From Clostridia bacterium (GTDB taxonomy: Bacteria; Bacillota; Clostridia; Oscillospirales; Acutalibacteraceae): a stretch of DNA of 64,000 bases. Positions within the stretch are counted from its first letter, which is position 1. Each line of letters starts with the position of its first letter. The position numbers and the translations under genes are program-made. Positions 1 to 64,000 of this stretch are shown piece by piece. The DNA lies in contig JAFPUM010000010.1 of assembly GCA_017395425.1 (NCBI GenBank), positions 1-64,000 on the forward strand. Direction: 5' to 3'. The notes below the pieces were generated by a model that saw only the letters and a program-made list of their open reading frames with translations, ran no database searches and was not told the DNA's origin.

Positions 1-35
1 CCTCCGAAATCCCCGGAAATCGGAGGTGATGCCCG

Positions 36-131
36 ATGGTGACATACGCAGAGCTGTTCACATTTGTGATGATGATCTGTGCGATCATTAACTTGGTCGT
101 GGTACTCATCGACAGAAACAAAAAGAAATAA
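36..131 (+). CDS. Small hydrophobic peptide, probable type I (holin-like) toxin
   Basis: This is a 31-residue peptide with an ATG start and an excellent SD (GGAGGTGAT, 5-nt spacing). It begins MVTYAELFTF, has one likely membrane helix at about residues 7-26 and ends RNKKK. That layout matches the Firmicutes putative holin-like/TxpA-type toxins, which disturb the membrane when over-expressed. CCTCCGA at 1-7 can pair with TCGGAGG at 20-26 and hide the SD, as in many type I toxin mRNAs. The stop codon lies in the left arm of the terminator at 121-168, and an antisense promoter faces it from 226-254. The family call rests on sequence pattern; toxicity is inferred. Confidence 0.72.
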   Translation: MVTYAELFTFVMMICAIINLVVVLIDRNKKK

Positions 132-168
132 CCGCCTAGCCTGGTAAACTTAGCGGTTATTTCTTTTT
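121..168. terminator. Bidirectional terminator shared by toxin mRNA and antisense RNA
   Basis: AAAAGAAATAACCGC (121-135) pairs perfectly with GCGGTTATTTCTTTT (153-167) around a 17-nt loop. An A-run on one side and a T-run on the other give an intrinsic terminator in both directions. Confidence 0.85.
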
Positions 169-219
169 GATAAACCCTTAGTTTGTCGGAGCGTCGTCTA
201 TTGAGAACACTCTGTCTGT
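125..219 (-). ncRNA. Predicted antisense antitoxin RNA
   Basis: The minus-strand promoter at 226-254 should start a transcript near 219 that runs toward the small hydrophobic peptide gene. It would end at the palindromic hairpin at 121-168, giving an RNA of about 95 nt complementary to the 3' end of the peptide mRNA. This is the architecture of RatA/txpA-type antitoxin RNAs. The ends are estimated from the promoter and hairpin only. Confidence 0.5.
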
Positions 220-225
220 ATGTTT

Positions 226-254
226 ATTATAGCACGGTTGCGGGCGTTTGTCAA
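226..254 (-). promoter_or_regulatory. Sigma-A promoter for the antisense RNA
   Basis: Read on the minus strand: TTGACA (249-254), 17-nt spacer, TATAAT (226-231), both consensus hexamers. It lies just past the degV-family stop codon, so it is not the promoter of that gene. The only unit ahead of it is the small toxin-like ORF. Confidence 0.75.
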
Positions 255-272
255 CGGGCGGGGGCAGGAAAA

Positions 273-1145
273 TTATCTGTCGGCGAAGATCATGTAAATG
301 GTATTGGGACCGCCGTGGGTAGCTGTGGTGCAGTTGGAGACGCTCTCGATGATTTCCTGGAATTTGCCGTACTGTTTCAGGCGCTTGTGCATATTGGCGA
401 TGAGTTCCCTGTTGTCGCTGGTGTAGCCGATGAGGACGCGCTTGTAGTCGGCGTACTTGTCGGCGAGGTCGAGGACATAGTCCATGTACTGATCCTGCAC
501 GCTTTTGACCGACCCGCGGAATTTCTTGGGCGAGGTGATAATACCCTTCTCGTCGATGTGCATCATGGGGTAGAGTTTCAGCAGGTTGGCGCCGAAGGCG
601 ACCAGCATGGAACAGCGTCCGCCCTTGGCGGCGTAATTCATGCCGCCGAGCAGGAAGTTGGTGCGCACGTGGGGAATCATTGCCCGGATTTCCTCGGCGA
701 TCTGTCCGGCAGGCATACCGCCGTCGCGCAGTTCGGCGGCGCGGATGGCCATAAGTGCCTGTGCGCCCGTGAGGGTGTAGGTGTCCACCGAGAAGACCGA
801 CGTGCCGTATGTTTTTTTGATTTCCTCTGCCGCGATGAGCGAATTGACGTAGGAGGAGCTGAACACCGAATTCATGGCGATATGTACGATGTCGCAGCCC
901 TGTTGCGCGAATGGTTCAAAGAACTCATAAAAGTCGTGAGGGGAACACGCCGCAGTCTTTGGCACCTGATTGTGTTCCTCGAAGAATCGGAACAGATCGT
1001 CGGGCTGGCATTCATAAAAATCCAGATAGCTTTTGTCTCCCAGAGTGATGTGAAAGGGAATCATGCCGTCGATGTGGAATTTTTCAAGATTTTCGGGGCG
1101 AAGATCGCTCCCCGTGTCGGTGGTAATGATGACCTTGTCTGCCAT
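273..1145 (-). CDS. DegV family fatty-acid-binding protein
   Basis: This is a 290-residue two-domain DegV/FakB-type protein. The family binds a single fatty acid and presents it to a FakA-type kinase for acyl-phosphate formation. Visible marks are the N-terminal IITTDTGSDL strand, TAACSPHDF at the usual ligand-loop position, and NSVFSSSY where the family has SSxLSGTY. The start is ATG 1145 (MADKV), preceded by AAGGAAGG; the longer upstream frame has no ribosome-binding site. It is monocistronic, with its own promoter at 1185-1213 divergent from the DUF2752 gene. No fatty-acid kinase is encoded nearby. The family assignment is firm, the specific ligand unknown. Confidence 0.9.
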   Translation of the reverse strand: MADKVIITTDTGSDLRPENLEKFHIDGMIPFHITLGDKSYLDFYECQPDDLFRFFEEHNQVPKTAACSPHDFYEFFEPFAQQGCDIVHIAMNSVFSSSYVNSLIAAEEIKKTYGTSVFSVDTYTLTGAQALMAIRAAELRDGGMPAGQIAEEIRAMIPHVRTNFLLGGMNYAAKGGRCSMLVAFGANLLKLYPMMHIDEKGIITSPKKFRGSVKSVQDQYMDYVLDLADKYADYKRVLIGYTSDNRELIANMHKRLKQYGKFQEIIESVSNCTTATHGGPNTIYMIFADR

Positions 1146-1184
1146 GCGTAAGACCTTCCTTGCGTGAATTTGTTTGTGGATAGA

Positions 1185-1213
1185 ATTATAGCAGATCGTT
1201 TGAAAAATTACAA
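1185..1213 (-). promoter_or_regulatory. Promoter of the degV-family gene
   Basis: Minus-strand TTGTAA (1208-1213), 17-nt spacer, TATAAT (1185-1190), about 40 nt before the ATG. Confidence 0.6.
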
Positions 1214-1241
1214 GAACTTGTGGAAAAAACATTTTCGGCTA

Positions 1242-1270
1242 TTGATGTTTCGGAAAAGATGTGATAGAAT
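1242..1270 (+). promoter_or_regulatory. Promoter of the DUF2752 gene
   Basis: TTGATG (1242-1247), 17-nt spacer, TAGAAT (1265-1270). The ATG follows 34 nt later after a GGGAGGG site. Confidence 0.55.
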
Positions 1271-1303
1271 AGGAAAAAGAAAAGATCGCGGGAGGGCGTT
1301 TCG

Positions 1304-1690
1304 ATGAAAACCGGACAGGAAGCCGTCAGGAAACAATGGAAACAAGCCGCCGCGCTCAATCTTTCGGCGCTGGCTGCCGCACTGGTCTATATGGCGATCA
1401 TGGTGAGGACGGAGATTTTCTGCCCGATACGGCACCTGACAGGCATTCCCTGTGCGGGGTGCGGTATGTCGCGGGCGCTGGGCTGCCTGCTGCGGGGGAA
1501 TTTCGCGGGTTCGCTGCGGTGCAATCCCGCGCTGCTGCCTTGCCTCATGGCGGCGTTCGTGCTGCTTAACCGGGAAACGGTGGTTCTGGCGCGATGGGAC
1601 AGGCGGGTGAAGGACGCGGTGATCGCCGCGGGATTCGGTTTTACGCTGGGGGTCTATGTGGTAAGACTGCTGTTTTTTGAAATTCCTTAA
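1304..1690 (+). CDS. DUF2752 membrane protein
   Basis: This is a 128-residue protein with three hydrophobic segments (about 17-34, 73-88 and 105-125). The DUF2752 signature CPIRHLTGIPCAGCGMSRA occurs near residue 40, with its paired cysteines. The function of the family is unknown; it is an integral membrane protein common in Firmicutes and Bacteroidetes, often beside TM2 proteins. A TM2-domain gene follows 25 bp downstream on the same strand, so the two are likely co-transcribed. SD GGGAGGG precedes the ATG. Confidence 0.85.
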   Translation: MKTGQEAVRKQWKQAAALNLSALAAALVYMAIMVRTEIFCPIRHLTGIPCAGCGMSRALGCLLRGNFAGSLRCNPALLPCLMAAFVLLNRETVVLARWDRRVKDAVIAAGFGFTLGVYVVRLLFFEIP

Positions 1691-1715
1691 AGGGAAAAAG
1701 GGAGGGTATCATTTC

Positions 1716-2171
1716 ATGCTGGAAAGCAATTATGCCTATTCGGACGACAGGGGAAAGGCATCTGCGACGCCGGAGGAAAAGGAAAGAAAGGAAAAGCTGC
1801 GGCAGCAGAAGATCACGCTGGTGGATCGGTTTCTTGTACTCAACCAGAACGACCTGCCGGACAGCAAGATTCCGGTGCTGCGGCAGAGAATGCAGCACTG
1901 TTCGCTGCAAAAGCTGCAGGCGATGCAGAATATGACCATCCGGCGGAGTTACACGATGCAGTTCATTTCCATTATATTGGGCTGGTCAGGTATCGACCGT
2001 ATGCTGATCGGCGATGTGGCGCTGGGGCTGGTGAAGCTGTTTACCTTAGGCGGCTGCGGTTTTCTCATGCTGTGGGACTGGGCGGTGATCGTGCGCCGGA
2101 CGCGGTATTATAACTATCTTCAGGTCATGAGCGTGCTGGATTACAATGATTATGAGTCGTCAAACGGGTAG
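1716..2171 (+). CDS. TM2 domain-containing protein
   Basis: This is a 151-residue protein with a charged N-terminal half rich in Lys/Glu/Gln and a C-terminal TM2 domain (about residues 80-135). The TM2 part is two membrane helices joined by a short turn around GWSGIDRMLIGD, the usual G-x-x-x-x-DRFYLG-like motif. The family's function is not established. ATG 1716 is chosen over an in-frame start 13 codons upstream because GGGAGGG sits 8-10 nt before it. It follows the DUF2752 gene at 25 bp, probably in the same transcript. Confidence 0.82.
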   Translation: MLESNYAYSDDRGKASATPEEKERKEKLRQQKITLVDRFLVLNQNDLPDSKIPVLRQRMQHCSLQKLQAMQNMTIRRSYTMQFISIILGWSGIDRMLIGDVALGLVKLFTLGGCGFLMLWDWAVIVRRTRYYNYLQVMSVLDYNDYESSNG

Positions 2172-2251
2172 TCCACGAAGATTTGTGTATATTTGATAAA
2201 AACATGACAAAAATGCAATCAAATTTCTATCTGTAAATTTTTGAATAACAC

Positions 2252-2280
2252 TTGCAGTGAGCAGTTGGCTTTGATATAAT
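2252..2280 (+). promoter_or_regulatory. Main promoter of the ribosomal protein operon
   Basis: TTGCAG (2252-2257), 17-nt spacer, TATAAT (2275-2280). It opens a leader of about 400 nt ahead of rpsJ. Confidence 0.75.
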
Positions 2281-2286
2281 GATAGA

Positions 2287-2689
2287 GCGCGCTGTAAAGA
2301 CGCGGCGCGCCGAAAATAGCAGCGACTGCACATGAGATATGCGATGAAGCGGGAGGTTGCGTCCCTTGTGAAAGACAGGCGGACGGTTTTTCCGTGGAGT
2401 ATGTCCGATTTGAAACCGGGCGAAAAAGTGTGCGCGATGGATTTCCTGACGTCGGAGCGTCCCAATGTGTTCCGATGAGGGGGATACTGCGCGTCAAACG
2501 CTTACTGTGAGTTTTTCACTGACTTCATTGACCCGGAAAGCCGTTGATATCCCCCGGACAGAGACGGCTTCCCGGATTTTTCATGCCCGACGATGAAACA
2601 CCCGGACGGGTTGTTGAAAAGGATTCAAAGGATGCAGCGGAAACTCATGGAAGCGGTTCGCCGCAAATACTTACAGGAGGCGATTTTTT
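2287..2689 (+). promoter_or_regulatory. Untranslated leader of the S10 operon
   Basis: About 400 nt lie between the promoter and rpsJ. The leader contains the attenuator-like hairpin at 2533-2581 and a 48-codon frame (2332-2478) without an SD. It ends with the rpsJ ribosome-binding site (AGGAGG). The length and the hairpin suggest ribosomal-protein autoregulation, such as by L4 in other bacteria, but I cannot match it to a known leader class by eye. Confidence 0.5.
2533..2581 (+). terminator. Possible transcription attenuator in the S10 leader
   Basis: CCGGAAAGCCGT (2533-2544) pairs with ACGGCTTCCCGG (2564-2575) with one mismatch, and ATTTTT follows directly. This intrinsic-terminator shape lies about 110 nt before rpsJ, inside the leader, so it can only act as a conditional terminator. 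Confidence 0.55.
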
Positions 2690-3001
2690 ATGGCAGTCAA
2701 GGAAAAAATCAGAATCAGAATCAAGAGTTACGATCACTCTCTCGCGGATCAGGCGGCACAGAAGATTGTGGACGCTGCCAAGCGTGAGGGCGCACAGGTG
2801 TCCGGTCCGGTTCCGCTCCCGACCGACAAGCAGATCGTGACGATTCTGCGTGCGGTTCACAAGTACAAGGACAGCCGTGAGCAGTTTGAGTACAGAACCC
2901 ACAAGCGTCTCATCGATATCCTGAGACCTTCCAACAAGGTTGTGGAGGCTCTGAAAGGATTAGAGCTCCCTGCGGGCGTTGAGATCGAAATCAAGCTGTA
3001 A
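2690..3001 (+). CDS. rpsJ: Ribosomal protein S10
   Basis: 103 residues, the usual S10 length. It belongs to the 30S head and, as NusE, to the transcription antitermination complex. The family signature is visible: [10 protein letters not shown] at the start, the RTHKRLIDI stretch near residue 70 and the [11 protein letters not shown] end. It is the first gene of the translation operon. ATG start with AGGAGG 9 nt upstream. Confidence 0.98.
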
Positions 3002-3097
3002 GAGCCTGAAACCGTTCCCAACCAACAGCAGTCGAGGTCAAGTTGCGGAGCGCAATACCCGCACCGCAACCAATAACCTATCCAGGAGGTAATCAAT

Positions 3098-3787
3098 ATG
3101 CAGAAAGGTATTATCGGCAAGAAGCTGGGCATGACGCAGATCTTTGACGAGAAGGGCAATGTCATCCCGGTCACTGTGATCGAGGCAGGTCCCTGCGTCA
3201 TCGCACAGAAGAAGACAGTCGAAACCGACGGCTACAACGCCGTCCAGATGGGCTTCGGCGACATCAAGCTCAAGTTCAGAAAGGGCAAGAAGAGCGACAG
3301 AAGCGAAAAGTTCCAGGACAAACCCAGCAACATCACGCTGGCGCAGGCCGGTCACTTCGCCAAGAGCGACCTTGCTCCCAAGAAGTACCTCAGAGAGTTC
3401 CGCTTTGATTCCATCGACAGCCTGAATGTCGGCGACATCATCAAGGCTGCGGACGTTTTCGCCGCCGGCGAAAAGGTGGACGTGGTCGGCACCAGCAAGG
3501 GTAAAGGCTGGGCGGGCGTCATCAAGCGCTGGAACTTCGGCAGACTCAAGGAAAGCCACGGTACCGGTCCGGTTCACCGCCACGGCGGTTCCATCGGCGC
3601 CTGCTCCGATCCTTCGAGAGTGTTCAAGGGAAAGAAGATGTCCGGTCATCTCGGCAACGAGAGAGTGACCGTGCAGAACCTCACCGTTGTCAAGGTGGAT
3701 GGGGAAAACAACCTGATCGCCATCAAGGGCGCTGTTCCCGGTCCCAAGGGCGGCATCGTACTCATCAGCGACAGCGTGAAAGCGTAA
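3098..3787 (+). CDS. rplC: Ribosomal protein L3
   Basis: 229 residues. It binds 23S rRNA near the peptidyl-transferase centre and helps start 50S assembly. The N-terminus [17 protein letters not shown] and the central [17 protein letters not shown] / [15 protein letters not shown] segments are diagnostic of L3. It lies 96 bp after rpsJ, one of the wider gaps in this operon, with AGGAGG before the ATG. Confidence 0.98.
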
Positions 3788-3804
3788 GGGAGGAGGAATA
3801 CACT

Positions 3805-4428
3805 ATGCCTAGCATCAACGTAGTCAACACGACGGGTCAGGAAGTCGGCACCATCGATCTTTCTGAAGCCGTATTCGGCATTGAGCCCAATGAAGCCGCC
3901 GTTCACGCGGTGGTGGTCAATTATCTCGCCAACCAGCGTCAGGGCACCCAGAGCACGCTGACCCGCGGCGAGGTCTCCGGCGGCGGCAAGAAGCCGTGGC
4001 GCCAGAAGGGCACCGGTCACGCCAGACAGGGTTCCACCCGTTCTCCCCAGTGGAGACACGGCGGTATCGCGCTCGGTCCCAAGCCCAGAAGCTATCGCTA
4101 CACCCTCAACAAGAAGCTGCGCAGACTCGCGATGAAGTCGGCACTCTCCGCCAAGGTAGCGGAGGGCGATATGATCGTACTCGACGCTTTCACGATGGAC
4201 GCGTACAAGACCAAGGAAGTCGCCGCGCTCCTGAACGCCATCGGCGCCGACCGCAAAGCGCTCCTGGTCATGCCCGAGAAGAATGACAAGGTCATCGCCA
4301 GCGCAAGAAACATTCCCGGCGTCAAGACCGCACTTGTGGGTACGCTCAACGTCTACGACATCGTGAACGCCGACAAGTTCGTGGTGGTCAAGGACGCCGT
4401 GGCACAGATCGAGGAGGTATACTGCTGA
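3805..4428 (+). CDS. rplD: Ribosomal protein L4
   Basis: 207 residues. It is a 50S protein whose extended loop lines the exit tunnel; in other bacteria it also autoregulates the S10 operon. The loop is visible as KPWRQKGTGHARQGSTRSP (about residues 63-81). It lies 17 bp after rplC and its TGA overlaps the rplW ATG (TGATG), which implies translational coupling. Confidence 0.98.
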   Translation: MPSINVVNTTGQEVGTIDLSEAVFGIEPNEAAVHAVVVNYLANQRQGTQSTLTRGEVSGGGKKPWRQKGTGHARQGSTRSPQWRHGGIALGPKPRSYRYTLNKKLRRLAMKSALSAKVAEGDMIVLDAFTMDAYKTKEVAALLNAIGADRKALLVMPEKNDKVIASARNIPGVKTALVGTLNVYDIVNADKFVVVKDAVAQIEEVYC

Positions 4429-4736
4429 TGAATCCGAAGGAAATTATCATCCGCCCGGTCATCACCGAAAGATCGATGAAGGGTCTGTCGGTGGAAGAAG
4501 GCGTGGCTGTCAAGTACACCTTTGAAGTGGCTAAGAAAGCCAACAAGATCGAGATTGCCAAAGCCGTGGAAGCCTGCTTCCCGGACGTCAAGGTCATCAA
4601 GGTCAACACCATGCACGTCAGAGGCCGTCATCGCCGTCAGGGCAGATTTGAGGGCACGACTCCCGCGTGGAAGAAAGCCATCGTCACCGTTTCGCCCGAC
4701 TCCAAGCCCATCGAGTTCTTCGAGGGTCTCATCTAA
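4428..4736 (+). CDS. rplW: Ribosomal protein L23
   Basis: 102 residues. It is a tunnel-exit protein and docking site for trigger factor and SRP. IIRPVITERSM at the N-terminus and the GRHRRQGRFEG loop near residue 65 are typical. The start codon overlaps the rplD stop by one base. An 89-bp gap to rplB follows. Confidence 0.97.
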   Translation: MNPKEIIIRPVITERSMKGLSVEEGVAVKYTFEVAKKANKIEIAKAVEACFPDVKVIKVNTMHVRGRHRRQGRFEGTTPAWKKAIVTVSPDSKPIEFFEGLI

Positions 4737-4825
4737 CCGGACGGGAGAAACCACACGCAGGCAATGTATGGAGGACCGATGGCTCCTCCGCTAAGCCTTC
4801 ATTTCAATGAGGAGAGTGAGTTAAA

Positions 4826-5662
4826 TTGGCTATCAAGACATATAAACCGACTACCAACGGCCGCCGCAATATGTCTGTGACCGATTATTCTTCGCAGCTC
4901 GACAAGGTTGCTCCCGAGAGAAGCCTTCTCGCCCCGCTCAAGAAGAATTCCGGCCGCAACAGCTACGGCAGAATCACCGTCCGTCACAGAGGCGGCGGAC
5001 TTCGCAGAAAGTACAGAATCATCGACTTCAAGCGTCAGAAGGCAGATATGCCCGCGACCGTGCAGTCCATTGAATACGATCCCAACCGTTCGGCGTTCAT
5101 CGCGCTCATCGAGTATGAGGACGGCACCAAGTCCTACATTACCGCCCCCCACGGTCTCAAGAAGGGCGACGTAGTAGTGAGCGGTGCTTCCGCCGACATC
5201 AAGCCGGGCAACGCGCTCCCGCTGTCCGCGATTCCGACCGGTACTTTCGTGCACAACATCGAGCTCTATCCCGGCCGCGGCGCACAGCTCGCCAGAGCCG
5301 CCGGCATCCAGGCGCAGCTCATGGCAAAGGAAAACGGCTACGCGCTGCTCCGTCTGCCCTCCGGCGAACTGAGAAACGTCTCCGCCGACTGCATGGCGAC
5401 CGTCGGTCAGGTGTCCAACATCGACCATGAGAACGTCAAGATCGGTAAAGCCGGCCGCAAGCGCCTGATGGGCTGGAGACCCACCGTCAGAGGTTCCGTC
5501 ATGAACCCGAACGACCACCCGCACGGCGGCGGTGAAGGCAAGAGCCCGGTCGGACGTCCCGGTCCCTGCACCCCGTGGGGCAAGCCCGCGCTGGGTTACA
5601 AGACCAGACCCACCAAGAAGGCTTCCGACAAGATGATCGTAAGACGCAGAAACGGCAAGTAA
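4826..5662 (+). CDS. rplB: Ribosomal protein L2
   Basis: 278 residues. It is a core 50S protein needed for subunit association and peptidyl transfer. The C-terminal segment [19 protein letters not shown] (about 220-238) contains the conserved histidine region. The start is TTG 4826 (reading [11 protein letters not shown]), preceded by GAGGAG; no ATG or GTG fits the conserved N-terminus. Confidence 0.98.
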
Positions 5663-5688
5663 TCGCCTGAAAGGAGACTAATTAACAA

Positions 5689-5964
5689 ATGGGAAGAAGC
5701 GTTAAAAAGGGTCCTTTCGTGCAGCCGGTGCTGCTCAAAAGAATCCGTGAAATGAACGAAAAGAACGAGAAGACCGTCCTCAAGACGTGGAGCCGTTCTT
5801 CGACTATTTTCCCCGATTTCGTGGGACACACCATCGCCGTCCATAACGGCAATAAACACGTTCCGGTATTCGTCACCGAAGAAATGGTCGGTCACAAGCT
5901 CGGCGAGTTTGTCCCCACCAGAACCTTCAAGGGTCATGCCGGCAGCAAGACCAGCAAGAAGTAA
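5689..5964 (+). CDS. rpsS: Ribosomal protein S19
   Basis: 91 residues. It is a 30S head protein at the subunit bridge near the A site. It starts [10 protein letters not shown] and contains [21 protein letters not shown], the S19 hallmark. It lies 26 bp after rplB with SD AAGGAG, and 23 bp before rplV. Confidence 0.97.
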
Positions 5965-5987
5965 GCAGCTGAAAGGAGTGTACTGAA

Positions 5988-6326
5988 ATGGAAGCAAGAG
6001 CAGAGCTTAGATACGCTCGCATTTCTCCCACCAAGGTTCAGATCGTGCTTGACCTGATCAGAAACAAGCCTGTCAAGGAAGCACAGGCGATTCTGAAGCA
6101 TACGCCCAGAGCTGCTTGTGAATATCTGGAAAAGCTTCTCAAGTCGGCAGTCGCGAATGCAACCAACAATTTTGATATGGACGAGGATAAGCTGTATGTC
6201 TCGGAGTGCTTTGCCACCTCCGGTCCCATCCTCAAGCGTATGCGCCCCAGAGCACAGGGCAGAGCATACCGCATCGACAAGAAGACCTCTCACGTTACCA
6301 TCGTGGTAGCGGAGATGGAAGACTGA
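5988..6326 (+). CDS. rplV: Ribosomal protein L22
   Basis: 112 residues. Its beta-hairpin reaches into the exit tunnel at the macrolide-binding region. The [18 protein letters not shown] start and the [19 protein letters not shown] hairpin (about residues 84-102) are clear. It lies between rpsS and rpsC with a 19-bp gap downstream. Confidence 0.97.
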
Positions 6327-6345
6327 GCAAGGAGGTAAGCACAAT

Positions 6346-7104
6346 ATGGGTCAGAAAATTCATCCTCACGGTCTGAGAGTGGGCGTGATCAAGGATTGGG
6401 ATTCCCGCTGGTATGTGGGCAAGAAGGACTTTGCCGACACGCTCGTCGAGGACTACAACCTCCGCAAAATGCTCAAGGAGCAGCTCAAGGCCGCCGGTGT
6501 TCCCAAGATTGAAATCGAGCGCGTATCCGGCAGGGTTCGCATTCATATCCACTGCGCCAAGCCCGGCATCGTCATCGGACAGAAGGGCGCGGAAATCGAG
6601 AAGCTGCGTCTCCAGTGCGAAAAGAAGATCGGCAAGCCGGTTTCCATCAACATCGTCGAGGTGCAGCATCCCGATGCCGACGCGACTCTCGTCGCCGAGA
6701 GCATCGCGCAGCAGCTCGAGAAGCGCGTGAGCTTCCGCCGTGCCATGAAGATGGCGATCAGCAGAGCGATGGAAGAAGGCGTCAAGGGCATCAAGATCAT
6801 GCTGTCCGGTCGTGTAGGCGGCGCCGAAATCGCCAGAACCGAGATGTACAAGGAAGGCACCACCCCGCTCCAGACCATCCGTGCCGACATCGACTACGGT
6901 CTGGCAGAAGCACACACCACCTACGGTATCGTGGGCGTCAAGGTGTGGATTTACAACGGCGAAGTCCTCAAGGATAAGGACGGCACCTTCAAGCGTCCCG
7001 AACTGCCCGCCAGAAAGAAATTCGGCGACAGAGACAAAAAGCCGAGAAAGAGATATAACGACGGTGACAAGAGATCTGCCCGCAAGGAAGGAGGAAATAG
7101 ATAA
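6346..7104 (+). CDS. rpsC: Ribosomal protein S3
   Basis: 252 residues, slightly longer than the usual 215-235 because of a Lys/Arg/Asp-rich tail (last about 35 residues). It is a 30S head protein at the mRNA entry channel. It starts [12 protein letters not shown] and carries the KH domain motif [15 protein letters not shown]. The TAA overlaps the rplP ATG (TAATG). Confidence 0.97.
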
Positions 7105-7526
7105 TGCTGCTTCCTAAGAGAGTAAAATACCGCAGAGTTCAGAGAGGTCGTCTCAAGGGCACTGCGCAGAGAGGCAACTTTGTTTCCCACGGCGAGTACG
7201 GACTCCAGTCCCTCGAACCCGCGTGGATCACATCCAATCAGATTGAAGCCGCCCGTATTGCCATGACCCGTTACATCAAGAGAGGCGGTCAGGTCTGGAT
7301 CAAGATTTTCCCCGATAAGCCCATCACCGAAAAGCCCGCCGAGACCCGAATGGGTTCCGGTAAAGGCTCGCCCGAATACTGGGTAGCGGTTGTCAAGCCG
7401 GGCAGAGTGATGTTTGAAATCGCCGGCGTCAGCGAGGACATCGCGCGCGAGGCACTCCGCCTTGCCGCCAACAAGCTCCCCGTGCGCTGCAAGTTTGTCA
7501 AGAAGGAAGAAGGCGGTGAGCAATAA
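7104..7526 (+). CDS. rplP: Ribosomal protein L16
   Basis: 140 residues. It organises the A-site tRNA environment of the 50S subunit. It starts [15 protein letters not shown] and contains the [19 protein letters not shown] segment near residue 78. Start and stop codons overlap rpsC and rpmC by one base each, so the three genes look translationally coupled. Confidence 0.97.
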
Positions 7527-7729
7527 TGAAGATTGCGGAAGTAAGAGATATGTCGGTCACAGATCTGAATAAAAAGCTCACCGAACTTACCGATGAGCTG
7601 TTCAACCTGCGTTTCCAGCACGCAGTCAACCAGTTGGAAGATCCCATGCGCCTCAAGGTCGTGAAGAAGGACATCGCAAGAATCAAGACCGTGCTCCGCG
7701 AGATTGAACTCGCCGGAGAGAACGCGTAA
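7526..7729 (+). CDS. rpmC: Ribosomal protein L29
   Basis: 67 residues, two long helices. It lies at the tunnel exit beside L23. The [20 protein letters not shown] motif is diagnostic. The ATG overlaps the rplP stop; rpsQ follows after 19 bp. Confidence 0.96.
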
Positions 7730-7748
7730 GGAAAGGGAGGAAACGACT

Positions 7749-8006
7749 GTGAGCGAGAGAAATCTGAGAAAAACCAGAGTGGGCAGAGTGGTCAGCGACA
7801 AGATGGATAAGACCATCGTGGTTGCGGTAGAGGACTCCATTCCCCACCCGCTTTACAAGAAGATAGTCAAGCGCACCGTGAAGTTCAAGGCTCATGACGA
7901 GGAGAACGCGTGCGGCGTCGGCGATCGTGTTCGCATTATGGAGACCCGTCCTCTCTCGAAGGACAAGAGATGGAGACTGGTTGAAATCATCGAAAAGGCG
8001 AAGTAA
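7749..8006 (+). CDS. rpsQ: Ribosomal protein S17
   Basis: 85 residues. It is an OB-fold primary binder of 16S rRNA. The conserved [14 protein letters not shown] and [11 protein letters not shown] segments are present. The start is GTG 7749 with AAAGGGAGG upstream. An in-frame ATG 15 codons earlier lies inside rpmC and lacks a ribosome-binding site, so it is rejected. Confidence 0.96.
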
Positions 8007-8036
8007 TTTCAGCCTTATCAAAGGAGGAAAAGCACT

Positions 8037-8405
8037 GTGATTCAGCAGCAGACTCTTCTGAAGGTGGCCGACAATACGGGTGCGAAGGAACTCATGTGCA
8101 TCCGCGTGCTGGGCGGCACCGGCAGAAAATTCGGTAATATAGGCGACGTCATCGTGTGCTCTGTCAAAAAAGCAGCACCCGGCGGCGTGGTAAAGAAGGG
8201 CGATGTGGTCAAGGCTGTCATCGTCCGTTCCAAGACCGGCGTGCGTCGTGCGGACGGAACCTACATCCGCTTCGACGAGAACGCGGCAGTCATCATCAGG
8301 GACGACAAGAATCCCAGAGGCACCCGTATCTTCGGGCCCATCGCGAGAGAGCTTCGCGATCATGAATACCTCAAGATTCTCAGCCTCGCTCCCGAAGTAC
8401 TGTAA
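8037..8405 (+). CDS. rplN: Ribosomal protein L14
   Basis: 122 residues, the standard length. It lies at the intersubunit face and forms bridge B8. It starts [20 protein letters not shown] and contains [22 protein letters not shown] start with AAAGGAGG 8-9 nt upstream. Confidence 0.98.
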
Positions 8406-8420
8406 GGAGGGTTGACAGAT

Positions 8421-8750
8421 ATGGCAAACAAGCTTCACGTCAGAGAAGGCGACACCGTCATGGTTATCAGCGGTGACGACAAGGGCGAGACCGGCAAGGT
8501 GCTGGAAGTCAGCCCCAGAGAAGGCAAAATCATCGTGGAAGGCCTCAACAAGGTCAAGAAGCACGTCAAGCCCCGCAGAGCGGGCGATAGAGGCGGCATC
8601 GTCGAAGCCGAGGCTCCGATGTACGCCTGCAAGGTGCAGCTTTACTGCTCCGCCTGCAAGAAGGCTGTCCGCGCCGGCCACAAGTTCGTCGAGGACGGCG
8701 ACAAGGTCCGCAAGGTGCGCGTATGCGCCAAGTGCGGCAAGACGCTGTAA
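8421..8750 (+). CDS. rplX: Ribosomal protein L24
   Basis: 109 residues. It is an assembly initiator of the 50S subunit with an N-terminal KOW motif (DTVMVISGDDKGETGKVLE). The C-terminus holds a CSAC...CAKC pair of cysteine knuckles, probably zinc-binding, as in many Gram-positive L24 proteins. ATG 8421 is preferred to a TTG three codons earlier because AAGGAGG is properly spaced from it. Confidence 0.96.
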   Translation: MANKLHVREGDTVMVISGDDKGETGKVLEVSPREGKIIVEGLNKVKKHVKPRRAGDRGGIVEAEAPMYACKVQLYCSACKKAVRAGHKFVEDGDKVRKVRVCAKCGKTL

Positions 8751-8777
8751 AGCAGGCAAGGGAGGTTTAAGTAAAAC

Positions 8778-9317
8778 ATGGCCAGAATGAAAGATTTCTA
8801 CAAGAGCGAGGTTGCCCCTGCGCTCATGGAAAAGTTCGGATACAAGAGCGTCATGCAGATTCCGAAGCTCGACAAGATCGTCATCAACGTCGGCTGCGGC
8901 GAAGCCAAGGACAACTCCAAGGTCGTGGACGCCATCGTGAAGGACATCTCGTCCATCACCGGTCAGCGTCCCACCGTGTGCCACGCGCGCAAGTCGGTCG
9001 CGAACTTCAAACTCAGAGAAGGCGTGCCGATCGGCGTGAAGGTCACGCTCCGCGGCGACAGAATGTATGAATTCCTCGACAGACTCTTCAACGTAGCGCT
9101 TCCCCGCGTCAGAGACTTCCGCGGCATCAACGCCAATGCGTTCGACGGCAGAGGCAACTACAACATGGGTCTGAAAGAGCAGCTCATCTTCCCCGAGATC
9201 GAGTTCGACAAGATCGACAAGGTCAGAGGCATGGATATCTGCTTCGTCACCACCGCGGCAACCGATGAAGAAGGCAGAGAGCTGCTCAGGCTGATGGGCG
9301 CTCCCTTCGCGAAATAA
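8778..9317 (+). CDS. rplE: Ribosomal protein L5
   Basis: 179 residues. It binds 5S rRNA and touches P-site t[22 protein letters not shown] and [20 protein letters not shown] are the conserved segments. It lies 27 bp after rplX with GGAGG upstream and 12 bp before the S14 gene. Confidence 0.98.
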
Positions 9318-9329
9318 GGAGGTATTACT

Positions 9330-9515
9330 GTGGCAAAGACAGCAATGAAGATCAAGCAGCAGCGGCCTGCGAAGTTCTCCACCAGAGCGTACAATCGCTG
9401 CAAGATTTGCGGACGGCCGCATGCTTATCTCCGCAAGTACGGCGTGTGCCGTATCTGCTTCAGAGAGCTTGCACACCAGGGACAGATTCCCGGCGTGAAA
9501 AAGGCAAGCTGGTAA
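9330..9515 (+). CDS. rpsZ: Ribosomal protein S14, zinc-binding type
   Basis: 61 residues, the short C+ form. Four cysteines at 24, 27, 40 and 43 (CKIC...CRIC) form the zinc site. This identifies the type-Z protein rather than the long zinc-free paralogue some bacteria express under zinc starvation. GTG start with AAGGAGG. It lies between rplE and rpsH as in other Firmicutes. Confidence 0.97.
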
Positions 9516-9537
9516 CGCCGGATTGGAGGTAAATTAA

Positions 9538-9942
9538 ATGCAGATTACTGATACCATCGCAGACCTGCTCACGAGAATTCGCAACGCCAGCTCGGCAAAG
9601 CATGAAACCGTCGATGTGCCCGCTTCCAACATGAAGAAGGCAATCGTGCAGATTCTCGTGGATGAGGGCTACGTCAAGAGCTATACCGTTCTCGACGACA
9701 AGAGCAACACGCAGGGTACCATCCGCATCGTGCTCAAGTACGGTGCCGGCAAGAAGCCCGCGATCACCGGTCTGAAGAGAGTTTCCAGACCCGGTCTGAG
9801 AGTATATACAAACGTTGAGGAAATGCCCCGTGTCCTGAAGGGTCTCGGCATTGCCATCCTGTCCACCTCCAAGGGTGTCATGACGGACAAGAAGGCAAGA
9901 GTCGAGAATGTCGGCGGCGAAGTCCTCGCCTATATTTGGTAA
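9538..9942 (+). CDS. rpsH: Ribosomal protein S8
   Basis: 134 residues. It binds the central domain of 16S rRNA and regulates the spc operon in E. coli. [13 protein letters not shown] opens the protein and [18 protein letters not shown] lies near residue 103. Ribosome-binding site TTGGAGG; 15 bp to rplF. Confidence 0.97.
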
Positions 9943-9957
9943 GGAGGTGGCCAGCAG

Positions 9958-10506
9958 ATGTCACGAATCGGCAGAAAGCCTATCGCAATACCCGCCGGCG
10001 TAGAAGTGAAGATCGACGGCCAGACAGTTACGGTCAAGGGACCCAAGGGCACCCTGACCAAGAGCTTCCACCCCAACATGAGCATCAAGGTGGAGGGCGC
10101 GGAGATCAAGGTAGAGCGTCCCAACGACGAGCAGCTCAACCGCTCGCTCCACGGTCTGACCCGCACCCTGGTTGCCAACATGGTGGAAGGTGTGAGCAAC
10201 GGCTTCAAGAAGGAGCTGGACGTCATCGGCGTCGGTTACAGGGTTCAGAAGCAGGGCAAGGAGCTTGTGATGAACCTCGGTTATTCGCATAAGGTCATCA
10301 TGCCTGAAGTACCCGGCATCACGATTGAATGCCCGACGCAGAACAAGATTGTGATTTCCGGTCCGGATAAGCAGCAGGTCGGTCAGTTTGCCGCCGAAGT
10401 CAGAGAGAAGCGTCCGCCTGAGCCGTACAAGGGCAAGGGCATCCGTTACACCGGTGAGTATGTCCGCAAGAAGGAAGGCAAGACCGGTAAAGGCAAGAAG
10501 AAGTAA
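9958..10506 (+). CDS. rplF: Ribosomal protein L6
   Basis: 182 residues, two similar domains. It sits near the sarcin-ricin loop and factor-binding site. [16 protein letters not shown] and the C-terminal [20 protein letters not shown] are diagnostic. The C-terminus ends in a lysine-rich tail. SD AAGGAGGTGG overlaps the end of rpsH. Confidence 0.97.
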
Positions 10507-10525
10507 GTAAAGGAGTGAAAGTGAT

Positions 10526-10885
10526 ATGGTAAAAAAGGTTGATACCAACAAGGCAAGAATCCGCCGTCACCAGAGAGTGCGCGGCAAAATCTCGGGTACA
10601 GCTGAATGCCCCCGTCTCAATGTATTTCGCTCCGCTGCCAACATCTATGCTCAGCTCATCGATGACACCAAGGGCGTAACGCTCGCAGCTGCCTCCACGC
10701 TCGACAAGGATTTTGAGGGCAACGGCGGCAACAAGGAAGCAGCCCGCAAGGTCGGCAACAAGATTGCTAAAATCGCGCTCGAAAAGGGCATCGAAGAGGT
10801 TGTCTTCGACAGAGGCGGATACATTTACCACGGCCGCGTGCAGGAGCTGGCCGAAGGCGCCCGTGAGGGTGGACTCAAGTTCTAA
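10526..10885 (+). CDS. rplR: Ribosomal protein L18
   Basis: 119 residues. It brings 5S rRNA into the 50S subunit with L5. Conserved features are [31 protein letters not shown] and the C-terminal [20 protein letters not shown]. It lies 19 bp after rplF and 19 bp before rpsE. Confidence 0.97.
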
Positions 10886-10904
10886 GTAAGGAGGAGGAAC
10901 TACT

Positions 10905-11405
10905 TTGGCAAGAATTGACGCATCCAAGATGGAGCTGAAAGAAAATGTTGTCGCCATCAACCGCGTATCCAAGACGGTTAAGGGCGGACGCATCATGAAG
11001 TTCGCGGCACTCGTAGTCGTCGGCGACGGCGAAGGCATCATCGGCTTCGGCATCGGCAAGGCGGGCGAAGTTCCGGACGCTATCCGCAAGGGTATTGAGA
11101 ACGCCAAGAAGAACCTCATCAAGGTCTCTCTCAAGGGTTCTACCATTCCCCATGAAGTCATCGGCAAATTCGGCGCGGGCGAGGTGCTGCTCAAGCCTGC
11201 GGCACCCGGTACCGGCGTTATCGCCGGCGGTCCTGTCCGTGCGGTGCTCGACGCGGTGGGCGTGAAGGACATCCGCACCAAGGCGCTGCGCTCCAACAAC
11301 CCCTACAACGTGGTGAGAGCCACGGTGGCGGGTCTGGCAAGTCTCCGCACCGCGGAAGAGGTCGCTGTCGTCAGAGGCAAGACCGTCAAAGAAATCGTAG
11401 GTTAA
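10905..11405 (+). CDS. rpsE: Ribosomal protein S5
   Basis: 166 residues. It is a 30S decoding-fidelity protein with an N-terminal dsRNA-binding-like fold. [19 protein letters not shown] and [20 protein letters not shown] are visible. The start is TTG 10905 after AAGGAGGAGG; with rplB it is one of two TTG-started ribosomal genes here. Confidence 0.97.
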
Positions 11406-11421
11406 TCGGAGGTAGTGCATC

Positions 11422-11598
11422 ATGGCTTATAAAATCACACTTGTCAAGAGCCTCATCGGCTCCAAGAAGGACCAGATCGCGACAGCCGAATCCCTCGGTC
11501 TCAAAAAGCCGGGCGACGTAACCGTGCAGCCCGACAACGCCCAGACAAAGGGCAAGATCAACAAGATTATCCACCTCGTCGAGGTAACGGAAGCATAA
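11422..11598 (+). CDS. rpmD: Ribosomal protein L30
   Basis: 58 residues, the typical short bacterial form. It reads [18 protein letters not shown] and contains [12 protein letters not shown], the L30 signature. It lies exactly where expected, between rpsE (16 bp) and rplO (20 bp), with SD CGGAGG before the ATG. Confidence 0.96.
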
Positions 11599-11618
11599 CG
11601 CAAGGAGGTGCAGTGACA

Positions 11619-12059
11619 ATGAAACTGAGCAATCTTTCTCCCGCCGAAGGTTCGGTGCGCGACGTCAAGCGCATCGGCAGAGGCCACGGCTCCGGCAACG
11701 GCAAAACCGCCGGCAAGGGTCACAAGGGTCAGAAAGCCAGAGCCGGCCGCGGTATGCGTCCGGGCTTTGAAGGCGGTCAGATGACGCTTCAGAGAAGAAT
11801 CCCCAAGAGAGGCTTCAACAACCTCTTTGCCACCGAGTATGCCGAAGTCAACGTCGGCAGGCTCAACGTGTTTGAGGACGGCGCCGTGGTAGATGCCAGC
11901 GCGCTCATCGCGGAAGGCATCATCAAGAAGGAGCTTGACGGCGTGAAGATCCTTGGCAACGGCGAACTCGCCAAGAATCTTACTGTCAAGGCGGCAGCAT
12001 TCTCCAAGTCGGCAGCCGAGAAGATCGAGGCGGCAGGAGGAAAGGCCGAGGTGATGTAA
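11619..12059 (+). CDS. rplO: Ribosomal protein L15
   Basis: 146 residues. It is a late-assembly 50S protein with an extended Gly/Lys/Arg-rich N-terminal arm ([19 protein letters not shown]). The C-terminal half forms the L18e-like fold. ATG 11619 is preferred to GTG 11613 because AAGGAGGTG leaves a 7-nt spacer. Only 2 bp separate it from secY. Confidence 0.97.
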
Positions 12060-12061
12060 AA

Positions 12062-13393
12062 GTGAAGTTGATCCAGACCATCAGAAACGCTTTTGCAATC
12101 CCTGATCTGCGCAAGAAACTTCTCTTTACGATCTTCATCGTCGTGCTGTTCCGCATCGGCACCGCGATTCCGGTGCCGTTTATCGACGCGGAAGCGCTGA
12201 AACAAATGATGTCCGGCATGACCGAAGAAAGCGGCAACGCCGGCAACCTGCTGAGCTATCTCAACATCCTGTCGGGTCGCGCGTTTGAAAACGCCACGAT
12301 CTTCGCGATGGGCATCGGACCCTACATCACGGCGCAGATTATCATCCAGCTGCTGACCGTGGCGCTTCCTCCGCTGGAGCGTCTTTCCAAGGAGGGACCC
12401 GAGGGCCGCAAGAAACTCAACAACATCAGCCGTTTCACCACCATCGGACTGGGCGTGTTCCAGGGCACGATGTATTATCTCATGCTCAAGAGCTACGGCG
12501 TCGTCAACCAGTACGACAGCAAGTTCCAGAATATTTATGTCACCGTGTTTGTGGTCACCTGCTTCTGCGCCGGCACCGCGCTGGTCATGTGGCTGGGTGA
12601 ACAGATCAACAAGAAGGGCATCGGCAACGGTATTTCGATTCTTCTCTTCACGGGTATCGTATCCAGCGGTCCGAAGGTGCTGAGCACCTTCATCGCGTGG
12701 TGGCAGCTCGCCAAGGAAGGCAGCAAGCAGTTCTACTTCCTGATTCCGGGCATGTGCATCGCGTTCCTCGCGGTCGTATGGTTCATCGTCTTCATGCAGG
12801 AGTCCGAGAGGCGTGTACCGGTGCAGTATGCCAAGCAGATCAGAGGACGCAAAATGATGGGCGGACAGAAGTCCTATATTCCCGTCAAGGTGAATATGTC
12901 GGGCGTTATGCCGATCATCTTCTCTTCCTCGATCATCTCGATTCCCGCGACGGTCAAATGGCTGGTGTATCGCGGCAAGACGGCGGACACCATCGCTTAT
13001 AAAATCTGGAGCATTTTCGATACCAATTCGCTCCTGTACGCACTGATCTATTTCATGCTGATTATTGCGTTCGCCTATTTCTATGTGGCGATCCAGTACA
13101 ATCCGGTGGAAATAGCCAATAATCTTCACAAGAACAACGGAGCCATTCCGGGAATCCGTCCCGGCAAGAACACCATTGCCTATCTCACCAAGATCATCAA
13201 CCGCATCACCCTGCTGGGCGCGCTCTTCCTGAGCGTCATCGCGGTCGTGCCGATCATCATCAGCTCGGTGACCCACGTCAGCATCAGCTTCGGCGGCACC
13301 TCGGTACTGATTCTGGTGGGCGTGGCGCTGGAAATGGTCAATCAGATCGAGAGCCAGATGCTCATGCGTCACTACAAGGGTTTCCTTGACTAA
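12062..13393 (+). CDS. secY: Preprotein translocase subunit SecY
   Basis: 443 residues with about ten membrane helices. It is the channel of the Sec translocon, working with SecE, SecG and SecA. FRIGTAIPVPFID near the start, the second-helix region NATIFAMGIGPYITAQII and the cytoplasmic loop ESERRVPVQYAKQ are SecY hallmarks. GTG start 2 bp after rplO, its SD inside the rplO end. It ties secretion to ribosome synthesis, as in most bacteria. Confidence 0.98.
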   Translation: MKLIQTIRNAFAIPDLRKKLLFTIFIVVLFRIGTAIPVPFIDAEALKQMMSGMTEESGNAGNLLSYLNILSGRAFENATIFAMGIGPYITAQIIIQLLTVALPPLERLSKEGPEGRKKLNNISRFTTIGLGVFQGTMYYLMLKSYGVVNQYDSKFQNIYVTVFVVTCFCAGTALVMWLGEQINKKGIGNGISILLFTGIVSSGPKVLSTFIAWWQLAKEGSKQFYFLIPGMCIAFLAVVWFIVFMQESERRVPVQYAKQIRGRKMMGGQKSYIPVKVNMSGVMPIIFSSSIISIPATVKWLVYRGKTADTIAYKIWSIFDTNSLLYALIYFMLIIAFAYFYVAIQYNPVEIANNLHKNNGAIPGIRPGKNTIAYLTKIINRITLLGALFLSVIAVVPIIISSVTHVSISFGGTSVLILVGVALEMVNQIESQMLMRHYKGFLD

Positions 13394-13464
13394 GAGGCGC
13401 TATCCATGATAAGACAGCCGTGAGCCTATTGCCGCGGCGCATTCGGATAAGGGAGGATTTCACC

Positions 13465-14097
13465 ATGAAGATTATTCTTTTGGGCGCACCGGGCGCCGGC
13501 AAGGGTACACAGGCGGAGAAGATTTCCGATACCCTTGGCATCCCGCAGATTTCTACGGGCAACATTATCAGAGAAGCGCTGAAAAGCGGCTCTGAGGTGG
13601 GACTTCAGGCAAAGTCGTATATCGAGAGCGGCAAGCTGGTTCCCGATGAAGTCGTCATCGACATCATCAAGGATCGCATCGCCAAGGAAGACTGTGCCAA
13701 CGGCTTCATTCTCGACGGCTTCCCGAGAACCATCGCTCAGGCCGAGGCACTGGACAAAATGGGCATCATCATCGACAAGGTGCTTGACATCGACGTTCCC
13801 GATGCAGTGATTGCCTCCCGTCTGTCCGGTCGCCGTGTCTGCGAATCCTGTGGCAGCTCCTACCACCTCGAGTTCAAGAAGCCCGCGGTGGACGGCGTCT
13901 GCGACAAGTGCGGCGGCACCCTGATCCAGCGCAAGGATGACCACCCCGCGACGGTTGCCGACCGGCTCAAGGTCTATCACGAGCAGACCGAGCCCCTCAA
14001 GGAATACTACAAGAAGACCGGCAAGCTCTACACCGTAGAGGGTCAGGATTCCGTTGAGGATACAACCATCCGCACACTCCGCGCCATCGCCGAGTAA
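13465..14097 (+). CDS. adk: Adenylate kinase
   Basis: 210 residues. It catalyses ATP + AMP = 2 ADP in the cytoplasm. The P-loop GAPGAGKGTQ (residues 7-16), GFILDGFPRT and DRLKVYHEQT are visible. The lid is the long zinc form with CESC and CDKC pairs, typical of Gram-positive enzymes. ATG 13465 is preceded by AGGGAGG; an upstream in-frame start is rejected. 71 bp follow secY; map is 9 bp downstream. Confidence 0.97.
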   Translation: MKIILLGAPGAGKGTQAEKISDTLGIPQISTGNIIREALKSGSEVGLQAKSYIESGKLVPDEVVIDIIKDRIAKEDCANGFILDGFPRTIAQAEALDKMGIIIDKVLDIDVPDAVIASRLSGRRVCESCGSSYHLEFKKPAVDGVCDKCGGTLIQRKDDHPATVADRLKVYHEQTEPLKEYYKKTGKLYTVEGQDSVEDTTIRTLRAIAE

Positions 14098-14106
14098 TCG
14101 TTCCGC

Positions 14107-14865
14107 ATGATTACGCTGAAGACGAGCAGAGAAATCCTGCTCATGCGAGAGGCGGGAAGAATCACGGGCAACGCCCTGCGTGAAGCGGGCCGGGCACTCG
14201 AACCCGGCATAACCACCAGGGAACTCGACACCGTGATTCGCCGTTATATCGAGGCTCAGGGGGCAAAGCCCTCTTTCCTCGGTTTATACGGCTTCAAAGG
14301 AAGCGCGTGCATCTCAATCAATCATCAGGTCATCCACGGCATACCCAGTAAGGACGTGGTGATCCGCAGCGGCGACATCGTGAGTGTCGATGTCGGCGCC
14401 TGCAAGGACGGATACCACGGCGATTCGGCGTATACGTTTGCCTGCGGCGATATCACGCCCGCGGCGCAGCGGCTGCTCGATACCACCCGCGAGAGCCTGT
14501 ACTTAGGCATCAAACAGGCGGTCAAGGGCAACCGGATCGGTGACATCGGTCACGCCATTCAGCAGTATGTCGAGGCTCGCGGTTACTCGGTGGTGAGGGA
14601 ATACACCGGCCACGGAGTAGGCGCAAGTGTTCACGAAGATCCCAGCGTACCCAATTTCGGAACTCCTCACAGGGGCTACCGTCTCACGCCCGGCATGGTC
14701 ATCGCCATCGAGCCGATGATCAACGCGGGCACAGCCGGCATTCGTCAGCTCGGCGACGGCTGGACCGTCGTCACGGCGGACGGCGAGCTTTCGGCTCATT
14801 TTGAGCATACCGTCGCCGTCACAGCGGACGGTCCCGTGATACTCACGATGCCCGACCCGCTGTGA
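14107..14865 (+). CDS. map: Methionine aminopeptidase, type I
   Basis: 252 residues. It removes the initiator methionine from nascent proteins. The metal-binding residues are in place: [16 protein letters not shown] (two Asp), GHGVG (His), PMVIAIEP-like GMVIAIEPM (Glu) and FEHTV (Glu). It lies 9 bp after adk and lacks a clear SD, so it is probably translated by coupling. The last gene before a 94-bp gap that includes a GGAACGG/CCGTTCC hairpin. Confidence 0.96.
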
Positions 14866-14959
14866 GAAAGGAACGGCGTACCGTTCCTGCGTGTCGGCGC
14901 GTCGGCGCGATCAGGAGGATCCCCAATCAACCCAAGATGATCATGAGGAGGTTTTTCTT

Positions 14960-15178
14960 ATGGCAAAGGAAGACGTCATTGAAATTGACGGTATCGTGAA
15001 GGAAGCGCTTCCCAACGCAACCTTTCGAGTGGAGCTGCCCAACGGTCATGAAGTGCTGGCGCACATTTCGGGCAAGCTCAGAATGAACTATATCAAGATT
15101 TTGCCGGGTGACAGCGTCAAGATGGAAATGTCTCCTTACGACCTGACCAAGGCAAGAATTACATGGCGCTCCAAGTAA
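14960..15178 (+). CDS. infA: Translation initiation factor IF-1
   Basis: 72 residues, an S1-type OB fold occupying the A site of the 30S subunit during initiation. [20 protein letters not shown] and [19 protein letters not shown] are diagnostic. ATG 14960 with GAGGAGG upstream; a longer frame beginning at 14891 is not IF-1-like and is rejected. Confidence 0.97.
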
Positions 15179-15223
15179 CCCGCGGGGTGAAAGGGGCTTC
15201 GATAACAAGGGAGGCAATTACAA

Positions 15224-15337
15224 ATGAAAGTCAGACCTTCTGTAAAGAAAATTTGTGAAAAGTGCAAGATCATCAAGCGCAAAGGGCGCGTGATGGTGAT
15301 CTGCGAAAATCCCAAGCATAAGCAGCGTCAGGGCTAA
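15224..15337 (+). CDS. rpmJ: Ribosomal protein L36
   Basis: 37 residues. It reads [17 protein letters not shown] and has the zinc ligands Cys11, Cys14, Cys27 and His32, so it is the zinc-binding form. It sits between infA (45 bp) and rpsM (30 bp) with SD AGGGAGG. Confidence 0.96.
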
Positions 15338-15367
15338 TCCCCTGTAACATTTGGAGGTGTCTAACGA

Positions 15368-15736
15368 ATGGCTCGTATAGCCGGTGTAGATCTGCCCAGA
15401 GATAAAAGGGTAGAAATCGGTCTTACCTATGTTTACGGTATCGGCCGCAGCAAGGCCAGCGAGATTCTCGCTGCCACGGGGATCAATCCCGACACAAGAG
15501 TTCGCAATCTGACGGAAGAAGAAGAGAAGAAGCTCCGTGATTATATCGACCACAATCTGATTGTGGAAGGCGACCTTCGCCGCAACGTCTCGCTCAACAT
15601 CAAGAGACTCATTGACATTCAGTGCTACCGCGGCATCCGCCATCGCAAGGGTCTGCCGGTCAGAGGTCAGAGAACCAAGACCAACGCCCGCACGCGCAAG
15701 GGTCCCAAGAAGACCATCGCCAATAAGAAGAAGTAA
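15368..15736 (+). CDS. rpsM: Ribosomal protein S13
   Basis: 122 residues. It lies in the 30S head and contacts P-site t[23 protein letters not shown] opens the protein; [20 protein letters not shown] lies near the basic C-terminus. SD TTGGAGG. Confidence 0.98.
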
Positions 15737-15755
15737 GTAGGAGGGGAAAGCAATT

Positions 15756-16160
15756 ATGGCAAAAGTCACAGCCAAGAAGGGCGCCGCAACTCGCAGACGC
15801 CGTGAACGTAAGAACATCGAAAGCGGAGCGGTGCATATCCAGTCTACTTTCAACAACACCATTGTCACCATTACCGACACGCAGGGCAATGTGATTTCTT
15901 GGGCGAGCGCCGGTGAGCTGGGCTTCCGCGGTTCCAAGAAGTCCACTCCTTTCGCCGCGCAGTCGGCAGCCGAAACCGCTGCCAATGCAGCCAAGGAGCA
16001 TGGCCTCAAGAGAGTCGAGGTTTACGTCAAGGGTCCCGGACAGGGACGTGAGGCGGCGATCAGAGCGCTTCAGGCAGCCGACCTTCAGGTAACGATGATC
16101 AAGGACGTGACTCCCATTCCGCACAACGGATGCCGTCCGCCCAAGCGCCGGAGAGTCTGA
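15756..16160 (+). CDS. rpsK: Ribosomal protein S11
   Basis: 134 residues. It forms part of the 30S platform at the E site. [20 protein letters not shown] and [18 protein letters not shown] (C-terminus) are diagnostic. 19 bp after rpsM; SD TAGGAGGGG. Confidence 0.98.
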
Positions 16161-16197
16161 TTCACGATATTATCGATCAAAGGAGGTACTATAACCC

Positions 16198-16791
16198 ATG
16201 GCAGTCAACAGAGACCCGATTTTGAAGAAGTGCAGATCCCTCGATCTGGATCCCGCCTATCTGGGTATTTATAAGAATTCCAACAGAAAGCCCAAGCGCA
16301 CCAGAGGCAAGAAGAGTGAATACGGCCTGCAGCTCCGCGAGAAGCAGAAGGCAAAGTTCATCTACGGTGTGCTGGAGAAGCAGTTCCGCTCCTACTATGA
16401 GAAGGCCGACAGAAAGCAGGGCATGACCGGTACCAATCTGATGGTGCTGCTCGAGAGCCGTCTGGACAGCGTGATCTTCCGTCTGGGTTTTGCCCGCACG
16501 AGAAGAGAGTCCCGCCAGGTGGTCACGCACGGTCATGTGCTGGTCAACGGCAAGCGCGTGAACATTCCCTCCTATCAGGTGAAGGTGGGCGATGTGATCG
16601 AAGTAACCGAGAAGACCAAGGAGTCCGCGATGTTCAATGCGGTGCTCGAAGCAACCGCGGGTCGTGTGGTTTCCAAGTGGCTTGACCTTAACAAGCAGAC
16701 CGGCAAGGCGACGGTTGTCGCCGTCCCTGAGAGAGAAGACATCGACGTTCCCGTTGACGAGATCCTTATCGTTGAGTATTACTCCAAGTAA
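16198..16791 (+). CDS. rpsD: Ribosomal protein S4
   Basis: 197 residues. It is a primary 16S rRNA binder that nucleates 30S assembly. The N-terminal CxxC zinc site of some S4 proteins is absent (a single Cys at residue 12). The S4 RNA-binding domain is clear: [20 protein letters not shown]. Its position inside the alpha operon fits Clostridia, unlike B. subtilis where rpsD is separate. SD AAAGGAGG. Confidence 0.97.
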
Positions 16792-16868
16792 TTGGGTGTT
16801 TTGTCAATGGCATTGTGCTTAATGATAAGGCGCGCATCTATTGTATGCTTGATAAGGAGGGGTTTTGC

Positions 16869-17846
16869 ATGATGGAGATTGAGAAGCCCAGAATCGAGAC
16901 AGAGGAATTGGCGGAAGACGGTACTTACGGCAGATTTGTCGTGGTGCCGCTCGAAAACGGCTACGGCACCACGCTGGGCAATTCGCTCAGACGGGTGCTG
17001 CTGTCCTCGCTTCCCGGCGTCGCTGTCAACTCGGTAAAGATCGACGGTGTGATGCACGAATTTTCGACCATCCCCGGCGTGAAGGAAGACGTGGCGGAGA
17101 TTATCCTCAATCTGAAAGGTCTGACCGCCCGGATCCACGGAGAAGGCGCGAAGACCGTACAGATTGACGCTGCCTGTGCCGAGGGAGAAGGCGAGCTGAA
17201 AGTCACCGCCGAATCGATCAGATGCGATAGCGAAGTCGAAATTCTGAACACCGATATGCACATTGCCACGCTGGCCGAAGGCGCCTCGCTCCATATGGAA
17301 GTGGTGCTTGACAGCGGCCGCGGGTATGTTTCCGCGCAGAAGAACAAGCAGATCATGCAGCAGAAGCAGCAGAATGTGATCGGTGTGCTGGCAGTCGATT
17401 CTATCTATACGCCAGTCGTAAAGGTGAATTACCGGGTGGATGACTACCGCGTCGGGAATGTTACCAATTACGACAAACTGACGCTGGAAGTTTGGACAAA
17501 CGGCGTAATCAACGCACAGGAAGCTGTGTCGTTGGGCGCCAAGGTGCTGACCGAGCATCTCAATCTGTTTGTCAACCTTTCCGAGAGCGTGTCTTCGCAG
17601 GAAATCATGGTTGAGACGAGCAACACCGGCAGTGAGAAGGTGCTTCAGATGACCATCGAAGAGCTGGATCTGAGCGTTCGCTCCTTCAACTGTCTCAAGC
17701 GTGCAGGAATCAACACGGTGGAGGACCTCATCAACAAGACCGAAGAGGACATGATGCGGGTCCGCAACCTCGGCAGAAAGAGCCTGGAGGAAGTCGTAGA
17801 AAAACTCGAATCTCTCGGCTACAAGCTGCGCAGGGAAGAGGAGTAA
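16869..17846 (+). CDS. rpoA: RNA polymerase alpha subunit
   Basis: 325 residues. The N-terminal dimerisation domain ([20 protein letters not shown]) nucleates core enzyme assembly. The C-terminal helix-hairpin-helix domain ([17 protein letters not shown], about 250-325) contacts UP elements and activators. ATG 16869 follows AAGGAGGGG; ATG 16872 is an equally possible start one codon on. 75 bp separate it from rplQ. Confidence 0.97.
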
Positions 17847-17921
17847 ACCGGCAGTCCTGCCGGACGCTCCCTTTTTCCGGACGCGGATTTATGATATATA
17901 CAGAGTAAAGGAGTGAGATCC

Positions 17922-18290
17922 ATGCCCGGTACTAGAAAGCTCGGAAGAACTTCCGATCACAGACTGGCGATGCTCAGAGCAATGGTAACTTTCCTTTTTG
18001 AAAACGGCAAGATCGAAACGACCGTTACACGCGCAAAGGAAGTACAGCCTCTGGCTGAAAAGATGATCACAATGGCAAAGGAAAATACCCTTGCCAATAA
18101 GAGAAACGCGATGGCATTCATCACCAAAGAGAGCGTCACCAAGAAGCTCTTTGACGAAATCGCCCCCGCCTATGAAGGCGTAAACGGCGGTTATACCCGC
18201 ATCATCAAGACAGGTCCCCGCAGAGGCGACGCTGCCGAGATGTGCATCATCGAACTCGTGACCAAAGAAGAGAAAAAGGAAAGCAAGTAA
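17922..18290 (+). CDS. rplQ: Ribosomal protein L17
   Basis: 122 residues. It lies near the tunnel exit of the 50S subunit. [18 protein letters not shown] at the start and [16 protein letters not shown] near residue 90 are typical. ATG 17922 is supported by AAAGGAG 8 nt upstream. It is the last gene of the operon; the terminator lies 110 bp downstream. Confidence 0.97.
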
Positions 18291-18399
18291 TCGGCGCTTT
18301 CCCGCGTGAAGACTGTCCGGAGGGAGCCATAGCAGCCGTGGTAAGCATCCGCGCCGAGCTGGCTCTTCCGCAGCGGCAGTCATTTGATTCACAAACCAA

Positions 18400-18445
18400 C
18401 GTCGGCAGATCCGTGCCAAGCACGCGCGGAACTGCCGGCGTTTTT
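18400..18445 (+). terminator. Terminator of the ribosomal operon
   Basis: CGTCGGCAGATCCG (18400-18413) pairs with CGGAACTGCCGGCG (18427-18440), with one mismatch and one G-T pair, and TTTTT follows. The promoter of the next unit starts 4 nt later. Confidence 0.85.
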
Positions 18446-18448
18446 GGG

Positions 18449-18477
18449 TTGACAGCGCCCGAAAAATCTGTTATCAT
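18449..18477 (+). promoter_or_regulatory. Promoter of the MscS-containing gene group
   Basis: TTGACA (18449-18454), 17-nt spacer, TATCAT (18472-18477). It is only 33 nt before the first ATG, so the 5' leader is short. Confidence 0.72.
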
Positions 18478-18510
18478 GATGATAACCCTATTATGTTGGA
18501 GGTATGATGT

Positions 18511-18888
18511 ATGGCGGATAAACGAACGGTGGTCCATCTGACGATACCGCAGGATCCGGCTGCGGTGCAGAAGATGCATGAGGAGATTGTCAAGCTGCTG
18601 ACTTCGGAGCGGTATGATCAGCGGATGTATGACAAACAGAAGGTGCAGGAAGTGGTCTGGAACGACGGCGACGGCTTTGTCGAACCGGCGCGCTATATCA
18701 AGCTGGATTACCAGCCGGGGGAGCTGATTGTGTCGGCGTGGATCTGCACGGGCATGATTTTCCCCAAGGAACATTCGCTGGAAGGCTTCTACGGCATTGT
18801 TCCCAAGCGCCGCACGCAGGCGACGGTGAACGCGATTGCCGATCTGGTGCAGTCCTTCACGCAGGGCGCGGCGCAGCAGCAATCATAA
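18511..18888 (+). CDS. Conserved-looking hypothetical protein
   Basis: 125 residues; I do not recognise the family. It is soluble with no signal or membrane segment. The N-terminal part (VVHLTIPQDPAAVQKMHEEIVKLL) looks like an alpha/beta element. The middle contains paired aromatic strands (RYIKLDYQPGELIVSAWICTG) and the C-terminus ends in a Gln-rich tail. It is the first gene of a four-gene unit with mscS, ydcF-like and GNAT genes. SD TTGGAGG. Confidence 0.8.
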   Translation: MADKRTVVHLTIPQDPAAVQKMHEEIVKLLTSERYDQRMYDKQKVQEVVWNDGDGFVEPARYIKLDYQPGELIVSAWICTGMIFPKEHSLEGFYGIVPKRRTQATVNAIADLVQSFTQGAAQQQS

Positions 18889-18917
18889 CGCGATAAAAGA
18901 AAGTGAGTGTGGCGCTT

Positions 18918-19772
18918 ATGCAGGAAATCTGGCAGGCGATTGTGAAATTTTTTAATCATATATGGACGAATCTGATTGACTGGGAAAATCTGTGGAAATG
19001 GTTCGTGGGCTTTCTGCCCAAATTCATCGGCGCGCTGCTGATCTTTATCATCGGCTGGTGGCTGTCGGGCGTCATTGCCAATATTCTCACCAAGGGCATG
19101 GCAAAGGCGAAGGTGGATCAGGGCATCCGCACGTTCCTCAACTCCTGTATCAAGGTGATTATTAAAATCATCGTTCTGATTTCGGCGCTGTCCACGCTGG
19201 GGATGAACGTGACCACGCTGGTGGCGGCACTCGGTACGGCAGGTGTGGCAGTCGGTCTGGCGCTGAAGGACAGCCTGTCCAATTTTGCCAGCGGCGTACT
19301 GATTCTTTTCAACCGGATTTTCAAGGTCGGAGACTTCATTGAGATTGACGGCGAAAAGGGCACCGTGCGGCGCATTGAACTCATGTTTACCACATTGGCG
19401 ACGGCGGACAACAAGCGCATCGTGATTCCCAATTCGGTGCTGACGCGGGATATGGTGGTCAATTACACTGCCAAGGATATCCGCCGTCAGGATATGAGCG
19501 TGGGCGTGGCATACGGTTCGGACATTCTGGCGGTCAAGAAGGCGATTCTGGCGGCGCTGCATGAAAGCAAAATGGTGAGCTGGGACAAAGAACCTACTAT
19601 CGGCATTTCATCCTTTGACGACAGCGCTATTACGTTTGACATCAAGGTGTGGGTTTTTACCAAGACCTTCAACGAATCGCGTTACGAGATCAACGAGAAT
19701 ATTCTCAGTGAGCTGACCAAGGCAGGCATTGAGATTCCGTTCAACCAGCTCGACGTGCATATGGTGGGCTGA
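18918..19772 (+). CDS. Small-conductance mechanosensitive channel, MscS family
   Basis: 284 residues. Family members form heptameric channels that open on membrane tension during hypo-osmotic shock. Three hydrophobic helices precede the pore-lining segment ALGTAGVAVGLALKDSLSNFASG (TM3, about 103-125), then the beta domain VGDFIEIDGEKGTVRRIELM and the C-terminal vestibule. Length matches E. coli MscS (286). ATG 18918 chosen; GTG 18903, five codons earlier, is an alternative because the SD is weak for both. Confidence 0.92.
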   Translation: MQEIWQAIVKFFNHIWTNLIDWENLWKWFVGFLPKFIGALLIFIIGWWLSGVIANILTKGMAKAKVDQGIRTFLNSCIKVIIKIIVLISALSTLGMNVTTLVAALGTAGVAVGLALKDSLSNFASGVLILFNRIFKVGDFIEIDGEKGTVRRIELMFTTLATADNKRIVIPNSVLTRDMVVNYTAKDIRRQDMSVGVAYGSDILAVKKAILAALHESKMVSWDKEPTIGISSFDDSAITFDIKVWVFTKTFNESRYEINENILSELTKAGIEIPFNQLDVHMVG

Positions 19773-19807
19773 TATACACAGGGTAAGCGATAGCAGGAGA
19801 GAAGAGA

Positions 19808-20713
19808 ATGAACGAAACCAAGACCCCAAGCGGCGGCAGCAAAGCGGCGGAACTGCGGGAGCGGCGTCAGGCGGCGAAGCAGTCCGCCGTGGAAGTGGAA
19901 ATCGTGGAAGAGAAGAAGCGCTTCCCGCTGCACTTGCAGCCGTGGCGGGAGATATCATGGCTGCGGCGTATATTGATGATCGTTTCGCTGGCGCTGTTTG
20001 GCTGGAGCGCGGCGCCGCTGGCTTTGTCGATCTGCAACATCGGAGTGGTGACTGCGGCGGGGCTTTGCGCGTTTGTGTTTGTGACGGCGCTGCTGTGGCA
20101 TCTGGTGGAGGAACACCGGAGCGTGAAAACCGGTGTGATCTGCACGGTGGTGGGATTGATTTTCACGGCGGGCGTGCTGGCATTCAGTTATGTGTCAGGG
20201 CTTATGCTGAAGGCTTCCATGACCCAAGTGCCGGAGAACTGCCCGGATTATACGGTGGTGGTGCTGGGGTGTCTGGTGCATGGCGACGAGCCGAGCTGGA
20301 TGCTGTCCGACCGGCTGGAAGTCGCCTGCCGGGAACTGACGGAGCATCCGGATGTGATGTGCGTGGTATCCGGCGGACAGGGGGATAATGAGGCATACAG
20401 TGAAGCCTACGTCATGCGGAAATATCTGGTGGCGCACGGCATTTCCCCGTCGCGCATCGTGATGGAGGAGGTTTCGGGCAACACGGAGGAAAATCTGCTT
20501 TATACCAAGAATGCCATCGAACTCAACGGTCTTTCCAAAAACATCGTGATTGTCACCGACCGTTTTCACGAGCTGCGGGCGCGCATCTGGGCGGAAAAGG
20601 CGGGCTTTGAGCAGATTTACGCATCCTGCTGCGATACGCGGGCGTATCTGGTGGTCGGCTACTGGTTCCGGGAGATGTTCGGACTGGCGCGGCTGTATGT
20701 ATTCGGGCGATAG
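19808..20713 (+). CDS. YdcF/SanA-like membrane protein (DUF218)
   Basis: 301 residues. The N-terminal 50 residues are charged and cytoplasmic, followed by three hydrophobic segments (about 55-75, 78-98 and 103-130). The extracytoplasmic DUF218 domain begins YTVVVLGCLVHGDEPSWMLSDRL. Also visible are VVSGGQGDNEAYSEA, MEEVSGNTEENLLYTK and IVTDRFHELRARIWA, the usual DUF218 order. The family includes SanA and ElyC, linked to envelope integrity; biochemical activity is unproven. 35 bp after mscS. Confidence 0.85.
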   Translation: MNETKTPSGGSKAAELRERRQAAKQSAVEVEIVEEKKRFPLHLQPWREISWLRRILMIVSLALFGWSAAPLALSICNIGVVTAAGLCAFVFVTALLWHLVEEHRSVKTGVICTVVGLIFTAGVLAFSYVSGLMLKASMTQVPENCPDYTVVVLGCLVHGDEPSWMLSDRLEVACRELTEHPDVMCVVSGGQGDNEAYSEAYVMRKYLVAHGISPSRIVMEEVSGNTEENLLYTKNAIELNGLSKNIVIVTDRFHELRARIWAEKAGFEQIYASCCDTRAYLVVGYWFREMFGLARLYVFGR

Positions 20714-20730
20714 GAAGGAAGAGAAGAATC

Positions 20731-21228
20731 ATGGCGTTGCAAATACGGCAGATGGATATGAAGGACATCATGGGCGTGGTGGCGATTGTGCGGCAGGAGA
20801 TGAACTGCACGGACAATTCCTCCGACATCTATGACCGCGTCATGCGAATGTACCGTGACGAAAACTACACGATCTTTGTCGCGGAGCAGGAAGGCACGGT
20901 CATCGGCTTTGCGGGGGTCATGCGGAGCCTTGCCTTTGAGCGGGAAGGTGATTTTGTACGGGTGCTGGCGCTGTCGGTGCGGAAGGAATACGACGGCAGC
21001 GGCGTGGAAACGCAGCTCATGGGACGGGTGCAGGACGACGCGCTGGAGCGCGGCGCCTATGCCATTGTGATCAACAGCGGTCTGAAACGGGGCGATTTTC
21101 ACGCCTTTTGCAGCAACATGGGCTATGAAAAGAGCGGGTACAGTTTTGTCAAGCCGCTGCCCCGTGACAGGGAACCGTCCATGAGCTATCACGATATTTT
21201 TGCGCCCATTCCCCACCGCGAAGGCTGA
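20731..21228 (+). CDS. GNAT family N-acetyltransferase
   Basis: 165 residues. The acetyl-CoA fold is readable: IVRQEMNCTD start, IFVAEQEGTVIGFAGVM (beta strands 2-4), VLALSVRKEYDGSGVETQLM (motif A, with a weaker Q/RxxGxG/A loop than usual) and a C-terminal FCSNMGYEKSGYSF. The substrate is unknown. 17 bp after the YdcF-like gene; last gene of the unit, followed by a strong terminator. Confidence 0.85.
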   Translation: MALQIRQMDMKDIMGVVAIVRQEMNCTDNSSDIYDRVMRMYRDENYTIFVAEQEGTVIGFAGVMRSLAFEREGDFVRVLALSVRKEYDGSGVETQLMGRVQDDALERGAYAIVINSGLKRGDFHAFCSNMGYEKSGYSFVKPLPRDREPSMSYHDIFAPIPHREG

Positions 21229-21265
21229 GGAACGGCGCGGACGTCTCTTGCCAAGCATGAATCAG

Positions 21266-21322
21266 CCGCCTGCCGCATAGGAATGATTTCAGAGAAATCA
21301 TTCGTGCGGAGGCGGTTTTTTT
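21266..21322 (+). terminator. Terminator after the GNAT gene
   Basis: CCGCC-TGCCGCA is matched by TGCGGAGGCGG around an inner GAATGATTTC/ATCATTC stem, followed by seven T. The T-run ends within 30 nt of the next gene's start. Confidence 0.85.
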
Positions 21323-21350
21323 GCGTTGGGAGCGTTTGCGGAGGAAGAAA

Positions 21351-22328
21351 GTGGGACTGGCGGTAGCGTCGATGATGATATGTCTGTCGGTGATGACCCG
21401 GCTGGCGTCGGGCATGGCACAGCTGCGGCAGACGACGGGAAGCAAGCCGCTGACGTGGGTGGATTTCGGGGTGACGGCGGCGGCGATGACTGACGCGCTG
21501 GGATACGATATCGCCAGCCGTGACACCGATTGTCCCATCGACTGGATCGACCTGCTCGCCTGTCTGGGCGCACGTTACGGCGGGGACTTTCATCACTATC
21601 AGAAAAAGCACATGGAGGCGCTGGCACAGCGGCTGCAAGGCGGCGAGAGCATCGAATCGGTTACGGGGGATATGAAATACTATGACTATTACAGCAACGC
21701 CTATCAGGCGGTGCTGGGCGGACTGGCGGGGGAGTACAGTCTGCAAACGGAAGAATCACTGGGAAGCGTGCCGGTTTTCGCGCCGCAGTATGGCTTGAAG
21801 GGCTATGCGCCGATTGCGCAGGGCTATTCGTTTTCCCACAGCGACGATTTCTGCGCGGCGCGTTCCTTCGGCTTCAAGCGGGAACATCTGGGGCATGACC
21901 TGTTCGGCGTGGTGGGAACGCCGGTGATCAATGTGGAAACCTGCACGGTGCAGGTGCTGGGCTGGAACCGTTACGGCGGCTGGCGGATCGGCATGAGAAG
22001 TCTGGACGGACGGCGGTATTATTATTATGCCCATCTGCGCAGCGGACATCCGTATGCGAAGGGATTGCAGGAGGGGCAGTTGGTGTACGCGGGGGAAGTG
22101 ATTGGCTACATGGGCATGACGGGGTATTCGGACAAGGAGGATTTCAACGGTATGCAGCGCCCGCATCTGCATTTCGGCATTCAGCTCATCTTTGACGAAG
22201 CCAGCAGGAACGAAATCTGGATTGACACTTATGAACTGGTAAAATTCCTGAATCGTCACCGTTCCACGGTGGAGAATCACGACGGGGAATTCACCCGGCG
22301 GTACCGTTATTACGAGACCACCGAATAA
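21351..22328 (+). CDS. M23 family metallopeptidase, membrane-anchored
   Basis: 325 residues. It is a probable peptidoglycan endopeptidase or structural LytM protein. An N-terminal hydrophobic segment (about 1-20) anchors it. Zinc motifs are complete: HxxxD at His179/Asp183 (REHLGHDLFG), YAHL at His228 and HLHFG at His272/His274. The start is GTG 21351 with GGAGG 6 nt upstream; in-frame TTG starts at 21321 and 21339 have poorer spacing and the first lies inside the terminator. No promoter fits between the terminator and the start. Confidence 0.88.
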   Translation: MGLAVASMMICLSVMTRLASGMAQLRQTTGSKPLTWVDFGVTAAAMTDALGYDIASRDTDCPIDWIDLLACLGARYGGDFHHYQKKHMEALAQRLQGGESIESVTGDMKYYDYYSNAYQAVLGGLAGEYSLQTEESLGSVPVFAPQYGLKGYAPIAQGYSFSHSDDFCAARSFGFKREHLGHDLFGVVGTPVINVETCTVQVLGWNRYGGWRIGMRSLDGRRYYYYAHLRSGHPYAKGLQEGQLVYAGEVIGYMGMTGYSDKEDFNGMQRPHLHFGIQLIFDEASRNEIWIDTYELVKFLNRHRSTVENHDGEFTRRYRYYETTE

Positions 22329-22379
22329 AGCGTCAAAGCAATTCCCAAAATGACGCCTGCTGATTGTGCAAAATAACAG

Positions 22380-22408
22380 TTGCAAAAACCGACGGGATAG
22401 CATATAAT
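22380..22408 (+). promoter_or_regulatory. Promoter of the cysteine T-box operon
   Basis: TTGCAA (22380-22385), 17-nt spacer, TATAAT (22403-22408), about 60 nt before Stem I of the T-box. Confidence 0.72.
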
Positions 22409-22439
22409 AATTGTGATATCTTTTATATCTTATGCAACA

Positions 22440-22723
22440 CGACAATACCCTCATATCATCAAATGCTCAGAGGAAGAGTAGTCCGCCCGCGCCGGCACCA
22501 GAGAGAGAATGCCATCGGCTGCAAGCATTCTTGGCAGGGACGGCGGATGAATTGCACCCTTCATCACGCAGGCGCGGGGAAATACGCGCCCGTCTTAGCC
22601 GCGTTAAGGCTGTACGAGTGACAAACAGGAGTGGAACCGTGGAATTTTTGGATGGAAAAAATTTCGCCTCCGTTGTGCGGATGCTTTCCCGTGGAAGGCT
22701 GTCCGCACGGCGGAGTTTTTTTT
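22440..22723 (+). promoter_or_regulatory. T-box riboswitch, cysteine specifier
   Basis: This is a tRNA-sensing leader. Visible parts are the GGAAGAGTAGT (AG/GA) region at the base of Stem I (22471-), the distal loop GGCTGCAAG, and the specifier loop GGATGAATTGCACCC with codon TGC at 22554-22556 (Cys). The T-box core GGAGTGGAACCGTGG lies at 22628-22642, and a terminator at 22668-22723. Uncharged tRNA-Cys should favour the antiterminator and raise expression of the cysE-cysS unit. The specifier and the downstream genes agree, which makes the cysteine call strong. Confidence 0.9.
22668..22723 (+). terminator. Conditional terminator of the T-box
   Basis: CTCCGTTGTGCGGA (22668-22681) pairs with TCCGCACGGCGGAG (22702-22715) using two G-U pairs, followed by eight T. 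Confidence 0.88.
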
Positions 22724-23015
22724 GCGTCTGACCCTGTTGCTTTTTTGCCGGGACAGCGGATATCCGACTCCGGCACAGGGGTGCGGCTGGATATGGCTGG
22801 CGGCAGGGGACGTTCCGGGGAAACTGCCTATGGGAAAGTGCATCGCTCGCGTCGGGGCTTCTGCCTGAATGCTCGCGTCCGGGGCGAATACGGCTTACGC
22901 CGCCCGCGTACCTTACCCGTCGGGTCTTGCCACGGAAATCTCTGCTGCTTCGTAAATTGCGCGTGCTGTTGCCGCGCAGGTGCTTTCTCTGACAACCGAT
23001 TTTTGAAAGGACGTG
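22724..23015 (+). other. Long GC-rich segment between T-box and first gene
   Basis: About 290 nt with no convincing coding frame. It can fold into GC-rich hairpins (CCCTGT and GCCGG near its start pair with CCGGC-ACAGGG about 40 nt on). I see no second T-box core sequence. It ends with AAAGG before the next ATG. Confidence 0.4.
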
Positions 23016-23813
23016 ATGATTTTGGAAAACAACGCATTGATACAGGCACGCGGCGAACTTCTCAAAAAGCTCAATCTTATGGTGCGCAAAATTGAGGAAG
23101 TCACCACCTTCGTACTGGCGGGGGAACAGCATTGTCCGCCCGGCGATATTCATATCGTCACCGCGGGCAGAGCGGAGGATCTGGAAAAGATTTACGCCGA
23201 TCTGCACTTTCTGGTCAGCGAATTCCTCAGTCCCCAGACCCACGACAGGGAATCCGCCGACGGGCGCACGACGATCCGATACCGCTTTGAGAGCGGACTT
23301 TTCCTAGAGGTATTCATCTGCACCGCCGACAGCCTGCCTTCTTTCGACTGGTGGCTGCCCTACTTCGACAAACACGGAGCGGCGGAGGATTTCTATCTGC
23401 CCGAAGGAAAGGTGGAGGAAGACCCGGTAAGAGAAGCGCCTGCTGTTACCGATGTAACTGACACGGTTCCCGATGTTCTTCCCATAGCGGCGGTTTTGGA
23501 CGACGCACCCGCTTCGTCCGCGTCACTCACGTGGGAGGCGGTCTATGAGAAAATCAACCTCGCCAAGCACGCTGCCGCCGGCGGTTCGGTGATCTATGCT
23601 GCCGAACTCATGAATGAACTGCGCACGGCGCTGATCGGGCTGATCTGCGAAAAGAACGGCATCCATGACAATTATCTCCACAGCATCGATCTGCTGGAGA
23701 ACGACGACAAGCGCGAGCTGCTCAAAACCTACCCCGCGTCGCTGGAGCAGGGCAGTCTGGTGGCAGCGCTGGCGGCTGCATTGCGCTTGTTTGAAACACT
23801 GATGAACGGATGA
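23016..23813 (+). CDS. Unrecognised protein, possibly NTase-HEPN-like
   Basis: 265 residues; no confident family. The first 120 residues, with YRFESGLFLEVFICTADSLP and SFDWWLPYFDKHG, recall the strand order of aminoglycoside-type nucleotidyltransferases, but no GSxxxG...DxD motif is visible. A Pro/Val/Asp/Glu linker (about 130-170) follows. The all-helical end (AAELMNELRTALIGLICEK... SLVAALAAALRLFETLMNG) resembles the helical bundle that follows such domains (HEPN fold). It is the first gene under the cysteine T-box and lies just upstream of cysE. ATG 23016 with AAAGG; GTG 23013 is an alternative. Confidence 0.72.
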   Translation: MILENNALIQARGELLKKLNLMVRKIEEVTTFVLAGEQHCPPGDIHIVTAGRAEDLEKIYADLHFLVSEFLSPQTHDRESADGRTTIRYRFESGLFLEVFICTADSLPSFDWWLPYFDKHGAAEDFYLPEGKVEEDPVREAPAVTDVTDTVPDVLPIAAVLDDAPASSASLTWEAVYEKINLAKHAAAGGSVIYAAELMNELRTALIGLICEKNGIHDNYLHSIDLLENDDKRELLKTYPASLEQGSLVAALAAALRLFETLMNG

Positions 23814-23844
23814 ATTGGACACAACTGACAAGGAGCTGATGGAT

Positions 23845-24504
23845 GTGTCAAGCTATCGCAAGGATTTGATTCAGGCGATTATGGAGCGCGACCCTGCCGC
23901 CCGCAGCGCCGTCGAGGTGCGGCTGCTCTATCCGGGCTATAAGGCGCTCATGTCTCATAGGCGTGCCAATTGGTGCTTTCGGCACAACCTGAAATTCCTC
24001 GCCCGCTGGATCAGCGAACGCGCCAAGCGCCGCACCGGCATCGAGATTCACCCTGCCGCCAAAATCGGGCGCGGCGTACTCATTGATCACGGTATGGGCG
24101 TGGTGATCGGCGAGACTGCCGAAGTCGGCGACGGCTGCACCATTTATCAGGGCGTGACCCTCGGCGGCACCGGCAAGGACACCGGCAAGCGCCACCCCAC
24201 CATCGGCAGCAACGTCCTCATCGGTTCCGGCGCGAAGGTGCTGGGTCCCTTTACGGTGGGGGACAACGCGAGAATCGCGGCAGGCGCGGTGGTTTTGCAG
24301 GAGATTCCCGCCGACGCGACAGCCGTGGGCGTTCCGGCGAGAGTGGTGCGCGTGGCGGGACAGGTGCCGCACGGCGAACTCGACCAGATTCACTACACCG
24401 ACCCCGTCGAAGAGGACATCACCATCCTGCAAGCCCAGATCCGCTGTCTGCAAAAACGCCTCGACATGGGCGGCATGGAAAACACCGACGGAGGAGGAAT
24501 CTAG
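23845..24504 (+). CDS. cysE: Serine O-acetyltransferase
   Basis: 219 residues. It transfers acetyl from acetyl-CoA to L-serine, the first step of cysteine synthesis. RDPAARSAVEVRLLYPGYKAL, then the left-handed beta-helix repeats (GIEIHPAAKIGRGVLIDHG, TIGSNVLIGSGAKVLGPFTVG) are typical of the short CysE form. GTG 23845 is chosen because AAGGAG lies 9 nt upstream; TTG 23815 and ATG 23839 are in-frame alternatives. The C-terminal 40 residues are acidic and helical. Cys T-box control fits the function. Confidence 0.92.
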   Translation: MSSYRKDLIQAIMERDPAARSAVEVRLLYPGYKALMSHRRANWCFRHNLKFLARWISERAKRRTGIEIHPAAKIGRGVLIDHGMGVVIGETAEVGDGCTIYQGVTLGGTGKDTGKRHPTIGSNVLIGSGAKVLGPFTVGDNARIAAGAVVLQEIPADATAVGVPARVVRVAGQVPHGELDQIHYTDPVEEDITILQAQIRCLQKRLDMGGMENTDGGGI

Positions 24505-24594
24505 GGCGCGGCGCATTCGCGCCGCTAAATGAATAGTGAATAGTGAAGAATGAATAGTGAATAATGTTGGAAGCGCTTCGCGCTTGAATCTATG
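24505..24594 (+). repeat. Dispersed GAATAGTGA-type repeat plus palindrome (copy 1)
   Basis: Directly after the cysE stop comes a GCGGCGC/GCGCCGC hairpin, then imperfect tandem GAATAGTGA/GAATAATG units. The palindrome AAGCGCTTCGCGCTT follows. Related copies lie at 26576, 58105 and 59402. The cysS ribosome-binding site begins just after it. Confidence 0.75.
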
Positions 24595-24616
24595 TTTTTT
24601 GGGAGGAAACTTTTTT

Positions 24617-26023
24617 ATGAGAATATTCAATACGTTATCGCGTAAACTGGAAGAATTTGTGCCGATGACCGAGGGCGAAATCAAGATGTACGCCTGCGGA
24701 CCGACGGTCTACAACCTGATTCATATCGGCAACGCCCGTCCTATCATCACCTTTGATACCCTGCGCCGCTATTTTGAGTGGAGAGGCTACAAGGTGACGT
24801 TTGTGCAGAATTTCACCGATGTGGACGACAAGATTATCCGCAAAGCGATGGAAGAAGGCGTGGACTACAAGGTCATCTCGGAGCGCTACATCGAGGAATA
24901 CTGGAAGGATGTCAAGGCGATGGGCGTGAAGCCCGCGACCATTCACCCCAAGGCAACCGAAAACATCGACAAGATCATCGACATCGTGGCGACACTGATT
25001 GAAAAAGGTCACGCTTATCAGGCCGGCGGCGACGTCTATTTCAGCACCAAGACCTTCCCGGAATACGGCAAACTCTCCCATCTGCCGCTCGATGAACTCG
25101 TCGCCGGCGCGAGCGAACGCGTGGACGCGGGCGACATCAAGCGCGACCGCGCGGACTTCGCGCTCTGGAAGGCAGCCAAGGAGGGAGAACCCTATTGGGA
25201 ATCTCCATGGGGCAAGGGACGTCCCGGCTGGCACATCGAATGCTCGGCGATGAATCTCGCGCTGCTGGGCGAAACCATTGACATCCACTGCGGCGGTCAG
25301 GATCTGATTTTCCCCCACCATGAAAACGAAATCGCCCAGTCCGAATGCTGCACCGGCAAGCCCTTCTCCCGCTACTGGATGCACAACGGCTTTATCAATG
25401 TGGACAACCAGAAGATGAGCAAATCGCTCGGCAATTTCTTCACCGTCCGCGACGTGGGCGAAGCCTACGGCTATGAACCCATCCGCCTCTTCATGCTGTC
25501 CAGCCAGTACCGCAGCCCCATCAATTATTCCGTGGACATCATCGAACAGAACAAAGCGGCGCTCACCCGTCTGTATACCGCGCTGGAAAACGGCGAATTT
25601 TATCTCTCCAAAGCGCCCGAAGGCTGGCAGGACGGCGAGGACGCCATCAAAGAACAGCTTCTTGCCCACAAGCAGCACTTCATCGACAGCATGGAGGAAG
25701 ACTTCAACACTGCCGGTGCGGTGTCCGCGCTGTTTGACCTCGCGCGCGACATCAACACCCATCTCGGCGCGTCCTCGACCCATTCCAAGGAGCTGGCACA
25801 GTTCGCGCTGGATCTCTATCACGAGCTTGCCGACGTGCTGGGACTGCTCTACAATCAGAAGACCGATTCCCTCGACAGCGAAATTGAAGACCTCATCGCC
25901 CAGCGTCAGGCAGCCCGCAAAGCCCGAAATTTCGCCGAAGCCGACCGTATCCGCGACCAGCTCAAGGCGCAGGGCATTATTCTCGAAGACACTCCGCAGG
26001 GCGTCAAGTGGCACAAGGCGTAA
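24617..26023 (+). CDS. cysS: Cysteinyl-tRNA synthetase
   Basis: 468 residues, class I. It charges tRNA-Cys. [18 protein letters not shown] contains the HIGN (HIGH) motif with the first zinc cysteine, CSAMN and [10 protein letters not shown] the other zinc ligands. KMSKSLGN is the KMSKS loop. ATG 24617 follows GGGAGG; an upstream in-frame start lies in the repeat and is rejected. It shares the Cys T-box with cysE. The stop codon abuts a dispersed repeat. Confidence 0.98.
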
Positions 26024-26062
26024 ATTTTAATGCGGAATGCGTAATTCGGAATTCGGAATAGG
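26024..26062 (+). repeat. TAATGCGTAATTCGGAATTCGG-type repeat after cysS
   Basis: Short imperfect tandem of TAATGCGGAATGCGTAATTCGG units begins directly after the cysS stop. The inverted sequence lies at 27547-27592, where it overlaps the miaB stop. Confidence 0.6.
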
Positions 26063-26067
26063 CAAAA

Positions 26068-26117
26068 GAAAAAAACCTTATGACGTTTGCCCAAGGGCAG
26101 CGTCATAAGGTTTTTTT
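26068..26117. terminator. Bidirectional terminator between cysS and the YlbF-family gene
   Basis: AAAAACCTTATGACG pairs with CGTCATAAGGTTTTT around a 15-nt loop; A-run and T-run flank it, so it serves the converging genes on both strands. Confidence 0.85.
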
Positions 26118-26148
26118 GAATTATGAGGGGGTATGAGAAAACCGTCCC

Positions 26149-26550
26149 TTAACCGCAGCCGCCGCAGGTGGCGCAGCTTCCCGTGCAGGCGGAGGGGTCG
26201 AAGGTTTCGGGATCCTCGCCGTTGACCGCGGCGGTCAGCAGGGAGGTCACGTCCCGCATGAGGGAATCCATCCGCTCCTTTGCCATGTTGAAGGCAACCA
26301 TCTTGTCGCTGCCCATGACGTCGGTGTAAATCGTCATGAGTTCCTCATTGAGCTTATTGAGCTTGTCTTCATTGGGCTCCGGCTTGCCGGATTCAATGTC
26401 GATCTTCATGCGGATGAGGTTGAAGTGCTGGATTTTCTCCTGCAATTCCTCATCGTTGTCGCTCTCGGTACGAGCCTGAGCCAGTGCCTTGTATTCCTCG
26501 GATTCCTGCACCAGCTTGCCCAGTTCCCGCGCTTTTTCCATAATCGTCAT
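26149..26550 (-). CDS. YlbF family (RicF-like) regulatory protein
   Basis: 133 residues. YlbF/YmcA proteins form the Y-complex with YaaT and influence RNase Y activity, sporulation and biofilm formation in Bacillus. The helical YlbF core is visible (KARELGKLVQESEEYKALAQA, ELQEKIQHFNLIRMKIDIE). The tail ends CTGSCATCGGCG, a Cys-rich motif common in clostridial members. The start MTIMEKARE follows AAAGGAG. An rny gene lies 20 kb away. The exact role here is inferred from the family. Confidence 0.85.
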   Translation of the reverse strand: MTIMEKARELGKLVQESEEYKALAQARTESDNDEELQEKIQHFNLIRMKIDIESGKPEPNEDKLNKLNEELMTIYTDVMGSDKMVAFNMAKERMDSLMRDVTSLLTAAVNGEDPETFDPSACTGSCATCGGCG

Positions 26551-26575
26551 GACGTTTTCATCTCCTTTCATTGCA

Positions 26576-26645
26576 TTTTTCACTATTCATTATTCACCAT
26601 TCACTATTCATTTAGCCTTGCTTTGCGAATGCAAAGCAGGCGCTG
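26576..26645 (-). repeat. Dispersed GAATAGTGA-type repeat plus palindrome (copy 2)
   Basis: On the minus strand, units like GAATAGTGAATGGTGAATAATG follow the hairpin CCTGCTTTGCATTCGCAAAGC. It lies between the GH25-like and YlbF-family genes, directly after the GH25-like stop. Confidence 0.7.
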
Positions 26646-27452
26646 TTAGCCGTCCGCGAGAATATCGCTGTCGGAAACCGGCTTCTGGGGCGCGACATAC
26701 ATCAGATCGGCGAGCTTGGTATCGTCCGCCAGCACGTTGAGGTTGATGTAATCGCCCTTGAAGCCTTTGAGTTCATCGGTCTGACAGTAGTGCCAGATGG
26801 TCCAGTCCTTCCAGCCGTCCCACGAAGCGGGATGGAAGGAGTTACTGACCCAGAGGTCATAACCGTCGATCACGCCGTCGAGGTAATCGTCATAGAATTC
26901 CTTGTCGGTATAGATGATGGGCTTCACGCCGTAGTAATTTTCGATGATGTTGAGGTAAGTAGTGAATTCACGCAGCACCTTTTTCTTGTTGGGCGCGTTG
27001 TGGAAGCGGCTGTACTTTTTGGTGTACTGGATATCCACGGCGGGAATCATTCTGCCGTCGAGGCTGCCGACCGTGTCGATGAAGTTCTGTGCCTGTGTCG
27101 CACCTTCGCTGGAGAAGGAGAAGAAGTGGTAAGCGCTGGCGGGCAGTTCCGCGGCGGCGGCGTTTTCCCAGTTGGCTTGAAAGCGCTTGTCCTGAATGGT
27201 GGTGCCTTCGGTCGCCTTGATGAGGGCGAACTGGATATTCTGCGCCTTGAGCTGCTCCATATCCACCTTGCCCTGATAGTTGGAAAGGCTCACGCCGGTG
27301 ACAGCATTCTTGGGCAGGAACCACTCATTGATTTCCACCACCTTGGTGCGGACCAGCGCATAAATGGCGATGTAAATCGCGATGAGAATCAAGGCAATGG
27401 TCGAGATAACGACAATGACCTTTGCCTTTTTTTCCATAGGCTTTTTTTCCAT
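26646..27452 (-). CDS. GH25-like membrane-anchored protein with altered active site
   Basis: 268 residues. An N-terminal anchor (about 11-33) precedes a GH25 muramidase-type barrel. GH25 enzymes cut the MurNAc-GlcNAc bond using conserved acids, in motifs GIDVSxxQG, DxE and a late DxN. Here the motifs read GVSLSNYQG (53-61, Asp to Ser), VDIQY (139-143, Glu to Gln) and YINLN (235-239, Asp to Asn). Other landmarks (FALIKATEG, YHFFSF, PIIYTD, WHYCQTDELKG) are kept. The fold is clear; hydrolysis is doubtful. Start 27452 is supported by AAAGGAG. Confidence 0.85.
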   Translation of the reverse strand: MEKKPMEKKAKVIVVISTIALILIAIYIAIYALVRTKVVEINEWFLPKNAVTGVSLSNYQGKVDMEQLKAQNIQFALIKATEGTTIQDKRFQANWENAAAAELPASAYHFFSFSSEGATQAQNFIDTVGSLDGRMIPAVDIQYTKKYSRFHNAPNKKKVLREFTTYLNIIENYYGVKPIIYTDKEFYDDYLDGVIDGYDLWVSNSFHPASWDGWKDWTIWHYCQTDELKGFKGDYINLNVLADDTKLADLMYVAPQKPVSDSDILADG

Positions 27453-27546
27453 AAAAGAGGTCTCCTTTGTCTGATAAAATGATAATCTATGTCAAGTCAC
27501 GCAACCGTCTCTCAAAGACGGTTCACGCAACAATTTCCCGTTTACA

Positions 27547-27592
27547 AATTATCAATTCCGCATTACGCATTACGAATTACGCATTAAAACCG
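27547..27592 (-). repeat. Dispersed TAATGCGTAATTCG repeat overlapping the miaB stop
   Basis: Minus-strand tandem of TAATGCGTAATTCGTAATGCGTAA units. The last three miaB codons and its stop come from this repeat. It is related to the element after cysS at 26024. Confidence 0.65.
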
Positions 27593-28979
27593 TTCCGCCG
27601 AGAACCCAGTTGCGTGCCGACGTAATCTCGCATTCGGCAAAGCTGCCGACGAGACCCGCGTCGCCTTCGCACCAGACGTTGATATTGTCGCGGGTGCGGC
27701 AGATCAGCCGTCCGTCGCGCTCGTCCACCTGTTCCACGAGTACCCGCTGGCGGGACCCCAGCATGGACTGACAGCGTTCCGCGGCAATGGCTTCCTGCGC
27801 GGAAAGCAGTTCTTTCATCCAGCGCGCTTTTTCGGCGTGGGACACCGGGTCGGGGAGTTTCGCGGCAGGGGTTCCCTCGCGGGGGGAATAGATGAAGGTG
27901 AAGAGCGACGTGAATTTCACCTCGCGCACCAAATCCAGTGTTTCACAGAACTCCTCGTAAGTCTCGCCGGGGAATCCCACAATGATATCGCTGGTCAGCG
28001 AGATATCGGGCATTTTTTCCCGTGCCATGCGCACGAGTTCCAGATAGCGCTCGCGGGTATATTTGCGGTTCATCGCCTTCAGAACGCGGTTGGAGCCGCA
28101 CTGGAAGGGCAGATGGATGTGATGGGCGGTATGGGTTCCCTCCGCCATGACGGTGAGCAGTTCCTCGGTGCAGTCCTTGGGGTGACTGGTCATAAAGCGG
28201 AGGACGTAGTCCCCCTCGATACGGTCGATTTCCCGCAGCAGTTTGGGGAAGTTCCACGCCTCTCCGTCGGTGCTGACGGAATTTTTGACGGCGTAGCTGT
28301 TGACGTTTTGACCCAGCAGCGTGATGTCCTTGTAGCCCGCCGCGATGAGTTCCTTCGCCTCGGCGAGAATGCGGGAAGCGTCGCGGCTGCGTTCCCGTCC
28401 CCGGACGTGGGGGACAATGCAGTAGGTGCAGAAGTTGTCGCAGCCGTACATGATGGGCAGCCATGCCTTGAAAGCCCCGTCCCGTCGTACCGGAAGGTCT
28501 TCGCAGATGGTGTTGTCGTCCTGCGAGAGTTCAAACACCCGCTTGCCGCCCGTGAGCGTGCGATAGAGCAGCTCCGGAAAGCGGGGTATGACGTGCGTGC
28601 CGAAGACGAGATTCACATGGGGATAGCTCGCGCGGATTTTGTCGGCGACGGTCTGCTGCTGCACCATACAGCCGCACAGGGCAATGATGAGTTTGGGGTT
28701 GCGGTTTTTGATGTGCTTAAGCGCGCCGACGTTGCCGAACACTCTGTCCTCGGCGTGTTCCCGCACGGCGCAGGTGTTGAAGAGAATGAAGTCCGCCTGT
28801 TCGGGGTCGTCGGTGAAGTCAAAGCCCATCTGCGCCAGCATACCGTTGATGCGCTCCCCGTCCGACACATTGCCCTGACAGCCGTAGGTATGGGTAAACG
28901 CTAGCGGCGTTTTGCCGTCCAGCCGCGCTTCCATGACCGAGCGCACCAGCTGGCAGTATTCTTCCATAGATTCCGTCAC
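27570..28979 (-). CDS. miaB: tRNA-2-methylthio-N6-isopentenyladenosine methylthiotransferase
   Basis: 469 residues. It is a radical-SAM enzyme adding a methylthio group to i6A37 of tRNAs reading U-starting codons. N-terminal UPF0004 cysteines (TYGCQGN, NTCAVRE, ALCGCM), the radical-SAM CxxxCxxC loop (MYGCDNFCTYCIVPHVRGRE), and a C-terminal TRAM region are all present. The start is GTG 28979 with GAGGAG 7 nt upstream, 42 bp after pyrG, so both are probably one transcript. The last residues MRNS derive from a dispersed repeat. Confidence 0.95.
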   Translation of the reverse strand: MTESMEEYCQLVRSVMEARLDGKTPLAFTHTYGCQGNVSDGERINGMLAQMGFDFTDDPEQADFILFNTCAVREHAEDRVFGNVGALKHIKNRNPKLIIALCGCMVQQQTVADKIRASYPHVNLVFGTHVIPRFPELLYRTLTGGKRVFELSQDDNTICEDLPVRRDGAFKAWLPIMYGCDNFCTYCIVPHVRGRERSRDASRILAEAKELIAAGYKDITLLGQNVNSYAVKNSVSTDGEAWNFPKLLREIDRIEGDYVLRFMTSHPKDCTEELLTVMAEGTHTAHHIHLPFQCGSNRVLKAMNRKYTRERYLELVRMAREKMPDISLTSDIIVGFPGETYEEFCETLDLVREVKFTSLFTFIYSPREGTPAAKLPDPVSHAEKARWMKELLSAQEAIAAERCQSMLGSRQRVLVEQVDERDGRLICRTRDNINVWCEGDAGLVGSFAECEITSARNWVLGGTVLMRNS

Positions 28980-29021
28980 GGTGATTCTCCTCTCTCCCTG
29001 CTTTTTATCCTGAAAAGACGG

Positions 29022-30635
29022 TTATTTCTCAGACTGATCCTTATGAATCTTTGCCGCTTCCACAAAGCTCTTGAAGAGCGGGTGGGGACGGTTGGGACGC
29101 GACTTGAATTCGGGGTGGAACTGGCACGCCACATACCACAGATGTTCGGGCAGCTCGATCATTTCCACAATGCGTCCGTCAGGCGACTGTCCCGCCACGA
29201 CCAGACCGTTTGCCTCGTATTCGGCGCGGTACAGATTGTTGACTTCATAGCGATGGCGGTGGCGTTCTTCGATGAGTTCGGAGCCGTAGCACGCCGCCAC
29301 TTTGGTGCCGGGCTTGAGCCGACAGGAACACTTGCCAAGACGCATGGAGGCGCCTCTGTCCTTGACCTCGCGCTGCTCCGGCATCAGGTCGATGACGGGG
29401 TGATTGGAATCGGGGTCAAATTCCACGCTGTTGGCGTCGCGGAAACCGAGGACGTTGCGGGCAAATTCGATCATGGCGATCTGCATACCCAGGCAAATGC
29501 CCAGATAGGGGATATTGTTGGTGCGGGCGTAGTTGGCGGCGACAATCATGCCCTCGATGCCGCGGTCGCCGAAGCCGCCCGGCACCAGAATACCGTCCAC
29601 ATCGCCCAGTTCATTGAAAACATTGCTTTCGGTAATGGTGTCGGATTCGACCCACTTGATATCCACATCCAATTTATTGCCGAAGCCGCCGTGCTTGAGC
29701 GCCTCCACGACGCTGATGTAGGAATCGTGCAGCGCGGTGTATTTGCCGACCATCGCAATGCGCACCGATTCCCTGAGGTTTTTGGCGGTTTCCACCATTT
29801 CGATCCAGTCGGACAGATCCTGCTTGCCGTTCACATCAAAGCCGAAATAATTGCACACGCACTCGTCCAGACCTTCCTTTTTGAGGAAAAGCGGCGCTTC
29901 GTAGAGCAGCGGCAAGTCGAGATTGGCAATGACGTTCTTCTCGCTGATATTGCAGAACAGCGCGATTTTCTGCTTGATTTTGGGGTCAAAGGGCTGCTCC
30001 GCACGCAGCACGATAATATCGGGCTGAATGCCGATACTCAGCAGTTCCTTAACCGAATGCTGGGTTGGCTTGGTCTTGTGTTCCTTGCTGGCGGCGAGAT
30101 AAGGCAGCAGGGTAACGTGGATAAACAGGCAGCTGCTTTTGCCCACGATGGTGGAAAACTGCCGGATGGCTTCAAGGAAGGGCTGGCTTTCGATGTCGCC
30201 CACCGTGCCGCCGATTTCCACCAGCGCTACATCCACGCCTTCCTTGTCCGCCGCGATAACGTTGATGATCTCCTGCGTCACATGGGGAATCACCTGCACG
30301 GTGCCGCCGTTGTAATCGCCGTGGCGCTCGCGGGAGATGACATTGTGATAAATCTTGCCGGAAGTGGCGTTGCTGCGCTTGTTGAGACTTTCGTCGATGA
30401 AGCGCTCATAGTGACCCAGATCCAGGTCGGTCTCCGCGCCGTCGTCGGTCACAAACACTTCGCCGTGCTGGGTAGGACTCATCGTACCCGGATCGACATT
30501 CAGATACGGATCCAGCTTCTGCATCGTGACCTTCATGCCGCGCGCTTTGAGCAGCCGTCCCAGCGACGCCGCCGTAATCCCTTTACCCAGACCCGAAACC
30601 ACACCGCCGGTGACAAATATGTACTTCGTAGCCAT
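29022..30635 (-). CDS. pyrG: CTP synthase
   Basis: 537 residues. It makes CTP from UTP with glutamine as nitrogen donor. The synthetase domain starts [21 protein letters not shown] and includes GGTVGDIES. The class I amidase domain has the oxyanion/nucleophile region GICLGMQIA and [18 protein letters not shown] 30635 (MATKY) is chosen over a 35-codon extension with no SD. The leader has a GGAACCG/CGGTTCC hairpin but no T-tract, so I see no Bacillus-type pyrG attenuator. Confidence 0.98.
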
Positions 30636-30732
30636 CCGAAAACTCTCTCCTCTTCTTCGCAGATTGATTTGCGTATCGTTCCGGAACCGGAGAAGGTTGT
30701 CCCCATCGGTTCCTGAAACACAACTAGGATAT

Positions 30733-30761
30733 TCTACCACTTTTCCCCCGCTATTGCAAGA
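30733..30761 (-). promoter_or_regulatory. Promoter of pyrG-miaB
   Basis: Minus-strand TTGCAA (30756-30761), 17-nt spacer, TAGAAT (30733-30738), about 100 nt before the pyrG start. Confidence 0.65.
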
Positions 30762-30784
30762 GACAACCCCCTAAAAAATTAACC

Positions 30785-30841
30785 AAAAAAACAAAAAAAC
30801 GGAGATTCAGCCTTTTACCCAATCACGGCGCTGAATCCCCG
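30785..30841 (-). terminator. Terminator after the NUDIX gene
   Basis: On the minus strand CGGGGATTCAGC pairs with GCTGAATCTCCG, followed by a run of T interrupted by a G. It isolates the NUDIX gene from pyrG. Confidence 0.8.
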
Positions 30842-30847
30842 ATTTTT

Positions 30848-31336
30848 TCAAAGAAAATGACAATCCGACGGTTCCCGTTCCTGCCCGTCCACAATCACCT
30901 GATACAGTTGCTCGCCGCGATAGCGCAGCGTCATCTCAAAATAGGGCGCGTCTTCCATGAGCCGCCTGAGAAAAATCCGGTCGCCCTCCCACAGATTCAG
31001 TTCCATGACCGCCTGTTTGTCAATCCAGCGCAGTTCTCCCTCGTCGCAATCGGTCAGCTCTCCGGAGAAATGGGTCGCGGTAAAGAGTGCCATTTCCTCA
31101 CTCTCCCAGCCCTCGGCGTGGAAGTAAATCATGCCGCGCGGCGTGAGGTCGTGAACCGTCAGCCCGGTTTCCTCCCGGATTTCACGGACAGCGCATTGTT
31201 CCGCCGTCTCGCCCGGTTCCAGCTTGCCCCCGACGCCAATCCATTTGCCTTCGTTGACGTCATGCGCTTTCTTGTTGCGCAGCAGCATCAGGTAGCAGCC
31301 GTTTTGTTCCAGATAACACAGTGAGGTGCGTATCAT
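30848..31336 (-). CDS. NUDIX hydrolase, MutT-like
   Basis: 162 residues. The Nudix box is intact: GKLEPGETAEQCAVREIREE followed by TGL, at about residues 36-58. Members hydrolyse nucleoside diphosphates linked to X, such as 8-oxo-dGTP. Its 8-oxo-dGTPase-like layout and the late RWIDKQAVMELNLWEGD segment resemble Gram-positive MutT proteins; substrate unproven. The start is ATG 31336 with GAAAGGAC; the 20-codon upstream extension overlaps a hairpin and is rejected. Confidence 0.9.
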   Translation of the reverse strand: MIRTSLCYLEQNGCYLMLLRNKKAHDVNEGKWIGVGGKLEPGETAEQCAVREIREETGLTVHDLTPRGMIYFHAEGWESEEMALFTATHFSGELTDCDEGELRWIDKQAVMELNLWEGDRIFLRRLMEDAPYFEMTLRYRGEQLYQVIVDGQEREPSDCHFL

Positions 31337-31362
31337 GATATCCGTCCTTTCGTCCGTCACAA

Positions 31363-31396
31363 ATGCCGACGGAATGTTGGTTGATTCCGTCGGCAT
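31363..31396 (-). terminator. Strong hairpin, possible terminator of the lipoprotein gene
   Basis: TGCCGACGGAAT (31364-31375) pairs perfectly with ATTCCGTCGGCA (31384-31395). On the minus strand only TTTG follows, so termination may be weak. Confidence 0.5.
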
Positions 31397-31435
31397 ACGT
31401 TTTATCTTTGAGAATGGTTGGGTGGTTTTTTTGAA

Positions 31436-31524
31436 TTCGCCCTTCCCCGTTGATTGTCTGGGCGGGTCTTGCTTTTATGGGGTTCCTTTTCCGGATTCGC
31501 CGTTTCCCGTTGATTGTCTGGGCG
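31436..31524. repeat. Two direct copies of a 29-bp repeat
   Basis: CCCGTTGATTGTCTGGGCG occurs at 31446-31464 and 31506-31524, 60 bp apart. A similar TTCGCC(C/G)TT(C/T) stretch precedes each copy. No coding function seen. Confidence 0.75.
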
Positions 31525-31535
31525 CGATTCGCTCG

Positions 31536-31642
31536 GCAGGCTCCGGCCTGCCTGCCGGGGCGCTGCCCCGGTCCCTGCCGGTGGCGCTGCCCCCGGACCC
31601 CTGCCAGGGAGCTTACCCCCTGGACCCCGCGCCGCTTCGCGG
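31536..31642. repeat. GC-rich noncoding element with nested inverted repeats
   Basis: Very GC-rich segment with repeated GGGGCGCTGCCCC, GGTGGCGCTGCCCCC and CCAGGG...CCCTGG blocks and a final CGCGCCGCTTCGCGGC. It resembles the GC-rich palindromic repeats spread through many clostridial genomes. With 31337-31435 it makes up the gap between NUDIX and lipoprotein genes. Confidence 0.55.
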
Positions 31643-31662
31643 CTAATTACGGGCTTTATTTG

Positions 31663-32646
31663 TTATGCCAGCTTGACTTCGGCATAATCGCCCAGCGCGT
31701 GGTTGACCTCCACAATCAGCACCGGCTCGCCGTCACTGTCGAGATACGAACGGCAGACATTCTGTCCCTTCACGGAATACCCGCCATTATCGTCCCGCCG
31801 GACAGAGATGACCTTGGATTCGGTGATGGTACTCTTCATGGAATCCTCGCTGAACTGGCTGAAATAATCCACAATATGCTGCTTGGTCACGCCGTCGGCG
31901 TGTCCCACGAGCGTCCACTTATCGGCGAGAATCGCGTCCGCCGCCTTATCCATGCTGATCTGTTCCGACGGCACGAACGTCTCGCCCGTCGCGAGGTCGA
32001 TATTGTAGGCATAGGCATAGCCGAAGGGATGTGCCGCGCCGTCATAGAAAACGCCGCCGTAGAACACAATGCTGAGCTGATCCTTTGTCTTGCGCTTCAC
32101 GTCAAACTTCATGGTGAGCGTCCCCGCACCGATATCCGCGACTGCCGCTTTCAAGTCGTTCTTGAAGAGCTTATTGTAGAAGCCCTGCATGGTTTCGTCA
32201 TAAAGCCCCGTGATCTGCGGATACTGATACTTGATCTTCCCGTCATCGGAGGTGTATTTCTTGGTGACGATCTTATAGGAATTATCCTGCTCGGGTGCAA
32301 TGACAGTGCCGATGGTGGTTTTGGTGGTCGTGGTGGTAGCGGTAGTGGTTTTTGTGGTCGTTTTGGTGGTTGTGGTGGTTTTTTTGGTAGTGGTTTTCTT
32401 TTTGGGGGTTTTGGTGGTGGTGGTGGTGAAATTTTCGTCATCGTCACCCTCTTCACCCGCGGCGGCGGTGTACCAGGTGGTTTTGCCGTCGGCGGCGGTC
32501 TGATCGGTCTCGTCGCCGCCGATCAGAATGGTCTGATTGGTGTGTTCAGGCGCGGTCTTTTTATCGTCCTTGCCGCAGGCGGTCAGGGAAAGTCCCATCG
32601 CGGCTGCCAGCAGCAGCACCGCCGCTTTTTTATTCCATGATGTCAT
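31663..32646 (-). CDS. Lipoprotein with Thr/Lys-rich linker and RsiV/PdaC-like C-terminal domain
   Basis: 327 residues. The signal peptide ends in lipobox LTAC with Cys24 as the lipidated residue. A low-complexity Thr/Lys/Pro linker (about 70-112) probably spans the cell wall. The C-terminal domain (KYPQITGLYD-like YQYPQITGLYDETMQGFYN, then GGVFYDGAAHPFGYAYAYNIDLATGE) resembles the DUF4163/DUF3298 pair seen in RsiV and PdaC. Function unknown; it is probably exposed outside the membrane. Promoter at 32705-32733. The linker DNA is a run of ACC/ACG codons. Confidence 0.85.
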   Translation of the reverse strand: MTSWNKKAAVLLLAAAMGLSLTACGKDDKKTAPEHTNQTILIGGDETDQTAADGKTTWYTAAAGEEGDDDENFTTTTTKTPKKKTTTKKTTTTTKTTTKTTTATTTTTKTTIGTVIAPEQDNSYKIVTKKYTSDDGKIKYQYPQITGLYDETMQGFYNKLFKNDLKAAVADIGAGTLTMKFDVKRKTKDQLSIVFYGGVFYDGAAHPFGYAYAYNIDLATGETFVPSEQISMDKAADAILADKWTLVGHADGVTKQHIVDYFSQFSEDSMKSTITESKVISVRRDDNGGYSVKGQNVCRSYLDSDGEPVLIVEVNHALGDYAEVKLA

Positions 32647-32704
32647 GCGTCAGTCATCCCTTCGTCATACTTCTTTTGACGGATATGATTCCGCCAGTAA
32701 TCAT

Positions 32705-32733
32705 ATTCTAATACAGTTCCCGCCAAAAGTAAA
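32705..32733 (-). promoter_or_regulatory. Promoter of the lipoprotein gene
   Basis: Minus-strand TTTACT (32728-32733), 17-nt spacer, TAGAAT (32705-32710). The -35 matches consensus at 4 of 6 bases. Confidence 0.5.
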
Positions 32734-32771
32734 TAAAAGTAAATAATTTGTAAACAATTCATCAACGAACC

Positions 32772-33398
32772 TTAATCTTCTGTGCCGTCTCCGTCATATT
32801 GTTCCATAAACGCAAGAAATGCGTCGCGTGTCATACAGTCGTTGATGATGCCCAGCAGGGCATTGGTTGTCATGCGGGCGGGCAGACCCAGATGTGCCAG
32901 CAGCGCGGCGCGTTTGCGTGAGCTGTTTGCGCCGCCGGACAGTCCGGCGCGGTAGAAATCGGCGCGGGTGATGGTTGCATCCGGCTCATCGCCTGTGCTG
33001 TCATTGTCCGAAGATTCGCACGAAACGCCCGCCCGCTGAAACGCCTCCACCAGTACATCGGTGGTCATACCCTCCACGCCGAGCTTGCCTTCCTTGGAGG
33101 GTTCGGATTTGCGCCGTTCCTTGCCGAACACGTCGGGAATATAGACGTGCTTCACGCGGTCGGGCGGCAGGCAGGACTTGAGATGGTTGCGGATGAGGAA
33201 TCCCGCGCCGTCGCTGTCGGTAAGTACTAGCAGTCCCCGTGTCTGTGCCAGATGACGCAGCAGCGCCGTTTTTTCCTTGTTCCGGAAGATGCCGAAGCCG
33301 TCGGTCGTGAGAATCAGACCGTCGATGAGTGAATCCAGCCGGATTTTGTCGTATTTTCCCTCAACGATAATCGCTTCTTTGATTTTGATTTTCTCCAT
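32772..33398 (-). CDS. RNase M5-like TOPRIM protein (DUF4093)
   Basis: 208 residues. A TOPRIM fold with IIVEGKYDKIRLDSL (catalytic Glu) and LLVLTDSDGAGFLIRNHL (DxD) at the expected places, then KLGVEGMTTDVLVEAF as in RNase M5. RNase M5 matures 5S rRNA in Firmicutes; members with a DUF4093 end, as here, are common in Clostridia, so the role is probable. ATG 33398 is used; GTG 33404 is an alternative. It lies 10 bp after holA and is probably cotranscribed with it. Confidence 0.85.
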   Translation of the reverse strand: MEKIKIKEAIIVEGKYDKIRLDSLIDGLILTTDGFGIFRNKEKTALLRHLAQTRGLLVLTDSDGAGFLIRNHLKSCLPPDRVKHVYIPDVFGKERRKSEPSKEGKLGVEGMTTDVLVEAFQRAGVSCESSDNDSTGDEPDATITRADFYRAGLSGGANSSRKRAALLAHLGLPARMTTNALLGIINDCMTRDAFLAFMEQYDGDGTED

Positions 33399-33408
33399 TG
33401 TCACCGTC

Positions 33409-34458
33409 TCACCTGTACCTTTCCGCCAGCAGGAACATTTCGGTCAGCATTTTTTCCAGCAGAATGGTTCCTTCCACGCGGCTGCTTTTGAGCTGCGCGT
33501 CGGTGCGGCAGAGCAGCAGACACCACTGGCGCAGCAGTTCGGGCGAATAGCGCCGACTGTCGCGGAAGGCGAAGCTCAGGCGCTTTTCCTTGCCCTTGTA
33601 CTCGTCGCCGAACAAAGCGGGCATATCGTCGGCGGTCTTGCGGTCAGCGGCAGCGAGCTTTGCGCGGTAGAGGTCGATGAAGCTGCCCGCCATAATTGCC
33701 AGCACCGCGACCGGTTCGGTGCGCTCGGCAAACAGATCTTCGAGTATCCCAAACGCCTCCCGGCGCTTGCCCGCAATGACATTCGACGCCAGCAGATACG
33801 CCTTCACGTCGAGGCTCTGGGTAGTGTGCCGGTCAATGGCGGCGCGCGTGATTTTGCCGCCATACATCGCCGTGAGCTTGGCAATTTCGCTGAGGAGGTT
33901 GGTGATATCCGTGCCGCAGCGCTCCACCATATAGGACGCGTCCGCGCGGGAGAGGGACGCGCCGTTCTCCTTGGCGGCAGCGGTGAGGATGTCGGCGATT
34001 TCCGCAGCCGAAGGGGTCTTGCAGTTGACCACGGTGCCCTGCTTTTTGATGAGATTCCGCATGGCGCCCTGCTTGTCGCCCGCCTTGGCGGAGGTTTTCA
34101 CTGATACATTGAAAAAAATCAGCACGCAGGTATCATACGGTGCTCCCAGCAGTGCTTCCAGTTTGCGGTATTCCGTCGCGCCGATGGCTGCCGCGTCCAG
34201 ATCCTTGACCAGCACCATGCGGCGGGGCGCCATCATGGGAAGGGTCTCGGCGGCGGCGGCGATTTCCTCCACGGAGCAGGTGGAGCCGTCAAACTCGGTA
34301 TAATTGAACTCCGGCAGCACGTCCGGCAGATAGGCGGCTTTGAGCGCGTCGAGCGCGCGGCGGCGCAGATAAGCGTCGTCGCCGCAGAGCAGGTACACCG
34401 GCGACGGAACGCCGGTTTTGATATGCGCCGCAAGGGCGGTGTATTGGATTTCTGACAT
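33409..34458 (-). CDS. holA: DNA polymerase III subunit delta
   Basis: 349 residues. It opens the sliding clamp as part of the clamp loader. PVYLLCGDDAYLRRRALDALK (pseudo-P-loop region), MMAPRRMVLVKDLD and DITNLLSEIAKL match the HolA order of domains I-III. ATG 34458 (MSEIQ) follows AAAGGAA; the 33-codon extension covers the promoter and is rejected. It is divergent from hisS with a compact promoter region between them. Confidence 0.93.
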   Translation of the reverse strand: MSEIQYTALAAHIKTGVPSPVYLLCGDDAYLRRRALDALKAAYLPDVLPEFNYTEFDGSTCSVEEIAAAAETLPMMAPRRMVLVKDLDAAAIGATEYRKLEALLGAPYDTCVLIFFNVSVKTSAKAGDKQGAMRNLIKKQGTVVNCKTPSAAEIADILTAAAKENGASLSRADASYMVERCGTDITNLLSEIAKLTAMYGGKITRAAIDRHTTQSLDVKAYLLASNVIAGKRREAFGILEDLFAERTEPVAVLAIMAGSFIDLYRAKLAAADRKTADDMPALFGDEYKGKEKRLSFAFRDSRRYSPELLRQWCLLLCRTDAQLKSSRVEGTILLEKMLTEMFLLAERYR

Positions 34459-34492
34459 GATGACGGATTCCTTTTCTGCTAGATTCCTTTTC

Positions 34493-34521
34493 AGTATAAT
34501 TTTTCGCGGCGGGATTGTCAA
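34493..34521 (-). promoter_or_regulatory. Promoter of holA
   Basis: Minus-strand TTGACA (34516-34521), 17-nt spacer, TATACT (34493-34498), 35 nt before the ATG. Confidence 0.72.
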
Positions 34522-34603
34522 GTCCGGACGGTTAGGGGGACATATAAAAAAGCGCATACCGTTTTCTTTATGATTTTTTTACCCCTCCATTTCGCGGAAT
34601 GAG

Positions 34604-34632
34604 TTGCATTTTTCACGCTGTAATGCTATAAT
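34604..34632 (+). promoter_or_regulatory. Promoter of hisS
   Basis: TTGCAT (34604-34609), 17-nt spacer, TATAAT (34627-34632), about 50 nt before the start; too little space for a T-box. Confidence 0.72.
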
Positions 34633-34683
34633 GAATTGACAACCCGAAAATTTTGACAACGGAAAAGGAAAGGAATTTTGATT

Positions 34684-36051
34684 ATGGCACTGATCACCAA
34701 ATCCATCAAAGGCACACAGGATGTGCTTCCCTCTGAAAGTTACAAGTGGCAGTATGTAGAGGAAACCTGTCTGGAAACCGCCCGGCTGCACGGCTACCGC
34801 GAAATCCGCACGCCCGTCTTTGAACACACCGAGCTTTTCACCCGCGGTGTGGGGGATACCACCGACGTGGTGCAGAAGGAAATGTACACCTTCAACGACC
34901 GGGGCAACCGTTCGCTGTCGCTCCGTCCCGAAATGACCGCTTCGGCGGTGCGTTCCGCCATTGAACACGGTCTGATCAATGACGCGCTGCCGGTCAAGGA
35001 CTGCTATGTCGCCTCCTGCTACCGCGCCGAAAAGCCGCAGGCGGGACGTATGCGGGAATTCCACCAGTTCGGCGTGGAACTCTTCGGCGCACCCTCTCCC
35101 GCCGCCGACGCGGAGATCATCTCGCTCGCCAATGCCACGCTGACCGAACTCGGCATCACGGGCTATACGCTGGAAATCAATTCCATCGGCTGTCCCACCT
35201 GCCGCGCCGAATACCACAAGGCGCTCAAAGCCTATTTTGAAGGCAAAAAGGAACAGCTCTGCGAGACCTGCCTTGACCGCCTCGACCGCAACCCCATGCG
35301 CATTATCGACTGCAAGGTGCCGACCTGTCAGGAAGTCGCCAAGGACGCGCCCCGCATGATCGACTATCTCTGCGACGACTGCCGCGCCCACTTCGACAGC
35401 GTGAAGAAGTACCTTGAAGCGATGGATATTTCTTACACCGTCAATCCCTCCATCGTGCGCGGGCTGGACTATTACACCCGCACGGTGTTTGAATTCATCT
35501 CGTCCGACCTCGGCGCACAGTCCACCATCTGCGGCGGCGGACGCTACGACGGACTGTTCAAACAGCTCGGCGGACCCGATACGCCTTCTCTCGGCTTCGG
35601 CATGGGACTGGAGCGCGTCATGCTGGTCATGGAAGCGCAGGGCGTGGCATTCCCCGAACCGGAAAAGACCATGATCTATCTCGCGCCGATGGGTGAAGCC
35701 GCTACGGTCAAGTGCATGGAACTCTGTGCCAGACTGCGGGAGGAAGGCTTCTCCGCGCAGACCGACCTCAACAACCGTTCGGTCAAGGCGCAGATGAAAT
35801 ACGCCAACAAGCTCGGCGTGCAATACACCGTCGTCATCGGCGACAGCGAGCTGGAATCGGGCATTGTGAAACTCAAAAACATGGAGACCGGCGAGCAGAC
35901 CGAAGTCACGATGGATTCCGGCATTATCCAAACGCTTTATGACCTCGGCATCAGCGACACGATGGCGCGGCTCAACGAAACCGTGGAGACGTTTGAGAGT
36001 TTCATGGGACTGGGGGCGCTTCTGAACAGCAAGGAGAATGAGGAGGAATGA
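34684..36051 (+). CDS. hisS: Histidyl-tRNA synthetase
   Basis: 455 residues, class II. Motif 1 lies in the first 60 residues, motif 2 in CYVASCYRAEKPQAGRMREFHQFG, and the histidine-specific signatures are LDYYTRTVFE and CGGGRYDGL. The C-terminal anticodon domain contains TVVIGDSELESG. A CPTC...CDDC pair of knuckles is inserted mid-protein, as in many clostridial HisRS. ATG 34684 (MALITK) is chosen; TTG 34678 is possible. Its stop overlaps the next gene's start. Confidence 0.97.
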   Translation: MALITKSIKGTQDVLPSESYKWQYVEETCLETARLHGYREIRTPVFEHTELFTRGVGDTTDVVQKEMYTFNDRGNRSLSLRPEMTASAVRSAIEHGLINDALPVKDCYVASCYRAEKPQAGRMREFHQFGVELFGAPSPAADAEIISLANATLTELGITGYTLEINSIGCPTCRAEYHKALKAYFEGKKEQLCETCLDRLDRNPMRIIDCKVPTCQEVAKDAPRMIDYLCDDCRAHFDSVKKYLEAMDISYTVNPSIVRGLDYYTRTVFEFISSDLGAQSTICGGGRYDGLFKQLGGPDTPSLGFGMGLERVMLVMEAQGVAFPEPEKTMIYLAPMGEAATVKCMELCARLREEGFSAQTDLNNRSVKAQMKYANKLGVQYTVVIGDSELESGIVKLKNMETGEQTEVTMDSGIIQTLYDLGISDTMARLNETVETFESFMGLGALLNSKENEEE

Positions 36052-36941
36052 GTTTTATGAAACTGTTTGAAAAATATTTCGGCAATCAGAATCAATCTGC
36101 CGTAAAACCGAGTGTCGGCTGCGATTTGATTGCCGCCAGCCTCGACTGTCCCTATGAATATATCCCCGGAGGCGCCAAATGTGAAACGCTGTCGGAGCTG
36201 TTTGACGCGGCTGTCGCGGAAGGCAGGGAGCAGGGCTATTATCCCGTGCTGATTGCCACGCGTGAAATTGATCTGGCGATGACGATCTACAAGCATACCG
36301 GTTTGTGGGATATTCTGGCGGACGTCATGGAGCGCGAGGACGGCATGAACACCATCAACCCGGACTTTGCGTTCGGAGAGAAGGAACTGCAAACCCTCCG
36401 CGCATACCGCGCAAAGCTCATCCACGCGTGGAAGGAAAGCGACGCGGACGACTTCCTGGAGGAGCGAATCTCGCAATACATCGAGAACGATGACGAATTC
36501 GACTTGGAAAAGGACTGGGGCGGCGCGAAGGAAGGCATTCTGTTTGACGATACCCGCCGGAGCATTTCCGTTCCCTTCAGTGACACATTCAAGTGCGGCA
36601 AGGAACTCCTTCTTGCGAAAATCCCCGTGTCGGAGCCGTGGCAGATTGCGGCGTGGCTGCCGATGGGCGGCTGGAACGAATGCCCGGACCCGAAAGATAT
36701 GCTCGCGATGGCAAAGCACTGGTATGAGAAATACGGCGCGGTAATCTGCTGTGTATCCTCCGCCGCGCTGGAATTCCGGGTGAGCAATCCCCCGGCGGAC
36801 TTTGAGCAAGCCTATAAGCTGGCGAAGGAGCAGTTCTATTTCTGTGAGGATCGCGTGTGGCAGTATGCGCCAAAGTACAACCTCCGTACCTTGGCAAACG
36901 GTCTGACCCAATCGCCCTATTGGTATTTCTGGTGGGATTGA
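36048..36941 (+). CDS. DUF4253 domain-containing protein
   Basis: 297 residues, soluble. The DUF4253 layout is visible: YYPVLIATREIDLAM in the first third, an acidic middle (ESDADDFLEERISQYIENDDEF), and a C-terminal segment WYEKYGAVICCVSSAALEF ... AYKLAKEQFYFCEDRVWQ. The family function is unknown; it recurs beside immunity-type genes in some genomes, but no toxin is adjacent here. ATG 36048 overlaps the hisS TGA; ATG 36057 is a second plausible start. Confidence 0.8.
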   Translation: MSFMKLFEKYFGNQNQSAVKPSVGCDLIAASLDCPYEYIPGGAKCETLSELFDAAVAEGREQGYYPVLIATREIDLAMTIYKHTGLWDILADVMEREDGMNTINPDFAFGEKELQTLRAYRAKLIHAWKESDADDFLEERISQYIENDDEFDLEKDWGGAKEGILFDDTRRSISVPFSDTFKCGKELLLAKIPVSEPWQIAAWLPMGGWNECPDPKDMLAMAKHWYEKYGAVICCVSSAALEFRVSNPPADFEQAYKLAKEQFYFCEDRVWQYAPKYNLRTLANGLTQSPYWYFWWD

Positions 36942-36947
36942 TGGTTT

Positions 36948-37358
36948 ATGAATAATACCCCAAACAGGAAAAAACGGATTTCCGCTGCCTGCTGCTTTAT
37001 CGCGTTGCTGGCAGTGGAAATCCTCATCGGTAAATACGGCGGCGGCTTCGTGCGGGATTATCTCGGCGACGTGCTGGTGATACCGCTGCTTTACTGCTTT
37101 GTCCGCGTCTTTTATGTGCGTCCTGCTCCGTGGCTTCCGGCTGCCGTGGGCGGCTTGGGAATTCTGGCGGAAGTCATACAGTATTTGAATTTCTGCGACC
37201 GGTTCGGCATTGACCGCGGCAGTCTGCTTGGCATTCTGCTGGGGTCGGTTGCCGATTGGCGTGATGTGATCTGCTACGCGATGGGTACGGTGCTGATATA
37301 CTCCGCAGAACATTTTAGCAGGAAACAACAGCGTCATTGCCGCAAGGAGGGAACATAA
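36948..37358 (+). CDS. DUF2809 family membrane protein
   Basis: 136 residues with three to four hydrophobic segments (about 12-27, 38-57, 60-75, 102-117). The family motif GGGFVRDYLGDVLVIPLLYC near residue 30 is clear. Function unknown. It lies 6 bp after the DUF4253 gene and 5 bp before the next; its central motif recurs in the N-terminus of that neighbour, pointing to duplication and fusion. Confidence 0.8.
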   Translation: MNNTPNRKKRISAACCFIALLAVEILIGKYGGGFVRDYLGDVLVIPLLYCFVRVFYVRPAPWLPAAVGGLGILAEVIQYLNFCDRFGIDRGSLLGILLGSVADWRDVICYAMGTVLIYSAEHFSRKQQRHCRKEGT

Positions 37359-37363
37359 AACAC

Positions 37364-38683
37364 TTGAATAACGGACAGACACAGAGCAGATGGGTTTTCT
37401 CCATCCTGCTGATGATTCTCGCCGCCGTGAATATTGCCACGCATCTTCTTGTCGGCGGCTTTACTCATTCCTACATCGACGATCTGCTCGCGGTGCCGAT
37501 GCTCTATTGCACCGTGCGGCTGCTGTATACGGAGGAAATCCGGTTTCTGCCCGAGATCATCTTCGCCGTGCGCACGGGCATTCAGTTTCTGATTTACCTC
37601 TTCCGGCGCACGGTCGGCACGGTGGACAACGTCAATTTTTCGCAGATAGCGCGGGAAGGGCTGCCCTATGCCAAGACCGCGCTGGTCTGTTTTGCGGGCA
37701 TGGTGGGACTGGAATGCGGACGGATTCTGCTGAGAATCTTCCGACAGACCTACGACCACCAGTCCCGCCAGCGGCGCCGCCTGATGATGGCGGAGCTGTT
37801 CTGCATCGTACTGGCGCTCGGCGGCGTGGCGGGCTACTTCGCGTGGGAGGATAACGCTGTCACGGTGTCGCACTACACCTATGAATCCGACAAGGTTTCC
37901 CCCGCGCTTGACGGTTTCACCATCGCGCAGGTGTCCGACCTGCACAATAAGACCTTCGGCGAACACTCCTATTTTCTCATCGGCAAACTCAAGGCGGCAA
38001 AGCCCGATATGATTGTGGTCACGGGGGATCTGGTGGATTATAATCGCACGGATATTGACGCGGCACTGGATTTTATCGCGCAGGCAGTGCGGATCGCGCC
38101 GCTCTATTATGTCACCGGCAACCACGATGAAGCGCTCTCCCTGCCCCAGATATACAAGCTCACACAAGGCATTGAACAGGCGGGCGGCGTGGTGCTGGAC
38201 AGCGAGTGCGCGGTGATATCGCGCAGTCAGGGGATTCTCTGGCGGGGCAACAACATCGGGGATTATCGGGAAGACATTGTGACCGCCAATGCCCCCGACG
38301 ACGTGTTCAACCTCATCGGACTGGCAAACGTCAATCTCTTCCGCAGCAAGATTGAATACATCACCCCTCACTCGGCACATCTCAACATCCTGCTTGCCCA
38401 TCAGCCGCAGGCGGTGGAGCATTATGTGACCGAGCCGGTAGACCTGATTTTCTCAGGTCACGCCCACGGCGGGCAGGTCCGCCTGCCCTTCTTCGGACCG
38501 GTCTATGCGCCGGGACAGGGCTTTTCCCCAAAGTATACCGAAGGCGTCTATGATGTGGGCAGCGCGTCGATGGTGGTGAGCCGCGGACTCGGCAACAGCG
38601 TTTTCCCCATCCGCATCAACAACCGCCCCGAACTCGTGATTGTGGAACTCAAACAGGATTCGGGGTTCCACTTATTGCCGTAA
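37364..38683 (+). CDS. DUF2809-like membrane domain fused to a metallophosphoesterase
   Basis: 439 residues. The N-terminal 165 residues hold about four membrane helices, with GGFTHSYIDDLLAVPMLYC echoing the preceding gene. The C-terminal calcineurin-like phosphoesterase has its metal motifs complete: SDLHN (Asp192, His194), GD (221-222), GNHD (252-255) and SGHAHGG. Relatives include YkuE/YaeI-type phosphoesterases; the substrate is unknown. The start is taken as TTG 37364 with AAGGAGGG 11 nt upstream, the least certain point of the call. Confidence 0.83.
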   Translation: MNNGQTQSRWVFSILLMILAAVNIATHLLVGGFTHSYIDDLLAVPMLYCTVRLLYTEEIRFLPEIIFAVRTGIQFLIYLFRRTVGTVDNVNFSQIAREGLPYAKTALVCFAGMVGLECGRILLRIFRQTYDHQSRQRRRLMMAELFCIVLALGGVAGYFAWEDNAVTVSHYTYESDKVSPALDGFTIAQVSDLHNKTFGEHSYFLIGKLKAAKPDMIVVTGDLVDYNRTDIDAALDFIAQAVRIAPLYYVTGNHDEALSLPQIYKLTQGIEQAGGVVLDSECAVISRSQGILWRGNNIGDYREDIVTANAPDDVFNLIGLANVNLFRSKIEYITPHSAHLNILLAHQPQAVEHYVTEPVDLIFSGHAHGGQVRLPFFGPVYAPGQGFSPKYTEGVYDVGSASMVVSRGLGNSVFPIRINNRPELVIVELKQDSGFHLLP

Positions 38684-38739
38684 TGGATTGACATCCCAAA
38701 AATCAAAAAATTCAAAAAATTAATAAAAACCCATAGCAA

Positions 38740-38768
38740 TTGACAGGCAGGATGATATATAATACAAT
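38740..38768 (+). promoter_or_regulatory. Promoter of aspS
   Basis: TTGACA (38740-38745), 17-nt spacer, TACAAT (38763-38768), 47 nt before the ATG. Confidence 0.72.
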
Positions 38769-38815
38769 GATAGGGTAAAAAATATGCAAAACCTATTTTT
38801 CTGGAGGAATTATAC

Positions 38816-40597
38816 ATGGCAGAAACACTGGCAGGGCTCAAGCGCACGCATTACTGCGGCACGCTGCGAGCCCAACATATCGGAGAAAGCATCACCGTCT
38901 GCGGCTGGGTGCAGAAACAGCGCGACAAGGGCGGCCTCATCTTTATCGACCTGCGCGACCGCACGGGTATTTTGCAGTTGACCTTTGACGATACCACGGA
39001 CAAAGCCGTCTTTGAAAAAGCGAAATCCTGCCGCGGTGAATACGTGCTGGCGGCAGTCGGCACCGTGCGGGAGCGTTCGTCCAAGAACCCCGACATTCCC
39101 ACCGGCGACATCGAAATCGCCGTCACCGAACTCCGCATTCTCAACAAGGCGATTACCCCGCCCTTTGAAATCACCGACAACTGCAAGACCGCCGAGGATA
39201 TCCGTTTGAAGAACCGCTACCTCGACCTGCGCCGTCCCGCGCTCATGAAGAATATTCTCTTCAAGCATCAGGTCATGCAGGCTGCCCGCCGCTATTTCTC
39301 GGATAACGGTTTTATCGAAATCGAAACCCCCATGATGATCAAGTCCACCCCGGAAGGCGCGCGTGACTACATCATTCCCAGCCGTGTCCATAACGGCAGT
39401 TTCTACGCCCTTCCCCAGTCGCCCCAGCTTTACAAGCAGCTGCTCATGGTGTCGGGCTTCGATAAATATTTCCAGCTTGCCCGCTGCTTCCGCGACGAAG
39501 ACCTCCGCGCCGACCGTCAGCCGGAATTCACCCAGATCGATGTGGAAATGAGCTTTGTTGATATGGAGGACGTGCTGTCTGTGGGCGAAGGTTTCGTGAA
39601 ATTCCTCATGAAAGAGACGATGGGCATGGACATCCCCATGCCGCTCCCCCGTCTGACCTATAACGAAGCTATGTCCCGCTACGGTTCGGACAAGCCCGAT
39701 ACCCGTTACGGCATGGAAATCACCGATCTCTCCGACATCGCGGCGCAGACCGAATTCGGCGTATTCAAGACTGCCCTCGACAACGGCGGCAGTGTGCGCG
39801 GCATCTGCGTCAAGGACGGCGCGAAGGTCTACACCCGCAAGGAAATCGACAAGCTGGTGGAATACGTCAAGGGCATCGGTGCGAAAGGTCTGGCGTGGAT
39901 CCGCTGGGCGGACGAAAAGCCCACCTGCACCTTCTCGAAATTCCTCGCCGAAGGGCAGCTGGAAGCCATTCTCGACAGGATGGGCGCCGAAAAGGGCGAC
40001 GTGGCGCTGATCGTCGCCGATAAAAACGCCGTCACGCTTCCCGTCCTCGGCGCACTGCGTCAGGAAGCCGCCAAGCGCATGGATATCATTCCCGACACCT
40101 TCAACTTCCTGTGGGTCGTGGAATTCCCCTTCTTCGAGTACAACGATGAGACACAGAGCTGGGATGCCATGCATCACCCCTTCACCGCGCCGCTCGACGA
40201 CTGCATCCAGTATCTCGACAACGCCCCCGACAAGGTCTACGCCAAAGCCTATGACCTTGTCCTCAACGGCATCGAACTCTCTTCCGGCTCGATTCGTATC
40301 ACTGACCCCGAATTGCAGGAGAAGATGTTCGAGGCGCTCGGCTTTACCCCCGAACAGGCGCATGAGAAATTCGGCTTCCTCACCGACGCGTTCCAGTACG
40401 GCGCGCCGCCGCACGGCGGTTTCGGCATCGGTCTGGACCGTCTGGTGATGCTGATGTGCAAAGCGGAATCCCTCCGCGACGTGGTAGCCTTCCCGAAGGT
40501 CAAGGACGCGAGCGAACCCATGACCAACGCGCCGCAGCCGGTGGATGACGCGCAGCTCGCGGAACTCGGCATCAAGGTCATTAAGGAATCAAAATAA
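38816..40597 (+). CDS. aspS: Aspartyl-tRNA synthetase
   Basis: 593 residues, bacterial-type class II enzyme. The N-terminal OB-fold anticodon domain (ITVCGWVQKQRDKGGLIFID), motif 2 ARCFRDEDLRADRQPEFTQ, the GAD insertion and motif 3 GGFGIGLDRLVMLM are all present. The length suits a bacterial AspRS; whether it also charges tRNA-Asn cannot be read here. SD TGGAGG. Followed by a GNAT gene at 22 bp, likely in the same transcript. Confidence 0.97.
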   Translation: MAETLAGLKRTHYCGTLRAQHIGESITVCGWVQKQRDKGGLIFIDLRDRTGILQLTFDDTTDKAVFEKAKSCRGEYVLAAVGTVRERSSKNPDIPTGDIEIAVTELRILNKAITPPFEITDNCKTAEDIRLKNRYLDLRRPALMKNILFKHQVMQAARRYFSDNGFIEIETPMMIKSTPEGARDYIIPSRVHNGSFYALPQSPQLYKQLLMVSGFDKYFQLARCFRDEDLRADRQPEFTQIDVEMSFVDMEDVLSVGEGFVKFLMKETMGMDIPMPLPRLTYNEAMSRYGSDKPDTRYGMEITDLSDIAAQTEFGVFKTALDNGGSVRGICVKDGAKVYTRKEIDKLVEYVKGIGAKGLAWIRWADEKPTCTFSKFLAEGQLEAILDRMGAEKGDVALIVADKNAVTLPVLGALRQEAAKRMDIIPDTFNFLWVVEFPFFEYNDETQSWDAMHHPFTAPLDDCIQYLDNAPDKVYAKAYDLVLNGIELSSGSIRITDPELQEKMFEALGFTPEQAHEKFGFLTDAFQYGAPPHGGFGIGLDRLVMLMCKAESLRDVVAFPKVKDASEPMTNAPQPVDDAQLAELGIKVIKESK

Positions 40598-40619
40598 CAC
40601 CCCAAAGAAGGTGACAGGC

Positions 40620-41192
40620 ATGGCAGAAACCCGTCTGTCCGACGGCACCATCTATCTGCGCTTCTACAAACCCGGTGACGCGCAGGCGCTTTCCGCCATG
40701 ACGTCACGCGAAGAAATCTACTGCACCACTTATAATATCCGCCGTTACTTTGACGTACAGCACGCTCACTGGTGGATTAAATTCAATTCCAACTGCCGCA
40801 GAACCGGTTCCTCCTATGAATTCGGTATTTTCGACGGCGCTTCCCATACCCTTGTGGGCAACATCGGCATTGTCAATGTCAATCGCAGCTGCCGCCACGC
40901 CACACTTGCCTATTATATTCATCCCGACTGGTGGAACCAGGGCATTGCCACCCGCGCGGGACGGCTGATGCTGGATTATGCTTTCCATACGCTCGACCTC
41001 AACCGTGTGGGCGCCATCTGTATGACCCACAACACCGCCTCCCGCCGCGTGCTGGATAAGCTCGGGTTTACCTTTGAGGGTATCGCCCGACAGGAAATCA
41101 TGAAGGACGGCGCGTTTTATGACATCGCCCACTACGGGCTGCTGCGGGAGGATTATATCACCACACATGAAAGCGAGGCGCTTCCCCAATGA
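40620..41192 (+). CDS. GNAT acetyltransferase, RimJ/RimL type
   Basis: 190 residues. LRFYKPGDAQALSAM at the start, LAYYIHPDWWNQGIATRAGR (acetyl-CoA loop QGIATRA) and ASRRVLDKLGFTFEGIAR identify the RimJ/RimL-like branch, which acetylates protein N-termini or small amines. The substrate is not predictable. ATG 40620; 22 bp after aspS; its TGA overlaps the following ATG. Confidence 0.9.
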   Translation: MAETRLSDGTIYLRFYKPGDAQALSAMTSREEIYCTTYNIRRYFDVQHAHWWIKFNSNCRRTGSSYEFGIFDGASHTLVGNIGIVNVNRSCRHATLAYYIHPDWWNQGIATRAGRLMLDYAFHTLDLNRVGAICMTHNTASRRVLDKLGFTFEGIARQEIMKDGAFYDIAHYGLLREDYITTHESEALPQ

Positions 41193-41641
41193 AACCGTTT
41201 CATTATCAACTCATTACCACTCTGCGCAGGATCAGCAGCTTCAGCGGTCTCATCACAGCCTTATCGCTGGGCATTATGCTCGTGCTGATCAATTTTCAGC
41301 AGCGGATTCCGCTCTATTATGTCTGCGGCGGACTGTTTCTGGGATTCGGTGTGATTTTTGTCCTTACCGCTTTGTTCTTTATGGCGCGCAGCATCCTCTG
41401 GCATATTGAATACAAGCGCCTCCGCTATCTGTTCCGCCATTATCTGTACGCGCTCGGACTGGTATTTCTGGCGCTGCTGGTGCTGGATCACATCGCCGAA
41501 GGGGACGATTCCTTCTGGCGGGTGGTCATGATATCACCTGTGCTGGCGCTGGGGGCAGTGTACCTCAGCGGCTACCGCCTGCGCATTCTGCAAAAGAAAC
41601 CGACGGAGGTTTCTTCCGACGCGGATAGGCAGAACGGTTGA
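41189..41641 (+). CDS. Small integral membrane protein
   Basis: 150 residues, unrecognised. Four hydrophobic segments (about 19-35, 43-67, 88-102, 112-127) and a charged C-terminal tail. It overlaps the GNAT stop by 4 bp (ATGA), so translation is coupled. No catalytic motif visible. Confidence 0.75.
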   Translation: MKPFHYQLITTLRRISSFSGLITALSLGIMLVLINFQQRIPLYYVCGGLFLGFGVIFVLTALFFMARSILWHIEYKRLRYLFRHYLYALGLVFLALLVLDHIAEGDDSFWRVVMISPVLALGAVYLSGYRLRILQKKPTEVSSDADRQNG

Positions 41642-41753
41642 TGGCTTTTCTTCGATTTCCTTTTCTTTTTGATAAAATTTCCATTATTATTTGCTTCTAT
41701 CACCGATGTTTTTTGGTTTGTCCTACAAATATTAAAATATTTTTTGTATATAT

Positions 41754-41782
41754 TTGACATTTGATCGAAAAGGGTGTATAAT
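41754..41782 (+). promoter_or_regulatory. Strong promoter of the DUF6465 gene
   Basis: TTGACA (41754-41759), 17-nt spacer, TATAAT (41777-41782); both hexamers match consensus, set in an A+T-rich upstream stretch that may act as an UP element. A leader of about 75 nt follows. Confidence 0.85.
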
Positions 41783-41860
41783 ACGGACAAGTCATAGGAA
41801 TATTGACTGACGCATTGCAAATCATACTTGTAAAAATAATCAGAAAGAGGGTTTTCAGAA

Positions 41861-42295
41861 ATGCCCAGAGCAAAGAAAACGGAGACGGCACCTGCTGCTC
41901 CCAAGAAGACAACTACCAGAAAAACCACCGCTGTCAAGAAATTGACGCCCAAAACCGAAGAGGTCAAGGTCGAAGAAGTCAAGGCGGAAGAAGTCAAGAC
42001 CGAAGAGGTCAAGGCGGAAGAAGCCAAGGTCGAAGAGGTCAAGGCGGAAGAAGCCAAGGTCGAAGAGGTCAAGACCGAGGAAGTCAAGGTCGAAGCGCCC
42101 GCTGCTGCTGCCACCGCGGAAGTCTTTATTGAATTCGGCGGCGCACAGGTTCCTGTCAACGAGATTATCGCCAACGCCAAGGCGGTTGTCGGTGAGGACA
42201 AGGATATCAAGGTCTATGTCCAGCCCGAAAACAGCAAGGCTTACATTGCGTTCGATGATCAGTCGGTCGAGATGGATGTCTATTTCGTACAGTAA
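41861..42295 (+). CDS. DUF6465 protein with Lys-rich head and KEVE-type repeats
   Basis: 144 residues in three parts. The head (1-30) is rich in Lys/Thr/Pro/Ala (PKKTTTRKTTAVKK), like nucleic-acid-binding histone-like tails. The middle (about 31-78) is a tandem array of VEEVKAEE-like units, predicted as a charged single helix. The globular end (VFIEFGGAQVPVNEIIANAK to the C-terminus) matches the DUF6465 domain found in Clostridia. Function unknown. SD AGAGGG. A consensus promoter and its own terminator suggest an abundant, monocistronic product. Confidence 0.85.
   Translation: MPRAKKTETAPAAPKKTTTRKTTAVKKLTPKTEEVKVEEVKAEEVKTEEVKAEEAKVEEVKAEEAKVEEVKTEEVKVEAPAAAATAEVFIEFGGAQVPVNEIIANAKAVVGEDKDIKVYVQPENSKAYIAFDDQSVEMDVYFVQ
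41960..42095 (+). repeat. In-frame tandem repeat within the DUF6465 gene
   Basis: Imperfect units of GTCGAAGAGGTCAAGGCGGA and close variants, with a basic period of 15 or 30 bp, encode the VEEVKAEE array. Slippage would change the length without breaking the frame. Confidence 0.75.
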
Positions 42296-42323
42296 TCATC
42301 CGCAGCTACCGCACAAACAAGAA

Positions 42324-42375
42324 GAACCGGACAAGCGGTTTCCTCTCAAAGAGGGGAGCGCCTGTCCGGTTTTTT
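42324..42375. terminator. Terminator between DUF6465 and vanW-family genes
   Basis: AACCGGACAAGCG pairs with GCGCCTGTCCGGTT (small bulge) around an inner CCTCTCAAAGAGG stem, followed by six T. Placed between converging genes. Confidence 0.85.
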
Positions 42376-42410
42376 GCTGTCAGGGGTTCGTTTGGAAAAA
42401 AGTGGAAAAA

Positions 42411-44678
42411 CTACACGTATTCTACCGTAGGCAGCGGTTGATAGATGCTGGTCGCGTAAAGCTCCTTGGAAATCTTGACATCGTCCTTGTAACGCACACG
42501 GTAAATCTCCACCGTCAGACCCGGATCGCCCCATTCCTTGGTGCCGCGGGGTTTGCCGGTGACGGCTTTCTTCTGCACGGTCGGGGTTTTGACCATCTGC
42601 ACCACCTTGTTGTCAAATTCACAGCGGTAGCCGTCATTGGTGCCCCAGATCTGGCAGGTGATGGTTCCCTTGCCGCCTTTGGACTGATAGATCATCTTGA
42701 TCTTGATGGGATAGGTTTTGTTGTTCTGGAATTTGAAATCCAGCGTACCCCAGTTGACGGTAGCGTCCTCGCCGGGCGTGGTCCAGTAATGCACCTTGTA
42801 CATATGGTTGGTGCGGCTGGTGATTTCCAGATCCGCCTTGAACGCCGCCGAGAAAATCGCGGAGGACACCTGACAGATACCGCCGCCGACGTCGTTGGTG
42901 GTACCGGTGTTGGTGTACACCGTCGCGATGGAGAAGCCGTTGGCTTCGGTACGTTCGCCGACGGTATCGTTGAAGGAGAAAATCTCCAGCGGCTGCAGGA
43001 CATAGCCTTCCTCGAAGCTGCCGTAGGTATTGATGCGCTTGGCAGCATTCTTGATATTGGCGGCACGGGTCTTATTGGTCGCCTTGAATTCGGTGGTAGT
43101 TTCGGCGAGCAGATCGGGACAGGTCGGCGCCTTGAGTTCGACCAGCGTGACCTTGGGCTGCGTGAGCTTGAGGGGAATGCTCCAGGTATTGCCGCCGGCT
43201 GCCACGGTGGAACGCGCTTCTTCGAGATTGAATTTCTTGCCCACCACGTCGGAACTGTAAATCGTCTCGCCGTTCTCGTCCACATAGGAGGACGCGTCTT
43301 TTACGTCGCAGACAACCTCTTTGTAAATTTTGTCAATATCGACTTCCGGCGCCTGCGTCGTCACCATTTCCTCCATCAGCCGTTCGTCGTAATTGCCCTG
43401 CTTGATGCGTTCCAGCACTTCTTTCATCAGACTGGCTTCGTCGATGCCGATGCCGTCGCTGCCCGATTTGATGACCAGCTGATCGCCTTCGATAGTATAG
43501 GACGGCTTGACCATCGTCTTGCCGTATTTATCCGAGATGCTGTTGAGCAGTTCTTCCAGCTTGGTCTGATTGTAACTGATATTGCCATAGGTAGCGGTCG
43601 TGGTTTTGATTTCCTTGCCGTCCTCACCGATATCGCTCACGGTGTTGGTGGAACCGTCGGCGTCGGACGAATAGTTGAAACCGTATTCCCCCAGATTCAT
43701 GGAAAAAGTTTCGCCGTTGACCACCATATAGAGCGTTTTGTCGCTGAGCTGGGTGCCGATGACACTTCGCAGCATGGTGGTCGCGTCAGCGGTCTGGAGA
43801 TTGACGATGGAATTGGCGATTTCCACCGGGCGGTAAATGCGGATAAACGCCAGATAATAGGCAATGAGCAGCACCACGGCGGCGCAGCCGGTCACAATGC
43901 CCAGCACTTTGAGACGCTTGCGGGTGCGGTAGGTCTGGAGACTGACAGCATTGTTTTTGCGGGCAGTCTTGCCATAATGTTCCTCGTAATATCCGTCGCC
44001 GTTGCCCAGATATTTCGCGTAAATCGGCGGAATGGCTTCGGGCGTGCGGGCGGCAGGCGCGCGGTCGCGCCCATTGTAGCCGCCGTCGTCAAAATAGCCG
44101 TCGTCGTCGTAATAGGCGTCGTCGTCCCAATCGGTATCCGCCGGCTCGTAATCATAGTAACTGTCGGTCTTTCGCTGTGCTTTTACTTCCGCGCGCTTTT
44201 TGCGGCGGCGGTTGTCGTCGTACAGTTCAGGTTCCTGCCGCTTCACCGGTTCCCGGCGGGGACGATCCGGCACCACGTTGCGGGAAGCACGCCGTCCGCT
44301 GCCGTCGTCAAAACGATAGTAGCTCTTGTCCTCGAAATCGTCGTAGTTGATGCGGCTGACAGGCGTTTTCCGTCTGCTGTCCTCTCGGCGGGACGAAGCC
44401 GCCCGTCCGCGGTTTCTTTGTGAGGAACCGCGCCGGTTATAGCGGTCGTCAAAGTCGTCGTCAAAATCGTCGTCGAGACCGCCGCGACCGAAATAGCCGT
44501 CGTCGAAATCGTCATCAAAGGCATCGTCATCATAATCGTCACGGCGCCGGTCGTCGTAATCGTCATAATCGTCGTCATACTCGTCCTCGAAACGGTCTTC
44601 CTCAAAGCCGCTTTCCAGTTCATCATCGCGTGCGTCACCGTCGAAACGGTAGCCGCCGCTGCCAAATCCGCCGCCCAT
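42411..44678 (-). CDS. VanW family cell-envelope protein with long acidic/basic disordered head
   Basis: 755 residues. Residues 1-255 are cytoplasmic and disordered, with many Asp/Tyr/Arg runs (DDDYDDYDD, DDDFDD) broken by Arg-rich patches. A membrane helix at about 257-279 follows. Outside come PG_binding_4-like segments (about 300-500), then the VanW domain with FSFNDTVGERTEANGF and GGGICQVSSAIFSAAF, and a beta-rich end. VanW proteins occur in glycopeptide-resistance clusters and in normal envelopes; activity is unknown. ATG 44678 has AAGGAG upstream. No van cluster surrounds it. Confidence 0.87.
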   Translation of the reverse strand: MGGGFGSGGYRFDGDARDDELESGFEEDRFEDEYDDDYDDYDDRRRDDYDDDAFDDDFDDGYFGRGGLDDDFDDDFDDRYNRRGSSQRNRGRAASSRREDSRRKTPVSRINYDDFEDKSYYRFDDGSGRRASRNVVPDRPRREPVKRQEPELYDDNRRRKKRAEVKAQRKTDSYYDYEPADTDWDDDAYYDDDGYFDDGGYNGRDRAPAARTPEAIPPIYAKYLGNGDGYYEEHYGKTARKNNAVSLQTYRTRKRLKVLGIVTGCAAVVLLIAYYLAFIRIYRPVEIANSIVNLQTADATTMLRSVIGTQLSDKTLYMVVNGETFSMNLGEYGFNYSSDADGSTNTVSDIGEDGKEIKTTTATYGNISYNQTKLEELLNSISDKYGKTMVKPSYTIEGDQLVIKSGSDGIGIDEASLMKEVLERIKQGNYDERLMEEMVTTQAPEVDIDKIYKEVVCDVKDASSYVDENGETIYSSDVVGKKFNLEEARSTVAAGGNTWSIPLKLTQPKVTLVELKAPTCPDLLAETTTEFKATNKTRAANIKNAAKRINTYGSFEEGYVLQPLEIFSFNDTVGERTEANGFSIATVYTNTGTTNDVGGGICQVSSAIFSAAFKADLEITSRTNHMYKVHYWTTPGEDATVNWGTLDFKFQNNKTYPIKIKMIYQSKGGKGTITCQIWGTNDGYRCEFDNKVVQMVKTPTVQKKAVTGKPRGTKEWGDPGLTVEIYRVRYKDDVKISKELYATSIYQPLPTVEYV

Positions 44679-45022
44679 CCTGCGTCCACTCCTTCTTGCC
44701 TTTTTGTTTTGTGTCTCATGATTATAGTAAAATATTTCAGGCTTTTTTGCAAGTGTCCCGTCCGACTTTTCACACAATTTTTAGAAAGTCCATCCGCCCC
44801 ATCCGCGTGATTCCGCCTTTTGTTGCCTTTTGACCCATTTGCCGCATCGTCTGAAAATATTCATTTTCGGTTCATATTCCATACCAAATCTTTTCAAATA
44901 TCTCCCCACAGAACCATGCAATTTCCACACAGGATGGACACATTTTCAGACTATAATAGGGAGTGAACTCAGAAGTATGCCCTCTGTATCGCACGGAATA
45001 TCAGAAAGGAAGGACGAGACAA
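44679..45022. other. Divergent intergenic region, vanW-family / vanY-like genes
   Basis: 344 bp, A+T-rich. A TATAAT at 44952-44957 on the plus strand could be the -10 of the vanY-like gene, but no good -35 is 16-18 bp upstream. On the minus strand TTGCAA lies before TACTAT and TATAAT at imperfect spacing. No coding frame, repeat or clear operator seen. Confidence 0.4.
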
Positions 45023-45847
45023 ATGGCCGACAGATTCACTCGCGGGAACGGCGTAAAGAGCAGAGATTCCCGCCGACATTACTATACGCCGGTCTACATT
45101 CCCAAGGCTTCCACCCCCAGAAGCAGACGGCTGAGGCTCCTGCGCCGCTGTATCCCCGTTGCGCTGGCTGCGGTCATACTGGCGGTATCGGTGTTTTTAT
45201 GGCAGTCGGGACGCAAGACGGAGGATTCTGTCATAGAAGTATCCGCCGCGCGTCAAACTTTGCGGGAGGTCAGCACCTATCCCCGCATTGTGGACAGCGA
45301 AGCGCCGCTGTCCCGTAACGATGTCCCCGCTGATCTGGTATCACTCAACACCCTGCCCAACGGTGCATCAGTTTGTCTGCGCGCGGATGCCGCCGAACGG
45401 TTTCTGGCCATGGTGGACGCCATGGCTGCCGATGGCATGGCGATTATCCCCATCCGCGGCTATGTTTCCTATGACGAACAAAGTGCCGTACTGGAAGAAC
45501 ATATTGATAAATACATCGCGGACGGCGCGTCTGCCGCTGAAGCCCGCGAGCAGGCGCTGCGGGAATACGCCGCGCCGGGGGAGAGCGAAGCACAGCTCGG
45601 CACCCTCATCGACGTTTCCACCGATCTCTCTTCCGTGGATCGCTTTGCCGCCACGGATCAGTATCTCTGGCTCTGTGAGAATGCCCCTTCCTATGGATTT
45701 ATCATCCGCAAGGCTTCCCAACCGTGGAGACTGCGTTATGTAGGGGTTGATACGGCACAGACCATGCGCAAGGTGGGTCTTTCTCTGGACGATTATGTAC
45801 AGGCAGTCCGCGAGGAAAATCCCGCTGCCGTGCAGGAATCAAACTGA
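45023..45847 (+). CDS. VanY-like (M15B) protein lacking zinc ligands
   Basis: 274 residues. A basic N-terminus, a membrane anchor (about 43-60) and an extracytoplasmic D-Ala-D-Ala carboxypeptidase fold. VanY enzymes bind zinc through HxxxxxxD and a later WH. Here SEHQLGxxxD reads SEAQLGTLID (Ala190; Asp197 kept) and EPWHLRYVG reads QPWRLRYVG (Arg236; the catalytic Glu is also Gln). Fold landmarks IPIRGYVSYDEQ and YGFIIRK remain. It is thus probably non-catalytic, unlike the intact relative at 53218. ATG 45023 with AAGGAAGG. Confidence 0.85.
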   Translation: MADRFTRGNGVKSRDSRRHYYTPVYIPKASTPRSRRLRLLRRCIPVALAAVILAVSVFLWQSGRKTEDSVIEVSAARQTLREVSTYPRIVDSEAPLSRNDVPADLVSLNTLPNGASVCLRADAAERFLAMVDAMAADGMAIIPIRGYVSYDEQSAVLEEHIDKYIADGASAAEAREQALREYAAPGESEAQLGTLIDVSTDLSSVDRFAATDQYLWLCENAPSYGFIIRKASQPWRLRYVGVDTAQTMRKVGLSLDDYVQAVREENPAAVQESN

Positions 45848-45865
45848 CAGCTTTTCAAACAATAC

Positions 45866-45917
45866 GACCTCGTCCTATGCCTTCTATGCGGGAGGCGCAG
45901 GACGAGGTCATTTTTTT
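45866..45917. terminator. Bidirectional terminator, vanY-like / Rpn genes
   Basis: GACCTCGTCCT (45866-45876) pairs with AGGACGAGGTC (45899-45909), then ATTTTTTT. It lies between converging genes. Confidence 0.85.
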
Positions 45918-45921
45918 AGGA

Positions 45922-46980
45922 TTATGCGTCACAGGTCTGTAAATACTGTTTTGCCTGTTCCTCTGTAAGATGGTATTCAAACCGGAGCTCTTTTTCAATC
46001 TGGTCATTGGAAAACTGCAGCCGGTGCAAGGTTCTGATCAGACCGTAGATGCCTTTTTGTATGCCTTGCTCTATGCCTTTTTGTATGCCTTGCTCTATGC
46101 CTTGCCCTATGCCTTGCTCTATGCCTTGCTCTATGCCTTGCTCAATGCCAAACCGAACACCTTCCGCACGGCTTTCGTCCATCATTTCCTGAATGGCTGT
46201 ACACATATTGATTTTCCCCTCGCTTTCGTTGATTCTGATGCGCGTCCCTGTAATGGCACGCAGCATGGCGGCTGTGTCGCGATCAATGCTCTCAAACCGT
46301 TTGTCTTCACCCAGCACCCGCTGCAACGCGTCCTTGTCCTTCCGATACTTGATAAACAGCATCGCTTCCCGGAATTCGGATGTGAGATTTTCGAGCTGCT
46401 CTACCGACATGGTAGCGGGCTGGATCAGATGAATCTTATAATCCTGCACGAATGCCCGCATTTGCTCGTCCACGCCGCCGCACATCTCATAAATACTCAT
46501 GGGAGCATCCCATGGTTTCTCGCCAAAGTAAATCACCAGTGTAATCACGGGTTTCAGACGGTCGTGCCTGCCGAATCCCGACAGATACGCTCCGTGTATA
46601 TCGGCAGTCGGCTCGGACGGTGCAGGTTCCCGCTTTTGGTGCTTCTTGACCTGATTCTCATATTGAATCGCATCATAAAGCATATTCCGTACCGGCATCG
46701 CGTAGTGAATGTGACTCTGGTTTTCAATGCCCAATACCATATAGGTCGCCCGTCCGTCCTGCATACAGACCCATTCCTTGAGTACATCGCGCACCTTCTG
46801 AACCGATTCCTCACCGCTCTCACCGCTGGCATAAGTCACTGCAAGTGCTGTCGTATCCAGTTCTACCAGTTCACCAGCGTCGATGACATGTTTCCCACGG
46901 TAAATCAGGTAATTGAACGCGTCCGCAAAAATGTCCGGCTTACTCATGAATCGTTTCGTCAGTAAATCCTTTTCCCCCAT
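45922..46980 (-). CDS. Rpn/PD-(D/E)XK family protein with GIEQ repeat tail
   Basis: 352 residues. It resembles the Rpn-type, transposase-like PD-(D/E)XK proteins: FMSKPDIFADAFNYLIYRGK start, DGRATYMVLGIENQSHIHYAMPVR (the D...ExQ catalytic-type motif) and YLSGFGRHDRLKPVITLVIYFG. In E. coli, Rpn proteins are DNA endonucleases promoting recA-independent recombination. Near the C-terminus eight GIxx tetrapeptide units (GIEQ, GIGQ, GIQK) are encoded by a 12-bp tandem repeat. ATG 46980 with GGGAGGG. Own promoter at 47007-47035. Confidence 0.88.
   Translation of the reverse strand: MGEKDLLTKRFMSKPDIFADAFNYLIYRGKHVIDAGELVELDTTALAVTYASGESGEESVQKVRDVLKEWVCMQDGRATYMVLGIENQSHIHYAMPVRNMLYDAIQYENQVKKHQKREPAPSEPTADIHGAYLSGFGRHDRLKPVITLVIYFGEKPWDAPMSIYEMCGGVDEQMRAFVQDYKIHLIQPATMSVEQLENLTSEFREAMLFIKYRKDKDALQRVLGEDKRFESIDRDTAAMLRAITGTRIRINESEGKINMCTAIQEMMDESRAEGVRFGIEQGIEQGIEQGIGQGIEQGIQKGIEQGIQKGIYGLIRTLHRLQFSNDQIEKELRFEYHLTEEQAKQYLQTCDA
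46049..46149 (-). repeat. 12-bp tandem repeat inside the Rpn-like gene
   Basis: Eight imperfect copies of a 12-bp unit (plus-strand form TATGCCTTGCTC) encode GIEQ/GIQK. Copy-number change keeps the frame. Confidence 0.85.
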
Positions 46981-47006
46981 CGGCGTTGCCCTCCCTTCCG
47001 TCTTTT

Positions 47007-47035
47007 ATTATATCACAGCGTCGGAAGGAAATCAA
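47007..47035 (-). promoter_or_regulatory. Promoter of the first Rpn-like gene
   Basis: Minus-strand TTGATT (47030-47035), 17-nt spacer, TATAAT (47007-47012), 26 nt before the ATG. Confidence 0.68.
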
Positions 47036-47055
47036 TATGCAGAAGGTGCAATGGG

Positions 47056-47096
47056 GAAAAATTGCCCCGTCGGCAGGAAACCCGACGGGGCAATTA
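47056..47096 (-). terminator. Terminator of rny
   Basis: AATTGCCCCGTCGG pairs with CCCGACGGGGCAATT; on the minus strand TTTTTCC follows. It lies 28 bp past the rny stop. Confidence 0.82.
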
Positions 47097-47123
47097 CATC
47101 ATACAGACAAAAGCATGTATGGC

Positions 47124-48704
47124 TTATTTGGCGTATTCGGAAGCGCGGCTTTCGCGGATGACATTGACCTTGATCTGACCGGGATATTCCAGATCACTCT
47201 CAATCTTCTTGCAGATCTCACGGGCGAGATAAGGCATATCCGCGTCGGCAATGGCTTCGGGTTTGACGATGACGCGCACCTCACGTCCCGCCTGAATCGC
47301 AAAGGTCTCGGAAACGCCGGGGAATCCGGAGGCGATTTCCTCCAGCCGCTGGAGGCGCTTGATATAGCTTTCTACGTTCTCTCTGCGCGCGCCGGGACGG
47401 GCGGCAGAAACCGCGTCGGCGGCCTGCACCAGACAGTCGGTGATGGAAGTGGCTTCCACCCCGCCGTGATGGGCGGCAATGGCGTGGATAATATGCTCCT
47501 GCTCGCGGTATTTGCGCGCCACATCCACGCCGATATCCACATGGCTGCCTTCGATTTCATAATCGAGCGCCTTGCCGATATCATGCAGCAGACCGGCGCG
47601 GCGGGCAGCGGTGACGTCGGCACCCAATTCGGCAGCCATGGCGCCGGCGATCATGGAAACCTCAAGTGAATGGCGGAGGACGTTCTGACCGTAGCTGGTG
47701 CGGTAGCGCAGCCGTCCGAGCAGCTTCACCAGTTCGGGATGGAGTCCCATGACGTTGGCTTCCAGCATAGCCTTTTCGCCTTCTTCTTTGATAAAGGCTT
47801 CGACTTCGCGGTTGGCTTTCTCCACCATTTCTTCAATGCGGGTGGGGTGGATACGTCCGTCGCCGATGAGACGCAGCATGGCAATGCGCGCCACTTCACG
47901 GCGGATGGGATTGAAGCAGGAGAGCGTAATGGCTTCCGGCGTATCGTCGATGATGATGTCCACACCGGTGGCGGTTTCCAGCGCACGGATGTTGCGCCCT
48001 TCGCGTCCGATGATACGACCCTTCATCTCGTCGCTAGGCAGCGGGACGACAGAAACAGTGGTTTCCGCCACATAGTCCGAAGCGCAGCGCTGAATGGCGA
48101 GCGCGATGATATTTTTCGCGCGTTTTTCGGCTTCGTCTCTGGTCTGCTGTTCGTAGTCCTTGATTTTGACGGCTTTCTCGTGAATCAGCTCATCCTCCAG
48201 CGCCTGAAGCAGCAGTTCCTTGGCTTGCTCGCTGGTCAGACCGGAGAGTTTTTCGAGTGTTTCGAGCTGGCTGCGGCGGATTTCCTCCGCCTCCGCGTAC
48301 TTCTCATCCGCCTGTTTCACGCGGGCAGATGCCTGTTCGAGTTTTTTCTCCGCCTGTTCGATTTTCTTGTTGAGATGCTCTTCACGCTGCTGCAGGCGTT
48401 TTTCCTGCTTGTTCATTTCGCCGCGGCGCTCGCGCATTTCCTTTTCGTTTTCGGATTTGAGGGCGTAGACTTCTTCCTTGCCCTTGAGGACGATCTCCTT
48501 GCGTTTGGATTCGCCCTTTTTCTTGGCGTCCTCCACCAGACGTCTGGCTTCCTCCTCTGCCGAAGAGATGGCAGCTTCCGCTACCCGTTTGCGTTCCTCA
48601 TAACCCAGCTGATGCCCTTCCTGCAAACCGGACTTGCGTCCGAGCACCAGCATCACTGCGCCAATGATCAATCCGATCAATAAACCCAATAAAAACCACA
48701 ACAT
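47124..48704 (-). CDS. rny: Ribonuclease Y
   Basis: 526 residues. It is the membrane-bound endoribonuclease starting mRNA decay in Firmicutes. Order of parts: one membrane helix (about 2-25), long Glu/Lys/Arg coiled coil (30-200), KH domain ([20 protein letters not shown]) and HD domain ([23 protein letters not shown]). ATG 48704 fits the usual N-terminus [18 protein letters not shown] lies 14 nt upstream, a long spacing. The in-frame extension of 100 codons is judged untranslated leader. Confidence 0.96.
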
Positions 48705-49011
48705 TGTTTGACACACAACCTCCTTCGTTCTGGCAGGTCGGCGCAAATCGCAATCCTTGGATCCGTCGGTGTTTTTTTGCGGCAAAGACAAAAAACGCCG
48801 TGAAAAAACACAGTTAAAAATATATGAAAATATATGGAAATATATCAAAATATATCTGAAAAACAGAAATTCCGTTGCGCCGCCCAATGGAGCGTTTCTG
48901 CCGAAACAACGGATAAACGCTCCATCATACAATTTTTTGGATGATTTCAGGGTTGGTTTACCTTCGCGAACACACATGGATGCAAAGCGCCCGCGACAAT
49001 ACACCGTTTAT
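48705..49011 (-). promoter_or_regulatory. Long rny leader with hairpin and curved-DNA repeats
   Basis: About 300 nt from the promoter to rny. It contains a perfect ATGGAGCGTTT/AAACGCTCCAT stem (about 48889-48927) without a T-tract, and four 10-bp TATAT-based repeats at 48816-48857. The role is unknown; a long 5' leader suits an autoregulated RNase. Confidence 0.45.
48816..48857. repeat. Four tandem 10-bp A+T repeats
   Basis: Units TATATGAAAA, TATATGGAAA, TATATCAAAA and TATATCTGAA follow one another. A-tracts phased at 10 bp suggest intrinsic DNA bending. Confidence 0.7.
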
Positions 49012-49040
49012 ATTTTAGTACTTTTTTTGTTTTCTGTCAA
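49012..49040 (-). promoter_or_regulatory. Promoter of rny
   Basis: Minus-strand TTGACA (49035-49040), 17-nt spacer, TAAAAT (49012-49017). Confidence 0.68.
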
Positions 49041-49079
49041 GAAATTTACGTTGGAATTTTGTATTTTTGTATAAGTGTT

Positions 49080-49112
49080 GAAAAAGCCCGCGTATTTTTT
49101 GATAACGCGGGC
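49080..49112 (-). terminator. Terminator of the leucine-rich repeat gene
   Basis: GCCCGCGTTAT pairs with ATACGCGGGC around a CAAAAA loop, then TTTTTC on the minus strand; immediately after the gene's stop. Confidence 0.82.
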
Positions 49113-49125
49113 GGGGGGCATGGAT

Positions 49126-50532
49126 TTATTCGTAATCGTCCAGCAGAGAAGCGGGGGTGTAGTGATAGGCGATGGAAGCGCGGGTAAGCGCGTCATTGCC
49201 GTCTGAGGTGCGATTCATCAATTGGCGCCAGTCATTTTCACCGCCGCCGTAATAGACCGTTTCCAGCGCGTCGCAGCCGTCGAAGGCATCCTTGTCGATT
49301 TCCCGGACAGAGGCGGGCATTTCCACGCGTGCGAGGGAAGCACAGCCGAAGAAGGTTCCCTCGTTGAGCGTGTTCAGTCCGTCGGAGAGGCTGATTCCGG
49401 TGAGTGCGGGACATTTGGCAAAGGCACGCGCGCCGACAGACGTCACGCCGTCCGACATGGTAACACTTTCCAGCAGCGGACAGTCGGAGAAGGCACGCGT
49501 ACCGATAGAGACGACACGCAGCGGCAGGGCGACCATACGCAGGTTGACACAGCAGCCAAAGGCGCCGTCCTCGACGGTGGTGACGGTGTCGGGCAGACGG
49601 CAGCTCTTTCCGTATTTCCCGGCGGGATAGCAGATGACGGATGTGAGCGCCTTGTTGTAAAGCACACCGCCGCGGCTGGTATAGTCCCGGTTGCGGCTGG
49701 CGACGTCGATATCGGAAAGACTGCGGCAGCCGTAGAAGGCATACGCGCCGATAGAGGTGACGGTGCGGGGAATCTGTATGCTCCGCAGACGCTCGTCGTA
49801 ATAGAACGCGTGATCACCGATGGAAGTGACGGTTTCGGGAATGGTGATGGCGGCGAGGTTTTCGCAGTCGCAGAAGGCATAAGCGCCGATTTTGGTGAGC
49901 GCGCCCTGCATCTGCACGTCGGTCAGGCAGGTGCAGTTGGCAAAGGCGCTGTCGTCGATGACGGCGACGGAGCGGGGGATATTGATGCGGGAGAGACTGG
50001 CGCATCCGGCGAAAGCGCCTTCGCCGATGGCGGTGACATGACCGGGAATCGTGACAGCGGTGAGCTTGTCGCAGTAGATGAACGTGTAGGAGCGGATTTC
50101 GGTCAGACTGTCGGGCAGCGCGGCGGTAGTAAGGCTGCGGCAGCCGTTGAAGGCGTCGGCGCCGATGGATGTGACCGAATTGGGAATTGTCAGCACCTTG
50201 AGGCGGGTGCAGCCGCGAAAGGCGGAGGTGCCGATAGAGGTGACCGATTCGGGAATCGTGACGTCTATCAGATTTTCGCAGCCGCGGAAGGCATTGTCGC
50301 CGATAGCGGTGACATTGTCGGGAATGACTACCTGAGCGGCACTGCCGTTGTATTGCAGCAATTCGCCTCGGCGGATGCGGAAGGTGGGTCGGAGTGCCGT
50401 CCGCAGGGTGAGAACCATGACCGCGGCGGTGACGGCAATGAGTGCCGCCGTGATAAGCGGGACGGGCAGTGAAGCAGGCGTGCCGGGGCGATGGTTCTTT
50501 CTATGGAAAAAGGAAGATATGTGTAGATTCAT
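49126..50532 (-). CDS. BspA-like leucine-rich repeat protein
   Basis: 468 residues. A short cytoplasmic head and a membrane segment (about 24-44) precede about 14 LRR_5 repeats of roughly 23 residues, consensus VTIPxSVTSIGxxAFxGCxxL. One degenerate repeat near the middle contains YTSRGGVLYNKALTSVI, a common spacer in this family. BspA-type repeats mediate surface binding in oral and gut bacteria; here anchoring by a non-cleaved N-terminal helix is likely. It has its own promoter and terminator. Ligand unknown. Confidence 0.9.
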   Translation of the reverse strand: MNLHISSFFHRKNHRPGTPASLPVPLITAALIAVTAAVMVLTLRTALRPTFRIRRGELLQYNGSAAQVVIPDNVTAIGDNAFRGCENLIDVTIPESVTSIGTSAFRGCTRLKVLTIPNSVTSIGADAFNGCRSLTTAALPDSLTEIRSYTFIYCDKLTAVTIPGHVTAIGEGAFAGCASLSRINIPRSVAVIDDSAFANCTCLTDVQMQGALTKIGAYAFCDCENLAAITIPETVTSIGDHAFYYDERLRSIQIPRTVTSIGAYAFYGCRSLSDIDVASRNRDYTSRGGVLYNKALTSVICYPAGKYGKSCRLPDTVTTVEDGAFGCCVNLRMVALPLRVVSIGTRAFSDCPLLESVTMSDGVTSVGARAFAKCPALTGISLSDGLNTLNEGTFFGCASLARVEMPASVREIDKDAFDGCDALETVYYGGGENDWRQLMNRTSDGNDALTRASIAYHYTPASLLDDYE

Positions 50533-50567
50533 AAAGAGGGAATCCTTTCTGAAGGGGGGATTTTATC

Positions 50568-50596
50568 ATTATAGCACAAGTGGTGGGTTTCGTCAA
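50568..50596 (-). promoter_or_regulatory. Promoter of the leucine-rich repeat gene
   Basis: Minus-strand TTGACG (50591-50596), 17-nt spacer, TATAAT (50568-50573). Confidence 0.7.
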
Positions 50597-50874
50597 TATG
50601 CGGCACAAAATTGAACAGGACAGCTTCACCCTTTTTTTCATTATATATATGAGATTTCCATCTCGTTCACGCCCCATTTTGACAGACGAAAAAATGACAA
50701 ACTTGTAGTGAAATTGTTATTTTTCTTTTATCCTGTAATAATGATTAAATTCACAAATTCGCATTTTTGATGAATAAAGTCACAAAATTATAGGATATAT
50801 TCGACAAATGCCTTCGATAAAGCCCAAAAATTTCGGTCAATGAAATGAAAATGAAGAAAAATGCCATTTAGGGG
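50597..50874. other. A+T-rich intergenic region
   Basis: About 280 bp between divergent genes, low in GC compared with its neighbours. No coding frame or strong hairpin seen. Several TGACA and ACAAA words occur, but no convincing operator. Confidence 0.4.
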
Positions 50875-50903
50875 TTGCCAAATAGTTACAAGTCTGTTAT
50901 AAT
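50875..50903 (+). promoter_or_regulatory. Promoter of the secreted CHAP-like gene
   Basis: TTGCCA (50875-50880), 17-nt spacer, TATAAT (50898-50903). GTTACAAGTCTGTTATAATTGGTAAC contains a 5-bp inverted repeat around the -10, a possible operator. Confidence 0.68.
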
Positions 50904-51011
50904 TGGTAACAGATTTGAAATGGCTCGTTAGAAAAACGACAAATTAAGAGGGTTGCACAACAGGTGCAGAGAAACGGTTTCCAACATACAAACCGAAAGA
51001 AAGGGTTCATT

Positions 51012-52355
51012 ATGAAGTACACACATAACACCAAAAACAGCAGAAAGGTAATCAGAAAGCTCGCGGCGTTTGCGCTGATCGTCATGATGGCGGCAGCGGT
51101 GATTCCGTTCGGTGACTTCGCGACCGCGCAGGCGGCTTCCGCCAGCATCGAATCCGCCCAGAGCACCAGCGGCGAATCCTACACGTCTTCGTCGGCGATG
51201 GCTGCCAAGCTGGACACGGTGTTCGCGGGCAAGATCGGTCTTTCCAAGACCTCTTCCTTCAAAAGCACCGTGAGTGCGCCGCTCGGTTCTTCCAAGATGA
51301 CCAGCCGCAATCAGTATTACATCAAGAACAAGACCACCGGCGCCGTCACCAACGGCTGGCAGTGCTACATCTACGCCAATGCCGTGTACAATACGCTGTT
51401 CGGCGAATACATCGGTCGTGCGCAGGGTCTTTCCCATTCCAAGGTCGTCATTTCGGGCGGCAGCAGCAAGGCTTCCTATCAGCAGTTCACCGACGCGGGC
51501 GTCAAGTGCGGCGCCTATATGAGAACCACCACAAAGTCCAACGGTGCTTACAACGGCAGCGCGGGTCACTCCCTGATCGTGCTGAGCTATAACGCCAACG
51601 GCATCACCTATCTCGAAGGCAACGCGGACGGTCACGGTCTTGTGAGAATCATCACCCGCACATGGGACGGCTTCAATAAAGCGCAGCTTTCCGGTCGTTC
51701 CAGATATATCTGCCATGTGGTGCAGGCGACCGACAGCTACTATGCCGAGCATTACCGCGCCAGCTCCGGCGAGGCTTCCACCGAAAAGACCAGCACCAGC
51801 AAGAGCGACGGTTCTTACAGCCGCGTGCTGAGCTATAAGAAGACCGTGATGACCGGCGAAGATGTCAAGACTGTTCAGAACTCGCTCAAAACGCTTGGTT
51901 ACAGCGTGAATGTCAACGGCAAGTATGATGAAGCCACCCGTGACGTGGTGAAGGCCTTCCAGAAGGCAAACGGTCTGACCGTGGACGGCAAGTGCGGCTC
52001 CGGCACCTGGAAAGCCATTGAGAAGGCTGTCAAGGCAGCCGCCAGTGAAACTGCTGTCAAGGGCGTTTCCGTTACCAAGAGCGCGACGCTCAAGATCACC
52101 CGGCAGCCCGCCAACGTGACGGTTGCACTCGGCGGCAAGGTTTCCTTCACCGTCAAGGCGGAAGGCACCGGTCTGACCTATCAGTGGCAGCTTTCGGACG
52201 ATAACGGCAAGACTTGGCGCAACAGTTCTGTCAAGAAAGCCGATTACAACACGACTCTCAGTAAGAGCAATGTCAACCGTCAGGTGCGCTGCATTGTCAC
52301 CGATAAGGACGGCAATAAGGTTACATCCAAGGCAGCCAGCATGAAGAAAAAGTAA
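51012..52355 (+). CDS. Secreted CHAP-like protein with PG-binding and Ig-like domains
   Basis: 447 residues. A signal peptide (about 1-42, cut near AQAAS) is followed by a cysteine-peptidase-like domain (about 95-240). Cys118 (GWQCYIYANAVYNTLFG) and His186 (SAGHSLIVL) form the likely dyad. Next come a PG_binding_1 domain (277-340, VKTVQNSLKTLGYSVNVNGK ... FQKANGLTVDGKCG) and a C-terminal Ig-like domain (362-442, ITRQPANVTVALGGKVSFTV). The product is probably a cell-wall hydrolase or adhesin. ATG 51012 with AAAGAAAGGG; own promoter and terminator. Confidence 0.85.
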   Translation: MKYTHNTKNSRKVIRKLAAFALIVMMAAAVIPFGDFATAQAASASIESAQSTSGESYTSSSAMAAKLDTVFAGKIGLSKTSSFKSTVSAPLGSSKMTSRNQYYIKNKTTGAVTNGWQCYIYANAVYNTLFGEYIGRAQGLSHSKVVISGGSSKASYQQFTDAGVKCGAYMRTTTKSNGAYNGSAGHSLIVLSYNANGITYLEGNADGHGLVRIITRTWDGFNKAQLSGRSRYICHVVQATDSYYAEHYRASSGEASTEKTSTSKSDGSYSRVLSYKKTVMTGEDVKTVQNSLKTLGYSVNVNGKYDEATRDVVKAFQKANGLTVDGKCGSGTWKAIEKAVKAAASETAVKGVSVTKSATLKITRQPANVTVALGGKVSFTVKAEGTGLTYQWQLSDDNGKTWRNSSVKKADYNTTLSKSNVNRQVRCIVTDKDGNKVTSKAASMKKK

Positions 52356-52389
52356 AAAGCATAAAAAATACCGGTGAATCAATCAAAGA

Positions 52390-52447
52390 CTCCCCCGTAT
52401 GCGGAAGAAATCCTTCGGCATACGGGGGAGCGCTTTATTTTTTATTA
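52390..52447 (+). terminator. Terminator after the CHAP-like gene
   Basis: CTCCCCCGTATGC (52390-52402) pairs with GCATACGGGGGAG (52418-52430); CGCTTTATTTTTTATT follows. Confidence 0.78.
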
Positions 52448-52471
52448 TTTTAAAAAACAGCGTCAGCCTGT

Positions 52472-53077
52472 TTATTCCCGCATAGCGTCCTTGATAGCGG
52501 CGAGGAGCTCATCGTAGGTTTCAAACGCGGGAAGGTCGGGATTGTCGGCTTTGATCCGGTCGGTGGAGCGGAAGAGGAAACCGGCTTTGCTGGCTTTTAT
52601 CATCGCGAGATCGTTGAAGCTGTCGCCGCTGGCGATGGTATCATAGCCGATGGACTGGAGCGCCTTTACGGTGGTGAGTTTGGACTGCTCGACGCGCATC
52701 CTGAAATCCACGACTTCACCCTTCTCATTGACGACCAGCGAATTGCAGAAGATCGTGGGCCAGCCGAGTTTTTTCATGAGAGGGGCGGCAAACTCCTTGA
52801 AAGTGTCGCTGATGATGATGACCTGCCCCATTTCGCGGAGCGCGTCCAAAAATTCCTTAGCGCCGGGCATGGGGTCGATGGTAGCGATGACGTCCTGAAT
52901 TTCCTTGAGACCGAGACCGTGCTCCTTGAGAATGGCAATGCGGTATTTCATGAGCTTGTCATAATCGGGTTCGTCGCGGGTGGTCTTTTTAAGCGCGGGA
53001 ATGCCGGAAGCCTCCGCGAAGGCAATCCAGATTTCGGGTACGAGCACGCCTTCCAGATCCAGACAGGTGATATACAT
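52472..53077 (-). CDS. thrH: Phosphoserine phosphatase / homoserine phosphotransferase ThrH
   Basis: 201 residues, HAD superfamily. CLDLEGVLVPEIWIAFAEASG is the ThrH version of motif I (Asp7, Glu9). VIIISDTFKEFAAPLMKKLG holds motif II (Ser/Thr) and GDSFNDLAMIKASKAG motif IV. ThrH dephosphorylates phosphoserine and can transfer phosphate to homoserine, linking serine and threonine metabolism. ATG 53077 follows GAAAGGAA; a 31-codon extension lies over the promoter. Monocistronic. Confidence 0.93.
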   Translation of the reverse strand: MYITCLDLEGVLVPEIWIAFAEASGIPALKKTTRDEPDYDKLMKYRIAILKEHGLGLKEIQDVIATIDPMPGAKEFLDALREMGQVIIISDTFKEFAAPLMKKLGWPTIFCNSLVVNEKGEVVDFRMRVEQSKLTTVKALQSIGYDTIASGDSFNDLAMIKASKAGFLFRSTDRIKADNPDLPAFETYDELLAAIKDAMRE

Positions 53078-53158
53078 ACGTATGTTCTTCCTTTCTTCTA
53101 TCGTATGATGTGACGGGATAAAACCTGCTATGTCATATGTTTCATAAATGACAAGAGC

Positions 53159-53187
53159 ATTATAACACAAAAGCTGCGATTCGTCAA
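53159..53187 (-). promoter_or_regulatory. Promoter of thrH
   Basis: Minus-strand TTGACG (53182-53187), 17-nt spacer, TATAAT (53159-53164). Confidence 0.7.
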
Positions 53188-53217
53188 ATGATTTGTGGAT
53201 GATTTCAAAATGGGGTT

Positions 53218-54282
53218 CTATTGATCCGACGTATAGGCGTAGGCGGCAGCCTCAGCTTCCTGCTGAAGGGCGACGTATTCCTCCAGGCACACATGGTTGA
53301 CATACATATAGGTGGCATGGAAGACTCCCACATAACGGATATGCCACGGTTCGTAGGCAATGCGGGTGATTTCCTCCTTGTCGGCGGGATAGCGGAGGAC
53401 AAAGCCGAATTTATGGGCGTTCTCGGCGAGCCACTGACCTTCGGGGGTATTCTGATAGTTGTGGTCGGTGGTATTGTCGTTGCTGACGTCGATGCTGCAC
53501 CCGAGCTGATGTTCGGAATTGCCGGGAGTCTGGGTGGTATTGAGAGCGAGCAGCCGCGCCTGCGTGGAGGAATTGCCTGCGTTGATATAGCGCTGCACGG
53601 CGTTGTCATAGAGCTGGGACTGGCGCGCATAGCTGCGGTAGGCGCTGATGATGTGCATACGGCAGCCGCTCACTTCGGACTGCATGGCACGCAGCAATGC
53701 CTGGTATGCCTCAAAGGTTTCGGCGGAAATATAGAGCGTGCCGTAATTTTCGGCGACGTATTCAGCGGGAATTGCCATGAGATCGGCGGGAACGTCGTCC
53801 GCTTCCAGCGTGTTCTGATAATTGGCGATGGGGAGCTTTTCATAATACAGCCGGGGCAGGGTACTGTCGGGGGGGAGTTCCCGGTACTGCACGGTCACGC
53901 CCACGCTGGCGGTCAGATGCCGGGCAGAAGCGGTCAGGGTAGTGGTGCCGTTTTTGGCGGCGACGATATGACCGTTCTCCACGGTGAGAACCCCGTCGTC
54001 AAGCAGTTCCCATGTGTAGGCGTCTTTGTCGAGACGGCTGCTGGGCGGGCTGCATTCGGGCAGACTGTCAAAGGTTTCGCCCACATAGAGCGTGACGGCA
54101 GCCGGACGGAAGGTAAGCCGCTGCAATTCCCCGTCGAGGCGTGCGATGGCAGCCTTGCCCTGCGGCAGTGAACGTTTGCACACCACCGCCGCCATGACCA
54201 CCGACAGCAGCGCGAAGACGGTGCGCTGGATCTGGAGGGGAGTGATAACAAGCGTTTTTTCTTCATTCAATGGAATGTTCAT
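53218..54282 (-). CDS. D-alanyl-D-alanine carboxypeptidase, VanY type (M15B)
   Basis: 354 residues. A membrane helix (about 16-34) is followed by a bacterial Ig-like (Big_2) segment (about 58-132, VTLYVGETFDSLPE ... NGTTTLTASA) and the VanY domain (about 145-330). Catalytic residues are intact: ISAYRSYARQ (Arg216), SEHQLGCSIDV (His258, Asp265), and EPWHIRYVG (Glu311, His314). It should trim the terminal D-Ala of peptidoglycan stems. It shares overall plan with the degenerate relative at 45023. The SD is far from the ATG (AGGAG, 15 nt). Confidence 0.92.
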   Translation of the reverse strand: MNIPLNEEKTLVITPLQIQRTVFALLSVVMAAVVCKRSLPQGKAAIARLDGELQRLTFRPAAVTLYVGETFDSLPECSPPSSRLDKDAYTWELLDDGVLTVENGHIVAAKNGTTTLTASARHLTASVGVTVQYRELPPDSTLPRLYYEKLPIANYQNTLEADDVPADLMAIPAEYVAENYGTLYISAETFEAYQALLRAMQSEVSGCRMHIISAYRSYARQSQLYDNAVQRYINAGNSSTQARLLALNTTQTPGNSEHQLGCSIDVSNDNTTDHNYQNTPEGQWLAENAHKFGFVLRYPADKEEITRIAYEPWHIRYVGVFHATYMYVNHVCLEEYVALQQEAEAAAYAYTSDQ

Positions 54283-54365
54283 AGCAAGCGTTTCATGCTC
54301 CTGTCATGAGAGAATAGATGGTATAGCGATAGTATGTGCCGACAAACGGCGTGATATGCTGCAAG

Positions 54366-54405
54366 GAATAAAAAGCAGACCGGTTCCCATGAGGAAGCGG
54401 TCTGC
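54366..54405 (-). terminator. Terminator of the LCP gene
   Basis: GCAGACCG (54375-54382) pairs with CGGTCTGC (54398-54405); minus-strand TTTTTATT follows. Confidence 0.75.
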
Positions 54406-54425
54406 GCAGGGAAAGCCGGAGCGTG

Positions 54426-56357
54426 TTATCCCACCGCGACGATGGCAGTGGTGGGGGTTGTCGTCGTGGGATTGGCAGCCGAAGACGTGGTCTTTTTGGC
54501 GGTCGTCTTGGAGGATTTGGAGGTTTTCGCCGCTTTTTTCGTGGTCTGATGGGTCTGTGCGGCAGTGGTGCCGGTTGTATCGGCGGAGGTGGTACTTTCC
54601 GTGTCGTGCTTGGTGGTGACGTTGGAATTGGCGATGCCCTTGAGGTCGGGCAGATAGATACCCCGCACTTCCTTGTTGTTGCCCTCGTATTTCATATCGT
54701 CGTTGTAGATAAAATCGCCGAGGATCTGGGCATTGACAGTGAGATTGGCGGCGAGAACTTCGTTGCCGTTGCTCATGTGCTGGGTGGTATAGCTGCCCTT
54801 GACCGGAATGGAAATCTGCGCGTTGCCGTAATTCATCACGGCAGGCGCTTCGGATGCCAGACCCACCAATTCCGCCTTGGTGAAGTCGGTGGTGACGTAT
54901 TCCAGACAGGCATACCCGATGGAAATCAGGTCCATATAGCCCAGCCCTTTGAGTTCGTTGATGATTTCGGTCAGCACCTTGCGCTGGCGCTTGGTACGCC
55001 CGAAGTCGGAGTCGATTTTACGGATACGGGCGTAGTTGAGTGCCTCGGCGCCGTTCATATAATAGGTTCCCTTGCCCTTTTCAAAGCGGGGGAACAGACC
55101 GTATTTCTCATGATGACACATATAATTGGCTTCGGCGGAGGTCACGGTGATTTTAATGCCGCCCTTGCCGTTGAGTTTGCCGATTTTGTTGACAACGGTC
55201 TTGAAAGCGGTAAAGTCAACGATGATGTATCTGTCCACTGTGATACCGAGATTGGCTTCCACGGTCTGTTTGAGCAGATCGACGCCGCCCACCGAATAGG
55301 CGGAATTGAGACGGGTGCCGTATTTGCCGGGAATTTTGATGTAAAGGTCGCGCAGGAAGGAAGTCATCTTGATTTTTTTGTGCTTGCGGTCGATGGTAAG
55401 CATCATCATAGCGTCGCTTCGTCCGTCTTCGTCCATGGAACGGCGGTCGCTGCCGATGAGCAGGATATTTTCGATGTCCGCGTCAAACATTACGGCGGTA
55501 GGCAGTTCAATGGCGGAATCGTCCACGCCGTCGGCGGCCTGCTGCAATTCTTTGTCGGCTTCCATATTCTGCACGGAGAGGGCATTTTGACCTGCCTGTG
55601 CGTTGCCGACAAAATTCATGCGGTTGAGCAGTATGCTGAAAGCGCCGCCCAGCAGCACCACAAACACCAGCAGCAGGCTGAGGGTGGTAATGCCGGCTTT
55701 CTGCCAGCCGCGCATGGGGCGAAGGTTGCGGGAACGGGCGCGGCGGGCTTTTTTCTGTCCGTAATTGATCTCGGCGGCATTGTCGCCGGAGATCTTCGGC
55801 ACAAAGTATTCCACCTCGCGCACGACGGAACCACCCTTGTCCGATTCGCGCCGGATGATGGAAGCGCCGGCGCTGCTGCGGTGGTAACGGTCGCGGAAAT
55901 CCCGCCGACTGCTGTAACGTTCTTCCACTGCCTCGGCAAGGGTATCGATGAGCGGCGGTTCTTCCCCCTCTGCCAATTCGCGGTGGGTGCGTCTGGTAAA
56001 ACGGCGGGCGGCTGCCTGACGGAGGCTGACGGCGCTGCCGTCGGTGAGCAGGGAGGAACGGTTGTCCTCCTGGGGCTGATCGTCATCACGCTCGTCGGGT
56101 TCAAAGGAGATGCTCCGGTCGGCTTCTTCCCGAAGCCGTGCTTCGCGGTATTCGGCGAGAGGATTGTCCAGCGGCGCGTTTTCCACCCGCCGACGCTGCT
56201 CGCGCAGGTTGCGGCTGCTCTCGGGACGGCGGCTGATGCCGCGTTCGATATAGATATGGGGCGCGGCGGCGGCGTTCATCTGACGCTGCTGCTCGGTTTC
56301 TTCCGGACGGCGGCGGGAAAAGCGGGTTTCATCGCCGCGTGGGATAGGACTGTCCAT
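54426..56357 (-). CDS. LytR-CpsA-Psr (LCP) family ligase
   Basis: 643 residues. LCP proteins attach teichoic acid or polysaccharide to peptidoglycan. A 215-residue Arg/Glu-rich, probably disordered cytoplasmic head precedes a membrane helix (about 222-245). The LCP domain (295-480) has NILLIGSDRR, GRSDAMMMLTID (Arg313, Asp315) and MTSFLRDLYIKIPG (Arg336, Asp337). A Thr/Ser/Lys-rich tail ends the protein. ATG 56357 with AAGGAG. It is 33 bp after the HEPN gene and probably in the same transcript. Confidence 0.93.
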   Translation of the reverse strand: MDSPIPRGDETRFSRRRPEETEQQRQMNAAAAPHIYIERGISRRPESSRNLREQRRRVENAPLDNPLAEYREARLREEADRSISFEPDERDDDQPQEDNRSSLLTDGSAVSLRQAAARRFTRRTHRELAEGEEPPLIDTLAEAVEERYSSRRDFRDRYHRSSAGASIIRRESDKGGSVVREVEYFVPKISGDNAAEINYGQKKARRARSRNLRPMRGWQKAGITTLSLLLVFVVLLGGAFSILLNRMNFVGNAQAGQNALSVQNMEADKELQQAADGVDDSAIELPTAVMFDADIENILLIGSDRRSMDEDGRSDAMMMLTIDRKHKKIKMTSFLRDLYIKIPGKYGTRLNSAYSVGGVDLLKQTVEANLGITVDRYIIVDFTAFKTVVNKIGKLNGKGGIKITVTSAEANYMCHHEKYGLFPRFEKGKGTYYMNGAEALNYARIRKIDSDFGRTKRQRKVLTEIINELKGLGYMDLISIGYACLEYVTTDFTKAELVGLASEAPAVMNYGNAQISIPVKGSYTTQHMSNGNEVLAANLTVNAQILGDFIYNDDMKYEGNNKEVRGIYLPDLKGIANSNVTTKHDTESTTSADTTGTTAAQTHQTTKKAAKTSKSSKTTAKKTTSSAANPTTTTPTTAIVAVG

Positions 56358-56390
56358 GGCGCTGTCTCCTTTCATGAAAATGGGCGGGTT

Positions 56391-56816
56391 CTATGCGTGA
56401 TAATCTTCCCCGTATATAATGGAACACACATATTCATACAACTCCCGTGTGACGTCAACGGTCTGTGAAAGACCCTCCGCGTCGGGCGTTTCCCAGCGGT
56501 CGGAGGGATAGCGGCATTCGATGTAATAGGGGTTGAGCACCGCCGTGCGGGAAATAAATCCGCCGAACGCCGAATTGTATTTGCACGCCTGCCGCACGAG
56601 CCACGAGAGGTTGTGACCGTCGAGGTTATGACCGCTCATAAAGAGCAGATAGGCCTTGAGGGATTTTTCAATCGCCTGCTGGCAGTGGAAGCAGGCGGTA
56701 TTGACGCAGGTGCCGTCCTCGGCGAGCAGCAGGGCAGCGGCGAGGTCTTCGCTGGCATATTCCATCCACTCAAAATAATGCCGGCTGTCGCCCTTGCCGT
56801 GTCTATTCCGACTCAT
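56391..56816 (-). CDS. HEPN domain protein
   Basis: 141 residues. The HEPN core is visible: EWMEYASEDLAAALLLAED, HCQQAIEKSLKAYLLFMSGH, HNLSWLVRQAC and ECRYPSDRWE near the end. HEPN proteins paired with a minimal nucleotidyltransferase form toxin-antitoxin or kanamycin-NTase-like modules. No clear RNase RxxxxH pair is obvious, so toxicity is uncertain. The ATG overlaps the upstream NTase gene by 14 bp, indicating coupled translation. Confidence 0.87.
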   Translation of the reverse strand: MSRNRHGKGDSRHYFEWMEYASEDLAAALLLAEDGTCVNTACFHCQQAIEKSLKAYLLFMSGHNLDGHNLSWLVRQACKYNSAFGGFISRTAVLNPYYIECRYPSDRWETPDAEGLSQTVDVTRELYEYVCSIIYGEDYHA

Positions 56817-57123
56817 AAAGCACCACACCGCCATTCTGAATGCCGCGACTGGCAAAGCTGCAGGGATCCGACATCAGGGAATCCCATAAGTCACGGTTAT
56901 ACACCAGCACGTCATAGGACACGTCGCACTCCACATTGAGATAGATTTTCTGCTCCATCTTATAACAGTCGGTCTGATTGACGATGACACAGAGCTTGAA
57001 GCCCTCCAGTTCCCCGCTGAGAGTAAAGCGGGAGTGAAAGAGGATAATCCGCACGGGCTGCAGCAGTGCGGCAATTCCCTCGCAGACCTTGATAATGCGT
57101 TCGTCGTAATTTCCGTAAGCCAA
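56803..57123 (-). CDS. Minimal nucleotidyltransferase-like protein, degenerate
   Basis: 106 residues. The strand-loop region VRIILFHSRFTLSGELEGF matches the minimal nucleotidyltransferase (MNT) pattern LFGSRArGe...SDIDL. However the first Gly is His30 and both Asp of DxD are missing (GFKLCVIV). The protein is therefore unlikely to transfer nucleotides. TTG 57123 start with AAGGAGGG. It is the first gene of an operon with the HEPN and LCP genes; promoter at 57177-57205. Confidence 0.78.
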   Translation of the reverse strand: MAYGNYDERIIKVCEGIAALLQPVRIILFHSRFTLSGELEGFKLCVIVNQTDCYKMEQKIYLNVECDVSYDVLVYNRDLWDSLMSDPCSFASRGIQNGGVVLYESE

Positions 57124-57176
57124 CGCCGATCCCTCCTTTTTGCGAATCCGTGCCGCAAAATGTCATTTACCCCCTT

Positions 57177-57205
57177 ATTCTAGCAAAGGAATATGGGGAT
57201 TTCAA
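57177..57205 (-). promoter_or_regulatory. Promoter of the NTase-HEPN-LCP operon
   Basis: Minus-strand TTGAAA (57200-57205), 17-nt spacer, TAGAAT (57177-57182). Confidence 0.65.
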
Positions 57206-57305
57206 CTGTTTCCCATGAATTTTAAATGAATTCTGCGGCGCATATTTTTCATATCAGCGGGAAATGCTAAAAGCGAAGCCGATAAAAGGAAAGGTGGAAG
57301 AAATC

Positions 57306-58106
57306 ATGAATCATGAAGATAAGGGAAACAGGGAGAAGCTGCATCTGCATCGCGGACGGAGAAAATCCTTCCGACCGACGGGATCGTTTGTGCTGTGTCT
57401 GGCGGCGGCGGCGATTGCCATCAGCGCGGCAGCCGTGAGGGCGCAGAAGGACCGGGCGGCGCTGACGTCGCAGCCGGAAGAGAGCAGCGTTTCCGATCAG
57501 ACTGACGGAGCGGCGCAGACCTATCCCACCGATGTGGGAAATCATACCGACGGTACCAAACCCGCTGACAACGCGGGGGAGCCGGTGAAAAATACGTCTG
57601 CGGTGTCCCATGATACAGCGAAACCCAATACGTCCGACGAATACGATGACAAAGAGGACAGCGAACAGACACTTGCTATTCAGGTGGTAGGGAAGCATCT
57701 GACCTATGTGCGACCCACAGGCGGCGCGATTACGAAGGGATACAGTATGGACGGACTGGTGTACTCCAAGACGATGGGCGACTGGCGGGTACACAGCGGC
57801 ACCGATCTGGCAGCCAACGCCGGCGAAGCGGTGAAATCCGCGGCAGAAGGCAAGGTCGCGGGCATTGTGCAGGATCCGCTGTACGGCACCACGGTAGTGG
57901 TGAATCAGAATGACGGGCTGATGGTGTATTACAGCGGACTCAGCCGTGATGTCGCGGTGCGGGAGGGGGAGAACCTTTCGGCGGGCACGGTGATCGGCAC
58001 GGTGGGGGAGATTCCGTGCGAGAGCGCCGACGGGGTGCATCTGCATATCGAAGTCCGGAAAGAAGACAGCCCTCTCGACCCGCAGGAAGCGCTGGGGCTG
58101 AAATAG
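57306..58106 (+). CDS. SpoIIQ-like M23 metallopeptidase-domain protein
   Basis: 266 residues. A membrane anchor (about 26-45), a Thr/Ser/Asp-rich linker (50-125) and a LytM domain. HSGTD (His163, Asp167) and HLHIE (His245, His247) supply the zinc residues. The overall plan matches SpoIIQ-type proteins, which link forespore and mother cell; a vegetative wall role is equally possible. ATG 57306 with GGAAAGG. The stop TAG merges into a dispersed repeat. Confidence 0.85.
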   Translation: MNHEDKGNREKLHLHRGRRKSFRPTGSFVLCLAAAAIAISAAAVRAQKDRAALTSQPEESSVSDQTDGAAQTYPTDVGNHTDGTKPADNAGEPVKNTSAVSHDTAKPNTSDEYDDKEDSEQTLAIQVVGKHLTYVRPTGGAITKGYSMDGLVYSKTMGDWRVHSGTDLAANAGEAVKSAAEGKVAGIVQDPLYGTTVVVNQNDGLMVYYSGLSRDVAVREGENLSAGTVIGTVGEIPCESADGVHLHIEVRKEDSPLDPQEALGLK

Positions 58107-58131
58107 TGAATAGTGAATAATAAAGGAAAAG
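58105..58131 (+). repeat. Dispersed GAATAGTGA-type repeat (short copy 3)
   Basis: TAGTGAATAGTGAATAAT begins at the stop codon of the SpoIIQ-like gene. It lacks the palindrome of the longer copies. Confidence 0.6.
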
Positions 58132-58163
58132 CGAATACTGACAAGGAACCCTCCTCAATCCAT

Positions 58164-58208
58164 CTCCCGCACGGACAGAAAAATTTCCTGTCGTGCGGGA
58201 GATTTTTT
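58164..58208 (+). terminator. Terminator after the SpoIIQ-like gene
   Basis: CTCCCGCACGGACAG pairs with CTGTCGTGCGGGAG with one bulge, then ATTTTTT. Confidence 0.83.
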
Positions 58209-58271
58209 ACCGTTTTCCCAATCATTGAACGAAATAACGGCGTGAATCCATGAAATTTTTGCCTGAAAAAC

Positions 58272-58300
58272 TTGCAATACGAAAAACAGGGTGGTATAAT
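58272..58300 (+). promoter_or_regulatory. Promoter of ilvE
   Basis: TTGCAA (58272-58277), 17-nt spacer, TATAAT (58295-58300); the ATG is 47 nt on, so there is no room for a T-box. Confidence 0.7.
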
Positions 58301-58346
58301 AGAGATACTTTCCATAAAAATTCCATCAAGAGGAGTGCAAAGTATC

Positions 58347-59414
58347 ATGGAAGAAATCAAAGTTCAGCTTACCACCCAGCCGAAGCAGAAGCCCACAGAC
58401 GAGAGCAAGCTCGGCTTTGGTAAGATTTTCACCGATCATATGTTTGTCATGGACTACACGGACGGGCATTGGCACGATCCGCGCATTGTCCCCTACGGTC
58501 CGCTCGATCTGACCCCGGCGTGTATGTGTCTGCATTACAGCCAGGAAGTCTTTGAGGGTATGAAGGCGTATCGCGGCGTGGACGGCAAAATCCGTCTGTT
58601 CCGCCCCGATCAGAACTTCGCCCGCCTCAACAGCTCCAACGACCGTCTGAGCATTCCGCTCATCGACGAGGAGCTTGCTGAGAAGGCGCTGGAAATGCTG
58701 GTTGACATCGACCGCGACTGGGTTCCCCACACCGACGGCGCGTCGCTCTACATCCGTCCCTTCATCATCGGCACCGAGGACGCACTGGGCGCACATACTT
58801 CCACCGAGTACAAGTTCATCATTATCATGAGTCCCTCCGGTTCGTATTATGCGGGCGGTCTGGCGCCGGTCAAGATTTACGTCGAGACCAAGTATGTCCG
58901 CGCGGTCATCGGCGGCACGGGCTATGCCAAGACCGGCGGCAACTACGCGGCTTCGCTCAAGGCGCAGGACGTCGCGGCGGAGCAGGGTTACAGCCAGGTG
59001 CTCTGGCTGGACGGCGTGGAGCGCAAGTACATCGAAGAAGTCGGCGCGATGAATGTCTTCTTCGTGCTGGGCGACGAGATTGTCACCCCCGTACTGCGCG
59101 GCTCTATTCTGCCGGGCATTACCAGAAAGTCCACCATCGAAGTGCTCAAGAAGATGGGCTACAAGGTGTCCGAGCGGCTCATCACCGTGGAAGAGCTGGT
59201 TGAAGCCAACGAGAAGGGCGAGTTCAAGGAGATGTTCGGCACCGGTACGGCGGCAGTCATCTCTCCGGTCGGCGAGCTCAAATGCGGCGACACCATCATC
59301 AACATCAACAATGGCGAGATCGGACCGATCTCCCAGATGCTCTATGACAAGATCACCGGTATGCAGTTCGGCAAGCTCCCCGACGAGTTCGGCTGGACGG
59401 TAGAAGTGAAGTAG
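58347..59414 (+). CDS. ilvE: Branched-chain amino acid aminotransferase
   Basis: 355 residues, fold-type IV PLP enzyme. It interconverts Leu, Ile and Val with their 2-oxo acids. LHYSQEVFEGMKAYRG, LYIRPFIIGTED, KTGGNYAASLKAQ (PLP Lys), YIEEVGAMNVFFVLG and FGTGTAAVISPVG are the IlvE signatures. ATG 58347 with AGAGGAG. It stands alone, far from other branched-chain genes, and its stop lies in tandem GTGAAGTAG repeats. Confidence 0.96.
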   Translation: MEEIKVQLTTQPKQKPTDESKLGFGKIFTDHMFVMDYTDGHWHDPRIVPYGPLDLTPACMCLHYSQEVFEGMKAYRGVDGKIRLFRPDQNFARLNSSNDRLSIPLIDEELAEKALEMLVDIDRDWVPHTDGASLYIRPFIIGTEDALGAHTSTEYKFIIIMSPSGSYYAGGLAPVKIYVETKYVRAVIGGTGYAKTGGNYAASLKAQDVAAEQGYSQVLWLDGVERKYIEEVGAMNVFFVLGDEIVTPVLRGSILPGITRKSTIEVLKKMGYKVSERLITVEELVEANEKGEFKEMFGTGTAAVISPVGELKCGDTIININNGEIGPISQMLYDKITGMQFGKLPDEFGWTVEVK

Positions 59415-59505
59415 TGAAGTAGTGAAGTAGTGAATAGTGAATAGTGAAGAATGAATAGTGAATAGATTCGGAAGCGCTTCGCGCTTGGAATATATATTCC
59501 GGTTC
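59402..59505 (+). repeat. Dispersed GAATAGTGA-type repeat plus palindrome (copy 4)
   Basis: Three tandem GTGAAGTA units spanning the ilvE stop, then GAATAGTGA units. The palindrome AAGCGCTTCGCGCTT, shared with copy 1, follows. Confidence 0.75.
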
Positions 59506-59577
59506 ATCCTTCCTAATATGGCAACAATCCCCGGCGTGTCGCTGTGAAAGGCGGCTGCGCCGGGGATTGTGTTGGAT

Positions 59578-60516
59578 TTACATCATCTGCTGTGCCAGTT
59601 TTTTGACTTCCTCCACTGGCAGACCGGTGGTTTCAGCGGATTCCTCGATGGTGAACCCTTTTTTGACCAGACGAAGTGCGATCTGATTTTTTTCATTGAT
59701 GACCTTCGTTTCCATTTGTGCAGTTCGTTCCTCCGCTTTAGCAATCTGAGCTTCTATTTGTGCGGTTCGCGCCTCCGCCTGAGCGGTTCGCATTTCTGCC
59801 TCAGCGGTTCTCGTTTCTGCCTCAGCGATCCGATCCTTATAATAATCAATGTATTCTTCCAGGAGCTGACACATATGCTGTTCCCCCTTTTCGTTCTTAA
59901 AATAGTCTGTTTTCGTCGATAATTGATGATAATTCATTTCTTTAGGATCGTAACACATGAAATCGTGCATGAGCATTCCCAATGGTGTACTGTCTGTATG
60001 AGATGCGTTGACATACACAATATGCAGTCCGTCATCGAAACGCTTGCCGTTCTCCTGAATGGTTCGCTCAATATGATAAACCGGCATATTATCTCCCAAT
60101 ACGTCGTTCTCGGTGATGAAAATGACATATGTTTCACAAAGATCTTTGTATTTTTGCCCCTTTTTTAAAAATGCGCTGTCAATCAGACCGCCGTAAAATC
60201 TTGCCCGGCGGGGAATGGCACCTTCGTCCGGCTTTTGTACCTCAATATTATAAAGCCGTCCTTCCTGATCTGTGGCGAGTGCGTCCAATATGACGGAATG
60301 TCCGCCCAGTCCTTTGATCGAGTACTGTGTTTTCACCTCTGTTACAGTCAGGTCGTCACGCTCCAGAATAATGCGCAGCATCCACCCCGTCAATTCAGTG
60401 TCCTTATCAAAACAGACGGCAAAAAAGGCGTCGTCAATCAGACGCAATTCCTTGATAATAGCTAGTTTTTTTTCATCCGTCAGTACCGGCTCATTCCGTA
60501 TCACAGGTACCACCAC
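59578..60516 (-). CDS. Rpn/PD-(D/E)XK family protein with heptad-repeat tail
   Basis: 312 residues. It belongs to the PD-(D/E)XK transposase-like (Rpn) group: LRLIDDAFFAVCFDKDTEL, SIKGLGGHSVILDALATDQ (Asp) and GRLYNIEVQKPDEGAIPRRARF (ExQ). Then YVIFITENDVLG. The C-terminal third is a coiled coil of RTAEAEM/RTAQAEA heptads ending in a small helical motif. GTG 60516 is assumed; GTG 60504 has better SD spacing. Own promoter at 60531-60559. It is unrelated at sequence-detail level to the Rpn-like gene at 45922. Confidence 0.87.
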   Translation of the reverse strand: MVVPVIRNEPVLTDEKKLAIIKELRLIDDAFFAVCFDKDTELTGWMLRIILERDDLTVTEVKTQYSIKGLGGHSVILDALATDQEGRLYNIEVQKPDEGAIPRRARFYGGLIDSAFLKKGQKYKDLCETYVIFITENDVLGDNMPVYHIERTIQENGKRFDDGLHIVYVNASHTDSTPLGMLMHDFMCYDPKEMNYHQLSTKTDYFKNEKGEQHMCQLLEEYIDYYKDRIAEAETRTAEAEMRTAQAEARTAQIEAQIAKAEERTAQMETKVINEKNQIALRLVKKGFTIEESAETTGLPVEEVKKLAQQMM

Positions 60517-60530
60517 CTCTCCATGTCTTT

Positions 60531-60559
60531 ATTATAGCATATGACAGAGCGTTTTGCAA
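60531..60559 (-). promoter_or_regulatory. Promoter of the second Rpn-like gene
   Basis: Minus-strand TTGCAA (60554-60559), 17-nt spacer, TATAAT (60531-60536). Confidence 0.7.
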
Positions 60560-60599
60560 TGGTTATCCTCGGAAAACCGGTCAAATAATTCTGCAACAA

Positions 60600-60656
60600 A
60601 CAAAACCGACGGTACAGTTCTGTCGTGGCTGACAAGGCGGTACCGTCGGTTTTTTG
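60600..60656. terminator. Terminator after the small lipoprotein gene
   Basis: AACCGACGGTAC (60604-60615) pairs with GTACCGTCGGTT (60640-60651); T-runs lie on both sides. Confidence 0.78.
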
Positions 60657-60678
60657 CGTCGTGAAACCTGAAAAAGCG

Positions 60679-61008
60679 TTATCTTTTCGATGACGCGGGC
60701 GTGGTGGTCGTTGTAGTGGTCATCGTGGTGGTACGGGTAGTCGAAGTGGTCGAGCCGTACATCTCGTCACCCATTCGGTCAAGACCGTCTTCCACTCTGT
60801 CCGCACCGCGTTCGATGGCATTGCCGGCATCGTCGATGACCCGACCCGCGCGGTCGGCGATGTTTCTGCCGGTGTTGGAACCGTCGTAGATACCGTTTTC
60901 ATTCACGCCGTAGGAAGTGGTATTGTTTCTGCCGCTGGCACCGCAGCTTACAGGGAGCATCAGCAGCCCAAGCGCGGCGACGGCACACATGATACGAAAT
61001 TTCATCAT
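60679..61008 (-). CDS. Small lipoprotein with Thr-rich tail
   Basis: 109 residues. The signal peptide ends in lipobox LPVSC with Cys22 lipidated. The middle (GRNIADRAGRVIDDAGNAIE) is an amphipathic helix-like stretch seen in small clostridial spore- or envelope-associated lipoproteins. The end is a Thr/Ser-rich run (about 84-109). Function unknown. Start 61008 or the second ATG at 61005; the SD is weak. Confidence 0.75.
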   Translation of the reverse strand: MMKFRIMCAVAALGLLMLPVSCGASGRNNTTSYGVNENGIYDGSNTGRNIADRAGRVIDDAGNAIERGADRVEDGLDRMGDEMYGSTTSTTRTTTMTTTTTTTPASSKR

Positions 61009-61182
61009 CTTGCATTACCGTCCCTTGTGTTGATAGGGAGGAATGTTCCGCACGGCAGGAAACAGCGGCACATTCCTCCCGCTGTTATTGTTGGCAAAGC
61101 GACAGGCTTTCATACAAAAAATCAAGGCGAAAAACTTTGGCAAAAAAACAGGAATATGTGGAACCAAAGGAAAATGACGTCC

Positions 61183-61404
61183 TCAGGTGAGTCTTTCCGG
61201 TTTGTCGGTGATACACAGAAGATAATCCACCGATACACCGTATAACGCGGAAAGTCTGATGAGCTGTGCCGTAGGCAGATCACCGGATTCGCACTCGAAG
61301 CGCGCGTAAACGTCAGGAGAAATTGTCAAAAAATCAGCCACCTGCTGCAAGGTCAGATGCCTGTCGGTGCGAAGATCGTGTATTCTTTTTACATAGTCCT
61401 TCAT
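61183..61404 (-). CDS. XRE family helix-turn-helix regulator
   Basis: 73 residues, almost only the HTH domain. IHDLRTDRHLTLQQVADFLTI and SPDVYARFECESGDLPTAQL fit HTH_3. The end LSALYGVSVDYLLCITDKP is typical of short Cro/C1-type proteins. SD GGAGGTG with consensus promoter. A truncated relative lies 180 bp upstream; the restriction-modification operon begins just beyond, but control of it is only a possibility. Confidence 0.9.
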   Translation of the reverse strand: MKDYVKRIHDLRTDRHLTLQQVADFLTISPDVYARFECESGDLPTAQLIRLSALYGVSVDYLLCITDKPERLT

Positions 61405-61422
61405 GGTTTCACCTCCGATATT

Positions 61423-61451
61423 ATTATACCATTTTTTTGTGAAACTGTCAA
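61423..61451 (-). promoter_or_regulatory. Promoter of the XRE regulator
   Basis: Minus-strand TTGACA (61446-61451), 17-nt spacer, TATAAT (61423-61428); both consensus. Confidence 0.78.
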
Positions 61452-61587
61452 AGGAATTTTCTCACTCCGACGTGCGGTATTCGTTGCTTTTTGCTGAAAT
61501 CATGGCAGGTATATGTAGAATGAAGCGGTTTGATATGCGAATGTTTTACACGCCCGTTCGCGAAATATCTTCCAAAACCTAAATCCG

Positions 61588-61712
61588 TCAGGGCTTGTCA
61601 GTCAGACACAGTATGTACTCGACAGAGACGTGGTATAACGCTGACAATTGTTTACCCAAATAATCGTCTCTGTCTCTATTGAAAAAGATGTTGTCAGATG
61701 TTATAATAAAAA
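61588..61712 (-). pseudogene. 5'-truncated XRE regulator remnant
   Basis: Minus-strand translation gives QLSALYHVSVEYILCLTDKP before a TGA, nearly the same as the end of the neighbouring XRE regulator. About 20 further weakly similar codons precede it (ITSDNIFFNRDRDDYLG). There is no HTH start and no initiation site; beyond about 61712 the frame gives way to the restriction-modification operon. The 5' boundary is estimated. Confidence 0.72.
61679..61707 (+). promoter_or_regulatory. Promoter of the restriction-modification operon
   Basis: TTGAAA (61679-61684), 17-nt spacer, TATAAT (61702-61707), 45 nt before the methyltransferase start. It lies inside the truncated XRE remnant. Confidence 0.72.
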
Positions 61713-61751
61713 TTGTTGAGCTTACGTTGTCTTGCGGGGGGAAAGTGATTG

Positions 61752-62816
61752 ATGTCAGATACAGCGATTAAAATGATAAACGATGTGGCTTCTATCGAAA
61801 TGATCCGGAGTAGATTTACCTTTATTGATCTGTTTGCGGGAATAGGCGGCATGAGAATAGCTTTTGAGCGATCCGGAGGGCAGTGTGTCTATTCCAGCGA
61901 ATGGAATCGGTATAGTCAGCAAACCTATTATGCCAATTTTGGAGAACAGCCGGATGGCGATATTACAAAAGTCAACGAAGCTATGATACCTGAACACGAT
62001 ATTTTAGTAGCGGGTTTCCCTTGTCAGCCGTTTTCTATTGCAGGTGTTTCTAAAAAGCAGAGTCTGGGACGGGCAACGGGATTTGAAGATAAAACCCAAG
62101 GAACACTTTTTTTTGATGTATGTCGGGTGCTGAAAGCAAAACGTCCCAAGGCATTTTTATTGGAAAATGTAAAAAATTTATGTAGTCATGACCATGGTCG
62201 AACATTTCAAATCATTTGTGAAGCGCTTGATGAGCTGGACTACGAAATTTTTTATCAGGTATTGGACGGTCAGATGTTTGTCCCGCAGCATCGGGAAAGA
62301 ATCTTGATTGTGGGATTTGACCGGCAGCGTTATCTGAGCCGCAACATTGGGTTTCAATTTATTATTCAGCCAAAATTTCCAAAGCCTTTGCTAAAAGATA
62401 TTTTGGAAGAGGAAGTTGAGGAAAAATATACACTTTCAGATAAACTGTGGCAATATTTACAGGATTACGCGGCGAAACATAAAGCGGCCGGAAATGGATT
62501 TGGATATGGTATGGCACCTTTAGACGGCATTTCCAGAACCCTCAGCGCAAGATATTATAAAGACGGCTCGGAAATTTTGATTGAACAGTCTGGAAAAAAT
62601 CCACGCAGACTGACACCCAGAGAGTGCGCAAGACTGCAAGGATTTCCCGATACATTTCAAATTCCTGTATCGGATACGCAGGCTTATAGGCAATTTGGAA
62701 ATTCTGTTGTTGTACCGTTGATGAGTGAGGTGGCAGAATTAATTGTTCAAGAAACGGAACGGCTCGATCAAGTGACGGACAGCCTGCATACTGAAGGAAT
62801 CGCATATGGAATATGA
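61752..62816 (+). CDS. DNA (cytosine-5) methyltransferase, Dcm/EcoRII type
   Basis: 354 residues. It transfers methyl from SAM to C5 of cytosine. Motif [13 protein letters not shown] (24-35), motif [10 protein letters not shown] with catalytic Cys91, motif VI ENVKN (138-142), motif [12 protein letters not shown] (178-185), [15 protein letters not shown] and the late GNSVVVP (motif X) are all complete. The start is ATG 61752 with a GGGGGGAAAG site; TTG 61749 is possible. Lower GC and codon use unlike the ribosomal region suggest acquisition by transfer. Confidence 0.95.
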
Positions 62817-63984
62817 AGTAATGAGCGCCATACAGTCTGCTATGGCGGGCAAGCGTGTATTTTGCAAATTTCTTTCTGCCAATGACACAGGAAAAACCGG
62901 TGCGCATCAGGCTGGAATCTACATTTCAAAGCCGTCTGTTCCTATTTTATTTGATGAGCCGGGTATACGTGGGGAAAATAAAGAGAAACGTGTCACAATT
63001 GCTTGGCAAGACGGTCGCAGAACCGACAGCAGATTTATCTATTACGGTCAGGGAACCCGAAATGAATACCGTATTACCAATTTTGGGCGCAGTTTCCCTT
63101 ATTTGCGTTCAGAATTTACCGGAGCTCTTTTTATCTTGGTGCAAAAATCATCGGAGGATTATGATGGCTTTGTTCTCAACGCCGAAGATGATATCAATCA
63201 ATTTCTGGATACATTTGGCATCAGCGTTACACAAACCAATCAATTGCTCAATCTTCATCATGTGACGCTGGCATCCATGGAAAAAGCAGAGATGGAACGA
63301 TTGATTGAGACATTGGACGTCGATTTTCCATCTTCCGAAAGAATGTCAATGGCGGCTCGAAAAATTGATAACCGCGTTTATGATCATGCAGATTATATCG
63401 TTACAAACCCCGACAAAAAACTGATTGATTGGACAAATATGGAATTTAAACTGTTTCAGGCTTTGGAATATGCGCGTTATGGAGACGTCATTTCAAAGGG
63501 ATTTTTGTCTATGGAGGATTTTGTGATGACAGCCAATCAAGTGTTAAACAGAAGAAAAAGCCGTGCAGGAAAAAGCTTAGAGCATCATTTGGCTGCCTTG
63601 TTTAGCGGGAATGGCTTGATTTATGAGGAACAGGTCGTCACAGAAGGAAACAAAAAACCTGATTTTCTGTTTCCTTCCCAAGCTGCCTATCATACCCCCG
63701 ATTTCCCCACGGAAAAATTGATTTCTCTCGCAGCCAAAACAACGTGCAAAGACAGATGGAGACAGGTGATTAATGAAGCGGATCGATTGAGACAAAGAGT
63801 GAAGTATCTTTGCACTTTACAGCAGGGAATATCGACAGCACAAATAGATGAGATGACGGCAGAACAGATTGTTTTGGTGGTGCCAAAACCTTATATTTCC
63901 TATTATCCCAAAGAACGGCAGGATCAGATTTGGACCATCAGCCAATTTATCACGTTTGTCAAAGAGACGGAAGGCATTTCATAA
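62806..63984 (+). CDS. EcoRII-like type II restriction endonuclease
   Basis: 392 residues. The N-terminal half (about 1-200) matches the effector-DNA-binding part of EcoRII. The C-terminal catalytic part has [15 protein letters not shown] (252-266), [14 protein letters not shown] (Asp286) and [20 protein letters not shown] (Lys311), the EcoRII-C order of its PD-(D/E)XK core. Relatives cut before CCWGG; the site here is predicted, not shown. It overlaps the methyltransferase by 11 bp. The gene appears complete, ending 16 bp before the window edge. Confidence 0.93.
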
Positions 63985-64000
63985 AATATACCCAAAAAAC

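What the first reader, a model, noticed from the sequence alone, without database searches (positions are those of the whole stretch)
1..260. Compact type I toxin-antitoxin locus
A 31-codon hydrophobic peptide gene has its SD inside a potential hairpin (CCTCCGA/TCGGAGG). Its stop lies in a perfect bidirectional terminator, and a consensus promoter (TTGACA-17-TATAAT) on the other strand fires straight into its 3' end. Every expected part of a TxpA/RatA-like module is present in 260 bp.
Basis: partly seen in the sequence, partly recalled or inferred. Interest (0 to 1): 0.7.

Follow-up and report, generated by a model that had tools for sequence, protein, structure and literature searches.

The report
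Toxin-antitoxin module with twin RNA leaders
A tiny membrane-peptide gene sits opposite a short antisense RNA gene, as in known toxin-antitoxin pairs, and in many relatives the antisense RNA begins with a copy of the peptide messenger's own leader, a feature that my paper searches did not turn up.

Summary
In detail: ORF 36-131 (31 aa), an SD hairpin at 1-26, a perfect 17-bp inverted repeat with T-tracts on both strands, and a 12/12 TTGACA-17-TATAAT promoter on the minus strand. The window starts at a contig end. The toxin promoter and a leader of about 150 nt lie on contig C7, which ends with 116 identical bases, so the module is about 0.4 kb, not 260 bp, and is the second of a tandem pair.

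The peptide looks protein-coding (pN/pS 0.16, four ORFs) and is a weak, below-cut-off match to Hol_Tox/PepG1 type I toxins. The antisense promoter was found in 26 of 26 copies; several decayed copies keep only the antisense side.

New here: toxin mRNA and antisense RNA start with the same locus-specific sequence. The antisense 5' 10-mer matches its own mRNA leader at 1.93 mismatches against 3.95 for other loci (54 modules, p 5e-5); this recurs within genomes and in a second set. The copied segment is the one predicted to pair with the toxin SD in cis.

Verdict: a type I toxin-antitoxin module, a new variant of a known kind. Why the leaders match is unproven.

The parts
1..26 (+). local SD hairpin (CCTCCGA / TCGGAGG) at the end of the toxin mRNA leader; the leader itself begins off-window on contig C7
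   Evidence: -10.9 kcal/mol alone; not in the best fold of the whole leader
20..28 (+). Shine-Dalgarno stretch TCGGAGGTG; TCGGAG is complementary to CTCCGA of the off-window leader and of the antisense RNA (191-186)
36..131 (+). 31-aa hydrophobic peptide ORF (putative membrane toxin) with a KKK tail
   Evidence: Hol_Tox 18.7 bits (cut-off 23.3); pN/pS 0.16
119..169 (.). bidirectional intrinsic terminator: 17-bp perfect arms 119-135 and 153-169; the stop codon and KKK codons lie in the 5' arm
   Evidence: predicted fold
117..220 (-). predicted antisense RNA (antitoxin), about 100 nt, 5' end near 219-220
   Evidence: promoter; RNA model R1 match 117-221, 94.8 bits, (the window copy is one of the 24 training rows of R1)
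189..212 (-). antisense 5' hairpin; same-sense copy of the start of the toxin mRNA leader
   Evidence: fold (-9.3 kcal/mol, z -1.4: not remarkable by energy alone); alignment fold; matched-arm test; twin tests
186..193 (-). antisense CGCTCCGA segment, complementary to the toxin SD and identical to the leader segment predicted to pair with the SD in cis
226..254 (-). antisense promoter TTGACA-17-TATAAT

Best explanation
The locus is a chromosomal type I toxin-antitoxin module. The toxin mRNA starts off-window, carries a structured leader that hides the SD, encodes a 31-aa membrane peptide and ends in a terminator shared with the opposite strand. A strong opposing promoter makes an antisense RNA of about 100 nt. 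It pairs first through the shared terminator (about 50 nt of perfect complementarity), which would invite RNase III. In addition it carries a copy of the mRNA's own leader segment whose CGCTCCGA can pair with the toxin SD, so the antitoxin may do in trans what the leader does in cis. Shown by computation: an ORF with the mark of protein selection, predicted SD sequestration, the terminator, antisense promoter conservation, leader twinning. Inferred: transcription, toxicity, antitoxin activity, RNase III and the SD contact in trans.
For: Anatomy. pN/pS 0.16 over 5 informative pairs of 4 window-like ORFs, two of which are identical over the compared part, last 3 codons left out. Hol_Tox matched at E up to 1 by 13 of 16 family peptides, PepG1 by 6 of 16. 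Antisense promoter by a loose pattern in 26 of 26 copies, and in 24 of 24 evaluable rows with ORF and SD (where rows had to show promoter or antisense core to be listed). Antitoxin-only relics. Copy A: SD core paired with probability 0.99-1; mRNA and antisense RNA gain -42.8 kcal/mol on co-folding, at the terminator. Window copy: SD paired in cis with the leader segment that is copied into the antisense RNA. Antisense 5' arms: locus-matched -10.9 against -8.35 kcal/mol, p 5e-5. Twin leaders. Leader 3' arm with own SD in cis: -15.0 against -13.1, p 0.0003, 34 of 54 modules; antisense 3' arm with own SD in trans: -11.9 against -11.2, p 0.005, 54 modules; an earlier cut of the same test: -14.0 against -13.2, p 0.009, 56 modules.
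Against: No transcript or toxicity data. The SD tests are not significant within genomes (cis p 0.25, trans p 0.10). Leader 5' arm with antisense 3' arm is p 0.009 and antisense 5' arm with leader 3' arm p 0.002 over all modules, but p 0.52 and 0.15 in the genus set, 0.013 and 0.09 outside it, and 0.95 and 0.25 within genomes. The mRNA leader's own two arms do not covary (p 0.89). Unrestricted duplex energies did not single out the own partner. The predicted co-fold uses only the terminator. Hol_Tox and PepG1 scores of the window peptide are below the curated cut-offs. Two other peptide types have higher pN/pS, 0.47 and 0.71.
Confidence: 0.7

Rival explanations
1. An ordinary Hol_Tox/SprG/TxpA-like module: the antisense RNA works only through the 3' overlap and RNase III. 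The twin leaders are a relic of an inverted promoter duplication kept similar by gene conversion between the two inverted copies.
For: Same-sense identity is strong while trans pairing tests fail within genomes. Promoter spacers are also slightly more alike within a locus than between loci (54 modules 2.56 against 2.81 mismatches, p 0.006; the 40 modules outside the genus set 2.33 against 2.66, p 0.003). The co-fold uses only the terminator.
Against: The match is concentrated in the transcribed 5' arms (1.93 against 3.95), absent from promoter spacers in the genus set (14 modules, p 0.89) and not significant in the antisense middle region (p 0.086). The second arm is copied too (2.85 against 4.01, p 5e-5).
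Confidence: 0.35
2. A small membrane protein that is not a toxin; the opposing RNA is a regulator or transcriptional noise.
For: Toxicity is untested and family scores are below cut-off.
Against: Antisense promoter near consensus in nearly every copy seen (L045 is weaker), toxin-side decay with the antisense side kept, very different short hydrophobic peptides in the same RNA frame.
Confidence: 0.1
3. A MITE-like mobile repeat: inverted terminal repeats (promoter plus leader) flanking a short insert.
For: Multi-copy, inverted similar ends, tandem arrays.
Against: Several copies share genomic neighbours across the genus (a degV-like and an aminotransferase-like gene, the latter named from recall; read in the sequences), the ORF shows protein selection, inter-locus divergence is high. 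No target-site duplication was sought.
Confidence: 0.04

Closest known systems
par of pAD1 (RNA I / RNA II, Fst)
   Same: Convergent promoters, bidirectional terminator, SD-hiding stem-loop, structure at the mRNA 5' end, a second contact at the SD through repeats (PMC7472228, passages).
   Different: No Fst family hit and no PXXXG by eye; the SD-complementary repeat is part of a longer leader segment copied into the antisense RNA; antisense RNA about 100 nt (inferred) against about 40.
TxpA/RatA and BsrG/SR4 (Bacillus subtilis)
   Same: Convergent 3' overlap, short hydrophobic toxin (PMC3531473 and PMC4147584, passages); Rfam BsrG matches in two relatives at E 0.22 and 0.43, below gathering.
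   Different: 31 aa against 59 for TxpA; overlap about 50 nt against about 120; the review sees no RatA complementarity to the txpA start region, here there is some.
Hol_Tox (PF16935) / PepG1 (SprG1/SprF1)
   Same: Hydrophobic core and KKK tail, stop codon inside the terminator; terminator DNA 84-88% alike in three Enterococcus plasmids (two annotated pepG1, one holin-like toxin) and one Levilactobacillus plasmid.
   Different: Score below cut-offs. Leader twinning is clear in many modules of the window's order; in Levilactobacillus it is traceable by eye, in two Enterococcus loci only a short core (GACGGTG) is shared.

Membership tests
type I toxin-antitoxin (general) | short hydrophobic toxin ORF under selection | tested here: met
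   (few, non-independent pairs)
type I toxin-antitoxin (general) | antisense promoter opposing the toxin, conserved in relatives | tested here: met
type I toxin-antitoxin (general) | toxin toxic, antisense RNA represses it | not testable with these tools
   needs expression
Hol_Tox PF16935 | score above the gathering cut-off | tested here: not met
   18.7 against 23.3 bits; 13 of 16 relatives match at E up to 1
PepG1 NF041589 | score above cut-off 70 | tested here: not met
   19.2 bits
TxpA/RatA | toxin and antisense RNA overlap at their 3' ends | tested here: met
   shared terminator, (in sequence; transcripts not seen)
TxpA/RatA | sequence relation to TxpA | not tested
   only Hol_Tox-level similarity seen; TxpA itself was not aligned
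TxpA/RatA | antisense RNA has no complementarity to the translation start region (PMC4147584) | tested here: not met
   CTCCGA 191-186 against TCGGAG 20-25; matched-locus test p 0.005, not significant within genomes
par/Fst | convergent promoters and bidirectional terminator | tested here: met
   toxin promoter off-window
par/Fst | repeats that make the antisense RNA complementary to the SD | tested here: inconclusive
   present in sequence; matched-locus test p 0.005 over all, 0.10 within genomes
par/Fst | Fst-type peptide | tested here: not met
   no Fst family hit; no PXXXG by eye

The most novel reading that the evidence does not exclude
In a large lineage of Clostridia, many of them from the rumen, the antitoxin RNA of these modules is a trans-acting copy of the toxin mRNA's own inhibitory leader. 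The copied leader differs from locus to locus and serves as an address, so that many paralogous modules in one genome stay insulated from each other.
Probability: 0.35. Interest if true: 0.75.

Novelty: new variant of a known kind. Interest (0 to 1): 0.6.

Why it matters
The order holds many such modules (R1 matches in 59 of 295 genomes; one single-contig genome with five in tandem). Two paper searches listed, by title and start of abstract, no type I system of these bacteria. If the leader copy sets specificity, cross-talk between paralogous antisense systems becomes directly testable by swapping leaders. Antitoxin-only relics give a natural test of what selects for antitoxin retention.

Tried and rejected
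Arm-exchange pairing as the cause of twinning (mRNA 5' arm with antisense 3' arm): supported over all modules (p 0.009), not within genomes (p 0.95); not adopted as the main claim. Gapless pairing tests failed, including the antisense hairpin meant as positive control, so they say nothing about pairing. Unrestricted duplex energies did not single out the own partner (median rank 23 of 58). A long-range contact of the leader core AGGCGGUU with the terminator arm looked possible by eye but showed no locus matching (p 0.96, same gapless method). Loop-loop kissing was set aside by eye because several loops are pyrimidine-only. Known RNA family: the only Rfam match at gathering in the whole window is an S10 leader outside the module; weaker matches are below cut-off. 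Phage or plasmid origin: an exact 20-mer of the terminator was found in 0 viral contigs; plasmid hits cover 16-19% of the query. Weak R1 matches at G000:C58 and C8 (E 0.0014, 0.0047) gave no module.

Rows dropped and limits: one search used 26 of 27 loci (L029 left out as another toxin type); one of the 26, L051, comes from an Oscillospiraceae record and may lie outside the genus. One search left out L051, and 24 of its 25 antisense rows went into A1 (L043_1946 left out). Searches used 58, 56 and 54 of the 68 modules (core or arm not found in the rest); one search uses the same 54, one search uses 38 in 12 genomes; cis test 34 of 54; second set 18 of 24 parsed (one too short, five repeats of the same antisense start). 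demands an antisense promoter and a promoter or antisense core, so neither can show copies that lost both. Some cores were mis-picked by the scripts (for example L035, L072, L075; L041_401; L251); they were kept in the counts. 5e-5 is the floor of 20,000 permutations.

Full report
What is there. The window begins at base 1 of contig C1 of its genome G000. Bases 36-131 encode a 31-aa hydrophobic peptide with a KKK tail. An SD hairpin can form at 1-26, a perfect 17-bp inverted repeat (119-135, 153-169) holds the stop codon and is followed by T-runs on both strands, and the minus strand bears a 12/12 TTGACA-17-TATAAT promoter at 254-226. The downstream neighbour on the minus strand, 273-1151, is a DegV protein (158.7 bits).

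What the window does not show. Contig C7 ends with 116 bases identical to window 1-116. The close relative G017 carries, on one contig (L042, C92), the gene that lies on the C7 side and the degV that lies on the C1 side, matched by eye, so C7 most likely lies upstream; this is inference, and the contigs were not joined. C7 supplies the toxin promoter (TTGACA at C7:6813, 17 bp, TACAAT) and a leader of about 153 nt up to the ATG at C7:7001, and just before it a complete sister module, copy A (C7:6529-6783 matches the window stretch at 79%). From -35 to -35 the module spans about 0.4 kb. Further copies in G000: C36:50677 (no similar promoter or leader) and C57:181302. A second toxin type (peptides MGELYIFAIILVLIMLIHNDSKKD and MEGLYIFAIILVLIMIIHNDSKKD) sits at C7:3508 and C56. 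Its twin leader scores 28.0 at C56; at C7:3508 it is visible by eye, while the script picked a wrong promoter there and scored 18.5.

Is the peptide real? Among window-like ORFs of equal length (4 ORFs, two of them identical over the compared part) 5 informative pairs give pS 0.41, pN 0.065, ratio 0.16, last three codons excluded because they lie in the terminator stem; other types give 0.15 (10 pairs), 0.47 (45 pairs) and 0.71 (4 pairs). The pairs are not independent.

Family. The peptide scores 18.7 bits with Pfam Hol_Tox (cut-off 23.3) and 19.2 with NCBIfam PepG1 (cut-off 70); 13 of 16 relatives match Hol_Tox and 6 of 16 PepG1 at E up to 1. It is like those toxins but not filed as a member.

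Conservation of the antisense side. One search collected 27 copies by terminator, ORF and SD without asking for a promoter; in the 26 used, a loose promoter pattern found one in 26 of 26 (for L041_401 the printed pick is wrong and a good promoter lies further in; L045 is weak). In one search, which lists rows only if they show the promoter or the antisense core, 46 rows were found, 38 evaluable on both sides; 34 have the antisense promoter, 23 the leader, 24 ORF and SD, and by my reading of the list all 24 have the promoter (one of them, L050, is a spurious read-through ORF, one, L029, is the second toxin type). Three of the four without promoter are opposite-strand readings of the same terminators (L037, L038, L073), the fourth is L089. 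I inspected 13 rows: in L039 (second), L042, L050, L052 (second), L053, L054 (first), L073 and L199 the toxin start or body is gone while antisense promoter, 5' element and terminator remain; L038 has the ORF but neither leader nor SD; L002 and L045 have toxin and SD hairpin but no similar leader; L076 lacks the element; L029 is the second toxin type. Decay, as far as these searches can show it, spares the antisense side.

Twin leaders. Printing leaders and antisense RNAs side by side showed the same-sense 5' sequence in both; in the window copy mRNA ACGGACAGGGTGTTCTC...GGCGGCGCTCCGA and antisense ACAGACAGAGTGTTCTCAATAGACGACGCTCCGA. Among 58 modules the local alignment score of leader with own antisense RNA is 28.2 against 17.2 with others, and the own partner has median rank 1 (0 is best). 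Among 54 modules the antisense 5' 10-mer is found in its own leader with 1.93 mismatches against 3.95; 39 of 54 have 2 or fewer, against 8.4% of mismatched pairs; permutation p 5e-5 (the floor). The second arm gives 2.85 against 4.01 (p 5e-5), promoter spacers 2.56 against 2.81 (p 0.006; genus set p 0.89; others p 0.003), the antisense middle 3.35 against 3.49 (p 0.086). Shuffling only within genomes (38 modules, 12 genomes) keeps the effect: 1.87 against 2.44, p 5e-5. A second set from the order and phylum searches (18 of 24 modules) repeats it: 27.6 against 17.7, p 5e-5, median rank 0. Of six loci over the Hol_Tox cut-off in the order (L236-L241), three show the twin match (L238 score 28.0, L240 34.5, L241 35.0), L236 does not (18.5), and L237 and L239 could not be judged; a second module in L240 scores 18.5. 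In Levilactobacillus a match is visible by eye; in two Enterococcus loci only the short core GACGGTG is shared.

What it may do. The antisense 5' arms fit each other by locus (-10.9 against -8.35 kcal/mol, p 5e-5) and alignment A1 folds there, 3 of 15 predicted pairs having a two-sided change; the hairpin's energy alone is unremarkable (z -1.4). The mRNA leader's two arms do not covary (p 0.89). In the window copy the SD is predicted to pair with CGCTCCGA of its own leader (C7:6899-6906, up to 0.99), the very segment that recurs in the antisense RNA at 193-186. Over modules the leader's 3' arm fits its own SD in cis (p 0.0003) and the antisense 3' arm fits the same SD in trans (p 0.005), neither significantly within genomes (p 0.25 and 0.10). 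Trans pairing of the arms (leader 5' with antisense 3'; antisense 5' with leader 3') is p 0.009 and 0.002 over all modules, 0.52 and 0.15 in the genus set, and 0.95 and 0.25 within genomes. The best-supported reading is that the antitoxin carries a copy of the cis-inhibitory leader; that it binds the SD is inference. Copy A's predicted mRNA has its SD core paired in the local hairpin at 0.99-1, and co-folding with its antisense RNA gains -42.8 kcal/mol at the terminator alone.

Spread. RNA model R1, built from 24 antisense RNAs, matches 14 of 18 genus genomes (E up to 0.01), 73 of 300 family genomes, 59 of 295 order genomes and 22 of 398 phylum genomes, of which 18 lie outside the order, the last three at E up to 0.001. 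R1's E-values are rough, self-matches of the palindromic terminator occur on the wrong strand, and not every match was inspected: 80 regions were fetched, and the scripts parsed 68 and 24 modules. In G415 five matches lie in tandem about 335 bp apart, parsed as five modules. Named records with the exact terminator 20-mer are titled uncultured Clostridia, Clostridiales, Ruminococcus sp., Oscillospiraceae or Bacillota, one from goat omasum and some with RUG isolate names (15 stretches). That the window's host is of this kind is inferred, since its own record is unnamed.

Comparison with print. par of pAD1 has convergent promoters, shared terminator, SD stem-loop, upstream helix and direct repeats that bring the antisense RNA to the SD; repeat divergence is offered there as the reason for lack of cross-talk (PMC7472228, passages). 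TxpA/RatA overlaps by about 120 nt and is degraded by RNase III (PMC3531473, passages; PMC4147584, passages). A review says a homologue search found type I toxins in few Clostridia, and describes the convergent modules of C. difficile (PMC6563280, passages). The paper searches listed no paper on twin leaders, judged by titles and starts of abstracts; beyond the passages of those four papers I read nothing, so this is absence from those listings only. The present module works most like par while its peptide is most like Hol_Tox.

Noticed in passing
window 2336-2426 (+): S10-Clostridia ribosomal protein leader (Rfam RF03136, 49.3 bits) upstream of the ORF 2690-3001, which fits ribosomal protein S10 by position.
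   Followed up: no
G000:C7:3508 and G000:C56 (L029, L248, L251): A second type of the same module in the window's genome, with a 24-aa peptide ending KKD and its own twin leader (by eye at C7, score 28.0 at C56).
   Followed up: partly
L039 (second), L042, L050, L052 (second), L053, L054 (first), L073, L199: Antitoxin-only relics: toxin start or body lost, antisense promoter and RNA kept; some stand beside a complete copy.
   Followed up: partly
L215 (G415:C1:290600-292900): Five modules in tandem at about 335 bp spacing with near-identical peptides.
   Followed up: partly
L109:2031-2278 (+): T-box-like leader, 75.6 bits, below Rfam gathering, near a module in G245.
   Followed up: no
window 1304-1690 (+): DUF2752 protein (56.2 bits), next gene after degV.
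   Followed up: no
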